Source of the DNA: a virus
IMG/VR virus record: IMGVR_UViG_3300039307_000389
Coordinates: 1-59,809 of that record
DNA: 59,809 nucleotides
Strand: one strand, 5' to 3'
Of this stretch, positions 1-59,809 are shown one piece after another. Made by a program: the position numbers and the translations under genes. The notes under the pieces are model-generated. The model did no database searches, was not told where the DNA came from, and saw only the letters and a program-made list of their open reading frames with translations. Within the stretch, counting starts at the first letter, position 1. Each line of letters starts with the position of its first letter.

Positions 1-1233
1 TTATTGCACCTGTCCCTTGTGTTGCGGTTCGATGGCGGCCGTTGCCCGGCTCTGCCTCTGGTATTCTTCCCACTTCCGCACCGCTTCATCGTCTTGGCCG
101 TGTATCGCATGGGCGTAAACGTCCGCGGTCACACGCACCGAAGAATGGCCCAACCGTGCGGATACCGCCGGCAGGGGAACCCCTTGTGCGAGCATGTGCG
201 ATCCGTGGCTGTGGCGGAGAAGGTGTAGCGCGGCGCCCTTCGGCTTGGCGATCTTCAAGCGCTTGAACAGGGCGGAAACCGTTGCGGAAACGGAATCCGG
301 TCGCAAGGGCGTTCCGTCCGTGTTCGCAAAGATAAGGTCCAGATCGGCCCGGTAGTCGCTGCCGAACTTTGCCCTGAACTCGCCCTGCGCCTTCCGGTGA
401 ACTTCGAGCGCCGCCAGGGCCTCCTCTGGCAATCCAAGCACCCGGATTTCTTCCGTCTTCGTGCTCTTGAACTCCAGGCCGCCCTTCGTTTGGCAGAGAG
501 AACGCCCGATCACGGCCCGGCCGTCTTCCACATCCGACCATCGCAACGCCAGCACCTCGCCGCGGCGCGCCCCGAGCGCGGCATCCATCGCCAAGAACGT
601 CGAGAGACACCATGGACCGCTCGCCGCCTCGATTAGAAGATCCTGCTGGGCAGTCGTCAGGGCGATTCCCCGCCGCTTCTTCGGAATCGGCGGCTCGCTC
701 GCGGTTACCGGATTCACAAGCACCAATCCCCACTTAACCGCGCGGCCGAAAGCGGAGGAAACCACACCCGCGATATTCCGCACCGTCTTAGCACTCATCG
801 GCCGTGGAGCCTTTTTACGTGAGTGTCCGCCCGAGGTAAGGAGCCGCTTCCATTCTCGGTTAAGGTGTAACGGCGTGATTTGGTCCAGCCGCATCGCCAC
901 CAGCTCGGGAGCCAGGTACGTCGCGCACTCCCTATAGCGCTCGATGGTCTTTGGCGCAAGGTTCTCTTCGGCGTGTTGCTTGAAGAACTCCACAAGTAGC
1001 GTAGCCAGCGTCTTGGGAATTTCCTCCGCAACCTTCACCCCGCCGGCCAGTTCCAGTTCGTACTTCTTTTGCTCATCGGTACGGCGCGCGGCTTCGGCGT
1101 CCTGCGCAGCTTTCTTTGTGGCGAATCCAGACGCCGTGCATTGCCTCCGGTCCTCTCGGGTAGCTCCGGGGCCTGAGAAAAGGTAAGACCATACCTCCTC
1201 TCCCGACTTGTACACGCGCTTATAGACCGGCAT
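1..1233 (-). CDS. int: Tyrosine-type site-specific integrase
   Basis: Catalyses integration and excision of the phage genome by strand exchange at att sites. The 410-residue protein has the full tyrosine recombinase layout: an N-terminal arm-binding region (1-70), a SAM-like core-binding domain (about 75-180) and the catalytic domain (190-395). Visible active-site residues are R223 in GARRGE, a beta-hairpin lysine near K259, H337 and R340 in HLLRH, H363 in LGHSS and the nucleophile Y373 in DVYAH. An upstream in-frame extension of 27 residues is possible, but MPVYKR is the usual start of this family and overlaps the preceding small gene by 14 bases. The stop codon is the first three bases of the window, so attP may lie just outside. 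It is the last gene of the leftward early operon. Confidence 0.95.
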   Translation of the reverse strand: MPVYKRVYKSGEEVWSYLFSGPGATREDRRQCTASGFATKKAAQDAEAARRTDEQKKYELELAGGVKVAEEIPKTLATLLVEFFKQHAEENLAPKTIERYRECATYLAPELVAMRLDQITPLHLNREWKRLLTSGGHSRKKAPRPMSAKTVRNIAGVVSSAFGRAVKWGLVLVNPVTASEPPIPKKRRGIALTTAQQDLLIEAASGPWCLSTFLAMDAALGARRGEVLALRWSDVEDGRAVIGRSLCQTKGGLEFKSTKTEEIRVLGLPEEALAALEVHRKAQGEFRAKFGSDYRADLDLIFANTDGTPLRPDSVSATVSALFKRLKIAKPKGAALHLLRHSHGSHMLAQGVPLPAVSARLGHSSVRVTADVYAHAIHGQDDEAVRKWEEYQRQSRATAAIEPQHKGQVQ

Positions 1234-1378
1234 CTTTCGTCTCTGTCTTACACGAGGTCCCATCCGCATGGATAGCCAGCCGGGCCAGCGATAGCGAGGC
1301 GCACGGGGCGCCACATCGCCGGCAGGGCGTAGGCTTCGCGGTTCGTCCGCCGCGTTTATGCTTGCGAGCGTCGGCCAT
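1220..1378 (-). CDS. Small basic CxxC protein upstream of integrase
   Basis: A 52-residue protein of unknown function. The first part is strongly basic (ADARKHKRGGRTAK) and is followed by a zinc-knuckle-like CRRCGAPC. The ATG is preceded by a GGAGG eight bases upstream, better than the TTG start 21 codons earlier. It overlaps the integrase start by 14 bases, so the two are probably translated together. A DNA-binding role in integration control is possible but is only inferred from charge and position. Confidence 0.6.
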   Translation of the reverse strand: MADARKHKRGGRTAKPTPCRRCGAPCASLSLARLAIHADGTSCKTETKDAGL

Positions 1379-1422
1379 CCGCGCCGCCTCCTCGGGTGTT
1401 AGGGTCCGTGTCACTAAACCTA

Positions 1423-1451
1423 ACCATAGCAGTTTACGCAAACAGCGTCAA
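1423..1451 (-). promoter_or_regulatory. Sigma70-type promoter for the integrase operon end
   Basis: On the minus strand TTGACG (1451-1446) is separated by 17 bases from TATGGT (1428-1423), an almost ideal sigma70 promoter. It would start transcription near 1416, upstream of the small CxxC gene and the integrase. The spacer contains GTTTGCGTAAAC, an imperfect palindrome that also occurs in other control regions of this window, so the promoter is probably repressible. Confidence 0.65.
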
Positions 1452-1474
1452 GCACTTTATTTCCAGCGTTTGCA
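1432..1474. promoter_or_regulatory. GTTTAC/TGCAAAC operator-like motifs
   Basis: Two copies of the motif family shared with 44.8 kb and 48.7 kb: the palindrome GTTTACGCAAAC at 1432-1443, inside the spacer of the promoter, and GTTTGCA at 1468-1474, upstream of its -35 box. Placement over a promoter is typical of a repressor site; the protein that would bind is not known. Confidence 0.4.
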
Positions 1475-1479
1475 GAGGT

Positions 1480-1692
1480 TTATTGGGTGGTTGTCGGTAG
1501 GGGGACGCACGTAACGCGCGGGGCGCCCGCTCCGCAGGTTCGCTCCCAGGCTTCGTACGCCTGGCGGGTAACGAGCCAGCGCTTCCCTACCCGGATTCCA
1601 GGGAGAACGCCCTGCTCCAGCATTGCGTACACGGACATCTTCCCAACGGAGAGCCGCTTCGCAATTTCCGCCACTGAAAGACGGTTACCCAT
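1480..1692 (-). CDS. xis: Excisionase, MerR-like winged helix
   Basis: Seventy residues. Residues 3-55 form the excisionase-family helix-turn-helix: LSVAEIAKRLSVGKMSVY is the HTH, followed by the wing with GIRVGKRWLV and a helix ending AYEAWERT. Such proteins bend attachment-site DNA and direct the integrase towards excision. It overlaps the previous gene by eight bases and lies one small gene from the integrase, the usual arrangement. Confidence 0.88.
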   Translation of the reverse strand: MGNRLSVAEIAKRLSVGKMSVYAMLEQGVLPGIRVGKRWLVTRQAYEAWERTCGAGAPRVTCVPLPTTTQ

Positions 1693-1978
1693 TCGGCCCT
1701 CCCTTCGCTCCCGTCACGTGCCGGCGGAGATCATCGATGCTGCACATTCCCGACGCGAATAGCACGCCCTGAATAAACCCCAGCCAGCGGTTCACCTTGG
1801 GAACGTCTTCCATGCGCTCCATCTCGTCAAACATCCAGCGCAAGTGCCGGAGTCTTTCCGTGCAGTTCAGAAGATCGCCCGGTTCCCCTCCGTCCGCTTT
1901 CTCCGCAATTCCCGGAGGGATAGCGCGCCTGTAGAACTCGATCAACCTTCTCGCCGCTTCCAATTCGCCTCCCGTCAT
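1685..1978 (-). CDS. Unknown phage protein between radical SAM gene and xis
   Basis: A 97-residue soluble protein, not recognised. It is mostly helical with acidic and basic clusters (LNCTERLRHLRWMFDEMERM) and no metal motif. The ATG forms an ATGA overlap with the stop of the radical SAM gene, which decides the start over a longer in-frame option. Its stop overlaps the excisionase start by eight bases, so it belongs to the same leftward operon. Confidence 0.65.
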   Translation of the reverse strand: MTGGELEAARRLIEFYRRAIPPGIAEKADGGEPGDLLNCTERLRHLRWMFDEMERMEDVPKVNRWLGFIQGVLFASGMCSIDDLRRHVTGAKGGPNG

Positions 1979-2808
1979 CTCCGATCCCCCCTGAAGTCTG
2001 CCCCTACGATCATCGGGCGCGCCCAGCGCCTCTGGAATGTGCTCCAAGCTCGGCTCGCCTTCCCTGCGTTGTCACGCCAGAGCATAGCCATTGGCATAAC
2101 GCCAATCGAAAGCACGCGCCGCATTCGCCCCTCCGCGTCCTCCATCGTGTCCTTTGGATAGCCGCACAGCACGTAGCACCTGGCCACATGGGAGGTCTTC
2201 GTGAACCCGGCCCTCCAACACAACTCCGCCGCCTCTTCCAGTGGCTCCCAATCATCCGGCGTATCGAACGCGAAAAAGAACTGCTTGGGTGTCACTGAAC
2301 GCAACGCCTCGGCGGTCCACTTCTCAAACCTCGCCGCCTCCAGACCGCCCGTGAACTCCGGCCGGCGTTTCTGTTCTCGGAGCATGGCGAGCACATCGCA
2401 GATATGCTTCTGCGAACACGCCAATAGGTTGTCGTCAAGAACGTTCCAGCCCTCCGCAATTGGAAGCTCGCGCACGGAACCGCCCTCGCGTTTCCATACA
2501 GAGCAGAACCAGCAACGGTTTGGACATCCGCGAGACGTAATCACGTAGCCGCGCCTGAGGAACATTCCCGGCGTGAAAGCATCCCCTGCAGTTCCAGTAG
2601 CCGGCCCTCCGAGAGTCACCGGAGCAACCCGTTCCCACTGCATCTCCAGGTCCCTCGCGGCCGGAAGATCCCACGAGAACGTCACGCTGATTTGGACCGC
2701 CTCCACATCTGGCGGAAAGAGCCCCGGAGGTCCAGTGAAGGCCAGCGCATCATCGGGGGTAGCGCGGGTACGCCGCGGGAACACGCGAGCTATCGCCACG
2801 TCTTCCAC
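1975..2808 (-). CDS. Radical SAM protein
   Basis: A 277-residue protein with the radical SAM cluster motif CPNRCWFC (CxxxCxxC) around residues 95-102, preceded by YVITSRG. Such motifs hold a [4Fe-4S] cluster that cleaves S-adenosylmethionine to start radical chemistry. The flanking regions (VEAVQISVTFSWD, GGPATG, TPGMFLRRG) match a phage-borne family whose substrate I do not know. The GTG start at 2808 overlaps the upstream gene by 19 bases; a GTG eight codons downstream is an alternative. With the DUF5131 gene at 5.5-6.3 kb it makes two radical-SAM-type proteins in one early operon. Confidence 0.8.
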   Translation of the reverse strand: MEDVAIARVFPRRTRATPDDALAFTGPPGLFPPDVEAVQISVTFSWDLPAARDLEMQWERVAPVTLGGPATGTAGDAFTPGMFLRRGYVITSRGCPNRCWFCSVWKREGGSVRELPIAEGWNVLDDNLLACSQKHICDVLAMLREQKRRPEFTGGLEAARFEKWTAEALRSVTPKQFFFAFDTPDDWEPLEEAAELCWRAGFTKTSHVARCYVLCGYPKDTMEDAEGRMRRVLSIGVMPMAMLWRDNAGKASRAWSTFQRRWARPMIVGADFRGDRR

Positions 2809-3134
2809 TCATCGAGCAGGCGTGCGTAACTCTTGCCGGGTCCGTATGGGACGTTTCGCGCGACTACGACTTTCTTTGCCATCGCGAACGCCATTCCCAT
2901 ATCAAAATGGGTTCCCTGGCTGTCGGGGCTGTAGAACACGTGTACTTCATCGGAGTTCTTCATTGCCCAGTAGTTCTGGCAAGTGATCTCAGCCGCCCCG
3001 GCCGTCTGATCGGTGTCCCGTGGGGGATAGTGAACCACATTACCGGCGCACTCCAGGAATGTGACGTAATCGGCTTGCGCACGCAGCAGTTCGGCATCCG
3101 CTCCGCGAACGGAGCAAATCAGGAAGATCCGCAT
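2790..3134 (-). CDS. Nucleoside 2-deoxyribosyltransferase-like Rossmann protein
   Basis: The 114-residue product starts MRIFLICSVRGA, a Rossmann strand-loop, and ends with SDEVHVFYSPDSQGTHFDMG and AKKVVVARN. This pattern of a short nucleotide-binding protein with a late G-x-x-F-x-M-G segment resembles the nucleoside 2-deoxyribosyltransferase/TIR-like superfamily used in nucleotide salvage. The ATG has AGGAG a few bases upstream. Substrate unknown; a second, clearer family member lies at 16.8-17.2 kb. Confidence 0.6.
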   Translation of the reverse strand: MRIFLICSVRGADAELLRAQADYVTFLECAGNVVHYPPRDTDQTAGAAEITCQNYWAMKNSDEVHVFYSPDSQGTHFDMGMAFAMAKKVVVARNVPYGPGKSYARLLDEWKTWR

Positions 3135-3141
3135 TCTCTCC

Positions 3142-3390
3142 TCACTCAAACAGGTTCGTTTGCTCCACCGCCACGCCAAGACCGAAGCGGAGCGTCATTC
3201 CCCTGCGGGCTTCGTACTCCCGCGCCCACTGCTCCGCATGTTCGGCCGTGTTGGCGATAGCCGCCCGCTCGCCCTTCGCGTGGTTCCTTCCACCGCAGAC
3301 GCAATCGCAGAGTGGATGCTTGGCGTCGTAGCAGCGCGCGTCACAACTCCCCACGCACCCCTCGGAGTCGTAAACGCTTATCAGAGTCAC
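3142..3390 (-). CDS. Cysteine-rich small phage protein
   Basis: Eighty-two residues with a cysteine cluster CVGSC-x2-RC-x7-CDCVCGGRNH. The CxCGGxNH ending is a recurrent motif in small phage and actinobacterial proteins; it probably binds zinc. The GTG start has GGAGG six bases upstream and lies one base after the DnaB stop codon, which favours it over a longer ATG form. The C-terminal half is helical and charged. Function unknown. Confidence 0.65.
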   Translation of the reverse strand: MTLISVYDSEGCVGSCDARCYDAKHPLCDCVCGGRNHAKGERAAIANTAEHAEQWAREYEARRGMTLRFGLGVAVEQTNLFE

Positions 3391-3391
3391 G

Positions 3392-4735
3392 TCAACCCTC
3401 CGGTTCGCTGCCCATCGCGCGCTCTTCAAAGCGCACAATCTCATTGATCCAAACGAGCGGGATAACGCCCTCCGGACCCGCGCGCTGCTTGGCGACTATG
3501 AGATCGGCCAGGCCGCGCAAATCCTCACGGTCCCGCTTGTAGACCTCCTCGCGAAACAGGAACGCGACCAAATCTGCGTCTTGCTCCAAACTTCCGCTTT
3601 CACGAAGGTCGGACAGTTGCGGCCGTGGATCGGGTCGCTTGTCGCACTCGCGCGAGAGCTGAGCGAGAGCCCACACCGGGACCTTGCAGTCCTTCGCGAT
3701 GAGCTTCATGTCCCGAGATATCTTGGACGCCTCGGCCACGCGATGCTCAACTCGCCCGTCGATCAGCAATTGCAGGTAGTCGATGATTACTAGACCTACC
3801 GGGCGCTTCACTTGCTGCTGGCGAATCTTCGCGTGGATCTCATGCAGGTTGGTGGTTGCCTTGTCATCGATCAGTATCCGGTCGCTTTCGAGGATGGCCG
3901 TCGCCGCGGTAGCAATCCGCCCCCGCTCCTCCTTGTCAAGAAACCCTCCGTCGAAGCGCTTGGTATTCACGCGCGCCCGCGAACAAATCAGACGGTCGAG
4001 CAACGAGGCGCGGTCCATCTCAAGGGAGAAGATCAGCGTCAGCGCATCCCCGTCTACAGAGACTTTCTCCGCAACGTTCAAGGCGAATGCCGTCTTCCCC
4101 ATTCGCGGTCTTGCCCCGAGAATATAGAAGGCTCCCGGCTTGAATCCGCCCATCATCACGTCCAGGGCGCCGAACTTACTCAGTAGTCCCTTGGTTCGAT
4201 TGCGCCGGTCAAGATAGGCCGATATTCCGCCGGCCTGCTCAACGATCTCAGCAGCCCCGAGAAGCGTAGACTCCTGGCCGCGCTCGGCGAGTCGTAACCA
4301 CGTCTCGCCGGCCCCCGCGAGAACTTCCGCCGCAAGCTCCTCGCCTGAGATACATCGGTTCTGGAGGTGTTGGCAGGCAAAGATGATCCTGCGAAGCGTG
4401 GACTTATCGAGTACGATCCGAATGTAGCTGTCGATGTTGGCGATGCGCGGCAGGCCTTCGTCCAATGAAACCAGGTAGCTGAGCCCGTCACAGGACTCCA
4501 GTTCCCCGCACTTCATCAACTCATTGGCGACGGTCACCCGGTCAATGTTTTCGCCGCGGCTCTGGAGATCCCCCATCCGCTTGAAGATGCGGCGGTGTTT
4601 CTCCAGGCTGAAATCTTCGGCAGCGAGCGCGCCGGCGGCCTGAACGTAGAAGCTTCCGTCCAGCACGATGGAGCCAAGTATGAATCGCTCCGCGTCTACG
4701 TTACTCGGCAGCCCCTTATCGAGATTTGCACTCAC
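3392..4735 (-). CDS. dnaB: Replicative DNA helicase, DnaB family
   Basis: A 447-residue hexameric 5'-3' helicase that unwinds DNA at the replication fork. The N-terminal domain (1-150) is followed by a RecA-like core with Walker A GARPRMGKT (207-215), Walker B VIIDYLQLL (316-324), the AQLSRECDKR motif (358-367) and the DLRESGSLEQDADLV segment. All elements of a functional helicase are present. The GTG start forms a GTGA overlap with the stop of the DUF1376 gene upstream, suggesting co-translation with its loader or adaptor. Confidence 0.95.
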   Translation of the reverse strand: MSANLDKGLPSNVDAERFILGSIVLDGSFYVQAAGALAAEDFSLEKHRRIFKRMGDLQSRGENIDRVTVANELMKCGELESCDGLSYLVSLDEGLPRIANIDSYIRIVLDKSTLRRIIFACQHLQNRCISGEELAAEVLAGAGETWLRLAERGQESTLLGAAEIVEQAGGISAYLDRRNRTKGLLSKFGALDVMMGGFKPGAFYILGARPRMGKTAFALNVAEKVSVDGDALTLIFSLEMDRASLLDRLICSRARVNTKRFDGGFLDKEERGRIATAATAILESDRILIDDKATTNLHEIHAKIRQQQVKRPVGLVIIDYLQLLIDGRVEHRVAEASKISRDMKLIAKDCKVPVWALAQLSRECDKRPDPRPQLSDLRESGSLEQDADLVAFLFREEVYKRDREDLRGLADLIVAKQRAGPEGVIPLVWINEIVRFEERAMGSEPEG

Positions 4736-5460
4736 CCCTTGCCCCCGGTGATGGACTTCGGATCAAAGTAGACGGTCTTTTTCTTGGCGGCCGGAGCGGT
4801 GCGCAAGTGGTCCTTGTACGTCCCGGCGCTGATGAAGTTCGACGCCTTGGGAACAAACCGGCCTTCATCCTTTACCCAGTCCGCACACACTACCGCCGCC
4901 CTGAGTCCGGCGACAATATCTGCGGCTTCCTCCTCGCGCGAGATGAACGCCCGGCAGGCGTTCTCTTCATCCAGCCGGTGAGTAGGGTACAGACCCTTGA
5001 ACTCTTCCCAGAGCGGCATTATGTCTACGCGCTCACGCGCAGGTTGAGTAGCGGTCAACTCGGAAGTCGGGCTTAACTCGACTGGCAAGTCTCCCTGCTT
5101 CCGTGCGTTTCGGCGCGCGGCTGATGTCGTTCCCCCCTTGCTGTTTCCTTTGATCCTGGCCAGCGCCTTTACTCGCTCGCTTTCCACCCGCGACTGGATC
5201 AACTCGCCGGGCTTGTCGGGATGCTCCACGTAGCAGGGCGACAGGGCCTTCCAAATTCGTTCCATCGTCTTCCGGCTGCGCACGTGCAGCAGGCGCGCGA
5301 GTACCCGCAGATCCGATGGAACGCTCCCGTTCATCCACTGGACGCCTATGAGCCTCCAATACGCGCCCAGTTCATCCAACTCCATCGCCTGGACGTTCAG
5401 GTCGGCAAAGAACTCGTAGACGTACAGCGACATCCATTCCGGAACATCTTGCTGACTCAC
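4732..5460 (-). CDS. DUF1376-type replication protein, likely helicase loader or adaptor
   Basis: About 242 residues. The N-terminal region (SLYVYEFFADLNVQAMELDELG, read in two parts) is a DUF1376 winged-helix-like domain seen in phage replication initiators; the middle is basic (RARIKGNSKGG, ARRNARKQ) and the C-terminus resembles the helical tail of DnaB-interacting phage proteins. The GTG at 5460 has a GGGGGG purine run just upstream and a GTGA overlap with the DUF5131 stop; an ATG four codons earlier is the alternative. Sitting directly before dnaB in a translationally coupled pair argues for a helicase-loading role. Confidence 0.75.
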   Translation of the reverse strand: MSQQDVPEWMSLYVYEFFADLNVQAMELDELGAYWRLIGVQWMNGSVPSDLRVLARLLHVRSRKTMERIWKALSPCYVEHPDKPGELIQSRVESERVKALARIKGNSKGGTTSAARRNARKQGDLPVELSPTSELTATQPARERVDIMPLWEEFKGLYPTHRLDEENACRAFISREEEAADIVAGLRAAVVCADWVKDEGRFVPKASNFISAGTYKDHLRTAPAAKKKTVYFDPKSITGGKG

Positions 5461-6347
5461 CGCGCCCCCCATTTCGGAATGCCCGTATTCCGCAACCCGT
5501 CCAATATCGGTAACGGGACCATCCGGCCGCCTACGTTGTCCTGTTTGTCGAAGAACGGGACTTGCGCTGCCCGACAGTCGTCGCGCAACCTTCGTACCCA
5601 TTCCCTGTCGCGGCGGCGCGCTCCGGGGCCTGATTCCGCGCCAGTAACTACCCCGGCGAGCTTCGGCACGTTGTCTCCGAGAGCTGCGCTGGATACCGCA
5701 TCCAGGCTGTTACTGTTCAGAATCTCGTGTACGCCTTTGAGTACGTCCCATGAACACTCGCAGTCCTCGTCTTGATAGCGCACGTCGGTCAGATCAACCG
5801 GACCCAGTAGAGGCTCCAGGCTTGCCCACTGCACAGAGGCTCCGGGGATTCGTAGCAGGTACACGATCCGCCTGAGCGTCTCAGGCCCGGTCACGGTCAC
5901 ACCCGGCCACACATTCAGAGGGATCGGGTGTCGCTCGAAGTATTCCAGCATCCTGCGCCCGCGCTTCGTCAGCAGCAGGTAGATGTGCGGCGATTCCGCC
6001 ATCACAGGCAGCGCCGGCGTGAGCCACGCCTCCGGGTCGATAGACTCAGTGAACGGGTCCGACAGGTCGCACGTAAAGATGACGCGCGGATACCCGTCAA
6101 GCCACGGCTTATCCGGTCGCTTCGTCCCGGTTAGGTCCGGCCACTTGATAGCCTTCGCTAAGCGCCCCCGGATGATCGTAGGGGTATCGAACGACGGCGG
6201 CCAACCCGGCAACCCCGCGTAGCGCCCCACAAGGCCGGCGGCATAGCAATGGTTCGGCTCTCCCTTCCGATGTAGCTCGCAGCCATCGCACCCCACGACC
6301 TCATTGACCGTCGAGTCACAGTACGGTATCTCCGTTTTGATCCCCAC
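5457..6347 (-). CDS. DUF5131 family protein (phage Gp37/Gp68)
   Basis: 296 residues, matching the phage Gp37/Gp68 family. Cysteines lie in VVGCDGCELHRKG and NHCYAAGL near the N-terminus, the place where the family has its cluster-like CxxC...CYA motif; IFTCDLSDPF, YLLLTKRG, WPGVTV and GVVTGAESGPGARR are further conserved blocks. The family is related to radical SAM proteins and is common in phages, with unproven function. The GTG start has GGGAGG six bases upstream and overlaps the previous gene by 32 bases. Confidence 0.85.
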   Translation of the reverse strand: MGIKTEIPYCDSTVNEVVGCDGCELHRKGEPNHCYAAGLVGRYAGLPGWPPSFDTPTIIRGRLAKAIKWPDLTGTKRPDKPWLDGYPRVIFTCDLSDPFTESIDPEAWLTPALPVMAESPHIYLLLTKRGRRMLEYFERHPIPLNVWPGVTVTGPETLRRIVYLLRIPGASVQWASLEPLLGPVDLTDVRYQDEDCECSWDVLKGVHEILNSNSLDAVSSAALGDNVPKLAGVVTGAESGPGARRRDREWVRRLRDDCRAAQVPFFDKQDNVGGRMVPLPILDGLRNTGIPKWGAR

Positions 6348-6657
6348 TCACAGCCTCCCAGATCGTAGCCGCGCGCCCGCTCGTGGTTTGTCGCGTCCGC
6401 CCCGAGTCGCGTACCTTCCCCGCCTTTACCAACTCCACCCGCCGAGCCCGCGCCGTCCCTGGCGGTTTGATCTTCAACACCGCCTGGATCTCTTCGTCGG
6501 TCATCCCAGCGACCTTACGCGAGAGAAGCGCCAATACCTGGGATCGGTGCGTGACCGCCCGCGGAGCCGCGGCTTCGGCCGCGCTCTTGGATGTTGCCGA
6601 GTGCGGCTGATAGGGCAGCGAGTCCGGAACATCGAACATGGAGAGTTGTCCGTCCAT
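6316..6657 (-). CDS. Winged-helix-like phage protein
   Basis: A 113-residue protein. Residues 38-100 read as a winged helix: RSQVLALLSRKVAGMTDEEI, then a recognition-helix candidate PPGTARARRVELVKAG, then a wing with DSGRTRQTTSGRAATIW. This layout is common in small phage proteins of unknown role. The ATG is preceded by GAGG. It overlaps the DUF5131 start by 32 bases. A DNA-binding regulatory function is likely but the target is unknown. Confidence 0.7.
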   Translation of the reverse strand: MDGQLSMFDVPDSLPYQPHSATSKSAAEAAAPRAVTHRSQVLALLSRKVAGMTDEEIQAVLKIKPPGTARARRVELVKAGKVRDSGRTRQTTSGRAATIWEAVSGDQNGDTVL

Positions 6658-6662
6658 CGCGT

Positions 6663-7049
6663 TTACCTCGTGATTGTGACCTTGCCCTTGACCAGATACT
6701 CTGTCGCCGCCTTAGTGAGCCAGAATCCCCGCGTGGAAAGATCGCGCAACTTTCCCCTGATCTTGTCCGACAGCCTATCGAGGCCATCGGCGTCTCGCGC
6801 TTTCACGAGTGCGGGAACCTGTTTCCAGCAGGCCCGGATCTCGGCTTCGATGGCCCGCTTTTCCGCCGGCGTGTTCAGATCCCGCTCCTCTACCAGACCC
6901 AGCGCCAGGAACTCCGCCTTGAGCTTGTAGTCGAGGTGCCGATCCCGGCCGCCGTTGTTCGACATCGCCAGTAAGGTGAACCTCTGGTTAGAGGTCAACT
7001 TGACTTGCTTCACGATTTCGACCTTCCCTGTCCGAACTTCCGTCTTCAT
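6663..7049 (-). CDS. Unknown early phage protein
   Basis: 128 residues, basic, mainly helical. There is a segment FTLLAMSNNGGRDRHLDYKL followed by helices with many charged residues and a C-terminal GFWLTKAATEYLVKG that looks like the wing end of a helix-turn-helix. I do not recognise the family. The ATG has GGAGG six bases upstream. It lies five bases upstream of the winged-helix gene in the same operon. Confidence 0.65.
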   Translation of the reverse strand: MKTEVRTGKVEIVKQVKLTSNQRFTLLAMSNNGGRDRHLDYKLKAEFLALGLVEERDLNTPAEKRAIEAEIRACWKQVPALVKARDADGLDRLSDKIRGKLRDLSTRGFWLTKAATEYLVKGKVTITR

Positions 7050-7061
7050 GCAATCCCTCCG

Positions 7062-7382
7062 TTATCCCTGCGCTCCGCCACATACCGGGCAAGTAGTTCC
7101 CGGAAAGTAATCATTGTGGTTTTCGCGCGGACATGCGCACCGTTTGTCCGCCGCATTCGGACTGATATCCACCAGGAACCGGATCGCCATGGCCGCCACC
7201 TGGACCGCCTCTTTCCGCATGAGGTCCGCATCGTGATGGCGCTTCCACACTTCCGCCTTCAGTTCGTCCATCTCTTCGAGGATCACCGCGTAACCCTCGT
7301 GAGCCGAGTTGAACTTCGGGTGCAATACCCGTGCGCGGGTAACCTCGCGCACAACCTCATCCACAACCCCTTGCAGCGTCAT
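7062..7382 (-). CDS. MazG-like protein with C-terminal zinc knuckle
   Basis: 106 residues. HPKFNSAHEGYAVILEEMDE followed by LKAEVWK resembles the helical core of the all-alpha NTP pyrophosphohydrolase (MazG-like) superfamily, with the EExxE metal-binding helix. A zinc-knuckle-like tail (RCACP...CPVCGG) follows. It may hydrolyse or sense nucleotides. The ATG forms an ATGA overlap with the preceding gene, which excludes the longer reading with a spurious N-terminus. Confidence 0.65.
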   Translation of the reverse strand: MTLQGVVDEVVREVTRARVLHPKFNSAHEGYAVILEEMDELKAEVWKRHHDADLMRKEAVQVAAMAIRFLVDISPNAADKRCACPRENHNDYFPGTTCPVCGGAQG

Positions 7383-7618
7383 AGTCCCCGTGCCCTCCTG
7401 TTTTGCACCTCGCGCATCAGCTCCTCCGCAAGCCAGTACTCCGGGCGCGGGCCGTGTTGCGCCCAATACGGCGTGCAGGACTCTCGCAGCGCGTCAGCGC
7501 GCGCCGCCAGGAGCGCGGTAACCACGCGCTCGCTTTTCACGATGGGATCTCCGCACACACCCAGGTAGAGTCCGTGCGCCGTATCCCTGCACTTCGCCAA
7601 CTCGCCGGCCACGTCCAT
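7379..7618 (-). CDS. Unknown small early protein
   Basis: Seventy-nine residues, helical and charged (ERVVTALLAARADALRE, EYWLAEELMREVQNRR). No motif recognised. The ATG has AAGGGGG eight bases upstream, and its stop overlaps the start of the MazG-like gene (ATGA), so both are co-translated. Confidence 0.65.
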   Translation of the reverse strand: MDVAGELAKCRDTAHGLYLGVCGDPIVKSERVVTALLAARADALRESCTPYWAQHGPRPEYWLAEELMREVQNRRARGL

Positions 7619-7630
7619 GCCAGTCCCCCT

Positions 7631-7747
7631 TCAGTTCCAACTCACGCGGACACCCGCAAAGACATCCGGCGCTATCTCATAACAGAAGCGCCAAAGCGAT
7701 GGGATCTCCGCGCATTTCTGGCTCTTGATGTAGCGCCAATAGAACAT
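7631..7747 (-). CDS. 38-residue small protein downstream of dnaN
   Basis: A short gene in the 135-base interval between dnaN and the next recognised gene. It starts MFYWRYIKSQKCAE and ends GVRVSWN. GAGG lies four bases before the ATG, and the next gene's Shine-Dalgarno AGGGGG follows directly after its stop, so it fits the tight packing of the operon. It is rich in aromatic residues (F, Y, W), unlike random frames here. Function unknown. Confidence 0.5.
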   Translation of the reverse strand: MFYWRYIKSQKCAEIPSLWRFCYEIAPDVFAGVRVSWN

Positions 7748-7753
7748 CGCGCC

Positions 7754-8842
7754 TCAGATCCTCATTGGCATTACGACGTAGCGGTACTGCTCGCTGGCCG
7801 CCGGCCGAAACTCCGCCGCCGACTTGCCGTCGTTCAGGTGGAGCGATATCGCCTCCGTATCGACCACCGAGAGGAACTCGGCGAGGTACGCAGCGTTCAG
7901 GCCCATCTCCAGGACCGCCCCCACGTAGTCGCACTGCACCGTCTCCACGCTCTCGCCGGATTCCACGGACGATGCGGAAATCTCCAGGCCGCCGGCGTTG
8001 AGCGCGAGCTTGACCGAATGGGACCGCTCATCGGCGAACTGGGCCACGCGCGACAGCGCCGCGGCGAGATCCGCGCGATTGATAGAGACAACGATCTTCG
8101 CGTCCTTCGGAAGCACGCGCTCATAGTCGGGGAAGTTCCCCGTCAGTTTGCGCGTGGTCAGGAGAGCCTCGCCGGATCGGAAGAACAGGTGATTGTCATC
8201 CTGCCCGATGGCGAACGCCTCAGCGCCCGTTGTCAGTTGGGACAGGTTGCGGATCGCCGAAGACGGCAGTAGAAATCGCGTGTTCTCTTGCCCGGCGAGT
8301 TCCGCGAACACGAACGCCAGGCGGTGGCCATCCGTCGCTACCAAGTGGAGACGGCCGTCGCGGTGGTTGAACAGTGCCCCGTTCAAGGTGAACCGAGACT
8401 CCACCGTCGTGATGGCGAACTTCGCACGGTTTACCAGCGTCATAAACATCGCCGCCGGAACGGTGATCGTGGCTTCCGGTACGGCCGGAGGCTCGGGGAA
8501 CGATTCGGCGGACATGCCCGCGATTCGCGTCCTGGACCGTCCCGAGGTAATCGAGGTCCAGAAACTATCGCCCACCTTGAAGTTGACATCCCCCTCGGGA
8601 AGCAACCGGCAGTAGGATTCCAGCTTCTTAGCGGGAATGGTGGTCACTCCCGGAGCCGCAACCTTTGCCGGAATGCGGACAGTGAGCGCCGCCTCCAGAT
8701 CCGTGGCCGTGATCGTGAGGAAGTCCCCCTCGGCCTGCAACTTGACGTTCGACAAGATCGGAATCGTAGTGCGCTTCTCCACTACGCGAGAGGCCAGAGC
8801 CAAGGCTTGGCACAACGCGGACTTCGTAACCGAGAACTGCAT
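7754..8842 (-). CDS. dnaN: DNA polymerase III beta subunit (sliding clamp)
   Basis: A 362-residue protein with the three-repeat architecture of the bacterial beta clamp: it opens MQFSVTKSALCQAL and VVEKRTTIPILSNV, has the ATDLEAAL repeat end, the middle-domain LVATDGHRLAF and NFPDYERVLP motifs, and ends YRYVVMPMRI, the classic clamp C-terminus. Clamps ring DNA and tether the polymerase. GGAGG lies just before the ATG; a longer in-frame ORF upstream is not coding. A phage copy suggests that the host Pol III, or an unseen polymerase, is given a phage clamp. The matching clamp loader candidate is at 46.1 kb. Confidence 0.95.
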   Translation of the reverse strand: MQFSVTKSALCQALALASRVVEKRTTIPILSNVKLQAEGDFLTITATDLEAALTVRIPAKVAAPGVTTIPAKKLESYCRLLPEGDVNFKVGDSFWTSITSGRSRTRIAGMSAESFPEPPAVPEATITVPAAMFMTLVNRAKFAITTVESRFTLNGALFNHRDGRLHLVATDGHRLAFVFAELAGQENTRFLLPSSAIRNLSQLTTGAEAFAIGQDDNHLFFRSGEALLTTRKLTGNFPDYERVLPKDAKIVVSINRADLAAALSRVAQFADERSHSVKLALNAGGLEISASSVESGESVETVQCDYVGAVLEMGLNAAYLAEFLSVVDTEAISLHLNDGKSAAEFRPAASEQYRYVVMPMRI

Positions 8843-8928
8843 AAATCCTCCGTGGACAGGGGCCGGATGGACTCCGGTCCTCAGATTATTGACTGCCGTT
8901 ATGGGTTTGGCCGCGGGGCGGCCGAAAG

Positions 8929-9285
8929 TTACTGCGGAATCACTAGCGCCGCACCGGACGGAGCCGACAAGACAACCCAGTAATGCACCTGGATAATCGG
9001 GCGTTCCCCGATCTCCTGCCCGGTGAATGTGAGAGCCGAACCGCAGAGGGTGTAGTCCGTGCCCTTCAGCATCAGGAGCCCGTTCACAAACACCATTGGG
9101 TCTGTGTTCGCCGCAGGAGAATGGGTCAATGTGTACTGCTGGCCCTGCTCCTGGAAGACATCCAGTTGCGGAGTCAACGTGACGGCCTGCGTAAGCACGA
9201 CCGGGAACTGCCCGTGGGCAGGAACGAAGCATAGGAACACGCACAGCAGCGCAAGCCCTAGAACGTACTTTGCAGCCGATCTCAT
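8929..9285 (-). CDS. Secreted small beta-rich protein
   Basis: 118 residues with a clear Sec signal peptide (MRSAAKYVLGLALLCVFLCF, cleavage after PAHG/Q about residue 25). The mature part has MVFVNGLLMLKGTDYTLCG, a motif resembling the NGxxxxxGxDY repeats of phage virion fibre or capsid-decoration proteins. The ATG overlaps the stop of the upstream metalloprotease gene (ATGA). A signal peptide on such a domain is unusual. It may be exported to the cell envelope of the lysogen. Confidence 0.7.
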   Translation of the reverse strand: MRSAAKYVLGLALLCVFLCFVPAHGQFPVVLTQAVTLTPQLDVFQEQGQQYTLTHSPAANTDPMVFVNGLLMLKGTDYTLCGSALTFTGQEIGERPIIQVHYWVVLSAPSGAALVIPQ

Positions 9286-9704
9286 TGAACGGGTCCTTTC
9301 TCCTTACACGCGCCATCCTGGGCGGCCAGCAGCGCCTCCGTGATGTGCCTCACGGCGCGCTCCTCTTCGCGGTCTATCGATTCGTCGCCCCGCAACGTAT
9401 CGAGCGTCGGAGTGAGGCTCAAGTGAACAAGTTCATGCACTATCACCGATTCAACCATCGCCTCGGTAGACGGCCAGAGTACGCGGATGACAGCAGTCCG
9501 GGAGGGATACTCGATCTCGGCCCTACCTACCGTCTTGGGACGAAGGTCCCTTGCCGGTATGAACGTCACGGAAACCTTCCAGTTCCCGAGGTTCATCCTG
9601 CCCTGCCAAACCTTCAGGCGAGAATCCGCGAAGTCCTGCGCCGTTTGCGGTCGTTCCTGTGCCCCAGCGAACACCGCGAGTAGAAGTAGCGCCGCGATTC
9701 GCAT
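9282..9704 (-). CDS. Secreted HExxH metalloprotease-like protein
   Basis: A 140-residue protein with a signal peptide (MRIAALLLLAVFAGAQ) and a gluzincin-like zinc motif HELVH in VESVIVHELVHLSL, followed about 20 residues later by acidic ESIDREEERAVRH that could supply a third ligand. It is shorter than most secreted metalloproteases and looks like a minimal SprT/M48-like core. The start was set by the signal peptide; a longer frame lacks one. It lies among four exported-protein genes, so a role outside the cytoplasm of the infected cell is inferred. Confidence 0.7.
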   Translation of the reverse strand: MRIAALLLLAVFAGAQERPQTAQDFADSRLKVWQGRMNLGNWKVSVTFIPARDLRPKTVGRAEIEYPSRTAVIRVLWPSTEAMVESVIVHELVHLSLTPTLDTLRGDESIDREEERAVRHITEALLAAQDGACKEKGPVQ

Positions 9705-9706
9705 GG

Positions 9707-10213
9707 CTACCGCACGAGAATACAAGCGCCGCTTGTCGCGTGATACCAGAGAACCTCGACATCCTCGTTCGAGTAGATCACTACGTTCGCCGGCATGAGC
9801 CGCTGCGTAGTGGCCCCGGTGCTGAAGCACTGGACCATGATCGCCGTCGTCCCGAGGTTATGCTGCGTTCCTGGCACGTAGGTCGATTGCGTCAGGTTGT
9901 AGCGCCGCCTGCCCGAAGACGAATCACACTGATACGGCCGGTCCAACGTCGCCGAGGTCGCCGAGACGTAGGTGAAACGGTAGATATTCCCACAGGGAAG
10001 CGTGTACAGCAGCCTGCCCGTCATGTCGGAAGTCCAGGCCGTATCTTCCCCGGTGATCTCGTCCGAATCCTTGACCGTGTAAATGAACCCGTCGGTGTAC
10101 TCCGCCGTGTTCACCGGAGCCGTGTAGCTGACGCTCGCCTGCGGCCGTACCGACGTTTGCGCCAACACGAGGCAGGCGGCCACAATCAAAAAGAGAACTG
10201 CGAATCGTTTCAT
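9707..10213 (-). CDS. Secreted protein paralogous to its upstream neighbour
   Basis: 168 residues with a signal peptide (MKRFAVLFLIVAACLVLAQ). The mature part carries TAWTSDMTGRLLY, YRFTYVSATSATLD and a conserved cysteine pair, all mirrored in the C-terminal 125 residues of the next gene (TTWTSAMTGRWF, YKFTYVSATSGTLN). The two genes therefore arose by duplication of one beta-rich domain. Function unknown; the domain resembles fragments of tail fibres. Confidence 0.7.
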   Translation of the reverse strand: MKRFAVLFLIVAACLVLAQTSVRPQASVSYTAPVNTAEYTDGFIYTVKDSDEITGEDTAWTSDMTGRLLYTLPCGNIYRFTYVSATSATLDRPYQCDSSSGRRRYNLTQSTYVPGTQHNLGTTAIMVQCFSTGATTQRLMPANVVIYSNEDVEVLWYHATSGACILVR

Positions 10214-10227
10214 TAGATCCTCCAGAA

Positions 10228-11280
10228 CTATCGATGCATCACACACCGGCCAGCCTGCGTTGCCCAGAAAACCAAGTCCACCGCGTAGGTCGTCGAATCG
10301 ACAGACGGACCCAGAGCGTACGAGAAATCATCCAACTTGACCCGCGGGGTTCCGTTGTCGAAACACTGAATCGTCATGTCGGCCGTTCCGAGTTGGTGAG
10401 TGGCGGCCGTAACTGAGATGTCGTCGTTTAGGAAGTACTCCATCGTGGCGTTGGTTGCGCAGTTGTATGCGCTATTCAAGGTCCCGCTCGTCGCCGAGAC
10501 GTAGGTGAACTTGTACATGTAGTTACAGCCGCTCTCGCGGGGAATAAACCACCTCCCCGTCATGGCGGATGTCCACGTCGTACCCGTTCCGGTAACCGCA
10601 GTCGATCCGTTTGTCACGCTCGCCGTTCCGTCCCGGTAGCTACTGACAGAGAAGTTGAAGGAGTAGCTGAGCGCCGGCAACTGAGCGTAGGCGGCCGTCC
10701 CGCCGATCTGAGGGAAGGTGTAATCTCCGGTCTGTGCTGTTACCGCCCCCGTGCGCCCGAACACGGAAGGCACAGGAGCCGATCCCACCGTGAACCCTGG
10801 AACCCAACTGGTACCGCTCCAGATGGGGGACTGCCCCAGCGTGGCTCCGTTCTGGGCCAACTGCTGCCATTGGATCAGCCAGGTAGGAGTTGGGGGACTA
10901 CACGAAGCACAGAGGATCACCGAATCCACGCTAACCGACGTTAGGCTGGTGGGAACGATCCACGTCTCAGTCCAGGCCCGGCCGCCCGTCAACGTCCAAG
11001 AGACGCTGTAGCTGGTCCCAGCGCATCCGCTGGCATCGTTCGGGATCAAGGCAACCGAGAAGTTGTTCGCCTGCCCAGCCGGAGTAGCCGCCGTGAATTT
11101 CACCGGAATAGTCCGGTCCCCCACGTGGGCGGCGCCTGCCTGGCACGGGACCGAAATCCGAATCAGAGCCTGGCCGGCGGAGGGCTGGCCGTCCGGACCC
11201 ACCACGGATTGAGTCACGGTCGTAGTGGCCGCCAGCAACGGGACGGCCGCTGTCAACAGGAGCAGTAGCGTATTCTTCAT
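10228..11280 (-). CDS. Secreted protein with tail-fibre-like segment
   Basis: 350 residues: a signal peptide (MKNTLLLLLTAAVPLLAATT), a cysteine-containing beta domain, then SVFGRTGAVTAQTGDYTF, a segment typical of phage tail fibre or collar proteins, and a C-terminal domain homologous to the neighbouring gene. The combination of a Sec signal with fibre motifs is odd for a structural protein and the gene lies far from the tail cluster. It may coat the host surface during lysogeny (for example to block receptors); this is inference. Confidence 0.7.
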   Translation of the reverse strand: MKNTLLLLLTAAVPLLAATTTVTQSVVGPDGQPSAGQALIRISVPCQAGAAHVGDRTIPVKFTAATPAGQANNFSVALIPNDASGCAGTSYSVSWTLTGGRAWTETWIVPTSLTSVSVDSVILCASCSPPTPTWLIQWQQLAQNGATLGQSPIWSGTSWVPGFTVGSAPVPSVFGRTGAVTAQTGDYTFPQIGGTAAYAQLPALSYSFNFSVSSYRDGTASVTNGSTAVTGTGTTWTSAMTGRWFIPRESGCNYMYKFTYVSATSGTLNSAYNCATNATMEYFLNDDISVTAATHQLGTADMTIQCFDNGTPRVKLDDFSYALGPSVDSTTYAVDLVFWATQAGRCVMHR

Positions 11281-11291
11281 GGACCTCTCCA

Positions 11292-12032
11292 TCACATCCC
11301 TCCGGCCGCTGCATGAAACCGCTGCGGACCTTCATTCGCTGGTAGCATCTCGGTCACAACCCGCCGCATGTGGCTCGTGTTGGGCGGAATGCGATAAAGG
11401 GCTTCCGGCGATTGTACGATTCCCTCGAAATACTCCCGCAACGGATACAGGCAGTACGGCTTCACCTCGCGGTAGACCCGTCCTAACTTCTGCTCGATGC
11501 GATACACCGCATGAAAGAAGCTGCCTCGATCCATCTGGAGGTTCCGCACACAAAACTTCCAGTCCCAGCCCTGGAGGAAATGCAACCCGAACACTTCCCA
11601 CAGTTGGCTATCGAGTTCTCGCTTGGCGATCAACTCGAAGTCGGCCAGGTACTCTTCGCGCTTGCGGGAATAGGTCCGCTTTGTGTCGCGTCCCTTTGGA
11701 GAGTACGTAAGATGCACGTGGCCGGCGTGCGCCTGCGTTATCCGTAGCTCCCGGTATCTGTTGAAGCACGCCCGAAAGACTGACCGGAAGACGCAATTAC
11801 AGGGCGCATCCTTACCGAACTTCAGTTCCCGCCATCCGAGGCCGTGACAGAAGTGGCAACTTTGCTTGGCGAGCCCGATCATCAGCGCGCGGCCCCAGAA
11901 CTCCGCGACACCGGGGGAGAGGTTGGGCTCGAAGGGCCACTCAGCGAGCGGGCGCCTGTGATCGAGCGGGCGCTTGTGGCGGAGCCCGAAGCCCTTCCCC
12001 CCGTCAAGGATCTCACGAACAGCTTGTTTCAT
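11292..12032 (-). CDS. Zinc-knuckle protein of unknown function
   Basis: 246 residues. CHFCHGLGWRELKFGKDAPCNC is a DnaJ-like CxxCxGxG...CxC knuckle near residues 59-80 (quoted in part). The rest is helical with HLTYSPKGRDTKRTYSRKR and a region with many aromatic residues (YCLYPLREYF), suggestive of nucleic acid binding. Families of this shape occur in phage early regions without assigned role. GGAGG precedes the ATG by five bases. It sits between the secreted set and the recombination genes. Confidence 0.65.
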   Translation of the reverse strand: MKQAVREILDGGKGFGLRHKRPLDHRRPLAEWPFEPNLSPGVAEFWGRALMIGLAKQSCHFCHGLGWRELKFGKDAPCNCVFRSVFRACFNRYRELRITQAHAGHVHLTYSPKGRDTKRTYSRKREEYLADFELIAKRELDSQLWEVFGLHFLQGWDWKFCVRNLQMDRGSFFHAVYRIEQKLGRVYREVKPYCLYPLREYFEGIVQSPEALYRIPPNTSHMRRVVTEMLPANEGPQRFHAAAGGM

Positions 12033-12045
12033 CGACCCCTCCGTG

Positions 12046-12714
12046 TTAGTTACCGGCCTGGATTTCCGCGCAGATGGCGTCGTATTTCTCGCGCGTGATC
12101 TGTTCCGTTCGCTCGAAGCCGTGCTTGGCGATGATCGCCTTGACGCCTGCCTGCGACCTACCGGCGCCGTGCATCAGCGCGAAGATCCGCTTTTGCTGGG
12201 CTTCGTTGATGCATCCTGGAAGAGTCTCGGCCGGCGGGTGCGTGGCGCGCGGTCCCCTCCGCGCAGGGGGTTTGTCGCTTTGTCCCGGCTCGCGCCCCTC
12301 AGCCCCCTCGCCGTCGTCATCCTCCGCGGCGACACCCACCATAGATTCGAGTGCGTACCGGCGCGCATATTTGACGGTCGATCCGATTGCCTGGGGGTTG
12401 TCGATGGTTTCCCAGCCTCCGCCGTCCTTCAGTTGGCGCTTGGAGGTCATGGTGAGGTCGCTCGATATCCACTGGCCGCTGGAATGAACCAGGATCGTGG
12501 TTACCGTGACCTTCGCGCCTTCAACCGCCACCGGCTGAATCACCGCGAGCCCGTTCGCGCTGAGAGGTTTCCGGATGGCCGCCCAAACGGAAGCCAGGTC
12601 CGCATAGTTCGAATGGAAGTAGGGGTTTTCGCTATCCTTCGCGGCTGCCTCCATTTCCCCTTGCGCCTTCGCAAGCGCCGCGGAAAGCGCGTCGATCTGT
12701 TCGCTTCTGTTCAT
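12046..12714 (-). CDS. erf: ERF family single-strand annealing protein
   Basis: 222 residues. The N-terminal ERF core is clear: NPYFHSNYADLASVWAAI, PLSANGLAVIQP, and further on GSTVKYARRYALESMVGVA. Such proteins anneal complementary single strands during phage recombination and genome circularisation. A proline-rich acidic linker (residues 130-165) leads to a small C-terminal helical domain (NEAQQKRIFALM, GVKAIIAKHGF), similar to domains added to other phage annealing proteins. It is paired with the PD-(D/E)XK nuclease immediately upstream, which would supply the resected ends. Confidence 0.9.
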   Translation of the reverse strand: MNRSEQIDALSAALAKAQGEMEAAAKDSENPYFHSNYADLASVWAAIRKPLSANGLAVIQPVAVEGAKVTVTTILVHSSGQWISSDLTMTSKRQLKDGGGWETIDNPQAIGSTVKYARRYALESMVGVAAEDDDGEGAEGREPGQSDKPPARRGPRATHPPAETLPGCINEAQQKRIFALMHGAGRSQAGVKAIIAKHGFERTEQITREKYDAICAEIQAGN

Positions 12715-12717
12715 CGG

Positions 12718-13356
12718 CTATACCCTTTTCTTGAGCCGCGCATCCAGCTCGTATGCTTTCCGCAAGAGCAGGAACTCGGTCAGTTCGTCTTTGAGAGACA
12801 CAAACGAGTAGTGAGCGAAGTCGCCCTCCAGTTTGGAGAACCGTACCAGGTCATATCCCCTGACCGGGTTGTCCGGGAAGTTCTCATTCCATAGCGCGCC
12901 GTAGGCGGCCAACTGCATTAGGTAGTCGCTGTACACGCTGTTGGAAGTCTTCCAATCCAACAGGTGCAGATCGTCGCCAAGCGTCACCGCGTCGAGGGTT
13001 CCACCGAATCGGAACCGCTTCGACATGAGGCCGATTTCGGTTTTCGCCGGCTTGAGGTGGCTCTGTTCCGCCCACCTCCGGAATGCTCCGAATGAGTTCT
13101 CGGCGACAGTCAGAATCTCCAGCGGATAGGGCTCGGGGTTGAACTCCCGGCCGCGGATGAAACACTCCACCATGTCGTGTGCGCAAGTGCCGGCATCGGC
13201 CGCCGCCTGCTTCACGTCGCGGTAGTCTTTCCCTTCCGTGCCCAGAGTCCAAGCCCAATGGATCAGGCCGCCCGACTCCTTGAAGCGCGATAGGACCGTT
13301 GTCACGGACGGTAGCCGCTTGCCATCGAGCCAGTAACCCTTGCGTGGAGTCGGCAT
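12718..13356 (-). CDS. PD-(D/E)XK exonuclease partner of ERF
   Basis: A 212-residue RecB/Cas4-like nuclease. Conserved pieces are LPSVTTVLSRF near the start, GTLDAV (the metal-binding aspartate), LLDWKTSN (the D/E-x-K pair) and DYLMQLAAYG (helix after the active site). It probably resects dsDNA ends to make substrate for ERF. It lies three bases upstream of erf, and downstream of the 59-codon gene with which it is contiguous. Confidence 0.85.
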   Translation of the reverse strand: MPTPRKGYWLDGKRLPSVTTVLSRFKESGGLIHWAWTLGTEGKDYRDVKQAAADAGTCAHDMVECFIRGREFNPEPYPLEILTVAENSFGAFRRWAEQSHLKPAKTEIGLMSKRFRFGGTLDAVTLGDDLHLLDWKTSNSVYSDYLMQLAAYGALWNENFPDNPVRGYDLVRFSKLEGDFAHYSFVSLKDELTEFLLLRKAYELDARLKKRV

Positions 13357-13536
13357 CTAGGCCGCCACCTTTCGCGCCATGCCGTCCTTGATGCGCTCCC
13401 AGTTAATTTCCTGTTCGAGGATGGCCGCCGCGCGCCTTGTCGAACACGGAGCGGAGGAACGTCCCAGCATGGACGGGATCTGCGGTTTCGGCTGTGTCAC
13501 CACGGCCGGTTCGGACTTCTTTGTCGGCTTCAACAT
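13357..13536 (-). CDS. 59-residue unknown protein upstream of nuclease gene
   Basis: The gene starts MLKPTKKSEPAVVTQPK and ends KDGMARKVAA. A strong AAAGGAGG site lies eight bases before the ATG, and the stop abuts the ATG of the nuclease gene. The first half is proline- and lysine-rich and probably disordered, the second half is a charged helix (AAILEQEINWERIKDG). Function unknown; it may be an adaptor of the recombination pair. Confidence 0.65.
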   Translation of the reverse strand: MLKPTKKSEPAVVTQPKPQIPSMLGRSSAPCSTRRAAAILEQEINWERIKDGMARKVAA

Positions 13537-13571
13537 CGAGACATCCTCCTTTGGTGGGCTTGTGGCCCCGC

Positions 13572-13769
13572 CTATTTACTGCTGGCGGTGGTCCTGAACA
13601 ACAGCCCGGTTAACAGGTTCATGGCGAGCGCCTGGCCAAAGGTGATCGTTTTGAGGCCAAACAACGTTGGCATCAGATAATCCCAAAGCCACATCGTCGG
13701 CAGAGCCAGCACTAACGCCAGCACGGCCACTATGACGAGCGCGAAAAACAACACACCGAGAGCTTTCAT
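13572..13769 (-). CDS. Small two-helix membrane protein
   Basis: Sixty-five residues with two hydrophobic segments. The first (GVLFFALVIVAVLALVLAL) is a membrane helix; it is followed by PTMWLWDYLMPTLFGLKTIT and a second helix. The LW-x-x-LMPxxFGL pattern recurs in small phage and plasmid membrane proteins of unknown function. ATG at 13769 is nine bases after GGAGG, better than a GTG two codons upstream. It follows the tmRNA gene on the same strand. Confidence 0.7.
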   Translation of the reverse strand: MKALGVLFFALVIVAVLALVLALPTMWLWDYLMPTLFGLKTITFGQALAMNLLTGLLFRTTASSK

Positions 13770-13790
13770 TCGCACAATCCTCCGTAAGTT

Positions 13791-14165
13791 GCCGCGCTTG
13801 ATTTACCGAGCGCGCGGCATACTCGGGTCACTGACTAGGCAGCCAGCGGCAAAGCGTTCTCGTAAGAGTTGGCTTTTATGGTTTGCGCCTTCAGGGTCGG
13901 TCGCCTGCCCATCGCCTCCCGCGCACTCGCTACATCCCGTCGAAACCAGTCACCCCCGTATGGAGCCGGACCCGCCGCATCACTGCCAAGTGATCGACGG
14001 GCTACCCGGCATAAGTTGGTGGAGGTGGGGAGAATCGAACTCCCGTCCGCAATGTGTCTGCGCGCGATCAACAGCAATCTCTTTGTCGCCTTCGGTTGAT
14101 CCGCGTGGCTCCGGTGGGAGCTTGGCGCATCCCGGTTATCCGAGATGCGTTTGGCGGGTACGATA
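13791..14165 (-). ncRNA. ssrA: Transfer-messenger RNA, circularly permuted gene
   Basis: Ribosome-rescue RNA. The tRNA-like 3' end, GGACGGGAGTTCGATTCTCC then CACCTCCACCA, occupies about 14050-14017. Fifty-nine bases further along the transcript comes the canonical tmRNA 5' end GGGGGTGACTGGTTTCGACG (from 13957), and then the tag reading frame (13873-13835) coding ANSYENALPLAA and a TAG stop. The 3' half thus precedes the 5' half: a permuted gene whose transcript would be cut into two pieces. The acceptor strands pair as GGGGGUG with CACCUCC and place a G-U at pair 3, the alanine identity element. Further support: GUGCGCG/CGCGCGC pairing for helix P2 and a perfect H-type pseudoknot after the tag (13826-13791; CCGAG/CTCGG and GCCGCGC/GCGCGGC). 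The outer 5' boundary near 14165 is approximate. No smpB is visible here. Confidence 0.9.
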
Positions 14166-14250
14166 GCGCCGGTCTTGGGGCACAACGGAGCAGTGCTCAG
14201 AAGAAACGGAGCCACGCGGGCAACCTTGCCGGCGTATCCAGAACCTTGTT

Positions 14251-14532
14251 TCATTCGCAAATGCCCTCGAAAAGAGGGGCGGATGGCACGCTGGCCACCC
14301 GCCCGCAAGGAGAAGGGAACGGACCCTCAACCGCAACGAGCGCATCCCATACCGTGCCCGCGACTCCCTCACGCCAGCGGCGGGCTACACACACTCGCCA
14401 GCGGATGCCGCACGCGCGGTCAATCTTGATCTCTACGCGATATCCCCCAACGGAGCCGGACCACTTACCATCCGGGTCCGCATGGACCGCTCGGATGATT
14501 CGGCTGCGCTTTGCGGGGGACACTTCAGGCAC
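14251..14532 (-). CDS. Unknown small protein upstream of ssrA
   Basis: Up to 93 residues from a GTG that overlaps the preceding gene by eight bases. The N-terminal half (SRIIRAVHADPDGKWSGSVG, YRVEIKIDRACG) looks like a small beta sheet; the tail is proline-rich. No family recognised and the Shine-Dalgarno is weak, so the call rests mostly on packing. Confidence 0.45.
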   Translation of the reverse strand: MPEVSPAKRSRIIRAVHADPDGKWSGSVGGYRVEIKIDRACGIRWRVCVARRWREGVAGTVWDALVAVEGPFPSPCGRVASVPSAPLFEGICE

Positions 14533-14839
14533 GGCTTTCGCGCTCCAGAATGCCCATGTTTCCGCCGCATACGGAGATCGGGAGCAATCGCCATCCCCGC
14601 TCTCCCCAGGCGTTCAGCTTCTGCTCCACGGCCGCGTGCCCGTCCGTCGAGTTGAGAGAGATGAAGTGATACGAATAGCGCGGTTCCAACCGGACCACGT
14701 GTCCAGGCTCCGGGTCCGGCGGTATCGCCGCGGCGACACTCGCGCAGGACGCGCACAGAATCCGCTTCGGCTTCCCGAGCGGCTGGAAGGCCTTCGCCGT
14801 CATCGGCGAGAGGGGTACCGCGCATTTCTCGCACTTCAT
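14525..14839 (-). CDS. Zinc-ribbon protein with DUF4177-like domain
   Basis: 104 residues. The start MKCEKCAVPLSP and a later CASCASV supply a four-cysteine zinc site. The second half, YSYHFISLNSTDG then VEQKLNAWGERGWRLLP, matches the DUF4177 pattern (a short domain with an invariant LNxxGxxGW). These domains are common in small phage and bacterial proteins of unknown role. The start was chosen at MKCEKC because the upstream in-frame part overlaps the neighbour. Confidence 0.65.
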   Translation of the reverse strand: MKCEKCAVPLSPMTAKAFQPLGKPKRILCASCASVAAAIPPDPEPGHVVRLEPRYSYHFISLNSTDGHAAVEQKLNAWGERGWRLLPISVCGGNMGILERESRA

Positions 14840-14843
14840 GTCG

Positions 14844-15170
14844 CTAAAGAGAGGCACGGCAGAGCACCTCCATCTGTGCGGCAAAGGCGCCGAACGAAGA
14901 CTGAACGGTAGGAGTCCGTGGGGCGTAATAGTCCGGGTCCACGAACCGCTGAAAGACCCGCTCCCACTTTGCGTCTTCGGCGAGCGCTACCTCGCGCGAC
15001 GGCCGTCCGGCTCGGGATGTATCGTGGTGGGTGTGCTGGCAATCCGAAGAGCAGAACTTGGGAGCGTTTTCTCCCTTGCTCAATGCCTTCTGGAACTGCG
15101 CTCCGCATCCCTGACACAAGAACGTCCGGTCTTCACCGCATTCCTGTGTACCTTTAGTACTCGTATCCAC
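14844..15170 (-). CDS. Zinc-finger protein, first gene of leftward early operon
   Basis: 108 residues. FLCQGCGAQF...FCSSDCQHTHH is a treble-clef or zinc-ribbon finger of the kind in small phage regulators. The GTG at 15170 has GGAGG six bases upstream, better than the GTG eight codons earlier. It faces the plus-strand regulator across the 15.2-15.5 kb control region, so it is probably the first gene expressed leftwards. Function unknown, possibly DNA binding. Confidence 0.65.
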   Translation of the reverse strand: MDTSTKGTQECGEDRTFLCQGCGAQFQKALSKGENAPKFCSSDCQHTHHDTSRAGRPSREVALAEDAKWERVFQRFVDPDYYAPRTPTVQSSFGAFAAQMEVLCRASL

Positions 15171-15368
15171 GCAGCCCTCCTGTTGGAGTTGCACGAAAAA
15201 CGTTGACTTGGTTTTCAGGTGGGTTTAGGATGGAAGTGTTAACCGGCCATCCGGCCCCCACAAAGGGCTAGGGGCTTTCAACCGAGGGGCGGTTCCAACG
15301 CCGCCCCCGGTTCCCACCTTCCACTGGGCATCTCCGGCCCAGGTCCCGCGAAATCCTTTTCGGATCTC

Positions 15369-15398
15369 TTGGTACTTTTCCGTACCAAACGTTATAGT
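15369..15398 (+). promoter_or_regulatory. Promoter with embedded inverted repeat, divergent control region
   Basis: TTGGTA (15369-15374) and TATAGT (15393-15398) are 18 bases apart, a good sigma70 promoter reading towards the ribbon-helix-helix gene. The inverted repeat GGTACTTTTC-CGTACC (15370-15385) covers the -35 end and spacer, as an operator for autoregulation would. The rest of the 353-base interval 15171-15523 has an AT-rich stretch (15415-15455) but no gene I can support; a leftward promoter must be here but I cannot place it. Confidence 0.55.
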
Positions 15399-15523
15399 AC
15401 ATCCACGCCATAGTTCTTTCAATTTATTTTTAAGTTTTCCGTAAATTCTTTTTGGCTTCCCGGAATTCTGGAATGTGGAAAGCCGGAAACCCGGAAAGGA
15501 AGCGCCATGCAACCCTGAGGGAG

Positions 15524-15853
15524 ATGCAGAAGAAGATGACGGCCGAAATACCGGCAGAGCTGCACTTGCGCGTTGCCACACGCGCCAAAGAGCGCGGCGT
15601 CCGTATCGATGCCATCGTTGAAGAGGCTCTGCTGTTGTATTTCCGAACACCGGCCAAGGATATTGCCAAGCTCTCCGGGCCGATGGCCGGCCTTCCAAGC
15701 GCAGACAGGAAGCGGGTAGAGGCGTATATCGAGTTACTGAAATCCAAAGATCCGGATCTCAAGCTCGCCGCCTCGCGGCGCATCGGACGCCTACTGGTAA
15801 TGGCCCGCGAGAGTATCGAGATCGACTACCGCCGTCCCAGGAATTCCAAGTAG
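15524..15853 (+). CDS. Ribbon-helix-helix transcriptional regulator
   Basis: About 109 residues. MTAEIPAELHLRVATRAKER followed by GVRIDAIVEEALLLYF is a ribbon-helix-helix fold (a beta strand for the DNA groove and two helices). The C-terminal half is a helical extension. It lies behind the promoter with the embedded inverted repeat and opposite the early operon, the position of a phage repressor or Cro-like switch. The ATG overlaps a GAGGGAG run with short spacing; the ATG four codons later is possible. Confidence 0.7.
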   Translation: MQKKMTAEIPAELHLRVATRAKERGVRIDAIVEEALLLYFRTPAKDIAKLSGPMAGLPSADRKRVEAYIELLKSKDPDLKLAASRRIGRLLVMARESIEIDYRRPRNSK

Positions 15854-15870
15854 GCCGGTACGCATGGGAA

Positions 15871-16110
15871 GTGTGGGAAGTGCTAACTATCTCACAACAA
15901 GAGCTTCGGATGCTATTCCGGGGCCTCTTGACGGCCGGCGGGGGCCGACTTAAACCACGGGCGTTCAGAGCGCTGGCCAAGGTCCTCTGCGGGGCCACCG
16001 TAGAGCCCGGCCGCTTCGAGGCAATCGTTACGCGCGGCCGTCCGGCGATCACGATTAAGAAGCGCTATGGAAGGAGCGCGATTCTTGCGCGCTGGAGCCT
16101 GGCCAGGTAA
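15871..16110 (+). CDS. Unknown small protein downstream of regulator
   Basis: Seventy-nine residues from a GTG, basic, with ISQQELRMLFRGLLTAGGGR and a C-terminal RYGRSAILARWSL. It follows the regulator by 17 bases and would share its transcript. No recognised family; another GTG three codons in is possible. The upstream DNA has a tandem GGGAAGTG repeat, which may act as the ribosome site. Confidence 0.45.
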   Translation: MWEVLTISQQELRMLFRGLLTAGGGRLKPRAFRALAKVLCGATVEPGRFEAIVTRGRPAITIKKRYGRSAILARWSLAR

Positions 16111-16118
16111 ACCGGGCA

Positions 16119-16154
16119 GCGGGAGGCGGAGGCTTTTCGCCTCCATTCTCCCGC
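16119..16154 (+). terminator. Nested stem-loop after the regulator operon
   Basis: GCGGGAG (16119-16125) pairs with CTCCCGC (16148-16154) and inside it GGAGGC pairs with GCCTCC. It lies nine bases after the stop of the small gene, where a terminator is expected. There is no T-run after it on the plus strand, so it is not a classical intrinsic terminator. The rest of the 158-base gap before the lipoprotein shows no other clear element. Confidence 0.4.
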
Positions 16155-16268
16155 CAAAATAAACATGAGAATAATTCCGCACGGTCGCCACTTTATTCTA
16201 ATGGCCCTACAAATAGGGATTGTCCTAGGACGTACCGGAACTACGCCGTCGCGTGTTAGCGTGTAGCC

Positions 16269-16754
16269 ATGCGCGAACCGAAAGCCGCCCTCGGGTTGCT
16301 CGCCGTCCTCCTTTCCGCTTGTAACGGCGTTCCCCCGGCCGTCCATTCCAACGAACAGGCCAATTCCTCCGCTTCGCCCGAGGCCCCGGTTCCACCGAAG
16401 ACGCCGTGCCCGGTCAATCTCATCCACCCGAGGATGGTTCACAACCTGGAGATGGACGTTTACGCAACGATAGTCAACGTCTCCACCGTGGACATTACGG
16501 CTATCGCTTTCGGGGCCGCCCACACCGATAAGTTCGGCGATATGTGGGAGCCCTACAAAACGGATCTGACGAGCGAGGATACGATCAAGAAGGGGCGCTC
16601 ACTGGCAATGCACTGGGAAGTCCTGATGGAAACCCCCACGGGCATCAAGAACTCCACGCCCGGCAGTTCCGAGTTGTTCGTTAATAAGGTGGCGCTGTCC
16701 GATGGGCGCGTGCTGCACATCGGCGACCTGGACGGTTGCAGCTTCAAGTTCTAG
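16269..16754 (+). CDS. Lipoprotein, probable lysogenic conversion gene
   Basis: 161 residues. The N-terminus MREPKAALGLLAVLLSACNG is a lipoprotein signal with lipobox LSAC, so the mature protein is lipid-anchored at C18. A disordered Ser/Pro-rich linker (22-45) precedes a beta-rich domain (VHNLEMDVYATIVNVSTVDI). It is on the opposite strand to the late genes and alone, as is usual for moron genes that alter the envelope of a lysogen, for example against superinfection. This role is inferred. Confidence 0.7.
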   Translation: MREPKAALGLLAVLLSACNGVPPAVHSNEQANSSASPEAPVPPKTPCPVNLIHPRMVHNLEMDVYATIVNVSTVDITAIAFGAAHTDKFGDMWEPYKTDLTSEDTIKKGRSLAMHWEVLMETPTGIKNSTPGSSELFVNKVALSDGRVLHIGDLDGCSFKF

Positions 16755-16758
16755 GACC

Positions 16759-17223
16759 TCACGGAAGCAAGATCGCGTGAATGAGGTCCACCGCTTCATC
16801 GAGTGACTCCACGATGAACGGCACAGTAGCCCGAACGATGGCGTGATCGTGGAGGTTCCCAGGCTCCATTACGGCCACCATCGGCCGGCGCGCGGAGTCC
16901 GCCCAGCCGATCTCGATGCACGTCCCAACACTCACCCGCCCGGCTCCGAGGAAGTTGAATAGGACCACATCCGCCCGCTGGCAGTCGAAGCGATCGCGCG
17001 AAGTGATTCCTTGCGGAGTGCTGAGGGGATGCCCGTGGTATCCCAGCGATTCGAGCTTGCTTTGGACGGCCGCCAGGTAGTGCTTGCACCGCAACGGAGA
17101 GAGCCCCACGACGGGAGGCTTCAGGCGTTCCTGCACGTACGCGCGCCAGTCGTTAGCGCCGTCGAAGGTCAGGCCCGTGATTGGCCCGGCCAGATAAACC
17201 GTTCGTTCTGCCGGCGAGTTCAT
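16759..17223 (-). CDS. Nucleoside 2-deoxyribosyltransferase family protein
   Basis: 154 residues. VYLAGPITGL is the family's N-terminal nucleotide-binding strand-loop, and ADVVLFNFLGAGRVSVGTCI with EIGWADSARRPMVAV contains the catalytic-type glutamate and the G-T-x-x-E pattern. These enzymes exchange bases on deoxyribose or cleave nucleotides. It overlaps the stop of the MazZ-like gene (ATGA), so the pair probably acts on the same nucleotide pool. It ends the leftward late operon, facing the lipoprotein gene only four bases away. Confidence 0.8.
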   Translation of the reverse strand: MNSPAERTVYLAGPITGLTFDGANDWRAYVQERLKPPVVGLSPLRCKHYLAAVQSKLESLGYHGHPLSTPQGITSRDRFDCQRADVVLFNFLGAGRVSVGTCIEIGWADSARRPMVAVMEPGNLHDHAIVRATVPFIVESLDEAVDLIHAILLP

Positions 17224-17633
17224 GGATTCTCCTTCGGGGCCTTCGTGGACATATCGTCCAACTCCGGGTGCAGATCCTCGTGATGCATGATGCAGCAGAG
17301 GTTCCAGACCGCCTGCGCCAGGTGATCTTCGTTCGGGTTGACATCGGCGGGCAAGCGATCCAAAGGAATGCCCTCGCGCTTGAACAATGAGATCATCTGA
17401 AAGTCATTCAGATGGCGCTGCGCTGAGTCCGCGAACCGCGATAGCGGCGAGCCCTTCTCCCAGTTCCGCGCCTGATACTTGACGGCGCCTTTCTCGTACA
17501 CCAGGGCGAGTCGGCGGAGCGCCACAGGCGTGATAAGCTCGAACCGCCCCTTTCCTTCTCTGGTGTCTCGCACCATGCCGGACCCGAAGGATTCACGCTT
17601 CCCGCTGTCCGCTACGATGAAATCTTCCTTCAA
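17220..17633 (-). CDS. MazZ-like dATP/dGTP pyrophosphohydrolase (DUF5664)
   Basis: 137 residues. Characteristic blocks are FGSGMVRDTREGKGRFELI, ALVYEKGAVKYQARNWEKG, RFADSAQRHLNDF and EDHLAQAVWNLCCIMHHE, the DUF5664 signature now linked to MazZ-type enzymes that remove pyrophosphate from dGTP or dATP. In Z-genome phages MazZ feeds 2-aminoadenine synthesis, but PurZ and DatZ are not visible here, so a general nucleotide-pool role is safer. The TTG start has GGAGG five bases upstream and a TTGA overlap with the preceding stop. Confidence 0.8.
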   Translation of the reverse strand: MKEDFIVADSGKRESFGSGMVRDTREGKGRFELITPVALRRLALVYEKGAVKYQARNWEKGSPLSRFADSAQRHLNDFQMISLFKREGIPLDRLPADVNPNEDHLAQAVWNLCCIMHHEDLHPELDDMSTKAPKENP

Positions 17634-17902
17634 GGCTTCCTCCGTTTCCGTGCGACCGGGAAGGCCTTCTCGACCGCCATGTCCCGCCGCTCGATGATTG
17701 ATACCTTCGGAATATTCAGCCGCCATCTTCCAGGCCGCGTGTCATCCGCCTGATGCTCCATGCCGATCAAGACCGCTTCATCGTTCTCGGCGAGCAGGAA
17801 TCCCACCTCGCAGAGTTCCGACAGCTCGGGTACGGCGGGCCGCAGGGCATCCACGGCCTCCACCGAACACGCATCACGCCAGCGCACGAACGTGAGCGTC
17901 AT
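17630..17902 (-). CDS. Unknown 90-residue protein
   Basis: Starts MTLTFVRWRDACSVEAVDAL, a short beta-alpha protein with GFLLAENDEAVLIG and a basic C-terminus (VARKRRKP). ATG overlaps the metallophosphoesterase stop by one base (TGATG), and its stop overlaps the TTG of the MazZ-like gene, so all three are coupled. Family not recognised. Confidence 0.7.
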   Translation of the reverse strand: MTLTFVRWRDACSVEAVDALRPAVPELSELCEVGFLLAENDEAVLIGMEHQADDTRPGRWRLNIPKVSIIERRDMAVEKAFPVARKRRKP

Positions 17903-19041
17903 CAGAACCTCCGCGCCTTTCCCGCGTAGAATCCGCGGTCGTAGAACGGCAGCCACTCCACCTTGAATCGGTTGACCGTTCCATCCGGAGCCTGATTGAA
18001 CTCCATAATGGAGCCGCCCACGTGCGCCTGGATTTTGTTCTTGCGCATGAAGATAGACTGATCGCACGTGCATCCGGTCTGCACCGTGAAGACTTCGCGG
18101 TAGTAATTGAAGTCGAACTTGTGGTAGTGCCCGGCCGCGATGATGCACGGCTTCTCGCCCCCCTGGAAGCTCTCGACCATCTTCTGCATCGAGTAGCTGA
18201 GTGCGTAAGCCGAACCCCCGCCGGGGTGCATCACGCGCATGATTCGCGATCCGCCCTCCGCCTTCAGTTCGATATCCGCCTCAACGTAGCCGAGGTAAAC
18301 CAGATCCTCCCGGCCGGCGGCGCGCGCCCGAAGTTCGGCGTACTTCCCGATCTCGACTTGCTCGCGCTGCTGATACCAGCCCTCGTGATCGTCACCGGCC
18401 ACGTAGCGGGTAACGATGCCCTTGCGCTGGGGGTAGTTCTTGATCCAGTAGTCGAGTTGCCGGTCCATCCCGTAGACGTTGATGTCGTACTTGTTGAACC
18501 GCGCTTCCCCCTCGATCCAGTTCCCGGCGTTGTAGACCTCGGTGATGCCCTCCGCCTCGTAGAGATCGTAAAGGGCGTGAAGCACGTCCAAGCGCTCGTG
18601 CTTGCTGCCGAGGTGGTTGTCCGAGGTCACACCGAAGCGCCTCAGCCTGGACCGATATTCCGAGATGTCGTGAACGATCCTGACCGCGTTCCCCGGCTTC
18701 ACGTCTCCGCTGATATCGCATACGCCATCGGTTCGGACGCTCACGTTATGCCCGGCATCCCGAAGCGCCTCGATGGCATCCTGGATAGCCCGCTCGCTCT
18801 TGTTGAGCGCTTCGGAAATCATGCGAACCGTGGCGCGCCCCCGCGACTTCTTCAACGCCGCCAGCAGTTCCTCACCGAGGTTTTCATCCGCGATTTCCAC
18901 CGGGGCCGGCTGTCTTCGCTTGGCCTCCAGCTTCCGGCCGCACTCAAACGAGCACGTTTCGTTACGGGCCGGGTAGGTCTTCTCTTTCTTACAACCGGGA
19001 CACTTCCGCGTCTCCAGTCGGTGCTGACTGCTGTGCGCCAT
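17902..19041 (-). CDS. Metallophosphoesterase with zinc ribbon and helix-turn-helix
   Basis: 379 residues. The N-terminus (CPGCKKEK...CSFECG) is a zinc ribbon, residues 60-105 a winged helix (GRATVRMISEALNKSERAIQ), and the rest a calcineurin-like phosphoesterase: TSDNHLGS (D-x-H), EVYNAGNWIEG (the GN motif, with W replacing the usual D/H neighbour), AGDDHEG (GDDH) and AAGHYHKFD (GHxH). It resembles SbcD/Mre11-type phosphoesterases fused to DNA-binding domains and may process DNA or a nucleotide. It lies among nucleotide-metabolism genes. Confidence 0.8.
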   Translation of the reverse strand: MAHSSQHRLETRKCPGCKKEKTYPARNETCSFECGRKLEAKRRQPAPVEIADENLGEELLAALKKSRGRATVRMISEALNKSERAIQDAIEALRDAGHNVSVRTDGVCDISGDVKPGNAVRIVHDISEYRSRLRRFGVTSDNHLGSKHERLDVLHALYDLYEAEGITEVYNAGNWIEGEARFNKYDINVYGMDRQLDYWIKNYPQRKGIVTRYVAGDDHEGWYQQREQVEIGKYAELRARAAGREDLVYLGYVEADIELKAEGGSRIMRVMHPGGGSAYALSYSMQKMVESFQGGEKPCIIAAGHYHKFDFNYYREVFTVQTGCTCDQSIFMRKNKIQAHVGGSIMEFNQAPDGTVNRFKVEWLPFYDRGFYAGKARRF

Positions 19042-19371
19042 TTATCCCATCCCCTCTACCGATTGTTCGATCTTGATGAGGCGGTCTTCCGTCGCCGTGT
19101 GTACCGCCCGGCATACGTCCTTCTTGACGTAGGCTCCGTTCACGCGCACGAAGAATGCGTTGGCGCCTTCCGCGATGGACGCGCGCACTTCCGCGCGCAG
19201 TGTTGCCATGTCGGAACGGAAGAGCGCCACGTCCCCCCTTACTTCGGTTCGCAGGGTTTCATTCTCAGCGCGGAGCGTGGAGACTTCTCCCTTGAGGCCC
19301 CATGCGATAAGCCCCGCGATCCCGCTGGCCAGGATGGAAATCCCGGCTGCTACCAACGGTGCGATGTCCAT
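19042..19371 (-). CDS. Membrane-anchored coiled-coil protein of lysis region
   Basis: 109 residues: one transmembrane helix (PLVAAGISILASGIAGLIAW, 5-25), then a heptad-rich coiled coil with TLRAENETLRTEV repeats, and a conserved-looking FFVRVNGAYVKKDVC. It lies next to the M23 endolysin. A holin accessory or spanin-like role is possible but unproved. Confidence 0.65.
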   Translation of the reverse strand: MDIAPLVAAGISILASGIAGLIAWGLKGEVSTLRAENETLRTEVRGDVALFRSDMATLRAEVRASIAEGANAFFVRVNGAYVKKDVCRAVHTATEDRLIKIEQSVEGMG

Positions 19372-19386
19372 ATTTGTCCTGAAGTC

Positions 19387-19456
19387 TGATACGGTGAGTT
19401 TCGGGCGGCGCCCGCGTATCAGTGAGTGATGCGCGGAGGGGCGTTTCAGCGCCCCT
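19387..19456 (-). terminator. Two strong stem-loops after the endolysin gene
   Basis: First, AGGGGCG (19437-19443) pairs with CGCCCCT (19450-19456) around a six-base loop, directly after the endolysin stop. Second, TGATACG (19387-19393) pairs with CGTATCA (19415-19421) and encloses CGGGC/GCCCG. There is no T-run, so they may slow transcription or protect mRNA ends between the lysis genes rather than fully terminate. Confidence 0.45.
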
Positions 19457-19462
19457 GCCGCC

Positions 19463-19945
19463 CTACGTCGCTTCTACTGCCAACTCGGCTGCGTCGAGCG
19501 GCCCCGTTGGGTCCATCAGATCCGCGCGCCGCATGAACGGTGTCCGGGTCCTGTCCGTGAGGGGGCCGCCGGACTCGCCGGCCGTCAATCCATGGAACAT
19601 CTCGAAGTGGAGCATCGACTGGGCTACCGACTTCATCTTGCCGACATACGCGATCACCTGGCCGGCCTTTACCGGAGATCCCACTTTGATCCCTTCGGCC
19701 GCACGCGATATTTCGCCGTAGCGGACGATGCCACTGAGGTGTTGCACCTCCAGGGCGTACACAACGTCATAAAAAAGGTACGGCCCGCGAATGACGGTGC
19801 CATCCTCCACCGCGAGAACTTCCGTCTCAGCCGGCGCGTACAGATCGCATCCGGCGTGCTTGCGGGTGTCGCCCCGCGGAGAACCGAACGAGCGGGGCCG
19901 CTCGTGGTAGCTCGCGGCGGGACGTTTCCGAAGAGGGAAGAGCAT
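19463..19945 (-). CDS. M23-type peptidoglycan endopeptidase (endolysin)
   Basis: 160 residues with a LytM/M23 fold: KHAGCDLYAP gives the HxxxD zinc ligands, TEVLAVEDGTVIRG and GIVRYGEISRAAEG are the beta core, and SMLHFEMFHG is the last zinc ligand segment. In most members the last motif is HLHFE; here the first histidine is a methionine, a variant also seen in some phage M23 enzymes. It cleaves peptide crosslinks at the end of infection. The small membrane gene just upstream is the natural holin candidate. Confidence 0.85.
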   Translation of the reverse strand: MLFPLRKRPAASYHERPRSFGSPRGDTRKHAGCDLYAPAETEVLAVEDGTVIRGPYLFYDVVYALEVQHLSGIVRYGEISRAAEGIKVGSPVKAGQVIAYVGKMKSVAQSMLHFEMFHGLTAGESGGPLTDRTRTPFMRRADLMDPTGPLDAAELAVEAT

Positions 19946-19948
19946 GGG

Positions 19949-20122
19949 CTATTCCTTCGGCGCGGGCGAGCCGCGATACATCAGATAGCCCACCACCGCG
20001 AGCAGCAGAGCCACGCCGATCTTGACGCACTCTCCGTGCGGAACGCTTTCCCATCGAACCTGATTGAGCAGCATCAGTCCGGCGGCCCCGCCGGCGATGC
20101 TTGTAGTAACGTCTTTATTCAT
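19949..20122 (-). CDS. 57-residue small membrane protein, holin candidate
   Basis: Product begins MNKDVTTSIAGGAAGLMLL and has a membrane helix near the end (KIGVALLLAVVGYLMYR). GAGG lies five bases before the ATG. It ends three bases before the endolysin start, the typical holin-endolysin arrangement. The single or weakly double membrane topology and charged tail fit a small holin; no sequence family is recognised. Confidence 0.6.
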   Translation of the reverse strand: MNKDVTTSIAGGAAGLMLLNQVRWESVPHGECVKIGVALLLAVVGYLMYRGSPAPKE

Positions 20123-20133
20123 GGTTGCCTCGC

Positions 20134-20153
20134 GGGGCGGGAGTTCCCGCCCC
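20134..20153. terminator. Near-perfect palindromic stem upstream of holin candidate
   Basis: GGGGCGGGA (20134-20142) faces TCCCGCCCC (20145-20153) across two bases, a nine-base palindrome. It sits in the leader of the holin candidate and after the next gene's stop on the same transcript, so it could modulate lysis timing. No T-run follows. Confidence 0.4.
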
Positions 20154-20169
20154 TCTCGTTGCGGCTTGA

Positions 20170-20526
20170 CTAGGCCGCCTTCGTGGTAGGGACCGGAGCC
20201 ACCGCCGCCTTCACCGACGGAAGAACCGCCTTGATGTCCGCGACCAGCGCCGCATCGAGCGTTACACTCAGCCCGCCGGCATTGGCCGCCGTCCCCGCGT
20301 CTTCGATCACCTTGATAACGGTCCCCAGAACGGCGAACGCCGCCCGCTCCACGTTGACCGCGTTCGGGTCCACCAGCCCGGTAATCGCCTCGACGGTCGA
20401 TTCATCGGCCGCCGCTTTCTTCAGGATCGGCAGAACGCTGGTGGTAACGAACTTCGCCGCGGCAACGATATCCTGTGCCGCTTTCGCGAAGGCGTGCTCC
20501 GCCGTCGTAATCAGATTCAAACTCAT
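20170..20526 (-). CDS. Alanine/valine-rich phage protein
   Basis: 118 residues, mainly helical, of low complexity (EHAFAKAAQDIVAAAKFVTT, KAAADESTVEAITGLV). No motif recognised. It lies in the lysis region between the holin candidate and a membrane-anchored coiled-coil protein. Homologues in phages are small uncharacterised structural or lysis proteins; I cannot assign it further. Confidence 0.6.
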   Translation of the reverse strand: MSLNLITTAEHAFAKAAQDIVAAAKFVTTSVLPILKKAAADESTVEAITGLVDPNAVNVERAAFAVLGTVIKVIEDAGTAANAGGLSVTLDAALVADIKAVLPSVKAAVAPVPTTKAA

Positions 20527-20569
20527 ATCGTTTTTGCTCTTTCTGCCTGGAAGCGCCAGGCGCGGTTAC

Positions 20570-21358
20570 TTACTTCCCAACTTTCCCGGTGACGGCGAGC
20601 GTGGTCGCTATACTCACTCCGAGCTGAGCGACCGGAGGCGCGACCGCCAACCCGATCCTTGCCCACGTCGGCAGAGGCTTTGTAGCCTTCGCGAAGTTTG
20701 CCATCACCTGAGCCGTACTCTCGGACGCCCGCGCGCTCCCATCGGAGGCTCGCTTCACGTCCGCGATCACGCTCGGAATCGCCCCCCGGAAGTCGTGTGT
20801 CGTCGCCGATACGTCAACCGCCGCGTTCTCGAAGGCCCTTGACATTCCCTGGAACCGATTGAAGACGCAATCCGGGTTTCCGCCTATCGGAGTGCCGTCC
20901 GCATCGACGTAGGCGCAATCCGTGAACTGCGGTAGCGCGTCATCGACGTGCGCCGTGATGCTATTCACATGCCCGGCAGCCGCCGCCGCGCTTGTCAGCA
21001 CGGGTTGAAGGTCCGCCCGCAGTTGATCTACCGTCCCGAGCGCCGCATCCACGCGCGTCAGGGAATCGCCCACGCGCCGGTCAACCGCCGCCCGCGTCTG
21101 ATCCACCTGTGCGAACACGTTGGACTGAAGCGCCGTCAGTTGGCTCGAAGCATCCTTCCGAGCCGCATCCACCTGTCCCATGAGGTCCCGGCGCGTTGCC
21201 TGAACTTCCTGAATGAGCGCCGATTGCGCGGCCTGTACCTGTCCCGGTACGGCGGAAATGACGGCCGTCGCCGCGCGGATACAGAGCATTCCGTACACTA
21301 CCGACGCGATCAGCACCGCCAGGAGTGCGCAGACAAGGATATTGCGTAGGTGTTTCAT
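20570..21358 (-). CDS. Membrane-anchored coiled-coil protein
   Basis: 262 residues. An N-terminal membrane helix (ILVCALLAVLIASVVYGMLC) is followed by long coiled coil (ALIQEVQATRRDLMGQVDAA), then a short cysteine pair, and a second hydrophobic segment at the C-terminus (AVAPPVAQLGVSIATTLAV). The layout suggests a protein that spans from the inner membrane, perhaps part of the lysis or membrane-penetration machinery. Not recognised. Confidence 0.6.
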   Translation of the reverse strand: MKHLRNILVCALLAVLIASVVYGMLCIRAATAVISAVPGQVQAAQSALIQEVQATRRDLMGQVDAARKDASSQLTALQSNVFAQVDQTRAAVDRRVGDSLTRVDAALGTVDQLRADLQPVLTSAAAAAGHVNSITAHVDDALPQFTDCAYVDADGTPIGGNPDCVFNRFQGMSRAFENAAVDVSATTHDFRGAIPSVIADVKRASDGSARASESTAQVMANFAKATKPLPTWARIGLAVAPPVAQLGVSIATTLAVTGKVGK

Positions 21359-21373
21359 TGCGTTTTCTTTTCC

Positions 21374-24300
21374 TTAGTAGATGAAGGATCTGTCGTCGGT
21401 TACCGGCAACGGAACCGGCCATCCGAACAGACAAAGGTGGTCATACGCCCAGAGCTTTATCAGGGGCAATCCGAGCCGGTTGGCGTTCACGAACTCGCGG
21501 AGCCAGGGCCACGTTCCGTAGTACAACCCCATGAGGTAGCGGCAATGGGACTTATCCCACGTCAGTTCCGACCAAGGATACTTCGCGCAGCGGAGCGCCT
21601 GATCCAGGTTGTGATTGATCCCCGGATATTGGTATCCCTCGATCAGAAACGTATCGAAGCCCGATCCCGAGCGGGCCGTCCATTGCGACGGCAGGTTGAT
21701 GTACCGCAGCAATTGAGCCGTGTCCGGGTCGTTAACGTCCATCGGCCAGAGCACCTCGAATACCGCCGAGGGAAACTGTGACAGCACGTAAGCCTGAATC
21801 GCCGCCACGTAGTTATAGAGCCGAGTCCGCAGGAAGTCCGCGTCCGCCTGGTGCGCTATTGGATCATCGTTCGGCGTCATGAACGTGTACAACGTCGGCC
21901 GCGCCGCCAATGTGTCCGCGTCCCGAAAGGCCATACCCGAAGAGTTGGCCTGAAACCACCAGCCGACCTCTCCGAATTGCAGTCTGGGAGTAAGGCCCGC
22001 CGCGGCCATCAGCGCCGCAACCCCGGCGTAAGCCTGACCCATATAGGTCTGTGGACCCGCGCTGAATGCCACCTGAGAGCTGTTGAGCGAACTGAACCCT
22101 GTCGCGGTCTGAACCGGAGTTCCATCGGGAAACCGCTGAACCCACACGGCGCCGCCGCCCGGATTGTCAGGAGGCAGCACTAACTCTTGAGAGAAGGACG
22201 AAACCGCGCTCATTCCGTTCGCGTGTAGCAATCCAAAGAAGTCTGCGTTCCAGTCGCGAAACGCGCGGTTGAGCACGGGCGTTTGCGTCGGGTCGATGTT
22301 CCAAGTAACCCCGTAGGAACCGCCCTGCATGTCACCCGCTACCGTCGCCGCGCCGCTTCCGGTGTTCGATCCGGGAAGCGCGGTGTACACATGAAACTGC
22401 CACACCGAACCCCAGGAGTGAGACTTGATCGTGAGTACCGGGCCGGAGGCCGAAGCCCACACGCCATCGAAAATCGCGTTGATGAAGTTGGCGAAGTGCT
22501 GGGCGATGGAGGTATTGCTATCCTGCCCCGCGAACACCGTCTTTCCGACTGCCGACGCGCCGATATGGAGCCAGCACACGTCGTTGTTGTTCCACGTCCC
22601 GGAGAACGTCACCGTGCATTGCGGGTAGGATGCATTCGAGGCGACAGACTGCTTCCACCAGAACACCCCGCAGTAATGATCGATCTCCCCGAGCAGCCCG
22701 AGCTTCTGAATGTTCCAGAGCAACCTCTCGGGTGACAGCTTGTATGTGTTATCGGTATCGTAGTCCGTCGCGACCCCTACGGCCGTCGTCGTGGCGGCCG
22801 GACTCGGAACCTCGGACTTGACCGCGCACTCCAAGAAATCGAAGTAGAAATACCAGCCCGCGCTCGAAGCGTTCTTACTCCCCGAGAGAGTAATCACAAC
22901 CGTGTGTTGCCCTGGCGCAACGCCCGAGAACAGCAAGCGCCGCGTCTGTGACGTGCTGGCCTGCGGATAGTAGGCGTCAAGCGTTACCGGGGAACCGCCG
23001 TCCAGCGTGGCTGTAACGATTCCGCAGTTGGTGTCGAGCCGCGTCCCGACATAGATATCATGCGTGGATTGGCAGTGCGTCTGAATAGTGACGCTCGCGC
23101 CGGCCGATGCCGCCCGGATCGCTTGCCCCATACTCCAGAAGGCGAAAGCCCCGTTCACTGGATCGTTTCCCGGAGCCGGCTCCCAATACCCGGAGGTTGT
23201 CACCCAGGTGCTATCCTCCTCGATGCGAACCGATCCGGGCCCGGCCACTTTCAGCGCGCGTGCGCTCGCGGGGCTGCTGGTAACTGCCCAATTCGTGACG
23301 GTGAGTTGCCACTCCGTAGGCGCATACACCAGGCCCGCCGGAAGGGCCGGCGCAATGGTCCACCAGACCTTATCGACATTGCTCCAGCCGAGCGCCCCGA
23401 AGTCGATGCGCACGTGCCAGGACACGTTATCCGAAGAGCCGCCCGCCAGTTTCCAGTTGGACGCCGTGAAATGCAGACGCGCCCCGCCGTTGTTGTCTGT
23501 CTGATAGAAGGCGACAGAGTTCCCATCCGCGCCGGGCGCGGCGGTGACCACGAGATTATTGCCGGATACTGAAGCGCTCAGGGAAACTGGCCCATTTGCT
23601 CCCCAGTTAACGCCGTTGATCTGCCCCGCGATGCTATTTAGAATCGTCGCGGCGCTTGTTCCGCCCGTCAGCGAGTCTGCTCCCGAACCGTCCGAACTGG
23701 ACACAGAGATCGGCCCGGCTATTCCGGCCTTCAGGGTTATGAAGATTTCGTTTCCGTATGTCCCGCCCGTGCTCGCCGTGCAATTCGGATCTGAGGCGTT
23801 AATCTGCCCCGCGATATCGTTCGCGATATCCCCGCTCCCGAGCGCCGCCTCGATGCAAGAATACGTGGCCGATCCGATGGTGACCGAATGGACGTAGGCC
23901 GCGTTACCCTGCCACCACATCGCCTGATCCGTGGTGGTATGCCCTGCGCTGATCGCCGGGCTAGAGAAGGATAGGTTCTGATACCAGAGCGTCACCTTAT
24001 CGGTAGTGGTTGGACTGCTCAGGTTCAGAGCGTAAGTGGCCGATGCTCCCGTGCGCCCGGTCGTGTTGCACGTCACCGTGATACCGGAAGTTCCGAACCA
24101 CTTTGCGTCGTGGTAGTCGAGCCCGGCGATGCGATACGCGAGGACGTTCCAATCCGTCCACGCGCTCTTGATGGACTCCCAGGACTGAATACCCTGCCAG
24201 GTGACATCGAAATCAAGCACAAGCCCAGAGAGGTCCCCGTCCGGCAGGTAGGAGAACGACGGATGGCCGAATGGATCGTCTTTTTGAAACAGAACCAGCA

Positions 24301-24445
24301 CGGCAAAATCAGCCATATCGCGGAACACCCCGGACACCGTAAATCCGGTGTCCGAGGCTCCCCACAATGCCGCCGCAGCTCCGTAGTCATCGAAGCCTTG
24401 CAGGTGCATCGTGCGATGCGGCTGAAGTTTGTAGATTGGTTCCAT
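21374..24445 (-). CDS. Large tail tip protein with carbohydrate-active-like domains
   Basis: 1023 residues, directly downstream of the hub gene (stop and start adjoin). It is rich in beta segments, with two invariant-looking sandwich repeats (residues 180-330 with AGQINASDPNC and AGQINGVNWG) and a carbohydrate-binding-like segment (GVAPGQHTVVITLSG). The last 350 residues resemble a TIM-barrel glycosidase (FQANSS, PRLQFGEVGWWF, FEVLWPMDVND, FLIEGYQYPG). It probably forms the receptor-binding tail tip that cuts surface polysaccharide. Family assignment is by resemblance only. Confidence 0.7.
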   Translation of the reverse strand: MEPIYKLQPHRTMHLQGFDDYGAAAALWGASDTGFTVSGVFRDMADFAVLVLFQKDDPFGHPSFSYLPDGDLSGLVLDFDVTWQGIQSWESIKSAWTDWNVLAYRIAGLDYHDAKWFGTSGITVTCNTTGRTGASATYALNLSSPTTTDKVTLWYQNLSFSSPAISAGHTTTDQAMWWQGNAAYVHSVTIGSATYSCIEAALGSGDIANDIAGQINASDPNCTASTGGTYGNEIFITLKAGIAGPISVSSSDGSGADSLTGGTSAATILNSIAGQINGVNWGANGPVSLSASVSGNNLVVTAAPGADGNSVAFYQTDNNGGARLHFTASNWKLAGGSSDNVSWHVRIDFGALGWSNVDKVWWTIAPALPAGLVYAPTEWQLTVTNWAVTSSPASARALKVAGPGSVRIEEDSTWVTTSGYWEPAPGNDPVNGAFAFWSMGQAIRAASAGASVTIQTHCQSTHDIYVGTRLDTNCGIVTATLDGGSPVTLDAYYPQASTSQTRRLLFSGVAPGQHTVVITLSGSKNASSAGWYFYFDFLECAVKSEVPSPAATTTAVGVATDYDTDNTYKLSPERLLWNIQKLGLLGEIDHYCGVFWWKQSVASNASYPQCTVTFSGTWNNNDVCWLHIGASAVGKTVFAGQDSNTSIAQHFANFINAIFDGVWASASGPVLTIKSHSWGSVWQFHVYTALPGSNTGSGAATVAGDMQGGSYGVTWNIDPTQTPVLNRAFRDWNADFFGLLHANGMSAVSSFSQELVLPPDNPGGGAVWVQRFPDGTPVQTATGFSSLNSSQVAFSAGPQTYMGQAYAGVAALMAAAGLTPRLQFGEVGWWFQANSSGMAFRDADTLAARPTLYTFMTPNDDPIAHQADADFLRTRLYNYVAAIQAYVLSQFPSAVFEVLWPMDVNDPDTAQLLRYINLPSQWTARSGSGFDTFLIEGYQYPGINHNLDQALRCAKYPWSELTWDKSHCRYLMGLYYGTWPWLREFVNANRLGLPLIKLWAYDHLCLFGWPVPLPVTDDRSFIY

Positions 24446-27400
24446 TTAGGAGTAGATGAAGATCGACAGGTTTGAACCGGGGAACGTCGTCCCTACCCCA
24501 GTGATCCCAACCGACACGGCGGTATTGGCTGGAATCTGCGTTAGTGCGCTGATTTGATCCGGAGTCGCCACAACCGACGTATGCCCGGCCGGTATGGTCA
24601 AGGTCAACCACGCCACTCCGCCAACGTAGATTGTGAAAGTGACCCCCGCTCCGGTAGGCGCCGCGGTGACGTAGCCCTTCACGTCTCCCACCGTCACCGG
24701 GCCATTCAGGTACAGCGGTTGCGCCGCATTGGACTCGATGCCCAACGTCCCCTGAAGCTGGAACACCAGCCCGGCCACCTTGGAGAGCCCGTCGGCTCCG
24801 AAGATCCAATCCTCTCGGATCGGAGCGTCTCCATCCGGCGACTCGTTGCCGTTCAGGTCGATAGTGAACCCCGCGATCACGAGCGCTTCATCCACGAAGT
24901 TATTCGTGGGCATGTTGATGGTCATGACAGCCAATGGATTCCCGTTGTCAAGCGAGGTCGTGTCAACGGAGTACGGCCATGTCGGCTCCTCGATGATCCA
25001 CACGTCGCCGGGGTTGATTACCATCGGCAGATCCCACGTCACGGCAGTAGCCGTGTTCGACGTGATCTTTCGAGGAGGAATCCCGCGCGATGCGCCCTTA
25101 ATCACTCGAATAAGGTTGCCCACCTCCGCCCCCGGAGTCATGCCGTTGGGGTATACGTTGTTCTTGCATCCCGTGTCGGTAACCGAAGTCGGGTTAGCCG
25201 AATTGGACGCATCGGCGAGGAATCGAACGCAGTAGCAGTCTCCCGCCTCAACGATCCCGTTCGGATCGGGAGTGACCGTAACAGCCCCGGTACTCTGGTT
25301 CCAAGCCGTGATCGTCCCACTGAAATATGGGGTAGCGCCCTCCGGCCTTCCGATAATCGAGATGACGCGACCTACCGGCGTCCAGCCTGGATTCGTGGAC
25401 GGCGGAGGCGCTGCGAAGTACCCGCTCACCAGCGTATTCGCGGAAACGCTTTCGACTGTCCCGCCGATTACGCCCCCGTGGATTTCATGCTTGGCTTTCA
25501 GCCGAATCTTACTGACATACGGGGATGGAAGCGCCCAGGTGGACCGCACAATCGGACCACCGAAAGTGATCGATCCGGGGGTGTAGGTGTTGTTTGCCCC
25601 GGCCGTCAGAACTCCCGTCGCCTGCGCGCACACGAGGTCATCCTGAGTAGAGACGAACAGAACGTAGGATGCAAGCCCCGCGACCGCCGGCCAGGTGATG
25701 TTGTTCAGGGTGAAGGTGTCCGTCCCTGAACCCGATGTGCCGATGATGGCGATGCTCGACGGCGCCGAGGGAACCCCGTGCGAATCGATGGCGCACAGCG
25801 CTACCCGCAACGTCGCGTTCGCCGGCAGCGATCCGCCCGTAGCGGATTGCGAGATAGACCCGATCTTCGGGCCGCCCGCGCCCGTCGCGCTGAACTCATT
25901 GACGGGCAGCTTCCCGGTGGCCAGCAGGTTCGCCAGCATGGAGCCGTCCGCCATCTGCGCGTAGGACTGATTTGTATCGAAGGTCCACTCCCCTGGAAAC
26001 AGGGCATCGTTCGCCGCGGCCTGGATCTGGTACGGAGCCCACGCGGGCGAAAGAGGAATCTGATAGAACAGCGTAGGCATTGGCGCGGGGATTACATCCA
26101 CGGGCTTCGGGCCGACATCGAGGTCGTACATCGATGCCGTGACCGTCTGCGCCTGGACCTCCACGGACCAATCCTTTTTCAGCGTCCACTTCAGAATCCG
26201 AAAACAGCCGGTGATAATCTGAAACGAAAGCCCGGTCCCCGCCGGCGGGGCCGGAGAGGTCGTGATTGTCGAGCCGTCGCTTGCTACCGCGGTAATGGTT
26301 ACCTGAGTGCCGTTTATCAGGATCGCTTTGTTGATGAGTTCAGTGTCTCCCTGAGCGGTTCCAGCATAGGTCCAGGCGTCTCCACTGACCCTTGTAGCCG
26401 TGTTTCCCGACACGTTGCACGTTCCACGCGGGCCGGGCACCTCGGGGTGAGTCAAGGAAACGACCTGGCCGACCTCATTCGACAGGCCGAGTAGCGTGGT
26501 ATTCCATGCAGCCGCGCGAGCATTCCGCCATTCCATCGGCGTAACGCCGCCCACCTCCTCGCGGGTTCTTGTGGCCGCCCACCGCAGGCCTTGGCTAAGC
26601 GAGGAACAGCCAACCAAATGGAACTGGGATGTGAGCGGAGATCCGGCGCGCCCATAATAGGCGGCGTGGCTCTTGTCACAGTACTCCGCCGTGTTCGCCT
26701 GATATTGATAGGCAACGTCGGCGTAGGATACCACCGCATGTTCAAAGGCCGACTCGATGGGGGTGAGGCGGAGGCTTTGGAACAGGATGTTCCCGGTCGT
26801 GTAGGAGTCCACTGCGCTGGCGTTGATGCGGCAGCCGAGCTTCAATTTGCCGAACTCCCAGGCGTAGAAGCCCAGGCCGCAGTTGAGTACCTCGGTCAAC
26901 CAATCACGGAAAGGCTTCTGGCTCGCGATGCATCCCTGAAACTGGAACTGCGTTTCGGTCAGCGTCGAGGTCGTAGCCGTCACATACCCCGAACTTACGG
27001 CATCGCCGATGGATAGAAGGTTAAGGTTCCCATCCCCGTCGTAATACTGGAATGAGTAGCTTCCATCGGGATTGTAGTTGACTTGCGCGCCAGAGAGAGC
27101 CGATCCGGACGTGGTTAGCGAATACGAGGTGACGGTGGTTCCCCCAAGCACCGGAGGGACTTGCGCGGCGGCGATTTCCGCCGTCCCGCTCCCATCGCCC
27201 ACTACGAGGGACGATAAGACAAAGGCGGCGAGTTGTTGCGCCGAGGTCGGCCCCGTGCCCGTGGACGGATCGCCATACAATCCGAGCGCCCGGAGGAGCA
27301 TGTTCACGGAAACCCAGAAGGGGTTAATGAGGCCCTTGACGGCCGTCCGGTTGCCGCTCTGATCCCAAGTCCAGCCCCATAGCCCAAAGTCCACCGGGAC

Positions 27401-29026
27401 GGTCATCTTGTGCTGATCGGGAGTGCTGGGCTGAATGTTGCTCGGCTTGACGATGCGCATCTCGCACAGCGCCACGCCCGCCGCGTAATTGTTCGGCGCC
27501 CACACCTGTGGCGAGCCGGCCCCTAGCGAGAAGTAATCGTACGACGGGTTCGCCGGATCGTTGCCTATGGCCAACCGCAGGCCCATTCCCGGTTGAAACT
27601 TCGTGATGTTCAGGTTTCCGTTTACCTGGAATCCCTGCCACGTGAAGCCATCCACCATGGGAGCCACCACGTAGCGGTAGCCGTCCGCATTCTGGACGAT
27701 CATCGACGCCGTGAAGCCGCCCAACGGGCCAGCGCCCACAATTCCGAGCGAGTCCGCAAACGTCGATTCGTCGCGGTACGCGACCATCAGCGGGGTTGCC
27801 ATGAAGGCGTACAGCGGATTACCGCCGCTGTTGCACCAGATCTCCTGGAGAGTCATTCCCCAGATCGTTTCCGATATGATCGAGGTCGAGGTTACCGAGT
27901 TGCGTCCGAACCCCAGGAAACCCGTGGAGTCATCCTTGATGTAGACGCCCTGCGGGTCCGACTGCTGCCCTCCGAACCATCGCGACATCCCGTGAACCTG
28001 GCAACCGTTCGCGGATTCCAGGTAGTAATCGCAGGACGCCGGATCTCCGCCGGCGGCCGTGACCGCGGCTGCGCTCCGTCCCGACGTGGCCCACGGACAC
28101 CTAACTCCGTCGTTGTAGGTCTTCCAGCATTGCCGGCTAACCCGCCGTTCCGGGTACTGGTTCATTATCTGGAAGAAGCCGTCCGAGCAAGTTACCGGGA
28201 ACAGGGCCGTCCCGTCGCTCACGTAATTCTGAATGACGCCCTTCCATAGTTGAATAAGGATGCCGGAGTTGACGTGAAACAGACACAGGTCGATTTCCGC
28301 GTACTTCAGATCCGTGTCATTGGCGAGCTTCGCCATCACGCGATCCGCGTTGCCGAAAGTGAAGCGGACATTATCCGAAGATCCCTTGATGTCCTGAGAG
28401 ATCAGCACGTCCGAGCCCTGCTCGCCGATGCCGATTAGCCGCGGAACGTACAGTTGGCCGCCGACCGTGACTCGGCGATCCGACAGGTAGATATCCGGCA
28501 CCGCAGACTCACGCACGCGGATATGAATCAGCGGAATAACCTGCTGGACCTCGGAGGCTAGAGCTGAGGAGAGCGCGGTCGATGGGAACCGGACGCAAGT
28601 CGAGGTAATCGCATAGGTCGGCCCTGAAGCGGGAACCTCGATAAAGTTGAACCCCGTCTGACAGGCATTCACGAAGTACTGAACCGAGATCGGCGCGTAC
28701 TCCCACGTTACCGTCACGGGAGTTGTGGTTCCGTTTGGGTTAGGGGCATTGTAGGTGAACGATTTCCAGGCCCCTTGTATTCCCTCCCAGAACGCCATCA
28801 GGGAGTTTCGATCCGCCCTGCTGAGATGCTGCCGGCGGAAAGCGAACTTGCGCGGCCCTGTGCCCGCCAAGAACCGCTGCTCCTGCTTCGCGTCCAAACT
28901 TCCGAAGCGATGGATGATAACCGGGCGATCCTGGCTGAAGCCGTAGTTCTGATCGCCCGTGAGCGGAAATGTGAGTCCCGAACTGACCAAATCCGGAACT
29001 GGTATGCGGCCAATCGTATCGGACAT
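24446..29026 (-). CDS. Tail hub protein, fusion of minor tail and central hub domains
   Basis: 1526 residues. Residues 1-140 resemble the DUF2460-type minor tail protein coded just upstream. Residues about 150-400 have a DUF2163-like pattern with a cysteine set (RQCWKTYNDGVRC, ASCDYYLESANGC) as in lambda L-type proteins. Later parts match the central fibre or hub (EVGQVVSLTHPEVPG, and fibronectin-like segments in the last 500 residues). In lambda these are separate genes L, K, I and J. Here one long polypeptide seems to replace them. It would bind the tail tip between tape measure and fibre. Confidence 0.75.
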   Translation of the reverse strand: MSDTIGRIPVPDLVSSGLTFPLTGDQNYGFSQDRPVIIHRFGSLDAKQEQRFLAGTGPRKFAFRRQHLSRADRNSLMAFWEGIQGAWKSFTYNAPNPNGTTTPVTVTWEYAPISVQYFVNACQTGFNFIEVPASGPTYAITSTCVRFPSTALSSALASEVQQVIPLIHIRVRESAVPDIYLSDRRVTVGGQLYVPRLIGIGEQGSDVLISQDIKGSSDNVRFTFGNADRVMAKLANDTDLKYAEIDLCLFHVNSGILIQLWKGVIQNYVSDGTALFPVTCSDGFFQIMNQYPERRVSRQCWKTYNDGVRCPWATSGRSAAAVTAAGGDPASCDYYLESANGCQVHGMSRWFGGQQSDPQGVYIKDDSTGFLGFGRNSVTSTSIISETIWGMTLQEIWCNSGGNPLYAFMATPLMVAYRDESTFADSLGIVGAGPLGGFTASMIVQNADGYRYVVAPMVDGFTWQGFQVNGNLNITKFQPGMGLRLAIGNDPANPSYDYFSLGAGSPQVWAPNNYAAGVALCEMRIVKPSNIQPSTPDQHKMTVPVDFGLWGWTWDQSGNRTAVKGLINPFWVSVNMLLRALGLYGDPSTGTGPTSAQQLAAFVLSSLVVGDGSGTAEIAAAQVPPVLGGTTVTSYSLTTSGSALSGAQVNYNPDGSYSFQYYDGDGNLNLLSIGDAVSSGYVTATTSTLTETQFQFQGCIASQKPFRDWLTEVLNCGLGFYAWEFGKLKLGCRINASAVDSYTTGNILFQSLRLTPIESAFEHAVVSYADVAYQYQANTAEYCDKSHAAYYGRAGSPLTSQFHLVGCSSLSQGLRWAATRTREEVGGVTPMEWRNARAAAWNTTLLGLSNEVGQVVSLTHPEVPGPRGTCNVSGNTATRVSGDAWTYAGTAQGDTELINKAILINGTQVTITAVASDGSTITTSPAPPAGTGLSFQIITGCFRILKWTLKKDWSVEVQAQTVTASMYDLDVGPKPVDVIPAPMPTLFYQIPLSPAWAPYQIQAAANDALFPGEWTFDTNQSYAQMADGSMLANLLATGKLPVNEFSATGAGGPKIGSISQSATGGSLPANATLRVALCAIDSHGVPSAPSSIAIIGTSGSGTDTFTLNNITWPAVAGLASYVLFVSTQDDLVCAQATGVLTAGANNTYTPGSITFGGPIVRSTWALPSPYVSKIRLKAKHEIHGGVIGGTVESVSANTLVSGYFAAPPPSTNPGWTPVGRVISIIGRPEGATPYFSGTITAWNQSTGAVTVTPDPNGIVEAGDCYCVRFLADASNSANPTSVTDTGCKNNVYPNGMTPGAEVGNLIRVIKGASRGIPPRKITSNTATAVTWDLPMVINPGDVWIIEEPTWPYSVDTTSLDNGNPLAVMTINMPTNNFVDEALVIAGFTIDLNGNESPDGDAPIREDWIFGADGLSKVAGLVFQLQGTLGIESNAAQPLYLNGPVTVGDVKGYVTAAPTGAGVTFTIYVGGVAWLTLTIPAGHTSVVATPDQISALTQIPANTAVSVGITGVGTTFPGSNLSIFIYS

Positions 29027-29035
29027 AGGAGTGAG

Positions 29036-29428
29036 TTATGCGGCTTCGAGTAACTGCACCTGGGGAACGTCCGTCCTGGACAGTCCGGTATTCTGCGACC
29101 AACCGCCCTGAAATCGCACGGTGTACCTGCCCTGCGTAGCGTTTCCCGTAGGGTCGTAGGTTCCTTCGATCAGGTTGTAGAACAGAAATGGGACGGTCCC
29201 TCCCTGCTGACCGTCCCAGAACGTCTTGAGCGCCGCTACCAACGTTGCGTTCAAGCGTTGCGATAAGGTGAACGTCCGGCGCGATGTTTGCGCGAGTTGC
29301 GAGCGCTGGACCGCGCCGTCCTTGTATTCGTTCTGAAGCTGCGCAAACTCACGCGACTCGGAGAACGCCGTGCATAGGGCATACGGCATCACGCCGCTCG
29401 GAACGGCGCTTGCGATGTTAGCTGGCAT
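29036..29428 (-). CDS. Minor tail protein, DUF2460/lambda M-like
   Basis: 130 residues. SRRTFTLSQRLNATLVAALK and WDGQQGGTVPFLFYNLIEG resemble the small beta-barrel minor tail proteins that lie just after the tape measure, and the N-terminus of the following hub gene has a similar shape. Position and length fit the tail-tip complex. Confidence 0.7.
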   Translation of the reverse strand: MPANIASAVPSGVMPYALCTAFSESREFAQLQNEYKDGAVQRSQLAQTSRRTFTLSQRLNATLVAALKTFWDGQQGGTVPFLFYNLIEGTYDPTGNATQGRYTVRFQGGWSQNTGLSRTDVPQVQLLEAA

Positions 29429-32400
29429 TTACGACACCATCAATCCGGGAACCTGCATGTTGGCCGACTGCTGCGTGCGGTAGTAGCTCGAACCCTGCGC
29501 GGCCATCGACTGATCCGTAACGAACTCGGGAGTAATCGGCTGCCCGTTGATATTGAGCGCAAATGTCATCCCGGAACCGCCCGCGGTATTCGGACCGCCC
29601 GGCGTGGGATAATTCCCTCCGGAGAGGCCCCCCAACACCGGCAGGTTGCTTTGGAAGGTGTACGGAGTTCCGTTCACGTAGCTCGCCTGCTGATAGAGCC
29701 GTCCGCCCTGCTCCGCCAGGCTGCCCCCCACTGGAGTAGCTGCCGACAGGGGCATCTTCTGTCCGGTCCCTTGCGCGTAGAGTTCAAGCATCTTCCGCAC
29801 GTCGGGATCGCGGACAGCTACGCTTACGGTGTTCGCGTACTTCTGTTGAGCGATGCCTACTATCTGCTTCGCCATCGCCGTGTCGATATTCACCCCGTAG
29901 AGTTGCTTAACGAGGCGTTTGGCCTCATTCTCGGGAGACTCCACGCCGGCGAGCTTCTCCCCGATTCCGATCAGAGCGCCAATCCCTCCGCCGATGGCCG
30001 CTCCGAGCCAGCCGCCCTGCTGGAAGCCGATAGCGGCCCCTCCAGCGGTCCCCATGGCAATCCCGCCCCAAGTACCGCGGCTGGACCCAAGTAGGCCCTG
30101 CTGGGCAAGCATCGAGCCGCCGGCGAACAGCGCCGCCCCGGCCATGCCATTTACTCCGGTGATCTTGCCGTTTCCGGTCTGGACATCGCTTCCGTCTTCG
30201 TCCGTTCCGTAGGTGGGCGCGCCGTGCGTCAGACCTCCCCACTTGATGCTCTTGAAGTTCTTGAGCATCCCCGCCAGGCCGCCACCGCCGGACCCACTGG
30301 CGCCTCCGTTAGAGTTGCTCGGCAGGAACGGCGGAGTCGCCGCGCTGCCCTGTCCGCCACCGCCAAGGATCATGGAAAGCGGAGAGCCACCACCGGCCGA
30401 CGCCCCGCGAGAACTACCTCCGCCGAAGATCGCTGGAAGCGAGAAACCGCCCGCCCCTCCGCCCGCGATTGCCGGAGCGGAAATGGACGGAACCGAAAGG
30501 CCGCCGATCCCGGCCGGAGCCGCCACCGCCGGCGCACCCATACCTAGGCCGCCGGCGATGATCGCCGTCAGCGTAGCCAGCGCCATGGAGTTTTGAGCCG
30601 TCACGGTAGTATTCAAGTCGGTAGCGACCTTCATCGGGTCCTGCTTGCCACCGAACGCGCCCTTGAATAGCCCGGCGATACCCCCCTGCCCGTCCGCGCC
30701 AAAGATCACCGGCTTCAACACATTCGCTGTTATGTTGGACAAACCTTCCGTGATGGGCTTCAAGATCGCCGCATGAAGCGTGGAACTGAGTTGCTTCCCG
30801 AACTCCTGGGGTTTCGTCAGCAGCGTGTTCCACAGCCCGGCAGATTCCTTGGCAATTTCGTCAAACTGTTGCTTCTGGATTTCCACGGCCTTTAATACTC
30901 GGTCTTCGTGCGCATCGTCTATCTGGCGCTGTAATTCCCCCTCCGCCTTCAATGCGTCGATCTTGAGATTGTTAAGCACGGAATCCCGCTGGCGCCGTTC
31001 CTCCGGGGTGTTGCCCGGAAGAGTTCCGGCGTCCATGATCTGCCGATTGATCCGCGCGACGGCTTGATCGTGCTGTATCTGTGCCGCGGATACCCGTAGC
31101 TGCTCCACCGTAGCCGCTGTTCCCAACTGACCTCCAGGGGTCCTTAGTCCCGACGCCTCGGTAATTTTGATTTGCCGCTGGATCGCATCGCGATCATGGC
31201 GTTCTTGCTCGCCCGCCCTTGCATCATCCAGCTTCCGGGAGTTCTCGTAGTTCGCCTTCGCGGTCCTGTCCTCCTCATCGCGCTGCTGCTTCGCTAGATC
31301 AATCAACTCCACGCGGCGCTTGGTTTCCGCGTCGAGGGCGGCCAGGGCAAAGTTCTTAGTGGCTTCTATTCGGGCGCGCTCAATCTCACCCTGGGTAGCG
31401 TTCGCATCTCGAAGATCCTGAATGTGATGCTCCGCCAAGTCGGCTTGTGCTTGGGCGAGTTGCATGGCCGAGCGGTACTCGGCATCTATATCCTCCGCAC
31501 CGAACTGCGCTCCGGAGGCGCGCCGTTCAGCCTGAAAGACCGTCTGGCCGCCGCGAATCCTCGCCTCCGCCAGGGAATTATCAGCGCTGAACTGCGCATT
31601 CGCTGTTTGGCGATGTTCCTCCTTTTGGAAGCGCTCTACTTCCGCGTCTCGAATTTGCTTTGCGAGCGCGGCATTCACGGCGTTTAGTTGCAATTCCTCC
31701 CGCAGATGACGAAGGCGCTCATCGTACGCGGCGTTAATTTTGTCTAACCCGTTCAGTTCACCTTCCTGCGCTCTCGCCAATTCGCGGCGCAATTCCTCTG
31801 TGGTGTTCGCAGAAGCGCTTCCCAGCGCGTCGTGTTTCCCTGTAAGGGCCTGGTGTTCGGTACGCAGGCTCGCTAGGTCGGCCTGATCGTTGAGTTGGGT
31901 AGCAACGCCCTTCAGCATCGCCAGGCGCGCGGCGCGCTCCTGCGGGTTATCATCCTGCTGGAAGATCGTTCCCTTGCCGGCGGGTTGCGGGGTTTGGGCT
32001 TGCTTGATCCAGGCGTTAACCTGCTTCAGCGCGTTATCGCGCTCCTGCGCTATCGCCGCGCCCCAATCGTCCTGCGCTTTCTTTGCGGCATCTTTGGTCG
32101 TAGCCGCGTGAACGTTAGAGCTTCCCGTGTAGTTGATGTCGTTGAGCTTGGCCTGATACTTCTTGGCCCAGTCTTCTATGTCTCCCGTGCCCTGCACGCC
32201 CATGAACCAGTTAATGACGCCGCCGACGTGGTTTTCCTTTATGAGTTTCGCCAGGCTGTCGGCGTCTTTGTTGAGAGACTGCGCCAGTTCATCGGCGTTG
32301 ATCCGGGCATCGTTGAGCGCCTCCGCCAATAGGTTCTGGGGCTTATGCTCCAACTTGGCGATGCTGTTCTCCAAGTTGGTGTTCTCCCGGCTGAGTTCAT

Positions 32401-33079
32401 CGTTGACCTTCTGAGTCTCGATGTTCAGCGAGTTGAAGGCCATCTCGATCTTGTGCGGCTGTTCCCCGATCTGCTTGAACTGGTTGACAAGTTCGACCAC
32501 CTTTTTGACGGCCTGATCGATGATCTCCACCAGCCCTATGAGGGCGAATGCCCCAAAGGCCGCGCTCATCACAGGCCCGACACCGCTCAATTCCGCGAGG
32601 AAGCCGCGCAACGCACGCGGAACGTGGACACCGATCTCCTGGCCCATCAGGGCCAAGGAACCGCGAGCCATCTGGGAATCATCCGAGATTTTCTTCAGGC
32701 CGTCCGCGCCGCCCTTCAAAGACTCAGCGGCGATCAGCTTCTCGTACGATCTCGTAATCGCATCGACGGCGGACTGCTCCTTTTGCCACCGAGCTATCAA
32801 CTGATCGCGCTCGGCCACCAGGCGCTCCACGCCGGTCTTTCCCGCTATCTGCGCTTGGCGCTCCATGGACTGGAGAAGTCGGTCCAGGGACGTTTTGCTC
32901 CGGTCGCTGACTCGCACGACCGTTCCTCCCAGAACCTCCCATTCCTTGCCCGTGCGGTCCAGGACCGTCTTCACCTTCTGCTCGTGTCCATCGAGCGCGG
33001 TGTTCGCGCGATCTACCGCCGCGACTGCGGGCCGTTCATCGAGGTTTATTACCCCGTCGGCCATCATGTTGTTTCCCAT
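29429..33079 (-). CDS. Tail tape measure protein
   Basis: 1216 residues, the longest coiled-coil protein here. It begins with coiled coils (EKVKTVLDRTGKEWE region), has a hydrophobic segment near residue 170 (VMSAAFGAFALIGLVEIID), long helices to about residue 760, and then a glycine-rich hydrophobic part and C-terminal domain. Tape measures set tail length at about 0.15 nm per residue, so the tail should be near 180 nm. It follows the chaperone pair and a connector gene, as in other siphophages. Starts at ATG 33079 or the ATGATG four codons later. Confidence 0.9.
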   Translation of the reverse strand: MGNNMMADGVINLDERPAVAAVDRANTALDGHEQKVKTVLDRTGKEWEVLGGTVVRVSDRSKTSLDRLLQSMERQAQIAGKTGVERLVAERDQLIARWQKEQSAVDAITRSYEKLIAAESLKGGADGLKKISDDSQMARGSLALMGQEIGVHVPRALRGFLAELSGVGPVMSAAFGAFALIGLVEIIDQAVKKVVELVNQFKQIGEQPHKIEMAFNSLNIETQKVNDELSRENTNLENSIAKLEHKPQNLLAEALNDARINADELAQSLNKDADSLAKLIKENHVGGVINWFMGVQGTGDIEDWAKKYQAKLNDINYTGSSNVHAATTKDAAKKAQDDWGAAIAQERDNALKQVNAWIKQAQTPQPAGKGTIFQQDDNPQERAARLAMLKGVATQLNDQADLASLRTEHQALTGKHDALGSASANTTEELRRELARAQEGELNGLDKINAAYDERLRHLREELQLNAVNAALAKQIRDAEVERFQKEEHRQTANAQFSADNSLAEARIRGGQTVFQAERRASGAQFGAEDIDAEYRSAMQLAQAQADLAEHHIQDLRDANATQGEIERARIEATKNFALAALDAETKRRVELIDLAKQQRDEEDRTAKANYENSRKLDDARAGEQERHDRDAIQRQIKITEASGLRTPGGQLGTAATVEQLRVSAAQIQHDQAVARINRQIMDAGTLPGNTPEERRQRDSVLNNLKIDALKAEGELQRQIDDAHEDRVLKAVEIQKQQFDEIAKESAGLWNTLLTKPQEFGKQLSSTLHAAILKPITEGLSNITANVLKPVIFGADGQGGIAGLFKGAFGGKQDPMKVATDLNTTVTAQNSMALATLTAIIAGGLGMGAPAVAAPAGIGGLSVPSISAPAIAGGGAGGFSLPAIFGGGSSRGASAGGGSPLSMILGGGGQGSAATPPFLPSNSNGGASGSGGGGLAGMLKNFKSIKWGGLTHGAPTYGTDEDGSDVQTGNGKITGVNGMAGAALFAGGSMLAQQGLLGSSRGTWGGIAMGTAGGAAIGFQQGGWLGAAIGGGIGALIGIGEKLAGVESPENEAKRLVKQLYGVNIDTAMAKQIVGIAQQKYANTVSVAVRDPDVRKMLELYAQGTGQKMPLSAATPVGGSLAEQGGRLYQQASYVNGTPYTFQSNLPVLGGLSGGNYPTPGGPNTAGGSGMTFALNINGQPITPEFVTDQSMAAQGSSYYRTQQSANMQVPGLMVS

Positions 33080-33550
33080 TTACGCCGCGCTCCTGGAAAT
33101 TACAATTCGTTGCCCTGCGCTCGATTCCATGACGGTCGCGAGCTTTTTCCCCGCCACTATCTCTTCACCGACTATCCGGCCGATCTTCACCTGATCCTCC
33201 GGCGAGAACCAAAAAGCGGGATCTCGCGACTGGTTCATAGCTGCGATACGAGACGCCCGGGGATTGTCGAACCCGATGCGTACCCGGCTGGCCCTGGCAC
33301 TCACTACCCGCATCGCCCGCAGGGTGTTTCCGGTGAGATCGAGGTCGCGCACCGGAGGACGGCCCTTGGCTTTCTTGATGTAGAAATAGCGCTGGTAGCG
33401 CTTTCCCTTGGTGCTGAGAGCCTTGGCCGGAGCGTCGTTAACATTGACCGCCCGAGCGATGCGCGGTTTCACAACCTCGACAATTACGCGATTGCCGATC
33501 TTGGTCATTTGTTCAGCCGAGAAAGGACGGTACACAAAGCGAGCGCTCAT
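33080..33550 (-). CDS. Tail-associated morphogenesis protein
   Basis: 156 residues, basic. KRYQRYFYIKKAKGRPPVRD, LTGNTLRAMRV and AAMNQSRDPAFWFSPEDQVK resemble a family of phage morphogenesis proteins with conserved DLTGxxL and W-x-G-x-S-x-x-D. It lies between the tail chaperones and the tape measure rather than at the head-tail junction. Its start was set at ATG 33550, three bases after the stop of the preceding reading frame. Confidence 0.6.
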   Translation of the reverse strand: MSARFVYRPFSAEQMTKIGNRVIVEVVKPRIARAVNVNDAPAKALSTKGKRYQRYFYIKKAKGRPPVRDLDLTGNTLRAMRVVSARASRVRIGFDNPRASRIAAMNQSRDPAFWFSPEDQVKIGRIVGEEIVAGKKLATVMESSAGQRIVISRSAA

Positions 33551-33552
33551 AG

Positions 33553-34044
33553 TTATCCTCCCCGCCGCATTTTTTCCAGTAGCCGAAGTTGGCGAGCCTC
33601 CTCGGGGGTGACACGATCCGAGTCCGCTTGCTCGCGCTTGAAACGGTCGCGTTCTTCTTTGATTACCTGGAGTCCCCTGACTTCCTCCGCTGTGATCTCG
33701 CCCCATGACACGGCGAAGTGCTCTACGTCGAACTCCAACTCCAGGACTCGCTCAAACAAACGGCCCGCATTGGAGTGGGAGCGCACCCACTCCAATTCGC
33801 TCATCGGGCAGTGATCGCAACGGTTGATGGTGCAGTTACGGTCGCCGCACTCTGGGCAGCTTCCGGGGGCCGTGGTGTCGTCTACCTCACGGACCTTCCC
33901 GCACTTCTGGCACGTCACTTCGTTGGCGTCGGGGCATCCGCGAGGGCCGTCCTCGCCGCCGTCGCACAGTTCATGCGCGCGGAGCGAGCGGTAAACCAGC
34001 AACCGGAGAGGGACCGGGCTAGGCCACCCGTCCGGCGCTAGGAG
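33553..34044 (-). CDS. Tail assembly chaperone T-part, made by -1 frameshift
   Basis: Reading frame reached by ribosomes that slip back one base on CCCAAAC at the end of the G-type gene. The frame stays open from the slip site through LLAPDGWPSPVPLR and then LLVYRSLRAHELCDGG to its stop, giving 163 residues added to the first 212 of the upstream protein. The part has two zinc-type motifs (CQKCGK...CPECGDRNC, CDHC) and a helical C-terminus. There is no good independent start: the apparent start at 34002 is a TTG with no ribosome site. The fusion product is expected to bind the tape measure. Confidence 0.75.
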   Translation of the reverse strand, partial: LLAPDGWPSPVPLRLLVYRSLRAHELCDGGEDGPRGCPDANEVTCQKCGKVREVDDTTAPGSCPECGDRNCTINRCDHCPMSELEWVRSHSNAGRLFERVLELEFDVEHFAVSWGEITAEEVRGLQVIKEERDRFKREQADSDRVTPEEARQLRLLEKMRRGG

Positions 34045-34679
34045 TTTGGGTCAAGCGCCGGGTCCAGGTCATCGATAGCCTGAACGAGTTCCACAACGAC
34101 GGCGGACTTGTGGTTTGGCGGAACGTCCTGAGGCTTGAACGTCGGGGCGTAGCCTTCGATCTTCGATACAACCGAATCGTAGATCGACACGGCCGGCTCG
34201 ACACGGTAGCGCAACTCTTCTTGGCCGTGCGGAAGGTCCGTTGCGGACACCACCGTGCGGCGGTAAACCGTGATGTCGCGCTGCATCGGGATGCGGAGCG
34301 TGTGGACCGTCTCTCCGAAGGGCGTCTTCACTTTGATCTGGTACTCGTCTCCGACGCGCTGGCAGTCCGTGACCTCGCAGTACGTGAGCTTCGAGATGGC
34401 GTTGGCCGCCTCATACTCATCGAACTCGGGACCGCCCTTGTCCTGGCGGATCTTGTTGAACAGGTCCAGTTCGGCTTTCAGGTTCGGAACGAACTCAGTC
34501 TGCGACTTCCGGCGCCCGATAGTGCGGCGGATCGACTTCTGCTGGTCCAGGCGCTCCAGCATTTGCGCGTTCGTGGGAAGTCCCAGGACGGCCGTCTTGG
34601 GGGGATTGGCGACTTTGACAGTGACGCCTTTCAATTCCACGTCTTCAATCTTGACTACTGGCAATTCTCCGTACAGCAT
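34038..34679 (-). CDS. Tail assembly chaperone, G-type
   Basis: 213 residues, helical and charged, e.g. MLERLDQQKSIRRTIGRRK and EFDEYEAANAISKLTYCEVT. In lambda-type phages protein G binds the tail tube and, as the GT fusion, the tape measure. Gene position (between tail tube and tape measure) and the slippery site five codons before the stop match. It also carries EELRYRVEPAVSIYDSVV and PNHKSAVVVELVQAI. Most ribosomes would stop at TAG 34040 and a few would frameshift. Confidence 0.75.
   Translation of the reverse strand: MLYGELPVVKIEDVELKGVTVKVANPPKTAVLGLPTNAQMLERLDQQKSIRRTIGRRKSQTEFVPNLKAELDLFNKIRQDKGGPEFDEYEAANAISKLTYCEVTDCQRVGDEYQIKVKTPFGETVHTLRIPMQRDITVYRRTVVSATDLPHGQEELRYRVEPAVSIYDSVVSKIEGYAPTFKPQDVPPNHKSAVVVELVQAIDDLDPALDPNS
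34044..34050 (-). promoter_or_regulatory. -1 programmed frameshift site CCCAAAC
   Basis: On the minus strand GAC CCA AAC TCC TAG shows the slippery heptamer C-CCA-AAC in the correct phase for -1 slippage of both tRNAs (to CCC-AAA). The zero-frame stop is one codon further on, and the -1 frame is open for 163 codons. This is the standard layout for the G-GT switch in siphophage tails. Confidence 0.8.
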
Positions 34680-34710
34680 TTTCGTATCCTCTTTTTGGTT
34701 TTGGTTTGGA

Positions 34711-34764
34711 AAGACAAAGGCGCCGGACCCTCATTTGCACGGAGGAGTGCATCAGGTCCGGCGC
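34711..34764 (-). terminator. Strong intrinsic terminator or attenuator after tail tube gene
   Basis: GGTCCGGCGC (34764-34755 region) pairs over ten bases with GCGCCGGACC (34720-34729), and inside it TGCAC pairs with GTGCA. On the minus strand it is followed by CTTTGTCTTT, a T-rich tail. It lies between the tail tube gene and the tail chaperone gene and would raise the tube-to-chaperone transcript ratio. Confidence 0.7.
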
Positions 34765-34794
34765 GGGCTTTATGGGCCTATCGTTAGGCAGCAA

Positions 34795-35805
34795 CTACTG
34801 GGCGATACCGCCGATTCCGCACTGCGTGGTGACAGTCAGCACGCCGAGCGTGGCATCGTACTGAGGAGCGCCCGTGACCGTCACGGCGACAATGCCATCA
34901 CCCTCGCCGTTCTCTGCCACCTGGAACGCCATCTTCTGGAACGTGAACGTCACCTGGTTTCCGGAATCGTGCTGCACGTTGAGCACGGCAGTTCCGGTGG
35001 TTTGCGCCACGAGCGTGTTGTACTCGGTCGATCCGTGGAGCAGGCGGGCCATGAACTGGAAGCTCGGAACGCGCGCCCCGATCTCCATACGGCCGCGAAC
35101 TTGGAGGCCATTCTGAAGACCGGAGCCAGGGAAGAATCCGGCATTCAGTAGGAGGTTGTTCTTCCAGCCCACCGATCCGGACAGAATGCGCTTCGTTGCG
35201 ACGTAATCCACGCCGTTGACCGTCAGGGCCATCGACGCCGCGAGCATGTTGTTCTCGGTCGTCAGCGCCGGCACGGTAATTCCGGACGGGGTTGTGAGCA
35301 GTCCGGACCCCACCCAATTGACCGTCATCTTGGACGACGTGCGCCCCGGCCCGTAGCTGAACTGATAGAGGAAATCCTCCACCGCGCAGCCGACGAGCAT
35401 GTTGTCCACCGCGCTCGCGCCGCCCTCCGCTACCTGCTCCACGACGGAGAAGTAGGGCAGTTCCAGGGTTGTTCCCGGATCGATGGGAGTGATGGTGTAG
35501 GAGTAAGGCGCGGACGAACCGACCACGGCTACGTTGCCGAGCCCATACGCCGCGGCCCACGTGACAAACTCCGCCGAGGCGTACTTTTCGAGCTTGTTCG
35601 CCACCTCGTAATGCGAGGGGAAAGTCTGAGTGATGAACTCATGGCCCTTACCGATTTCCGCCGCATCGTTCTCGAAGATCGGCCGCGGAGTCGTCAGATC
35701 CGCGTTGATCTTTTTGAAGCGCAGAAACGTGGACCCGGCGGCGGAGATACTGGCTTGCTTCCCCTTGCCGAGCCCGAGAATCAACTGTTGAACTCTCGCT
35801 GCCAT
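34795..35805 (-). CDS. Major tail tube protein
   Basis: 336 residues. It is beta-rich with a helix near the middle, with HEFITQTFPSHYEVANKLEK, YSYTITPIDPGTTLELPYF, GVDYVATKRILSGSVGW and MARLLHGSTEYN. This matches the tube proteins of long-tailed phages, which are about this size when they carry an extra Ig-like domain. The gene is followed by a strong terminator, suggesting high expression. Confidence 0.8.
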   Translation of the reverse strand: MAARVQQLILGLGKGKQASISAAGSTFLRFKKINADLTTPRPIFENDAAEIGKGHEFITQTFPSHYEVANKLEKYASAEFVTWAAAYGLGNVAVVGSSAPYSYTITPIDPGTTLELPYFSVVEQVAEGGASAVDNMLVGCAVEDFLYQFSYGPGRTSSKMTVNWVGSGLLTTPSGITVPALTTENNMLAASMALTVNGVDYVATKRILSGSVGWKNNLLLNAGFFPGSGLQNGLQVRGRMEIGARVPSFQFMARLLHGSTEYNTLVAQTTGTAVLNVQHDSGNQVTFTFQKMAFQVAENGEGDGIVAVTVTGAPQYDATLGVLTVTTQCGIGGIAQ

Positions 35806-35808
35806 CGT

Positions 35809-35940
35809 CTACTCCTTATCCGGGTCCGCCGGCTTGATCTGTTGATAGCCCTGCACCATGTAGGGCACGAGGGCAGCGGGAGTCGCTTCGACCTCTACCG
35901 TGTCCTTTGTATGCGGGTGTTGAAGTGTAACCTTTTCCAT
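35809..35940 (-). CDS. 43-residue small tail or head-tail protein
   Basis: The gene codes MEKVTLQHPHTKDTVEVEA and ends QQIKPADPDKE. AAGGGG lies four bases before the ATG. It has the repeat VTLxHPxT...VEVEA of a small beta motif found in tiny phage genes between head-tail connectors and tail tube. It ends three bases before the tail tube start. Confidence 0.65.
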   Translation of the reverse strand: MEKVTLQHPHTKDTVEVEATPAALVPYMVQGYQQIKPADPDKE

Positions 35941-35958
35941 TGATCCCCTTTCAGGGCG

Positions 35959-36450
35959 TTAGTTGTCGCCCACCTCGGGGATTACAAACTCCCCGCGGAA
36001 AATGTCCATTCGGTCTTCATCGAGCAGATGGGCAACGCTCGGAGTGTCCATGATGTCTAATTCAGGGAGAATGTTGAGGTATCGGATATTTACGCCCTTC
36101 CCGTTCGGAGGCCGGTTACACACCGTCCACCACAGGTCCTCGTATCCCACCGGATCATTACTTCCCGCCATGTTGCCCATCCGAAAATACACGGCGATGC
36201 GATGCTTGAAAATCGTGGAGGCGTCGAAATTACCGCCCTCTGTTCCTTCCCAGGTCACCAGGATCGACGGGGCGGGCATCTTGAACACCACCTCCATCAG
36301 GCGGCTATCAGAGCCGAGACGGTAATGGAACGCCGCGATCCGAACAGTTGCGTTACCCCCTGCATCCGTCACCGTCATCGCCGTGGCGAGTTCCGGTATG
36401 TTCTGCAATACGGCCGTCACCGCGTCCGTGATGAGCTTGGGATTCAGCAT
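35959..36450 (-). CDS. Tail terminator/completion protein
   Basis: 163 residues, alpha-beta, with LNPKLITDAVTAVLQNIPE, FKMPAPSILVTWEGTEGG and RMDIFRGEFVIPEV. The size, position before the tail tube gene, and late acidic ending fit lambda gpU-like tail-terminator proteins. ATG overlaps the preceding stop (TAATG). Confidence 0.6.
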   Translation of the reverse strand: MLNPKLITDAVTAVLQNIPELATAMTVTDAGGNATVRIAAFHYRLGSDSRLMEVVFKMPAPSILVTWEGTEGGNFDASTIFKHRIAVYFRMGNMAGSNDPVGYEDLWWTVCNRPPNGKGVNIRYLNILPELDIMDTPSVAHLLDEDRMDIFRGEFVIPEVGDN

Positions 36451-36761
36451 TAAGTGATCCTCAGTTTCAGCGTTACGCCAGTTCCCGTACTGCCTGCCAG
36501 CAGATCCGCCACAACGTATGCGGTTCCGTTGTAAGTCACCTGATCGCCGCGGCGCGGAGTCGGAGAAATGGATGCCGAGTCAACCCACAGATACATCACC
36601 GCCGGGTCCGGCCCGAAGTTGGCGGGTAGAGTCGGAACTCCGGTAATACTTTGAGCGGGCAACCATCCCCCCGATCCGTCCTGGGGGATAAACGTGGCCG
36701 GTTCCCCGAACGCAGCGATCATCGCCGCATTCCCGGTAGCTTCGAGCGAGTTCCAGTCCAT
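36450..36761 (-). CDS. Head-tail connector protein, lambda FII-like
   Basis: 103 residues from ATG 36761 (13 more from a TTG). DWNSLEATGNAAMIAAFGEP then FIPQDGSGGW and RRGDQVTYNGTAYVVADLLA resemble the small beta-barrel head-tail joining proteins that follow the capsid genes. It ends with TLKLRIT and overlaps the next gene. A stem-loop lies just before the ATG. Confidence 0.65.
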   Translation of the reverse strand: MDWNSLEATGNAAMIAAFGEPATFIPQDGSGGWLPAQSITGVPTLPANFGPDPAVMYLWVDSASISPTPRRGDQVTYNGTAYVVADLLAGSTGTGVTLKLRIT

Positions 36762-36775
36762 GTGAGTAGGTTGAG

Positions 36776-36799
36776 TGGGGGCAGCCGTAGCCGCCCCCA
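36776..36799 (-). terminator. GC-rich stem-loop before FII-like gene
   Basis: TGGGGGC (36799-36793 on the minus strand) pairs with GCCCCCA (36782-36776). It follows the stop of the cement protein by eight bases and lies in the leader of the next gene. No T-run; it may end mRNA decay from the 3' side. Confidence 0.4.
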
Positions 36800-36806
36800 A
36801 GTTCAG

Positions 36807-37532
36807 CTAGTCGTAGCTCGCCAGGGCGTACAGCACCCAGACTTCGACCTTGCCCGACGTGATTGCTTCGCCCGACGGCGTATAGTTGATCTGCCCCGCC
36901 GCGGACATCTTGAACGGCGTTGCCGTGCACGTGGGCACAACCACCGCATCGATGGAGAGAGTGGCCTGCGCCGTCACCGTCTTGATCGAATTGGCCGCCG
37001 AACCAGCGGAGGTCCCGATAACGAGACTGGCGCCGTGAGCGGCCGAATCGACGGCCGTAGGGACGTTGATGACGCCGCCGAAGACAACCGCATCCTTGGG
37101 AATGCTGTCGCTATTCGCCGGAGTATGCGCCGCCACCGTGCCGGAGTCGCTGGAAAAGTCGATCACCGCATGGGCGACCTTCACGCCGTTGACCTGTCCG
37201 GAGAATCCCGGAACTCCGGTCAGCTTCACGGCCACGGTAGTATCGCCCGTCAGCGCCGCCACCTCGACCAGCCCGATGAGCAGATTCGAGCCGACGGTGG
37301 AAGTGACCTGTTTGGCCGTGTCATTCCAGTACGCCAGGTCGCCTTGCGCGAACACGCTGGCATCCTTGGCCAGACTGAATACGCCGTTGGGGGCGATCTC
37401 CAGACTGTCGTTCTGAACGGCGTCGTAAGACGCCACGCCGAACACGTTCCCGACCTTCACTCCGCCCCCCGAACTGACGGCGTAGGGGGCGGTAACCGTA
37501 AGCCGTTCGCCTTTGTGTAGATAGTTATTCAT
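36807..37532 (-). CDS. Capsid cement protein, DUF2190-like
   Basis: 241 residues. The first 105 match DUF2190 head-decoration proteins: GERLTVTAPYAVSSGGGVKV, GNVFGVASYDAV, SNLLIGLVEVAALTGD, VAVKLTG. The extra half (about 110-241) is a second beta domain (SIPKDAVVFGGVINVP, YTPSGEAITSGKVEVWVLY). Such proteins bind capsomers and stabilise the head. Confidence 0.8.
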   Translation of the reverse strand: MNNYLHKGERLTVTAPYAVSSGGGVKVGNVFGVASYDAVQNDSLEIAPNGVFSLAKDASVFAQGDLAYWNDTAKQVTSTVGSNLLIGLVEVAALTGDTTVAVKLTGVPGFSGQVNGVKVAHAVIDFSSDSGTVAAHTPANSDSIPKDAVVFGGVINVPTAVDSAAHGASLVIGTSAGSAANSIKTVTAQATLSIDAVVVPTCTATPFKMSAAGQINYTPSGEAITSGKVEVWVLYALASYD

Positions 37533-37560
37533 GACGATTTCTTGATCTCCTGTTTGTTGT

Positions 37561-37584
37561 GCGGCCCGAATTGCTCCGGGCCGC
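37561..37584. terminator. Stem-loop after the major capsid gene
   Basis: GCGGCCCG (37561-37568) pairs with CGGGCCGC (37577-37584) around an eight-base loop. It lies 23 bases downstream of the capsid stop. There is no T-run on the minus strand, so it is a partial terminator or mRNA-stabilising hairpin. Confidence 0.45.
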
Positions 37585-37607
37585 TGCTCTTGGTTGTTTC
37601 GCCCCTA

Positions 37608-39203
37608 CTAGGCGGTGTTCTTTTGCAGGCCGCGGAACTCGACCGGAGCTGCGCCGAAGTCCATGCGGGCCTTGATTTCCACGCCATCCACGTCGAAGCC
37701 CTGGCGGGTTTCGATGAACACGCCCTGCTGGCCGGCGAGATAGGCGTATTCGATGGTGCTGATGCTGGCGGGATCGGCCACCAGATACCACGAGGTAGTG
37801 CCATTCGCGGCGCCGTCGAGACGCGGCTCCACGATGGGAACCATGGTCCGCAGGAACGCCGGAACGTCCTTCGTGGTGTCCGTTGCCGCGAGGTTCTGCG
37901 GGTTGACGATGGGCGCCACCACGCCCTCTTGGGCAGCCGAGACGATCACGTACTTGGGAACCAGGTTCAAAATGGTTCCCTTCGGCCCCTTCTGGAGCCG
38001 CATTTTGGCGCGCGCCGCGATCATGCCGGCGACGGCCAGCGCATTGGTCGTAACGAGGTTGTTGTGGGCGGCGGAGAACAGCGCGTTCCCATCGGCCATG
38101 TTGCCGTTGGCGATGATGAGATTCCAGACGGTATCGCTCTCCAACCGTGCGGCGGCCGTGCCGAGCAGGGAAGGAACGCGAGTGAAGGCCTGGAGGTCGT
38201 CATTGATGATGACCTTGCGCGTCAAGGCAACGATTTCGCCGAAGGTTGCCAGCGAATACGTCTCCTTGTTGTCGCTCAACCCGGTTCGGTGGAACTCGCC
38301 GTTCTCGTTGATCGGCATGAGCGCCGCGAGGTCGCTCAACTGAATGCTGTTCAACGGCTTGAAATCCTGCGCCGTGACTTGCACACAGAACTCCGCGAAG
38401 GTGCGCGGGGCCGCTTCGTACGCCTGGCGCAACTTCTTGTTCGCGACGTTCGCCACGATGGCGGGGAAGTCGGACACTCCGGCCATGCCGCCCTCGAACG
38501 CCTCGAAGCCGAAGTTCTCGGCCGCGGTGAACGTTCCGGAGGGGCCGCGCAGGGCCAAGCGGGCGATGGTATCCGGGGACATGCCGCGAGTCTTCACGCC
38601 GGCATTCTGAAGGCACTCCTCGGCGATTCGCAGCAGCGACATGTTGGCGTAGACCCGGCCCTTTTCGGCCAACTCCGCCGGGAGTCTGGGATCGGCGCGC
38701 AACAGCAGGCCGGCCACCATGCACTCGCGCCGCTTGTCGGCCTCATCGGCTCCGGCCAGTGCGCCGATATGCCCGTGGGTTGCGACGTGCGCGAAAGCGT
38801 CGGCCGCCTTGTCCAGGATCTTCTTGTTCGATTCCTCGACAGACAAGCCTTCGGCGATGAGCGCCTCGGTGAACTTGCTATCCAAGCTGAACTTTGCGGC
38901 GGTAAGCCGGATTCCGCCTGCGCGCAACCGTTCCGCCGCGGCGCCCTGTTTCCGCAGCGCTTCGGCATCCGGCGTGGCGGCCGGCGCGGGCGGCGCAGCC
39001 GGAGCGGGTTGCCGACTGGCCAACTCCGCTTCGAGTTCCGTGATGCTCGCCGTCAGTTCCTCGGCCTCGGCCTTTTTCGCTTCGTACTCCAGCTTTTCGG
39101 CCTCGGTCAAATCGCGATTGTCTTTCTTCGCGAGCGCGTTCAGCGCTTCCATGCGTTCGACAGCCTTCCCCTTCATTTGGCGAAGGCGTTCCAATAGCTT
39201 CAT
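37608..39203 (-). CDS. Major capsid protein, HK97 fold, with scaffold-like N-terminus
   Basis: 531 residues. The first 100 form a coiled coil with DLTEAEKLEYEAKKAEAEEL and a proline-alanine linker (65-80), a delta-domain type scaffold that the protease would remove. The rest matches capsid subunits: RRECMVAGLLLRADPRLP, FGFEAFEGGM, GLSDNKETYSLATFGEIVAL, NLIIANGNMADG and GQQGVFIETRQGFDVDGVEI at the C-terminus. It follows the protease gene directly. Confidence 0.85.
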   Translation of the reverse strand: MKLLERLRQMKGKAVERMEALNALAKKDNRDLTEAEKLEYEAKKAEAEELTASITELEAELASRQPAPAAPPAPAATPDAEALRKQGAAAERLRAGGIRLTAAKFSLDSKFTEALIAEGLSVEESNKKILDKAADAFAHVATHGHIGALAGADEADKRRECMVAGLLLRADPRLPAELAEKGRVYANMSLLRIAEECLQNAGVKTRGMSPDTIARLALRGPSGTFTAAENFGFEAFEGGMAGVSDFPAIVANVANKKLRQAYEAAPRTFAEFCVQVTAQDFKPLNSIQLSDLAALMPINENGEFHRTGLSDNKETYSLATFGEIVALTRKVIINDDLQAFTRVPSLLGTAAARLESDTVWNLIIANGNMADGNALFSAAHNNLVTTNALAVAGMIAARAKMRLQKGPKGTILNLVPKYVIVSAAQEGVVAPIVNPQNLAATDTTKDVPAFLRTMVPIVEPRLDGAANGTTSWYLVADPASISTIEYAYLAGQQGVFIETRQGFDVDGVEIKARMDFGAAPVEFRGLQKNTA

Positions 39204-39265
39204 GAATCGTGTCCTCTCTTGATTTGTGATTGTTTCCCCGGCCGCCTTCGCGGTGGGGTTGGTGC

Positions 39266-39919
39266 TTATCGGAGGCGCAGGATCTCCGCCTCGCGAACTC
39301 TAACCTCGGAAGCGAACTGATTCTCAGCCGGAGGCGGATCTTTCAGTTCGTGGGGAACGGGCGGTTCTTTGTGCCCCAGCGTGGTAGTTCCAAAGTCCGC
39401 CGGCAGCGGGGCGCACGAAATCTCGAACGGGCGCCACTTGTCAGCCAGCCTCACCGTGGGCTGTCCATCGACCTTGATTTCATGCTCGGCCAGAATCTCG
39501 ACGCCCATCGAGAACTTCTGGACGATCTTGTCTTTGATGTCGCCCCACAGGGCGTCCACGGCGGTGCGTTTCGAGAATCGCAGGGTAGCTTTGTAGAGTT
39601 TGCCGTCTACCCACGCCTTGTCGATAACTCCCTTCTGTGCCTCCGTTCCGTCGTAGGTGTTGTGATTGTCGAAGACCGGCGCGCCGCTGTTGAGCAGCGA
39701 CAGGTCCACTCCCTTGGGATCGAAGCGCCTGATGTACGGGCCGTCCCAGGAAACGCGCGGCACGTCGATGCCGGTAAACCACACCACGTCTACCGTGCGC
39801 TGCTCGTCATTGATCGTGCTGGGCGTGACCGCCGCGGCGAAGAACTCCAGCCCCTCACCCGTTTTATCCGGAGGCGGCGCCGCAAGGGCCTCCTCGGGCT
39901 TGTGATTCCGTAGGAACAT
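39266..39919 (-). CDS. Prohead protease, HK97 family
   Basis: 217 residues. RTVDVVWFTGIDVPRVSWDG, VFDNHNTYDGTEAQKGVID, and IVQKFSMGVEILAEHEIK with EISCAPLPADFG are the usual blocks, with a histidine in FDNHN and a serine in QKFSMG at the expected places. It cleaves the capsid delta domain during head maturation. The ATG has AAGGAG ten bases upstream; a longer reading overlaps the portal gene. Confidence 0.85.
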   Translation of the reverse strand: MFLRNHKPEEALAAPPPDKTGEGLEFFAAAVTPSTINDEQRTVDVVWFTGIDVPRVSWDGPYIRRFDPKGVDLSLLNSGAPVFDNHNTYDGTEAQKGVIDKAWVDGKLYKATLRFSKRTAVDALWGDIKDKIVQKFSMGVEILAEHEIKVDGQPTVRLADKWRPFEISCAPLPADFGTTTLGHKEPPVPHELKDPPPAENQFASEVRVREAEILRLR

Positions 39920-39932
39920 GACTCTCGTCTCC

Positions 39933-41630
39933 TTAACAGATGTAAGTACGCTTCGTGAGTGAATCGTTGCGGTCCATGCTTCGGTCCACCGCACACGCCG
40001 CCAGGAAGTTGACCTTCTCGGCAAGTTGATCCATCGAAGCGCGGAATGCAGACTGGCTGGATACTACCGGCTTGGAACTTGGCGTTCGCTCCGCTGTGGC
40101 GGCAGGCTGTTCCTGCCCGCGAAGCGTCACATTGCGAGGATCGCAGTCCAGGATGATTTCCAACTCATCCAGGACCTTATTAATGCGCGCGATCTCCGCC
40201 AGTTGCCGTTCCGGATCGTAGCCGTTTTGAATGATAGCCTCGGAGAGCGTCAGCGTGCCCATGCGGACTTGCTTCAGAACGGCTTCCGCGTCCTTCACCG
40301 GATCGACGCTTTCAAACTTCGGAGCCGTCCACTCCGTCGCGTACAGATTGATGCTCGAATCGGTAACCGCGCTCATCGGGATTCTTCCGACCGCAATCAG
40401 CGTGTCGATGAACCGCCTACGCGCCGGCATACAACTCTGCGAAATCAGCATGAGCCAGCGGTACGCCTCGATGGTGTTCCGGAAGCCCAACATTCCGCCG
40501 CGCCACGACGAGAAGTTGACTTGGGACATATCCCCGGAGCCCAACTCGTACGGAACGCAAACGCCCGCCATGATCCGCTGTACTTCGGTCATGGTGTACT
40601 CGCGATACCCGCCGGCAGGATGCGGCGTGTTGAAGGTGGCAGTCTGCCCCGGCTTCAGGTACTTAATCATGCCGGGCTCGAAGTTCTCCACCGGGGCACC
40701 GGTGTTGCTATTCGGGTCCGTGGTCGAGTTCAGTCCGAGAGGGCCGCCGGCCGCTCCATCGCCCTGAGTCACGAAGGCCACCATGCAGGCTTCGATCTTC
40801 TTTCGGACTCCCTCGGCGTCTCGGTAGTCGTCTTGATCTCGAAGGGCCGTCATGACCGGAGCCATCCACGGAACGCCGCGTACCTGGCCGGGCCTCAAGA
40901 TGCGGTAGTTGTGCAGTACCTCCTCTGCCGGTACGGGCTTCGAGATGATTCCCCCGCGAGGATTGAACAAGATCGCCGCTCCCGGATGATTCGCAAAGAG
41001 CCAGTATTGCCGGCGGCGGCCAATGGGATCGAACTCCACGCCCTGCACGATATGTCCCCCGTCCGGGGTTCCCATCGTGCGAGAGGCGTCCAGGTGATCG
41101 GATTCGAGGATCTGAAGTTGCAGCGGGACTCGCAGGTTGTCTGACGGGCGCCGCTGGCGATAGCGGACGATACCCTCTCCGCTCTCCGCCGTCGTGCGCA
41201 TAATCAGCGCTTGAAGCCCGTAGAAATCCAACTGCCCGGCGGGATCGCAGTTCGCCGCGAAGTACGGCCACTCTGCGTCGATGAGTTTGTTGAGGTCCGC
41301 GTTTCCCGTCTTCGCCTGAGGGACGATGCCCGTTCCCACTGTGTTTCCCACCAACTCTTCAACCATCCGAGTGGCGTACGGGTTATTGCGAACCAGTTCA
41401 CGCGAGCGGTTCCGCAGATAGATCAGGGAACCCAGTAGCTCGACGTTCGCATCGGTCGAGGCTGCGTACCATCCGTGCATCCTACGGCCGCCGGTCGCGC
41501 CGTCATACGAATAGCGTTCGCCGTGCCGTTTGATGTAGCCTTCCGTGAGTGCGAGCGCATATCTGGCGCGAGCGCGCTCAAGCCCCAGGTTGGGAGACAC
41601 CAGACTTATAGCTTTGTCAAAGAGGTTCAT
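39933..41630 (-). CDS. Portal protein, lambda GpB-like
   Basis: 565 residues, with the family's signatures: LGSLIYLRNRSRELVRNNPY, RMVEELVGNTVGTGIVPQA, GEGIVRYRQRRPS, QILESDHLDASR, AEEVLHNYRILRPGQVRGVP and WRGGMLGFRNTIEAYRW. The portal forms the dodecamer through which DNA enters the head. Its start ATG overlaps the 49-codon gene (ATGA). Confidence 0.92.
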   Translation of the reverse strand: MNLFDKAISLVSPNLGLERARARYALALTEGYIKRHGERYSYDGATGGRRMHGWYAASTDANVELLGSLIYLRNRSRELVRNNPYATRMVEELVGNTVGTGIVPQAKTGNADLNKLIDAEWPYFAANCDPAGQLDFYGLQALIMRTTAESGEGIVRYRQRRPSDNLRVPLQLQILESDHLDASRTMGTPDGGHIVQGVEFDPIGRRRQYWLFANHPGAAILFNPRGGIISKPVPAEEVLHNYRILRPGQVRGVPWMAPVMTALRDQDDYRDAEGVRKKIEACMVAFVTQGDGAAGGPLGLNSTTDPNSNTGAPVENFEPGMIKYLKPGQTATFNTPHPAGGYREYTMTEVQRIMAGVCVPYELGSGDMSQVNFSSWRGGMLGFRNTIEAYRWLMLISQSCMPARRRFIDTLIAVGRIPMSAVTDSSINLYATEWTAPKFESVDPVKDAEAVLKQVRMGTLTLSEAIIQNGYDPERQLAEIARINKVLDELEIILDCDPRNVTLRGQEQPAATAERTPSSKPVVSSQSAFRASMDQLAEKVNFLAACAVDRSMDRNDSLTKRTYIC

Positions 41631-41776
41631 GTGCTTGATAGGCGCGCCAGGAACTCCGCGTTTTCCCTCTCCGCCGTCTGCCTCGGCTTTTCGATAGCCT
41701 CGCGAATCCCGCGAAGTTCAGCCAGGATCAGTTCAAGTGTCTGATCGCTGCTTTCTTTGGTGGTTGGTTTCGCCAT
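41627..41776 (-). CDS. 49-residue small protein between gpW and portal
   Basis: Codes MAKPTTKESSDQTLELILAE and ends EFLARLSST, an amphipathic helix-rich protein. It starts with a TAATG overlap with the gpW stop and ends with an ATGA overlap with the portal start, leaving little doubt it is translated. Possibly a portal or connector accessory protein. Confidence 0.75.
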   Translation of the reverse strand: MAKPTTKESSDQTLELILAELRGIREAIEKPRQTAERENAEFLARLSST

Positions 41777-42027
41777 TACCAGTACCACCGCGGCGGCCCG
41801 CTGGGTCCGTCTCCCCGGCTGTGTTGTGCCACGGAAGTGTTCCCGCCTTTGGCCCCGCTGGCTTCGCGGATGTCGTCTTCCAGGTCGGTGATCTTCTTCC
41901 GCATGTCGTCAGCGGAGGAATACTGAACCTCGCGACCGTCCGGAAAACGCACGCGCAGTTCGCCCTTGTAGTAAGCGCGCTGCAAATCATCGTGCATCTG
42001 CTGTAGTTCGGTTAGACTCAGTGCCAT
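41776..42027 (-). CDS. Head-tail joining protein, gpW-like
   Basis: Eighty-three residues. SLTELQQMHDDLQRAYYKGE then RVRFPDGREVQYSSADDM and KKITDLEDDIREA match lambda gpW (helix, beta hairpin, helix). gpW seals the portal after packaging. GGAGG lies seven bases before the ATG. It is at the normal place between terminase and portal. Confidence 0.85.
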   Translation of the reverse strand: MALSLTELQQMHDDLQRAYYKGELRVRFPDGREVQYSSADDMRKKITDLEDDIREASGAKGGNTSVAQHSRGDGPSGPPRWYW

Positions 42028-42029
42028 CG

Positions 42030-43988
42030 TTAGACCTCCTGCCCGAACCATTTACGGCGCGGTATCCAGGTTTCCTTTTCGCCGGCGGGGTTTGCGGCCG
42101 GGCGTCTCCCCTGCTCGCCCGTCCCGTCCGGCCGCCGACTCTCGTTCTTGACCGGCGCGGAGAGTCTTTCCTCCAGCGCTTTCCAGTGCGCCTCTTGCGC
42201 TTGATCGACTCCGAGATCCCAGGCCGCGGCGCGGGCATAGTTGCGGCAGTCGAGGGCCTCGTTACGACCGTCTTTCCTCCACTCCCACTTCGTACGGCCG
42301 TTCTTCAGCTTTCTTGTGACTAACTGCTCGGCGGTTAACTGCTTGAAATGCTCATCCCCGTAGTTCTTGCCTTCACAGAAATGGCAGTATCCAGGCGGGA
42401 ATCCCACGCCCTGTTCGCGCTCTTGCGGCGTGGGCGGACGTAACCTCAGTCGGGAGTAGAGTTCACCCTTAAAGAACGAAACCGCTACGCGCTTGATTTT
42501 CAGGCCGAACTTCTTACCGGCAATTACTCCGTCAACCGGAGACGGCTGACTGACCGGGACTCCGCTCATTCCCGCCCTGTCATCTCCCTTGATCGCAGTT
42601 ACCCGCTCCTCTGGCTGCGTACGCACCCAGGCGTACACGTCGTTTGTCATGGTTCCGTCGCCGGAATCCACGAACATCCGGGATATCGGCAACTGCGCTC
42701 CGGACTCATGCGGAAAGGTTTCGTTGACGATATCCGCCAACTTCGCCCACACCGCGGGCTCCGAAGTGCGGCCCTCCAGAATCCGGTACTCTATCGACCA
42801 GCTCTCGCGGTTCCGTCCCCATGCGACGATCTCAACCTCGATGCGGTCGCGCTGCACGTCCACGCCTGCCGTCAGGATCAACCCGCCTGCGGGGACCGTT
42901 CCCAACGGGTACTTCTCGCGCCGCTCGATAAGCGTCCGATATTCTGGAGCCTCGCCCGGCTCTTCCCACAGTTCGGCCAGTTGCTCGTTAACGAACGTCT
43001 TCAGGGCCTCGTTGTTGTCTTTTGACTTCAAGAACTCGTCAACGAGCGCGCTGAGCTTGGTTCCGATCCGGGCCAATCCAGAAACCCTGAATCCAGCCAC
43101 GCCATTGAACGGACCCGTTGCGCGATAGCGGCCATTCACGCTGGCCGCCGTGCGGTCAACGTCAGTCCATTCGGCCTTGCACTCCTTGTTCGCGCAGACG
43201 TAGCGAGCCGACGCGCACTGCTTCTTCCGCGATGCCGCCGAAGAGTCCCATTTCACTTGCGACCACTTGGGGATCTGAAACTCCCCGCATTTCGGGCAGC
43301 GCAATTCGTACTCGCGCTTATCACTCTCCTCGTATGCCTGTTCTATCCGCGAGTACCCCTTTGCGGTTGGCGTGCAGGCGAGCATCGTCTTCCGATTCCA
43401 GAACTCCTCCTGGCGCCCTTGCGCCATCGAGATCGGATCGCCAGCGCCGCCGGCGGATGCCGGGTACTTGTCGATCTCGTCGCAGAAGAGATACCGGATC
43501 GGAAGGGCGGCCAAGTTCCCCGGCGATGCCGAAGCCACTACCGACAGATGGCCGCCAGGAAACGCTTTGTACTCGAAAGTGTTCTCACCGCTGCGAGATT
43601 TCTCTGTCGAGACTTTCCCGCGTAGACACGGCGTATCGCGCAGCATCGGCGCGAGTCGGATCTTAGACCACTTCTTGCAGTCCGTATCGCGGAACTGAAC
43701 CACCAGCATCGGCCCAGGATCTTGGTCGATGGCATAACCGAGACAGTTCAGTTCTATCTCCGTCTTTAAGGTTTGCCGTGCGACCATCATCACGATGGTG
43801 TGAATTGTCGGATCAGTGAAGGCGTCCATCGGCTCGCGCTGGTACGGCCGCGTCTTCCATTGACCTACGCGAGCGCTCGACTCGGGAGACAACTTACGCT
43901 TGGAGTCCGCCCATTGAGTGACAGTCAGTTTCGGGGGCGGCGCCCATAATTGCGCGATTTCCCGAACGGTCTCTGTTAGCGCGTTCAT
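42030..43988 (-). CDS. Terminase large subunit, lambda GpA family
   Basis: 652 residues. ATPase part: MMVARQTLKTEIELNCLGY (Walker-A-like, lysine at QTLKTE), LPIRYLFCDEIDKYP (Walker B), ASASPGNLAALP and CTPTAKGYSRIEQAY. A zinc ribbon with CPKCGEF...CANKECKAEW lies in the middle. Nuclease part: GVDVQRDRIEVEIVAWGRN (metal-binding aspartate), FVDSGDG. It translocates DNA into the prohead and cuts it. Confidence 0.93.
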   Translation of the reverse strand: MNALTETVREIAQLWAPPPKLTVTQWADSKRKLSPESSARVGQWKTRPYQREPMDAFTDPTIHTIVMMVARQTLKTEIELNCLGYAIDQDPGPMLVVQFRDTDCKKWSKIRLAPMLRDTPCLRGKVSTEKSRSGENTFEYKAFPGGHLSVVASASPGNLAALPIRYLFCDEIDKYPASAGGAGDPISMAQGRQEEFWNRKTMLACTPTAKGYSRIEQAYEESDKREYELRCPKCGEFQIPKWSQVKWDSSAASRKKQCASARYVCANKECKAEWTDVDRTAASVNGRYRATGPFNGVAGFRVSGLARIGTKLSALVDEFLKSKDNNEALKTFVNEQLAELWEEPGEAPEYRTLIERREKYPLGTVPAGGLILTAGVDVQRDRIEVEIVAWGRNRESWSIEYRILEGRTSEPAVWAKLADIVNETFPHESGAQLPISRMFVDSGDGTMTNDVYAWVRTQPEERVTAIKGDDRAGMSGVPVSQPSPVDGVIAGKKFGLKIKRVAVSFFKGELYSRLRLRPPTPQEREQGVGFPPGYCHFCEGKNYGDEHFKQLTAEQLVTRKLKNGRTKWEWRKDGRNEALDCRNYARAAAWDLGVDQAQEAHWKALEERLSAPVKNESRRPDGTGEQGRRPAANPAGEKETWIPRRKWFGQEV

Positions 43989-44530
43989 GCGGCCGTCTCC
44001 GGTTCCCAGCGGGCGAGTTCCGAGAGCGCCTCGTCTATCTCCGCCTCGATCTTGGCCTGAATCGCCGCCGGGTTAGTCTCGACGGCCAAATCCGGAGCCA
44101 GCCCATTACCTATCGCGCGCAGGCGCATCTTGGCCGCGGCCACCAGGCTACCCACCGCGCGCCGCACCGCTGCCAGTTCCGCGTACTTCCCCTCCAGGCG
44201 TAGCGCCTCCAACGAAGCCTTCTTGGCCTTCGCCGTCTCGTGAACTAACTGTGCGTGCGCCAGAGTTCCCGGCGTCGGAGATTCTCCGCGAGGTCGCGAT
44301 TCCGGCTGATATTCCTCCGGTTCCTGTGCCCGCGCCTTCGCTTTCGGACTCGGCTTTTGATGCTCGTTTACATTGGCCCGCGTGTTGCGAGCCCAGGCAG
44401 CATCCGCAAGGTCGGAGTCAAGCAACTTACCGTCGGTGAGCGCAATCCGTCCGGCCTTCACCGCCTTACTCACGGCCATTGCCGATACGCCCCTGTGTTT
44501 GGCGTACTGCCGCATCGACATGAGTGGCAT
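43985..44530 (-). CDS. Terminase small subunit, Nu1-like
   Basis: 181 residues. The N-terminal SMRQYAKHRGVSAMAVSKAV is the winged helix-turn-helix that binds the packaging site, with the wing DGKLLDSDLADAAWARN. A basic proline-rich linker and a helical C-terminus (AKAKKASLEALRLEGKYAEL) for binding the large subunit follow. Its stop overlaps the large-subunit start by four bases. No strong ribosome site precedes the ATG. Confidence 0.85.
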   Translation of the reverse strand: MPLMSMRQYAKHRGVSAMAVSKAVKAGRIALTDGKLLDSDLADAAWARNTRANVNEHQKPSPKAKARAQEPEEYQPESRPRGESPTPGTLAHAQLVHETAKAKKASLEALRLEGKYAELAAVRRAVGSLVAAAKMRLRAIGNGLAPDLAVETNPAAIQAKIEAEIDEALSELARWEPETAA

Positions 44531-44537
44531 TTATTTA

Positions 44538-44566
44538 TTGACTCCACAAACTGCTGCTGTTATGCT
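44538..44566 (+). promoter_or_regulatory. Sigma70 promoter for the rightward operon, leaderless
   Basis: TTGACT (44538-44543) and TATGCT (44561-44566) are 17 bases apart. Transcription would begin about 44573-44575, on the ATG of the first gene (44574). There is no Shine-Dalgarno before this ATG, so the mRNA is probably leaderless. The spacer contains CACAAACTGC, close to the GTAAACTGC seen in the integrase promoter. Confidence 0.7.
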
Positions 44567-44573
44567 CTGGTTT

Positions 44574-44834
44574 ATGGAGCGGCCGAAGAGCCAGAAGCTA
44601 CACTGCCCGAATTGCGGCAAGGTGATTCCGGATAGCGAGGTCCGCAGTAGAGCTGCTTCGCTGGCGAGCCGTGCCCGCGTAAACCCCGCCGGCGGACGCC
44701 CCGCGAAAGTCGAACCGTGCCCAGGCTGCCAGGCTCCCCTCACCGCCCGGCAGCGCCGCGTCCACCACTGCCCCGGCCTACCCCCCAGGAAGCGCGGACG
44801 GCCACGTAAACCGTTGCAAACGCAGGAAATATAG
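44574..44834 (+). CDS. Zinc-ribbon protein with AT-hook-like tail
   Basis: Eighty-six residues. CPNCGKVIPDSE and CPGCQAPLT form a two-half zinc site; the C-terminus RKRGRPRKP is an AT-hook core (RGRP) for the minor groove of AT-rich DNA, and GGRPAK is a second basic patch. The protein is probably a DNA-binding regulator made early. Translation from a leaderless mRNA is implied by the promoter position. Confidence 0.65.
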   Translation: MERPKSQKLHCPNCGKVIPDSEVRSRAASLASRARVNPAGGRPAKVEPCPGCQAPLTARQRRVHHCPGLPPRKRGRPRKPLQTQEI

Positions 44835-44927
44835 TTTCACCCCCGCAAGACCTCTGCAAACATTGGCGAGTCCGAGAGCGGCTCCGCTAAAGCACTGCAA
44901 ACGCTCCAAATAAAAACCTTCACAAAC
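44815..44927 (+). repeat. Four spaced direct repeats of TGCAAAC
   Basis: TGCAAAC occurs at 44815-44821, 44855-44861 and 44896-44902, and CACAAAC at 44921-44927, within the 160-base gap 44835-44994 and the end of the AT-hook gene. The spacing of the first three is 40-41 bases, four turns of the helix, so all lie on one DNA face. They precede and enter the second promoter. A binding array for one regulator is likely. Confidence 0.5.
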
Positions 44928-44947
44928 AGCGGCTATAGTGCGATAAT
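44919..44947 (+). promoter_or_regulatory. Second rightward promoter
   Basis: TTCACA (44919-44924) and GATAAT (44942-44947) with a 17-base spacer read towards the gene at 44995. The last motif of the repeat array overlaps its -35 box, so a bound protein would repress it. Confidence 0.5.
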
Positions 44948-44994
44948 TCGATTTCGGGTTGGTTAAACCGGCCCGAGGAAAGGAAAACGGCCCG

Positions 44995-45297
44995 ATGGCG
45001 ACTCGACACCTACTGCTTACCCGTGGAACCGAATGGCGCCGCCTATGGAATTGGCGCGTTCGGGAATTACGGGGCGAGCCTAAAGACTGGAACCTGCTCA
45101 CCACTAGCGAGCCGCTGGCCGAATACCCTTCCCGTCTATCACCCATGGAAGCGGCCCGGTTAGCCTTCGCGGAATTTCCGGACTGCCGCCTCTACCTGCG
45201 GGTAGACGATCCCGACGCGGCTCCCCTGCGTTGCGAGAATTTCACCGTGGCGCGGGTTATGCCCACGGTTGCGGAGGCCCCTAATGACGCCAGATAG
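44995..45297 (+). CDS. Unknown rightward-operon protein
   Basis: 100 residues. It begins MATRHLLLTRGTEWRRLWNW and carries GEPKDWNLLTTSEPLAE and ARLAFAEFPDCRLYLRVDD. A purine-rich AGGAAAGGAAAA lies ten bases upstream. The stop overlaps the next ATG by 14 bases. Not recognised; soluble, alpha-beta. Confidence 0.6.
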   Translation: MATRHLLLTRGTEWRRLWNWRVRELRGEPKDWNLLTTSEPLAEYPSRLSPMEAARLAFAEFPDCRLYLRVDDPDAAPLRCENFTVARVMPTVAEAPNDAR

Positions 45298-45751
45298 TCC
45301 CGTTTCCTGGGAAGACTTCGACCGTATGATAGCCGAGGATTCCAAGACCGACGCTTCGCCTTTCGGCGATGCCGTCTACAGTTACAGCCGAGCGCAAGCC
45401 ATCGAAGATGGCGAGTTGGTAGACGTTTCCGGTCCCGCTAAAGAGGCCGGCATCTCGTTCCCCGTGGCCATGACGCGCGGGGTTTATGCCCAGTGCGTCG
45501 AACTCCCCGAGGGGTATCACGGTTGCCAAGACGTGAACGGCCGCCTTTGGGACGTGGTATGGATGCTCCGTTGCGCGATTCGCCGCTCCCGTGGGGGTGA
45601 CCGGATAGACTACGGCGTACTGGTACGCCGGATAACGAAGCAACTCTCGGACGACCGCCGGCCGCCAGTACTCCACAAACTGTACGCCCTCTGCGGGCCT
45701 GGCGACACTCCGGCGCCGGTCATTACGATCATGCTCCCGGAGGAGGATTGA
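45284..45751 (+). CDS. DUF6573-like protein
   Basis: 155 residues. YSYSRAQAIEDGELVDVSG, AKEAGISFPVAMTRGVYAQC and a later WDVVWMLRCAIRRSRGG match a domain (DUF6573-like) found in plasmids, phages and mobile islands. Its role is unknown. GGAGG precedes the ATG by six bases. It shares the operon with the clamp loader. Confidence 0.7.
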   Translation: MTPDSPVSWEDFDRMIAEDSKTDASPFGDAVYSYSRAQAIEDGELVDVSGPAKEAGISFPVAMTRGVYAQCVELPEGYHGCQDVNGRLWDVVWMLRCAIRRSRGGDRIDYGVLVRRITKQLSDDRRPPVLHKLYALCGPGDTPAPVITIMLPEED

Positions 45752-45754
45752 TCC

Positions 45755-45958
45755 ATGACCTTCGACGGCCTGGACGATTACGAACTGGAACGCCCGCCCC
45801 TCGCGGGCGTTTCCGATCCCGAGTGGGGAACCCGCCTGGATGCCGAGCGCGTGACGGCGGAGTTTCGCACGCGATCCGCGCGCCGCCTGGACTCCGGCCG
45901 CCGGCCGATAACCGACTCCCCGCTCTTCGGCGGCCCCGCGCAACGGGAGCTTTTCTAA
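45755..45958 (+). CDS. Unknown small protein
   Basis: Sixty-seven residues, charged and mostly disordered (LDDYELERPPLAGVSDPEWG, RRLDSGRRPITDSPLFGG). GGAGG precedes the ATG by eight bases. The stop overlaps the next start (TAATG). No family. Confidence 0.6.
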   Translation: MTFDGLDDYELERPPLAGVSDPEWGTRLDAERVTAEFRTRSARRLDSGRRPITDSPLFGGPAQRELF

Positions 45959-46164
45959 TGGACACGAATTGCAGCCCGCTAGATACGCGCCGTAGTTGCG
46001 CGTTCACGTTAATCTGCGAGCGGTGTCACCGCTGCCTGCTGCACTGCACTTGCCCTCCCTCCGAGCAACGCGCTTCGGAGCCGGGTGTAATCGAATACCG
46101 CCTCCGGCAGGAGTTCTTCACCCGCCGGGTTCCGAATGGGAGATTAAATGCAACCACTCGTTGA
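45958..46164 (+). CDS. Small cysteine-cluster protein
   Basis: Sixty-eight residues with a CERCHRCLLHCTC cluster that could hold zinc, followed by EYRLRQEFFTRR. It is coupled to both neighbours: TAATG upstream, and a 17-base overlap with the clamp loader start. Function unknown. Confidence 0.6.
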   Translation: MDTNCSPLDTRRSCAFTLICERCHRCLLHCTCPPSEQRASEPGVIEYRLRQEFFTRRVPNGRLNATTR

Positions 46165-46975
46165 AAAGTACCGCCCCAAGCACCTCGCGGACTTCGCCGG
46201 TTTATCCGGCCCGCGCGCCGTGCTTAGCAAGTTCGCCGCCGGCCCGTATAGCGCCGCCTGGCTGCTCGTCGGCGCCGCCGGAACGGGGAAGACTACGATG
46301 GCTTTCGCGCTCGCGGAAGAGATCGGAGGCGAGATCCACCACATACCCTCGCGCAATTGCGACCTCGAAACCGTGGAGCGTACCTGCGCCTCGTGTCACT
46401 ACCACCCCTGGGCGGGAAACTGGCACACCGTTATCGTGGACGAAGCGGACCAAATGAGCCGCCCCGCGCAACTCGCGTTCCTCTCGAAGTTGGACAGCGC
46501 GGCGCCTCCGCCCGATACGGTGTTCCTCTTCACGGCGAACGATACCGCGCTCCTGGAGAAGCGGTTCATTAGCCGTACGCGCGTGCTTCGCTTTAGCCTG
46601 GAATCCGAAACCGCCTCCGCTATCGCCTACCTGGAGCGCATCTGGAGCGCGGAAACCGCGGCCCCGGCCCCCGACTTCGCCGCGCTGCTACGCGACAGCG
46701 AATACAATCTAAGGGACGCCCTTATGCGGATCGAAATCGAACTGGTAGCGCCTGGCTCGTACCGCCCGAACGCCGAAACGTCTCCGGCGTGCGCTCCCGT
46801 TCTAGCGCGTCCGAGTCACCGCCGCCCGGCCACTCCGCCGGCCCCCGGTCGTTTCGCCTGCCCGAATTGCGCCGCCCCGAGCGCTAACCGCCAAGGGATC
46901 GTAGCGCACATGCGGATGGTGCATAAATTCAGCAAGCCCCAGTGGGTCGCGGCGATGGCTGCCGCGGGGATGTAG
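46148..46975 (+). CDS. AAA+ clamp loader (RFC/DnaX-like) with C2H2 zinc finger
   Basis: 275 residues. It opens MQPLVEKYRPKHLADFAG, the KYRP motif of clamp-loader subunits. Walker A GAAGTGKT (42-49), Walker B VIVDEAD (95-101), sensor 1 LFTAND, and SRTR (142-145) at the SRC position follow; a CxxC insert (CASCHYH) sits after Walker A. Beyond the lid domain is a linker and then CPNCAAPS...HMRMVH, a C2H2 finger at the C-terminus. It would load the phage beta clamp onto DNA. A clamp loader with a DNA-binding finger is unusual. Confidence 0.8.
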   Translation: MQPLVEKYRPKHLADFAGLSGPRAVLSKFAAGPYSAAWLLVGAAGTGKTTMAFALAEEIGGEIHHIPSRNCDLETVERTCASCHYHPWAGNWHTVIVDEADQMSRPAQLAFLSKLDSAAPPPDTVFLFTANDTALLEKRFISRTRVLRFSLESETASAIAYLERIWSAETAAPAPDFAALLRDSEYNLRDALMRIEIELVAPGSYRPNAETSPACAPVLARPSHRRPATPPAPGRFACPNCAAPSANRQGIVAHMRMVHKFSKPQWVAAMAAAGM

Positions 46976-46984
46976 GGGGAGTCT

Positions 46985-47416
46985 ATGCTTCCCCTCTTCG
47001 ACCCTCCCTGCCAGTCCCCCACGCGCACCGTGGTTGCCTCCGCCTGCCGTTGCGGGGAGCGCTGCCTTTGGAACGGCGAGCGCCGCGCGAAGTCTACTGT
47101 TATCCGCAGGCTCGAAGCGGACGGCGTGCGGGTAGTCCCGGTGTGCCCGGAAATGCTCGGCGGGTTGCCCTGCCCGCGCCCTCCGGTGAAGTCGAAGCGC
47201 GGGCGGGTATTCGAGACGGACCCGGAAACGCGGAAGACCTTCGGCGCCGAGCGCACGGAAGAATTTACGCGCGGGGCGGAGACGGCCGTCTCTATCGCCC
47301 TCGGAATGGGCGCCACCGAGGCGTACCTACAGCGGTTCTCGCCCTCCTGCTCGCCTACGGGGATCGCCGGCCGCGCGTTCGCCGCGGCTGGAATAAAGGT
47401 GGTCCCTATCTGGTAG
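46985..47416 (+). CDS. DUF523 family protein, thiouracil desulfurase-like
   Basis: 143 residues. CRCGERCLWNGERR, VVPVCPEMLGGLPCPRPP and SPSCSPTG reproduce the three cysteine blocks of DUF523 (TudS-type) proteins, where cysteines hold an iron-sulfur cluster for removal of sulfur from thiouracil. The order of motifs and the glycine-rich C-terminus (GIAGRAFAAAGIKVVPIW) fit. GGGGGAG lies before the ATG. It is the last gene of the rightward operon and faces the PP-loop fusion. Confidence 0.75.
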   Translation: MLPLFDPPCQSPTRTVVASACRCGERCLWNGERRAKSTVIRRLEADGVRVVPVCPEMLGGLPCPRPPVKSKRGRVFETDPETRKTFGAERTEEFTRGAETAVSIALGMGATEAYLQRFSPSCSPTGIAGRAFAAAGIKVVPIW

Positions 47417-47420
47417 GACG

Positions 47421-48698
47421 TTAGCTCTCGTAATCGCCCGCCTCGAACTTTTCCTGCCCTTTATCGGCGGCTGCCAAGAATCCGAAGTGGCCGCCCTCCG
47501 GGTTAATCATCTGCCACGCACCCGGCCCGAACCGCTCTTCAAGTTCCCGTAGTTCTCTCCACACATCCGGGAAGGTCGCCCGAATCGCGGCGTAGGCCTG
47601 CGGCTTTTGGCCCGGACAAATCCTACAGGCGGTACGGCACAGCCCGCGCGAATACCCGTCCCACGCTGGAAGGCCCGCTTCTTCGAGGAGCTTACCGCTC
47701 GTTTCCTTATCGCTGAAGTAGAGCGGCTGGAAGTACTTGTATTTCTCCATCCGCTCGACTACCAGAAACCGGCTCTCGTTTCGCTTTCCGGAAGCCGCGC
47801 GCTCCGAGAGTCTGCCACCGCGCAGGATCGCGATTTCATCCGCGCCGTGCGTGAGCATGTAATCGTCCAACGGCTGGTGCAGATTGTCGTGGCAGTACGG
47901 ATGTCCGAAGTGCGGCCATTGGCCCTTTTCGAGCATCGTGTCCAGAACGGTGCGCTTCGAGCGCAAGACCACCAGCGGTACGCCGAGGAACCGCGCCGCA
48001 TCGTGCAGGTACAGGTGGAATCCGACGTAATCGGCGCCGAGGTCCACGAACAATAGCTCGGTCGGGTTGTCGGGGAAATAGTGCCGCGCCCAGACGGCCG
48101 CCGCGCTCGAATCCTTGCCGCCGGAATACTCTACCAGTAGTTTGCGGCCCGCCAAGATCGCGCGCTCTTCTTCGGTGGGTTCTAGGTCACCCACGCAACC
48201 GCCCTTGATGGTGTCGGGCTTGAACGTCTCGCCTGCGGGTTCTTCCGCGCCGCCGGACCCGTCCGTGAGATCGGCCAGCAGGGAATCGAGGGACGGCCCG
48301 AGGTCTTGCCCGATTTCGCTGGTTCGCAATTCGGCCAGCAGGGAGTTCAACTTCTTTTCGTCTTTCTCCGCCTGGGCCGATATCGGGTCCATCGTCGCTA
48401 GGACCAGCGCCTCTTCCTCTTCGGTGAGGTCAACGTACAGAACCGGAACCGACTCGCCGGCCGCCTTCGCCATCTCCACGCGAAGATGCCCGTCTACCAG
48501 AAACCCCGTCCGCTGGTTCACTACGACGTTTTGGACCCATCCCACCTTATCGAGCACGCCGCCGAGCGCTTCGCGCTGCGCCGGCGGGTGCAGCCGCCAG
48601 TTCTTCGGGTTGGCGAGGAGCGTAGCGGCATCCTCGACGCCAGAGCCGACGATTCGGCTGCGCCAAGCTACCGAGCTGGTTTTGCGACCTTTTGGCAT
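47421..48698 (-). CDS. ParB/Srx domain fused to PAPS-reductase-like PP-loop enzyme
   Basis: 425 residues. The N-terminus (LANPKNWRLHPPAQREAL, VDGHLRVEMAKAAG, LYVDLTEEEEALVLATMD) is a ParB-like nuclease or DNA-binding domain; after a linker at 140-180 comes a PP-loop ATPase with EYSGGKDSSAAAVWA (SGGxDS), and a cysteine set CRTACRICPG that could hold an iron-sulfur cluster. The two halves resemble IbrB and IbrA and the DndC-like sulfur enzymes. It may modify DNA or RNA with sulfur or act as a regulator. The promoter region carries repeats. Confidence 0.8.
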   Translation of the reverse strand: MPKGRKTSSVAWRSRIVGSGVEDAATLLANPKNWRLHPPAQREALGGVLDKVGWVQNVVVNQRTGFLVDGHLRVEMAKAAGESVPVLYVDLTEEEEALVLATMDPISAQAEKDEKKLNSLLAELRTSEIGQDLGPSLDSLLADLTDGSGGAEEPAGETFKPDTIKGGCVGDLEPTEEERAILAGRKLLVEYSGGKDSSAAAVWARHYFPDNPTELLFVDLGADYVGFHLYLHDAARFLGVPLVVLRSKRTVLDTMLEKGQWPHFGHPYCHDNLHQPLDDYMLTHGADEIAILRGGRLSERAASGKRNESRFLVVERMEKYKYFQPLYFSDKETSGKLLEEAGLPAWDGYSRGLCRTACRICPGQKPQAYAAIRATFPDVWRELRELEERFGPGAWQMINPEGGHFGFLAAADKGQEKFEAGDYES

Positions 48699-48740
48699 GG
48701 TTTACGCCCCTGTAAACCGGCTATGTAAACCGGGTTTACG
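48699..48740. promoter_or_regulatory. GTAAAC/GTTTAC operator cluster upstream of ParB fusion
   Basis: GGTTTAC (48699-48705), TGTAAACC (48711-48718), TGTAAACCGG (48724-48733) and GGTTTACG (48733-48740) stand directly before the ATG at 48698: two direct and two inverted copies in 42 bases. The motif is the same family as at 1.4 and 44.8 kb. The rest of the gap to 48843 holds a TTAATATAT stretch (48770 region) that could be promoter DNA, but I cannot define a promoter. Confidence 0.55.
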
Positions 48741-48843
48741 CTATACGTCTACGCACAACGCGCGATATATTAACCCGCCCGCCTTAGGAGGGTAGACAGG
48801 ACCCGTAATTCAGTGTTTGCAACAACTTCGACGCGCATAGTCA

Positions 48844-48939
48844 CTACGCCTTTCGAGCCCTTCGCAACTCCAGATCCCAGAGCAGGGAGTCGAGCCAATC
48901 CAGGAGCGCTCCCCATGTCCACGCCTCTAACCGCCACAT
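48844..48939 (-). CDS. 31-residue amphipathic small protein
   Basis: Starts MWRLEAWTWGALLDWLDSLL and ends DLELRRARKA. GAGGGG lies eight bases before the ATG, which is three bases after the preceding stop. The tryptophan/leucine-rich amphipathic pattern is not expected by chance. It may be a leader or membrane-active peptide; low certainty. Confidence 0.4.
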   Translation of the reverse strand: MWRLEAWTWGALLDWLDSLLWDLELRRARKA

Positions 48940-48942
48940 CGT

Positions 48943-49296
48943 TTACACCCCTCGGAGAGTCGGCAGGATTGCCCCCCACCAGCGCCGTATCACCGTCCGG
49001 TCGGGAGAGTCGTTCATCAGTCCAATGGCCCCTGATATTCGTTGCAGGATAGCTTCCCCATCGACGGCGGGAGGAGCGGCCCTTTCAGGCTGGGGAGCAG
49101 GCGGAGGGAACGGAGGCGGAGGACACCGCTTTGGCATCGGAGGCCAAGCCTTATGCAGGACCGTGACCGCATACGGCGCCCTCGCCGGAACTCCGGAGCC
49201 GCCCGTAGGCGGAGTCGGGTTTAGCGGGGAGTGGGTCACATCGGGTTGATACCCCGAGCCCGTGTACCTCCGAAGCGCGTCATCAGCACGTTCCAT
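48943..49296 (-). CDS. Unknown proline-rich protein
   Basis: 117 residues. The middle is proline-rich (RCPPPPFPPPAPQPERAAPP) and disordered; the C-terminus (EAILQRISGAIGLMNDSPD, RTVIRRWWGAILP) is a helical hairpin. No family recognised. It belongs to the leftward run of small genes. Confidence 0.5.
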   Translation of the reverse strand: MERADDALRRYTGSGYQPDVTHSPLNPTPPTGGSGVPARAPYAVTVLHKAWPPMPKRCPPPPFPPPAPQPERAAPPAVDGEAILQRISGAIGLMNDSPDRTVIRRWWGAILPTLRGV

Positions 49297-49313
49297 TCGC
49301 CTTATCCTTCCCG

Positions 49314-49592
49314 TCAGTACAGATCGTCCGAGTAGTGTGGGCAGCCCCGGCGACAGTGCTCCCCCTGCTGGGGTGGATGCCTCTTGACGCTCTCTGCTAC
49401 GCGCATGATCGCCGCTTCCAGCGTTGCGCCGTCCACCGCAAACGATCCGTGGCTCCCGATGCCGTGGTGTACGTGCCAGTCGTAGAACCAGATGCGCCAG
49501 GTGCTGGATGATGGGAAGTAGTCGATGTGCGGGTTACCGTACCGGGACGCCAGCAGGTTCAGGTTGCTATTGACGTTCCTACCCGTGCTCAC
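49314..49592 (-). CDS. Unknown small protein with C-terminal cysteine/histidine pair
   Basis: Ninety-two residues. FPSSSTWRIWFYDWHVHHGI, with several histidines, and EHCRRGCPHYSDD at the end. Possible metal site from HVHH and CRRGC. The stop-start overlap with the next gene (ATGA) supports it. Family unknown. Confidence 0.55.
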   Translation of the reverse strand: MSTGRNVNSNLNLLASRYGNPHIDYFPSSSTWRIWFYDWHVHHGIGSHGSFAVDGATLEAAIMRVAESVKRHPPQQGEHCRRGCPHYSDDLY

Positions 49593-49954
49593 TTGCCCGT
49601 CTCCCTGTCGTAGCGCGCGTTATAGCGCTTGATCGAAGCCTCTATGTCCACGCCGTACCGATCCTCGAACTTCGCCTTGCCCAGCGCTTCTATCGAGGAC
49701 TCAGGGCCAGCCTGTATCTGGTGGAACTCGGGAGCCAAGGGCAACGTGCGCCTGTCGTCTTTCGGCTCTCCGAACCGTCGAACGTGGTGTACCGTGGCGC
49801 GCCGGCCGGATATCATGCACGGTTGCTTCGCTATCCACGCCAGGTACGCCTTATCGACGCCACGCCCGCGCCGCGGCTTGCTGCGCCGAGCCTTTACGCG
49901 CTTCATTCCAAAGATGGCCATTAACGCATCCGCCGCGCCGTACTCATTCGCCAT
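49589..49954 (-). CDS. HNH-type nuclease-like protein
   Basis: 121 residues. KAYLAWIAKQPCMISGRRAT, VHHVRRFGEPKDDRRTLPLA and PEFHQIQAGPESSIEA follow the pattern of phage DUF968/Ref-like nucleases: a cysteine, an H-H pair, a D-x-x-R-T-L-P-L segment and a late histidine. These cut DNA, sometimes with recombinase proteins. An alternative ATG lies two codons upstream. Overlaps the PD-(D/E)XK gene by 11 bases. Confidence 0.6.
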   Translation of the reverse strand: MANEYGAADALMAIFGMKRVKARRSKPRRGRGVDKAYLAWIAKQPCMISGRRATVHHVRRFGEPKDDRRTLPLAPEFHQIQAGPESSIEALGKAKFEDRYGVDIEASIKRYNARYDRETGK

Positions 49955-50414
49955 CGGGACCATCCGAGGTTGGGGGGACAATCGTAACGAACTCGCGTGT
50001 TTGAATGCGCCTCAGTACGGACACCAAAAGGCGGATCTCATCGCGTACAGCGTCGATCTCCCTGTTTCGGTAGGCGGCTTTTACGATCACGCGCGTGTGG
50101 TTCTCGCCGATCTCCACTAGGCCCCATCCGTCCGTCAACTCTTCGGGCTTGATCGTTCCCTTGGGGGCCATGTAATATCGGTAGTCCCCAAGCCCTACAC
50201 CGGGAATGCGCCGACTGATCTTCTCCCGATCCGCTAAGAAGTCGGGGCGGGATGCCTTGCATTCGACCAGCACAGAGTGGCCGTTCTTCCATCCGATGGC
50301 GTCCGCAATCTCGTTACTGGAAACGCACGCGACCACCTCAACGGCAACGGCTCCGCAGTGCTCCCTCCCTCTAAGCCAAGAGGAGGCCTTGCGGACAACA
50401 TCCCGATGCGTCAT
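49944..50414 (-). CDS. PD-(D/E)XK-like nuclease
   Basis: 156 residues. It has VACVSSNEIADAIGWKNGH (E/D side), HSVLVECKASRPDFLADREK (the E-x-K pair) and GDYRYYMAPKGTIKPEEL then GWGLVEIG. This family is widespread in phages as a putative Holliday-junction or repair nuclease. The start overlaps the next gene's stop by four bases. Confidence 0.7.
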   Translation of the reverse strand: MTHRDVVRKASSWLRGREHCGAVAVEVVACVSSNEIADAIGWKNGHSVLVECKASRPDFLADREKISRRIPGVGLGDYRYYMAPKGTIKPEELTDGWGLVEIGENHTRVIVKAAYRNREIDAVRDEIRLLVSVLRRIQTREFVTIVPPTSDGPDGE

Positions 50415-50803
50415 ACCGCCTCGCCCGCACCGCCACGAAAGCGCTCCGTTCGGGACAAGTGGCTCAAGTAGAGCTTTTTGTCTTTCAGGATCATGTCGGC
50501 GAGTTTGCGGCGCGCCGGCCAGGGCAGGGAGTCAATAAAGAGTTCAAGTTGCGCTGTGGAGCACTTCGGGCAGAGGTCCACGCGCTTATGGATCGTGTCC
50601 CTATCGCCGGCTCCGTCCATTTCGGTGTCCACGGCAAAGGAAAATCCGTGCGCATCCGGCTTCCCGCACAGATCGCAGTACGTTACCGTCTTCTCCATCA
50701 CCGCTCCCCTTCTCGGCCACAACGCAAGCAACTCAGCGAACACCCTCCGGTCCCTTCGCAAGCGCGCCGCACGCGCCACTCCTGCCAGGTCGTAGGGGTT
50801 CAC
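50411..50803 (-). CDS. Zinc-binding phage protein
   Basis: 130 residues from a GTG that overlaps the upstream stop (GTGA); the inner ATG at 50698 has a better ribosome site (AAGGGGAG) and gives 95 residues. Both forms may be made. The C-terminal part has CDLCGKPDAHG and a later CPKCSTAQLELFI, a four-cysteine zinc site. DSLPWPARRKLADMILKDKK is a helix. Unknown role. Confidence 0.55.
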   Translation of the reverse strand: MNPYDLAGVARAARLRRDRRVFAELLALWPRRGAVMEKTVTYCDLCGKPDAHGFSFAVDTEMDGAGDRDTIHKRVDLCPKCSTAQLELFIDSLPWPARRKLADMILKDKKLYLSHLSRTERFRGGAGEAV

Positions 50804-50937
50804 CCGCGGAACCGTTCCGCTATCGCGAACTCGATCTTTGCTATCTGGTCTGTCAGCCACTGCCGTCTACGCTCCAGCGCCGCCAGTTCAGCCATCACCG
50901 GATCGACATACGGTCGGCATTTGTGCCAGGTTTTCAT
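50800..50937 (-). CDS. 45-residue coiled small protein
   Basis: Codes MKTWHKCRPYVDPVMAELAA and ends FAIAERFRG; the middle (LERRRQWLTDQIAKIEFAI) is a coiled helix. The ATG overlaps the stop of the neighbour (ATGA) and its own stop overlaps the next GTG, which is strong support. Function unknown. Confidence 0.65.
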   Translation of the reverse strand: MKTWHKCRPYVDPVMAELAALERRRQWLTDQIAKIEFAIAERFRG

Positions 50938-51335
50938 GGGGCCATCTCGCGGGGCGGCGGAATCGCGCAACTGCACTCAGCCGCAAGCTGCACAATTCGT
51001 TCGATGAACTCGCCGTACTGCGCATCGTCGAGGTCTTCAGTTGACGGGATTACCGGCAGGCCTGCTTTATCGACCGTCTCGCCATCCCAGAGCAACTTCA
51101 GCTTCAGAATGACTTTCATCTCCGCCGGCGCATGACCGCAGTACTCAGCGAAGATCGGTATTACGACGCCATGCAGATACCGGCGCTTATTGCCGCTTAA
51201 GTGCCTGCGTTCCTTGCGGATCGTAAGCTCGAAGCGTTTCCCCTCCAGCGTGGCAGCGTAAACGTCGAATTGGCGGCGCTGCTCGAAGTGCAGGCGCCCG
51301 TCACTGACAAAACCGTGCCATATCGGAGTAGGCAT
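50934..51335 (-). CDS. NinB-like or recombination accessory protein
   Basis: 133 residues. RHLSGNKRRYLHGVVIPIFA then EYCGHAPAEMKVILKLKL, and IPSTEDLDDAQYGEFIERIV with IPPPRE at the end. This pattern (basic helix, NKRRYLHG, T/S-x-x-L, late I-P-x-P) recurs in phage proteins near replication genes and has a resemblance to the NinB family. I am not certain of the family. Its leader contains a strong stem-loop. Confidence 0.55.
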   Translation of the reverse strand: MPTPIWHGFVSDGRLHFEQRRQFDVYAATLEGKRFELTIRKERRHLSGNKRRYLHGVVIPIFAEYCGHAPAEMKVILKLKLLWDGETVDKAGLPVIPSTEDLDDAQYGEFIERIVQLAAECSCAIPPPREMAP

Positions 51336-51348
51336 TCAAAAGACCGGC

Positions 51349-51387
51349 GCGGGGAGGATTGGATCTCAGATCCGTATACCTCCCCGC
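51349..51387 (-). terminator. Strong stem-loop upstream of NinB-like gene
   Basis: GCGGGGAGG (51349-51357) pairs with CCTCCCCGC (51379-51387), nine base pairs, enclosing GGATC/GATCC. On the minus strand TCTTTT follows nine bases later, right before the ATG at 51335. It could be an attenuator or the 3' part of the structured region. Confidence 0.45.
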
Positions 51388-51404
51388 TATTGTGCGAACG
51401 GGAT

Positions 51405-51572
51405 TTAACGCTCTTGGATGGCCCGGCATCTGGCCCGGTGTTTCTGATGGATTTCCGGTCCACTTCGTAACTGCTCCGGATGTTTAACGCTGCGATGCCG
51501 GGTCCCGAAACGCTCTCGCTGTGGTTTATAGAATTTCAAGGTGTTCAGCGCCGGTCTCTCCCGGCTTGTCAC
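51405..51572 (-). CDS. Possible 55-codon ORF in gene-poor stretch
   Basis: GTG-start frame of 55 codons, very basic (TLKFYKPQRERFGTRHRSVK) and poor in hydrophobic residues. It overlaps an upstream 30-codon frame by GTGA. The odd composition and the strong RNA stems in this region argue that it may not be a protein gene. Confidence 0.25.
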   Translation of the reverse strand: MTSRERPALNTLKFYKPQRERFGTRHRSVKHPEQLRSGPEIHQKHRARCRAIQER

Positions 51573-51661
51573 GTCTGGATAACGGTCCCCGCTGCTTGCC
51601 TGATCGACGTTCCCGTGGCGACTCTACCCCGTGCGGGTTTGGGGGGCTTCGGCATCGGCAT
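51569..51661 (-). CDS. Possible 30-codon ORF in gene-poor stretch
   Basis: ATG frame of 30 codons, MPMPKPPKPARGRVATGTSI then a short tail. The frame stays open upstream to a possible GTG at 51697. It has proline-lysine composition and weak ribosome site. I list it only because it couples by GTGA with the next frame. Confidence 0.2.
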   Translation of the reverse strand: MPMPKPPKPARGRVATGTSIRQAAGTVIQT

Positions 51662-51729
51662 CCCTAAGCCATTCACTTGACTGGCATCCGTTCTCACCAG
51701 TGCGCGGCCGACGAATAGATCAAATCAGC

Positions 51730-51768
51730 GGGGCTGGAATCGGTCGATACTTCAGCCTATCCAGCCCC
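51730..51768 (+). terminator. Nine-base-pair stem followed by T-rich tail
   Basis: GGGGCTGGA (51730-51738) pairs with TCCAGCCCC (51760-51768), with ATCG/CGAT stacked inside, and is followed on the plus strand by TTTCGTGTTTATT. It fits an intrinsic terminator on the plus strand, although no plus-strand gene is seen here; on the minus strand it would be a structural stem. Confidence 0.4.
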
Positions 51769-52039
51769 TTTCGTGTTTATTCTTGGGTGGGGTGCGATCC
51801 AGTAACGCCTTTCTGTGACCGCCGGCCCAAAGGCGATGATGCGCCGCTCTACCCCACCGCATCCGGTTAGAGACTCTCCGGAACTGGCCGATAGTCCATC
51901 AGGACACCGGAGGCCAACCCGTTCAGGTGAGGGTTGCTATCCACCCTCGAAGTCTTGGCTATCCAGGCCGCCCATTACGCCTTTGCGCTCATCGCGCGAT
52001 GTCGTATAACCGCTACGACCAAACGGTGCGGTTGCAGAT

Positions 52040-52393
52040 TTACGTCGTCTGGGCTACCGCCAATCGCTGACGCTGCGGAACGGGTTTCCCCGTCCCCGAG
52101 GATGGCAGTGCAGATTTGAACTGCCGCCCCACTCTTCCCGCCAAAGAAGAGCCAGGCTGATCCGCTACGCGCCCCTGCGTCTCGGATCGCGCTGAGCCAC
52201 CCAGCGCATCCCTGCCATCCAAACCCCTACCAGCCGTCCGAATTAAAGACCGCAGATTCGGCGGTGGGTAGTAATCCCTGAGATCCTCGCCCGCGTCAAT
52301 CAGTTTGATGAGCCTGTTTTCAATCGACTGCGCGCGAGCGTAAGCGTGAGGATCGACAGACTCCAGCGTTACCGCGCCCGATGGTTGGCTCAC
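52040..52393 (-). CDS. Unknown protein, C-terminus overlaps structured RNA
   Basis: 117 residues from a GTG that overlaps the preceding stop (GTGA). The first 60 are protein-like (AYARAQSIENRLIKLIDAGE, DLRDYYPPPNLRSL). The last half (RVGRQFKSALPSSGTGKPVP) is low in hydrophobics and is coded by the cloverleaf-like element, so the gene either ends in RNA sequence or shares it. Family unknown. Confidence 0.5.
   Translation of the reverse strand: MSQPSGAVTLESVDPHAYARAQSIENRLIKLIDAGEDLRDYYPPPNLRSLIRTAGRGLDGRDALGGSARSETQGRVADQPGSSLAGRVGRQFKSALPSSGTGKPVPQRQRLAVAQTT
52100..52220 (-). ncRNA. Cloverleaf-like (tRNA-like) element
   Basis: A 121-base element with five stems in tRNA order on the minus strand: closing stem GGATGGCAG/CTGCCATCC (9 bp); arm GCGCTG-GGTGGCT-CAGCGC; arm GATCCG/CGGATC with an 18-base loop; arm CTCTTC/GAAGAG with an eight-base loop; and arm GCAG-TTCAAAT-CTGC, whose loop fits the T-loop consensus TTCRANY and lies one base from the closing stem. 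It is not a canonical tRNA: no seven-base anticodon loop and no encoded CCA. It resembles in outline the long-acceptor allo-tRNAs reported from Acidobacteria, but the match is partial. Confidence 0.35.
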
Positions 52394-52707
52394 TTCTGCA
52401 ACCCCCGGAGCATTTCTTCCTCCGCCTCGTGATCGTGTGCGATTCGGTTTCGATTCCGCTCCGCGCTCGCGTTGTATCCGCCGCGGTCCAGCAGTTGCAG
52501 GAACGGCGCCGAGCAAGCCTCTTCGATATCGGACCAAAACGCATCGAGAACGCCGCGCGTGATCCGGCGCGCTTCCCGCTCCGTGCTCACAGCATCGAGC
52601 GCAGTTGGGATGTCCGCCGTCTCGCGATCCACCAGCACGGCCGGGTAAGTGTTCCCCGATGGGGAGGTAGATGGGGGGATTTTGCGCTCTGGGAATTGGA
52701 AGCTCAT
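52390..52707 (-). CDS. Unknown phage protein
   Basis: 105 residues, acidic, helical (ETADIPTALDAVSTEREARR, FWSDIEEACSAPFLQLLDRG). The ATG is nine bases from the downstream stop of the sigma-like gene. Not recognised. It overlaps the following gene by four bases. Confidence 0.6.
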   Translation of the reverse strand: MSFQFPERKIPPSTSPSGNTYPAVLVDRETADIPTALDAVSTEREARRITRGVLDAFWSDIEEACSAPFLQLLDRGGYNASAERNRNRIAHDHEAEEEMLRGLQK

Positions 52708-52716
52708 GGTATAGGA

Positions 52717-53280
52717 CTACTCCGCTTCGTGCGGCCCGAAAGAGCCGTCCGCTTGAGTGTCAGTCCCCCGCATAGTAGTAATAGCTTGAGGGTCGGAAAT
52801 AATAACCCCCGCCCGAATATTTGTTTGAGCTTTTTTCAGGAGGTAGTGAACCGCTGGCTGAGAGATACCCATCTCGACCGCTACGGCCGCCTCGCTAAGG
52901 CCTCCCCAGTACGTGAGCATCACGGCCCGGTACTGGCGCGCCGGCAGGGCCTTCATCGCCTCCCAGAGGTCCAGGTGCGCTCGCTCGGGGCATATCCTGT
53001 GCCCGCCCGACGACATCAGGAGTTCCAGCGGATCATCCACCCGGCCGCGGTTGCGCCGTTCGTTCTTCCGAATCGCGCCGATCATGGCCCGGCGCGCCAC
53101 AATCACCGCCAGCGCCTCTTCCGGTACGATGGCCAGCGCCGCCAACGCCAGGTAGCCCACGGACATCAGTTCGTCGCGCTCTATCCAGCGAAATACCCCG
53201 GTCCTTCCAAGCGGCCCGACCGCGCGCTTGCAGATCGCTACGAAGTCCACACACACCTGTTCCGTTAGAGGTTTTCCCAT
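52717..53280 (-). CDS. Sigma-factor-like transcription regulator
   Basis: 187 residues. The first 90 have a region-2-like helical core (FRWIERDELMSVGYLALAAL, ARRAMIGAIRKNERRNRG). Residues 105-150 are region 4: ALPARQYRAVMLTYWGGLSE, AAVAVEMGISQPAVHYLLKK, a helix-turn-helix for the -35 box. It is of ECF size and may direct host RNA polymerase to phage genes. It is followed by nucleases and methyltransferases. Confidence 0.75.
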   Translation of the reverse strand: MGKPLTEQVCVDFVAICKRAVGPLGRTGVFRWIERDELMSVGYLALAALAIVPEEALAVIVARRAMIGAIRKNERRNRGRVDDPLELLMSSGGHRICPERAHLDLWEAMKALPARQYRAVMLTYWGGLSEAAVAVEMGISQPAVHYLLKKAQTNIRAGVIISDPQAITTMRGTDTQADGSFGPHEAE

Positions 53281-53345
53281 TGGTTTTCTCAGTAAGAAAC
53301 AAGAACACTTACACTACATAGGGGTTAAGTGCTGGTTAACTTGAG

Positions 53346-54281
53346 TCAACCTGTCAGTTGACTTGGACTCAACTCGCAAGTCGAAAGCAAGTCCAACTCC
53401 GGCTGTTCCTGTGGAGCATCCAGGTACTTGGCCGCATTTCGCTGGGCCTGAGCGAAGTAGCTCTCCTTTAGCTCGAACCCCACCGAGTCTCTTCCCAGTT
53501 CGATGGCCACCACCGCCGTACTCCCGATCCCCATGAACGGATCGCACACCAGCTCTCCGGGGTTCGTGTACAACCTGATGCACCTCCGGATCACTTCCAA
53601 TTGCAGCGGGCAGACGTGCTTCTCTTCGCCGCTTTCGCGCGCCGACTTCCAGCCATCGAGAACATCCGTCTCCCGGATATCGTTCCAAACGCCCCTCGCC
53701 CAGGCGATCCACTCCTCCTGGCTGACCCAGCCTCCTGGGTTCTTTTCCGAGTCGTACAGGCAGCGCACGCGCACCGCGGAGTCTCCCGGCTTCTGGAAGA
53801 TCATCACGTAATCGTTGACGGCCGGAGCGAGCTTCGTTCCGTTCGTGCGGCCCGTCTCGAACATCAGGCAGTGCAGGTTTAGCCGCTTGGCGATGATCTG
53901 GGGGTTCTTGGGTATGCTCACCTCTCCGATCCACTCGAACCCGCCGGCCTCGAACAGATCCACCACGGCGCCGCGAAAGTCGCGCCGGCCCATGTAGCCG
54001 TGCTGATTCTTGTACCGTAGGAGCTGCTGGATGTGGATGCAGACGTTCCGGCCGGGCTTCATCACCCTGAGCAACTGCTCAATGAAGAATCGCATGTGCA
54101 GGCCGAACTGAGACGCGCGCATATCAACGCCGTCCGGGTTATTTCCGATGTCTTCGTTCTTCCCGCTGTACATGAACAGCGCCCCGAACGGGACCGAGGT
54201 CACCGTCAGGTCAACGGACTCCGGCTCCAGGCGCCCGGCCATCCCCGGTATCGTGTCTTCGTTCCAGATTTGAGCCGTCAC
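53346..54281 (-). CDS. Site-specific DNA methyltransferase (N4/N6, beta class)
   Basis: 311 residues. Motif IV comes first (DLTVTSVPFG) and motif I last (VCDPFMGIGSTAVVAIELG), the beta-class order. The usual catalytic (D/N/S)PP(Y/F) is here S-V-P-F, a variant of the second residue. FQKPGDSAVRV and FELKESYFAQAQRNA are further motifs. The GTG start is coupled to the upstream stop (GTGA). It would methylate adenine or cytosine and could shield phage DNA. Confidence 0.8.
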   Translation of the reverse strand: MTAQIWNEDTIPGMAGRLEPESVDLTVTSVPFGALFMYSGKNEDIGNNPDGVDMRASQFGLHMRFFIEQLLRVMKPGRNVCIHIQQLLRYKNQHGYMGRRDFRGAVVDLFEAGGFEWIGEVSIPKNPQIIAKRLNLHCLMFETGRTNGTKLAPAVNDYVMIFQKPGDSAVRVRCLYDSEKNPGGWVSQEEWIAWARGVWNDIRETDVLDGWKSARESGEEKHVCPLQLEVIRRCIRLYTNPGELVCDPFMGIGSTAVVAIELGRDSVGFELKESYFAQAQRNAAKYLDAPQEQPELDLLSTCELSPSQLTG

Positions 54282-54535
54282 TTGCGCCACCGCTTTCTTG
54301 CCATCGCCCGGCGCGCCCTGATAAAGCAATGCCTGTCGATAAGCATCTTCACCGTCTGATTGAAATTCCCGAAGAGCGCCGGCAGCGTCTCCAGGCAGCC
54401 GAGGTTCAGATCATCGCAGTTCGGGCAGGTAGGGAACGCCGTCACCGCCTTACGGATCGACACCGTAGCCCCGCAAATTGCGATCATCTTCGATGCTCGC
54501 TTCGGGGTCTTGTCGCAGTCTGGGCAGTGCGTCAT
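54278..54535 (-). CDS. Zinc-ribbon small protein
   Basis: Eighty-five residues: CPDCDKTPKRASKM and CPNCDDLNLGCLET supply two CxxC pairs for a zinc ribbon, then a helical basic C-terminus (ARRAMARKRWRK). ATG overlaps the XF1762 stop (ATGA). Unknown role. Confidence 0.65.
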   Translation of the reverse strand: MTHCPDCDKTPKRASKMIAICGATVSIRKAVTAFPTCPNCDDLNLGCLETLPALFGNFNQTVKMLIDRHCFIRARRAMARKRWRK

Positions 54536-54978
54536 GCTTCCACCTCCCATCGGATCTTGTCTTGCGTCGGATGATGATCGACGCGCGGCCGACTCGGGCA
54601 ATGCCACGAGCGGCCCTTCACCCTTCCCACCTCACGCCAGCCGGAAGCCACGAGAGAAGTGCCCGGTTCGCTGGCCAGCGTATACGTGATGAGCTTGCGG
54701 TACCCCAGGGCCCGGCAGGCACGCCAGCAGGCCGCGTAGAGCGCGGAGCAGGCGTTCTTCGTGCCATCTGTGGCTAGGCGCGTCACCTCGGCCGTGAATC
54801 CGTCCTGATTCAGCCGCGCCACCGGACGCCCCACGATAGCGACACCGCAGACCCGCTCGCCCTCGGCGCACGCCACGGCGAATAGACCGGACAGTGGAGG
54901 AGCATGGTGCCTATGAACCTGGCGCACGTATTCTCGCGCGTCCTGGATCGAGCATGGAACTACGGCGAGAGACTTCAT
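54532..54978 (-). CDS. XF1762-type protein, GNAT-like
   Basis: 148 residues. YVRQVHRHHAPPLSGLFAVA, CGVAIVGRPVARLNQDGFTA, EVTRLATDGTKNACSALYAA, CWRACRALGYRKLITYTLAS and GRSWHCPSRPRVD are the conserved blocks of a phage/plasmid family (XF1762) with a GNAT-like fold. Function not established. It lies in the accessory run. Confidence 0.8.
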   Translation of the reverse strand: MKSLAVVPCSIQDAREYVRQVHRHHAPPLSGLFAVACAEGERVCGVAIVGRPVARLNQDGFTAEVTRLATDGTKNACSALYAACWRACRALGYRKLITYTLASEPGTSLVASGWREVGRVKGRSWHCPSRPRVDHHPTQDKIRWEVEA

Positions 54979-55193
54979 AGCGGATACTCCCAGTAGCCGT
55001 TGAAATCAAGCCTCCCGTATCCGCTCGTGATCTCCCCGCCTATCCCCGTGGAATACCAGGGACACGCTCCAGCCGCTTTCATAAAACAAGCGAGTTCATG
55101 TCGGACGGCTTCGGGAATCGGATTATCCGGTTCCGGAGCGAACAACTCCCGCTCTATTTCGTCAATCGGATCAGCGAACCAACCCGGAATCAC
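54975..55193 (-). CDS. Unknown small acidic protein
   Basis: Seventy-two residues from a GTG in a GTGA overlap with the helicase stop. Acidic at the start (PIDEIERELFAPEPDNPIPE), with a cysteine near CFMKAAGACPWYS. Its stop overlaps the XF1762 start. Not recognised. Confidence 0.6.
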   Translation of the reverse strand: MIPGWFADPIDEIERELFAPEPDNPIPEAVRHELACFMKAAGACPWYSTGIGGEITSGYGRLDFNGYWEYPL

Positions 55194-56758
55194 GCCGCCA
55201 TCCTTTCCAGCGCGAGCTTGTAATACCGCTCCTGTTCTTCGGCGTCCGCCTCGAAGTTGCCTTTCTTTCGGAGAACGTTCTCCAAGATCACGCCCTCCAA
55301 CTGCGGAATGAACGGCAGATGGACCCGTACGGACTTCAGTTGCCCGTAGCGGATCGCGCGTTTCACGGCCTGGTAGAAGCGCTCGTAACTGTCATCCCAG
55401 CCCGAGAAGATCATGGAGCCACAGCACTGGAAGTTCATCCCGAATCCGAGCATGGACGCCTTGGATATCAGGCCGTCCAACTCGCCCTTTCGGAACGCCT
55501 CCAGGATCGGCAGGCGCGCCTTCTCTTTGACTGAGCCATCCAGGACGCGCACGTTCAGTCCGGCCAACCGTTCGGCGATCAGCCGCCCCTCTTCGTCAAA
55601 CACGGTCCACACCAGGACCTGGCGGCCGTCGGCGATCTCGCTCCGAATCAGGTCCGCGATGAAACCCGGCTTCGGCGAGGGGAACCGCTGCGCCGTCTTG
55701 CCCGTGTAAATGAACCCCTTGGCGATCTGGGATAGCTTCGTGCGCTGTGTGATCCCGAGCGACTGATCCCCGAGCAGGCCTGCGCCGGACTCATGGAATA
55801 TCCCCGCGGCCATGGCCATCTGTTCGTCGGTCGGTTCGAGGCTGTGTTCCAGGAACTCAGGCGGCGGAATCTTGCTGAGGTTGTCCTCCCAGCCGTAATG
55901 CGCGGGGCTTCGCAGGTAGATCGACCAGCTCGCCATGAAGCGGTAGAATCCCTCGCGGGCGTGCGGCTTGATCTTCCAGTTCCCCTTTTTGTCGCGCGTG
56001 AAGAAGGTCCACAGGATCTCTCCCTCCGTGCGTAGCTTTTCCAGGAACGCCGCCTGGCTCGCGTACTCCATGATGTCGTTGGGCGCCGGAGTCGCAGTAC
56101 AGGAGAGCTTGTATTCGATCCCCTTCGAGGATTTGATGAGGTTCCATTTGATGGTTCCCCCACCGGACTTCAGGATGCTCGACTCGTCGCAGATCAGCCC
56201 CGCCAGGTAGCGCAACTCCGGCAGTAGCCCGTCGATCATCTTTTCGTAGTTCGTGATGGCAAGGCCCGGGCCCGGCCGCTTGAGCCACTCCACGAGCGCG
56301 GCGCGCGTCTCGATTCGCTCGATGGGCAGGCTCCCGCCGTAGAACCGCTCCGATTCATCGCGCGTCTGTTCGATCACCTGGAGCGGAGATAGAATCAGCA
56401 CACGGCCGCCCGTGGCCGCCATGACGTGGCGCGCCCATTCGAGGAACATCAGCGTCTTCCCGAGGCCGCAGTCCGCATAGATGGCGTACCGCTTGGCTTC
56501 GAGTGCCGTGCGCACGATGAACCGCTGGTAGTCCCACAGAAATCCGGAGATCTCCAGTGCTTCGCGCACGGCCGCCGATATATTGGCTCCGAGCATCGGG
56601 GCGAACCGCGCCGGCGTGGTGAGCTTGTAGGCGTCCCGTTCCCAGTCGTACGATAGTTGGCTCTCGGGGAGTTTCTTGCACTTCAGAAAGAGCCCGTAAG
56701 CCTCCAGGTCGAACCGCGAGAACTCCACCTCTGCCAGTGGGCCGTTGACCGATACCAT
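55190..56758 (-). CDS. SF2 DNA helicase (SNF2/DEAD-like)
   Basis: 522 residues with motifs: Walker A YADCGLGKTLMFLEWA (I), LILSPLQVIEQT (Ia), LAGLICDESSILKS (II, DESS), SCTATPAPNDIMEYAS (III), VLVWTVFDEEGRLIAERLAG (IV), MLGFGMNFQ (V), QAVKRAIRYGQ (VI). It lacks the accessory parts of restriction enzymes. Its role may be in replication or recombination. GTG-coupled to the downstream gene. Confidence 0.85.
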   Translation of the reverse strand: MVSVNGPLAEVEFSRFDLEAYGLFLKCKKLPESQLSYDWERDAYKLTTPARFAPMLGANISAAVREALEISGFLWDYQRFIVRTALEAKRYAIYADCGLGKTLMFLEWARHVMAATGGRVLILSPLQVIEQTRDESERFYGGSLPIERIETRAALVEWLKRPGPGLAITNYEKMIDGLLPELRYLAGLICDESSILKSGGGTIKWNLIKSSKGIEYKLSCTATPAPNDIMEYASQAAFLEKLRTEGEILWTFFTRDKKGNWKIKPHAREGFYRFMASWSIYLRSPAHYGWEDNLSKIPPPEFLEHSLEPTDEQMAMAAGIFHESGAGLLGDQSLGITQRTKLSQIAKGFIYTGKTAQRFPSPKPGFIADLIRSEIADGRQVLVWTVFDEEGRLIAERLAGLNVRVLDGSVKEKARLPILEAFRKGELDGLISKASMLGFGMNFQCCGSMIFSGWDDSYERFYQAVKRAIRYGQLKSVRVHLPFIPQLEGVILENVLRKKGNFEADAEEQERYYKLALERMAA

Positions 56759-56762
56759 CCCG

Positions 56763-57107
56763 CTACGCCTCCGCCAGAAGCGAATCAGGGCATTCCCAGA
56801 CTTCCATCTCGACCATCTTCCGGACCTTCCGGCAAACCATCGACTTGCTGATGGCCACGTCGAGCTTGAGTCCCCCGAACGTACGAATGGCGTAATGCTC
56901 CTTCATGATCGATTTGTCGTCGTCGGTTCGCTTCTCGACCTTCCCGCCGCGGGCAAGCACCCGGACGGCGGAGACAAACTGATCCTTGCTGAAGGAGTTC
57001 ACTACCATCGACGTGTACGACGGCATGGGCATCTCGGGGTTTGCGGCGTAGAAATCCGCCAACTCCCGCAGGCCTTGAACGAATTGCTCGTTTGTGATTT
57101 CCTGCAT
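56763..57107 (-). CDS. Unknown phage protein near helicase
   Basis: 114 residues. EQFVQGLRELADFYAANPEM, PSYTSMVVNSFSKDQFVSAV, KEHYAIRTFGGLKLDVAISK. The pattern resembles short phage proteins that accompany helicases. Starts at ATG in a TAATG overlap. Function unknown. Confidence 0.65.
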   Translation of the reverse strand: MQEITNEQFVQGLRELADFYAANPEMPMPSYTSMVVNSFSKDQFVSAVRVLARGGKVEKRTDDDKSIMKEHYAIRTFGGLKLDVAISKSMVCRKVRKMVEMEVWECPDSLLAEA

Positions 57108-57493
57108 TAGCAGCGCTCCCCTTTGGTTTCCACCGCAGTCGGCGAGAATGCCTTGCCGCACTGAACGCAGAATCCATCCTTCTGCTCGGTTGGCTGTAGG
57201 CAGTAGCAGAATCCGTTCAGTAGCGGCGGCTCCGGCGTGCGCTCCTGTTTGATGGCCGCGCGAAGGGTCGGATAAGGAACTACGGATTCCACGGCAGTGA
57301 CCCATTCGCCGTCGTACTGGCGTGTCTCCCGATACCAGACCTTGCCTCGCCTGTAAATGCGGTGCTTTTCGTCGGGACTCAGGTAGACGCCATCCGCCCG
57401 GCGAACCCATCCGGCCATGGAATAGACGTGCGACGGTCGCTCCGCTCCCCCGCGCATCCAATCCAGTAATCTCTTGAACCATCCACGTTTCAT
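57107..57493 (-). CDS. Small zinc-tailed protein
   Basis: 128 residues. Starts MKRGWFKRLLDWMRGGAERP and ends with CYCLQPTEQ...FCVQCGK, a zinc ribbon. The middle (KHRIYRRGKVWYRETRQYDG) is a short beta domain. It overlaps the following gene by one base. A longer in-frame start exists but lacks a ribosome site. Confidence 0.6.
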   Translation of the reverse strand: MKRGWFKRLLDWMRGGAERPSHVYSMAGWVRRADGVYLSPDEKHRIYRRGKVWYRETRQYDGEWVTAVESVVPYPTLRAAIKQERTPEPPLLNGFCYCLQPTEQKDGFCVQCGKAFSPTAVETKGERC

Positions 57494-57587
57494 CGTCTTG
57501 ACCTCAATTGCGGAGCCGGGTTCGCCGGCCCCGCGATGTGTGTGTGTCGTTTTCAGCGGGCTTTCACCGTCAACCACCGGAGGCTCG

Positions 57588-57653
57588 CTACACCTGTCCC
57601 GGATTCTCGGCAGGCTCCCGACCTGCTTGCTGCCGGTGTTTCTCCCCGCGCAT
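57588..57653 (-). CDS. 21-codon leader-like ORF
   Basis: ATG preceded by GGGAGG five bases upstream; codes MRGEKHRQQAGREPAENPGQ and one more residue. It is in the 183-base gap between the C5 methyltransferase and the zinc-tailed gene. The gap also holds a stem GCCGG/CCGGC (about 57513-57528). A leader peptide is possible; certainty is low. Confidence 0.3.
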   Translation of the reverse strand: MRGEKHRQQAGREPAENPGQV

Positions 57654-57676
57654 AATGGCCTCCCTGTTCAGGTTTC

Positions 57677-59809
57677 TCAAGCTGCCACTCTCGCCTTCAC
57701 CCCTCCACCGAACTGCGCGCGTACCAGCGCTTCGGCCGGCGGCGGAGACACGGAGTTCCCGCACATGCGAACCTGCGCTGTCTTCGTGAGCTTCACTTCG
57801 GCGCCGGTCTGCGGATCGCGCCCGGTTTCGATGATGTATTCGTCGGGGAATCCCTGCGCGCGGAACAACTCGCGAGGGCACAGCATCCGCATCCCGATGT
57901 CTACGATTTGGTAGTCGATTCCGTGGACCGTCACGATGCCCAGGCGGTGCTTTGTTGTGAGCGTCGGGGCTGGTTCATTGAGGCGCGCGTCTTGATCGGT
58001 GCTGTAGTAGCTCAGAAGGAACGCGCGAACTTCGGCGATGTGCGTACCCCCCGCGCTCACGGTGGCCATCGGTTCATCGACCGGCTGGCCGTCCTGGCAC
58101 GTACCGCGCAACTTTACCAAAGAACTCGCCACCAAGGCAGACTTGCCACCGCCCCCGGCCGTCACAGTTCCGGCAGGTTCTTCCGCCTCGTTCCCCACCG
58201 ACTTGCCGAACTGCCGAGACACGAAAGCCGTCACGAGTGCGTTATGATCGCTCGCGGTCACCGTGGCCATCGGGTCATTGAGATCAGATCCAACCACCCC
58301 GGTATAGTGCTTCGCTAGAAACGCGGAACAAAGCCCGAATCGCGGAGCGCCCGCTATCGCGGTGTCGAGCGGCTCCTCCATCGCATGGCCGATTCCGTTC
58401 TGATTGAACCGCGTGATATGCGCTGCCACCAGCGCGTGCTTCACACTTCCGACCACCGTTCCAAGCGGCTTGTCGAGTCCCGGAACTCGCGGTTCTTGCC
58501 CGTCTCGTTCGCCGTACCCGGTCTGAATGAGCGTCGGTACCGCGAGCGCGAAGCTACCGCCCTTTGGATTCGCGGTTACCGTCCGCATCGGTTCGTCCGG
58601 CGGCTGAACGGTATCGCTCCCGTTGTAGTGCGCGATGGGTGCGATGAAGGGCGTAACAAGCGCCTTCTCGCCGCGGTGCGCTCCGGTGATCGTGCGGAAC
58701 GGTTCTTCCATCCCCTCGCTTCGATCTCCGCCCTGATGCGTGAGGCTCTGCAAGAAGGGAGTCACGAGCGCCGTATCCGCCTTCGCGGTGATCGTGTGAT
58801 AGGGATCTTCCACGGAGCGCTCGGGAGATTGGCCCATGCGCCCGCCCAGCCCGGCGAGAAGTGGTGATACCAGCGCCCTGCCTTCGTACCTGGTAGCCGT
58901 CGTGAGCGACTCGTCAATGCCGTACTCGCGCCGGCCTCCGCTGTCCCCGTGGTTGATCGAGACGATGAACGGCTCCGCCGAATCGAGCACATAGCGCTTC
59001 ACGCCGCGGCCGATGCGCCGCATGGTGGCATCCGCGAGCGGGCGGTTTACTCCGATGGCGCGAGCCTCTTCCTTCGTGAGGAAAATCGAAGGGCAGGGCA
59101 GCGACCAGTCGATGCAATCGGCGGCCGTCCGGTATGGTTCGAGAAACAGGTTCCCCTTGGGGCCGTGCGTTGCTTCCGGCCACGGGATCGTTTTCATGTC
59201 GCGCCTGGCGACGATAAACAGCCGCTTGCGGATTGTCGGCGCGCCGAACTCGCACGCGCGCATTTCGCGCCAATCGACAACGTACCCGAGGCCCTGGAGT
59301 TGCTTCACCCAGCGCTTGAACGTCTGCCCCTTGCGCTTCGGGCACGGCCTGTTGTGAACCAGCGGCCCCCACGTCTGGAACTCCTCGACGTTCTCCAGCA
59401 TGATGACGCGCGGCTTCACGATGCCCGCCCATTTCAGCGCTACCCAGGCGAGGCCCCGGATTTTCTTTTCGACGGGCTTCCCACCTTTGGCCTTCGAGAA
59501 GTGCTTGCAGTCCGGAGAGAACCAGGCGAGCCCAACCTTCCGGCCGGCGACTACCTGCGCGATATCCACTTCCCAGACGTTCTCGCAGAGGTGGAGCGTA
59601 CCCGGATGGTTGACGGCGTGCATCGCCAACGCTTCGGGATCGTGGTTGATCGCGATATCGACGGGCCGCCCCAACGCCAGCTCTATCCCGGTACTTGCCC
59701 CACCGCCGCCGGCGAAGTTGTCAACGATCAGTTCGTCGGCTTCGATGCCGGGTATCGCTGCCCTAAAGGGTGTAGGCACACCTCGGGCTTCGTGGTTTTC
59801 GGTGTTCAT
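57677..59809 (-). CDS. DNA C5-cytosine methyltransferase with tandem-repeat region
   Basis: 710 residues to the window edge. Motif I DNFAGGGGASTGIELALG (29-46), motif IV FSPDCKHFSKA (97-107, Pro-Asp-Cys in place of Pro-Cys), motif VI ENVEEF, motif VIII APTIRKRLFIVARRD, motif IX RELFRAQGFPDEY, motif X GNSVSPPPAEAL. Between VIII and IX (about 275-620) lie roughly ten repeats of 34 residues with D/E-x-P-x-x-T-x-x-A and ALVTPF ends, for example DPMATVTASDHNALVTAF. The repeat block takes the place of the target recognition domain. The ATG is the last three bases, so the true start may lie beyond. Confidence 0.9.
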   Translation of the reverse strand: MNTENHEARGVPTPFRAAIPGIEADELIVDNFAGGGGASTGIELALGRPVDIAINHDPEALAMHAVNHPGTLHLCENVWEVDIAQVVAGRKVGLAWFSPDCKHFSKAKGGKPVEKKIRGLAWVALKWAGIVKPRVIMLENVEEFQTWGPLVHNRPCPKRKGQTFKRWVKQLQGLGYVVDWREMRACEFGAPTIRKRLFIVARRDMKTIPWPEATHGPKGNLFLEPYRTAADCIDWSLPCPSIFLTKEEARAIGVNRPLADATMRRIGRGVKRYVLDSAEPFIVSINHGDSGGRREYGIDESLTTATRYEGRALVSPLLAGLGGRMGQSPERSVEDPYHTITAKADTALVTPFLQSLTHQGGDRSEGMEEPFRTITGAHRGEKALVTPFIAPIAHYNGSDTVQPPDEPMRTVTANPKGGSFALAVPTLIQTGYGERDGQEPRVPGLDKPLGTVVGSVKHALVAAHITRFNQNGIGHAMEEPLDTAIAGAPRFGLCSAFLAKHYTGVVGSDLNDPMATVTASDHNALVTAFVSRQFGKSVGNEAEEPAGTVTAGGGGKSALVASSLVKLRGTCQDGQPVDEPMATVSAGGTHIAEVRAFLLSYYSTDQDARLNEPAPTLTTKHRLGIVTVHGIDYQIVDIGMRMLCPRELFRAQGFPDEYIIETGRDPQTGAEVKLTKTAQVRMCGNSVSPPPAEALVRAQFGGGVKARVAA

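Follow-up and report, generated by a model that had tools for sequence, protein, structure and literature searches.

A circularly permuted tmRNA gene in an uncultured temperate phage and its homologues in two related phages

Permuted and phage-borne tmRNAs described previously

In established tmRNA biology the molecule is charged by alanyl-tRNA synthetase via the G3-U70 pair, uses SmpB and tags proteins on stalled ribosomes. The tmRNAs of the mycobacteriophages Bxz1 and Wildcat and of the Bacillus phage G have the standard one-piece gene order. Like the locus described here these are phage-carried genes, as is that of DS6A, which was included in an earlier survey of phage ssrA genes (PMC4131195) and which, unlike the present gene with its tag and pseudoknot, is tag-less. 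A two-piece tmRNA was described by Buchholz et al. in 2022 in the Methylophilales phage Melnitz, together with a survey in which tmRNA was detected in 402 of 18,146 phage genomes, 133 structures were unique and 53 phage structures were suggested to be two-piece, 50 of these 53 coming from marine or aquatic phages (PMC9004378). The 2025 tmRNA database contains 79 phage sequences and introduced the Rfam family RF04321 (PMC11915505).

The phage-borne two-piece tmRNA is, accordingly, already known, and the statement of the initial annotation that phage tmRNAs are otherwise one-piece was wrong, given the 2022 publication (PMC9004378) and the 106 IMG/VR stretches retrieved here with one pattern. The rest of that interpretation, namely the permuted gene, the G3-U70 pair, the pseudoknot, the setting among recombination genes and the cargo status, stood. 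What is new here is a divergent three-member group with the tag end ALP[LM]AA, with no SmpB found, and with phage and beta-type tmRNAs as its apparent nearest relatives, which extends the phage-borne two-piece tmRNA to temperate phages with lambda-type packaging genes.

The sequence analysed, hereafter the window, is the full 59,809-nt stretch of the record IMGVR_UViG_3300039307_000389, and its tmRNA was examined on the minus strand. The window shares with Melnitz a phage-encoded circularly permuted ssrA in which the tag and the tRNA-like domain are both complete. In Melnitz, a myophage of 141 kb with no integrase found, the alpha-type (SAR11-like) gene is linked to a glutamine riboswitch, whereas the window belongs to a temperate phage with a lambda-type terminase, its tmRNA appears closest to phage and beta-type genes, and its tag has the ALP[LM]AA end. 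No riboswitch was detected at threshold in the window with cmscan against Rfam. The betaproteobacterial family RF01850 is similar in gene order, in the acceptor strands GGGGGUG/CACCUCC and in the AGGCGAC hairpin loop, and with lax thresholds it is matched over its full length at 13785-14108, although the score of 65.8 bits is below the gathering score of 84 and far from the 251.5 bits of a sampled host member, and the type tag of the family, ANDERFALAA, is unlike that of the window.

The tmRNA gene and its phage

The circularly permuted tmRNA is encoded at 13790-14078 on the minus strand. It is the single gene called by ARAGORN in the window (c[13744,14109], tag ANSYENALPLAA), and the Rfam model RF04321 (tmRNA_permuted) was matched by cmscan at 13835-14078(-) with 104.5 bits and an E-value of 2.5e-19, all model positions from 1 to 213 being matched. 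The two closest homologues, L058 (IMGVR_UViG_3300035696_003054) and L108 (IMGVR_UViG_3300048599_000861), scored 101.0 and 109.7 bits, and all three loci lie above the gathering score of 47 bits. Read on the DNA, the 3' tRNA piece with its CCA is located upstream of the 5' piece. The initial annotation had placed a permuted tmRNA on this strand, with a covariance-model search as its check, and both programs bore this out. The 3' CCA ending at 14017, the 59-nt spacer (14016-13958), G1 at 13957 and the G3-U70 alanine pair, which sits in an acceptor stem with 7 of 7 pairs, were also confirmed, as was the pseudoknot that it placed after the tag. The presence of a real and well-preserved permuted tmRNA gene in an uncultured temperate phage is confirmed, and chance is excluded because the two phage homologues show compensatory changes.

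The acceptor (3') piece, delimited by the RF04321 alignment and pair counts, occupies 14017..14078 (the features given with coordinates in this section are on the minus strand unless stated otherwise) and contains the 3' strands of P2, the T-arm (14044-14028), the acceptor 3' strand (14027-14021), the discriminator A and the encoded CCA (14019-14017). The intervening segment at 13958..14016 folds into a single hairpin (-30.8 kcal/mol) which is expected to be cut out during processing. The coding (5') piece, taken as far as the stop of the tag and defined by ARAGORN, RF04321 and pair counts, occupies 13835..13957 and includes the acceptor 5' strand GGGGGUG (13957-13951), the P2 5' strands (13939-13911), the resume region and, at 13835..13873, the ARAGORN-called tag reading frame ANSYENALPLAA followed by a TAG stop, a frame which is kept in L058 and L108. 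On the 3' side of the tag there is an H-type pseudoknot at 13790..13826, with stem 1 formed by 13826-13821 and 13811-13806 and stem 2 by 13819-13812 and 13797-13790.

A long helix is predicted upstream of the acceptor piece at 14087..14234 (arms 14234-14207 and 14113-14087), the leader region 14079-14280 folding at -82.3 kcal/mol with a z-score of -3.8. Such a helix also folds upstream of the L058 tmRNA (z-score of -1.6) and none is clear in L108, so that it is strong in the window and not clearly common to the relatives, and it is not taken as a conserved element. Lying directly upstream of the acceptor piece, it is a possible processing site. A terminator-like hairpin located further upstream of the tmRNA at 14277-14304 could make the tmRNA its own transcription unit.

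The window carries a tyrosine integrase gene at its first base (1..1314, phrog_1, E-value of 1.1e-64), about 12.5 kb from the tmRNA, as well as genes for a DnaB-like helicase, an Erf-like annealing protein, an exonuclease, a lambda-type terminase, a portal protein and a fused protease-capsid protein. Its two ends coincide exactly with the stop of the integrase gene and with the start of another gene, respectively, boundaries which resemble those of a trimmed provirus. The tmRNA is located just upstream of the exonuclease (12718-13356) and Erf (12046-12714) genes in the same orientation, and these PHROGs assignments support the setting among phage recombination genes that had been read from the sequence initially. 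A small membrane-protein ORF (13572..13775, phrog_705/phrog_2169) lies directly downstream of the tmRNA and an ORF for an HNH endonuclease-like protein (14844..15194, phrog_1271, E-value of 1.9e-6) lies upstream. Matches to isolated phages are distant, the best being about 31% for the exonuclease and about 45% for the terminase. At 47421-48698 (strand aside) there is a CDS whose product combines a ParB-like N-terminal half with a C-terminal half resembling phosphoadenosine phosphosulfate reductase.

Homologues, covariation and the degradation tag

The general permuted-tmRNA pattern recovered 106 IMG/VR stretches, and 105 of the 107 loci, the window included, were called as tmRNA by ARAGORN, nearly all of them listed as permuted with AND-type tags. 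The fine features of the window gene are common to only two of the pattern-found stretches, L058 and L108. The phages are related but mosaic: between the window and the L108 phage (G002) the identity is 63% for the capsid protein, 63% for the portal protein and 74% for a radical SAM protein, the window shares a large tail-region protein with G001 at 70%, and the integrases of G001 and G002 are 79% identical, most relatives being represented by less than a complete phage genome. The radical SAM protein is encoded at 1975-2808 of the window. In both relatives a phage sigma factor gene is located upstream of the tmRNA, at 14709-15335 in the L058 phage (L112), where its product contains Sigma70_r2 and r4 domains (Pfam), and at 2968-4029 in L108.

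In a three-way alignment of the window, L058 and L108, 30 pairs of the acceptor stem, T-arm and P2 were examined, which gives 90 cells, and 97.8% of these are formed. Two-sided changes occur in five pairs, located in the T-arm, P2 and the acceptor stem, and include a pair bridging the two pieces (U6-A67 to C6-G67). When the partners were slid by 1-3 columns only 36-59% were paired (maximum 58.9%), a control limited by the number of sequences, which is three. The acceptor stem has 7 of 7 pairs in all three phages with one compensatory change, and G3-U70 is invariant. Of the P2 pairs, L058 has lost one and L108 another. The pseudoknot forms in all three phages from unrelated sequences, with equally good structures in 2 of 300 dinucleotide shuffles for the window, 7 of 300 for L058 and 2 of 300 for L108. 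The 56-nt spacers of L058 and L108, which are of other sequence, also fold as one hairpin each (-33.2 and -26.2 kcal/mol, respectively).

The tags are ANSYENALPLAA in the window, ANQPMALPMAA in L058 and ANNTVALPMAA in L108, each followed by a stop; for L058 the ARAGORN call extends upstream and the homologous start was taken from the alignment. Their lengths of 12, 11 and 11 aa differ by one whole codon, with no frame shift. All three end in ALP[LM]AA, retaining the final AA, and lack the AND start of most tags in this comparison; the proline fourth from the end is seen in no other tabulated phage or host tag. With these two peculiarities, host adaptors and proteases could recognise the tag differently. 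That so unusual a tag end is conserved leads to the testable idea that a phage might steer the proteolysis of rescued proteins. A broader proposal, that the three genes constitute a phage-specific tmRNA lineage long apart from host genes, with a tag (AN...ALP[LM]AA) altered such that proteins bearing it avoid their host degradation route or take a different one, is considered unlikely; if true, ribosome rescue would leave the phage in control of what becomes of the tagged proteins.

Origin, putative function and alternative explanations

A tree was built from 134 tRNA-domain sequences; it is biased, since its phage rows come from one pattern and its hosts are the 30 best scorers, and it has unsettled bootstrap values and long branches. 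In this tree the genes of the window, L058 and L108 group together (100/100), their long branch lying among those of other phages, and the 28 alpha-type host genes make up a group of their own with full support. A model of the clade (R1) scores its members at 197-210 bits by construction, the other phages searched at 67 bits or less, a beta-type host gene at 56 bits and four alpha-type host genes at 26-32 bits; of 398 Pseudomonadota genomes, the beta-type host alone gave a hit passing an E-value of 1e-10. The alphaproteobacterial two-piece tmRNA (RF01849) thus has the same permuted architecture but differs in both its placement and its scores. The tree and the clade model therefore argue against the gene having been acquired recently from any of the alpha hosts sampled, and the nearest relatives of the three-member group are, as far as these comparisons indicate, phage and beta-type tmRNAs rather than alpha host ones. 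R1 matches in two Acidobacteriota proved to be 3' ends of ordinary one-piece tmRNAs and give no host source there, and at three clade-motif loci in genome contigs (L109-L111) neither ARAGORN nor Rfam detected a tmRNA at the motif, which was taken as chance. Scans of viral and genome contigs with exact patterns having a two-base D-region spacer returned nothing, and BLAST of the tmRNA against phage and plasmid records returned nothing or short matches mostly to tRNA genes.

Taken together, the order of the pieces in the gene, the covariation and the predicted fold, the uninterrupted tag frame, the phage surroundings and the presence or absence of the gene between close phages suggest, with a probability of roughly 0.8, that a temperate tailed phage here carries a working circularly permuted ssrA as optional cargo, whose RNA would act with host SmpB in ribosome rescue and ANSYENALPLAA tagging. 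A single precursor would be transcribed and the spacer hairpin between CCA and G1 cut out by host tRNA-processing enzymes, leaving two pieces that stay paired with each other in the acceptor stem and in P2. Once charged with alanine by the host alanyl-tRNA synthetase via G3-U70, the RNA would work with host SmpB and EF-Tu, so that ribosomes stalled on broken messages would be rescued, whether in an infected cell or in a lysogen, and the tag ANSYENALPLAA would be added to the proteins on them, presumably to the benefit of the phage. A search with PF01668 found no SmpB gene in the window or in 42 other permuted-tmRNA phage records, many of which are perhaps fragments, and found it in 10 of 14 control genomes; host SmpB would therefore be needed.

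As tmRNA genes are frequent integration sites (PMC11915505) and ssrA fragments have been reported in prophages (PMC9004378), the gene might be a piece of host ssrA gained by integration into, or imprecise excision from, a host tmRNA gene. This explanation is largely refuted: the gene is complete and lies far from the integrase instead of being a partial ssrA at a prophage end, the phage genes cluster together at a distance from the 28 alpha-type host genes sampled, and the group model separates them (by construction on the phage side) from the hosts, which reach 26-56 bits. In the L108 record, moreover, the integrase is followed by tRNA-Pro(TGG) and then by a hydrolase gene whose best plasmid matches, at 48-54%, are from Agrobacterium and Rhizobium, which suggests an alphaproteobacterial host for this phage. 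From this adjacency we infer tRNA-Pro to be the att site of L108; a partner att repeat was searched for and not found, nor did 385 genomes from the class to which the Hoeflea genome belongs yield a relative of the L108 integrase. The cargo status proposed in the initial annotation is further upheld by L119, which is closely related to the L058 phage, the two having many proteins at 75-95% identity. The L119 DNA aligns to the L058 phage (L112) up to 14752 and then again from 16053, only three bases further on in L119, so that a block of 1.3 kb (L112 14753-16052) with the tmRNA, the gene for the sigma factor and small ORFs is absent from L119 (7607-7611); no permuted tmRNA was found in the whole L119 record.

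The same absence, together with the broken P2 pair in L058 and the other one in L108, would also fit a decaying or silent relic without function, but such a relic is made highly improbable by the compensatory changes, which affect the acceptor stem as well as the T-arm and P2, and by a pseudoknot conserved though built from different sequence. It is hardly more probable that the RNA is a decoy tying up host SmpB or blocking host tmRNA: altered host translation could benefit phages, and the DS6A-type molecule inhibits tmRNA, perhaps via SmpB titration (PMC4131195), but it has little beyond the tRNA-like domain, whereas the three divergent phages of the present group all retain the resume region, a tag frame with its stop and the pseudoknot. 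For a functional phage tmRNA, the L058 phage and L119 offer a natural close pair with and without the gene, in which its benefit would be measurable.

Two host genomes, G292 and G205, were found to have two permuted tmRNA genes each with different tags (ANDNYAPVAQAA and ANDNVALNEVRLAA), the loci being L154 (9257-9659) with L157 and L155 (9237-9626) with L156. The second tmRNA in these genomes is located 1-2 kb from tRNA-Gly(CCC) and is possibly carried on an integrated element.
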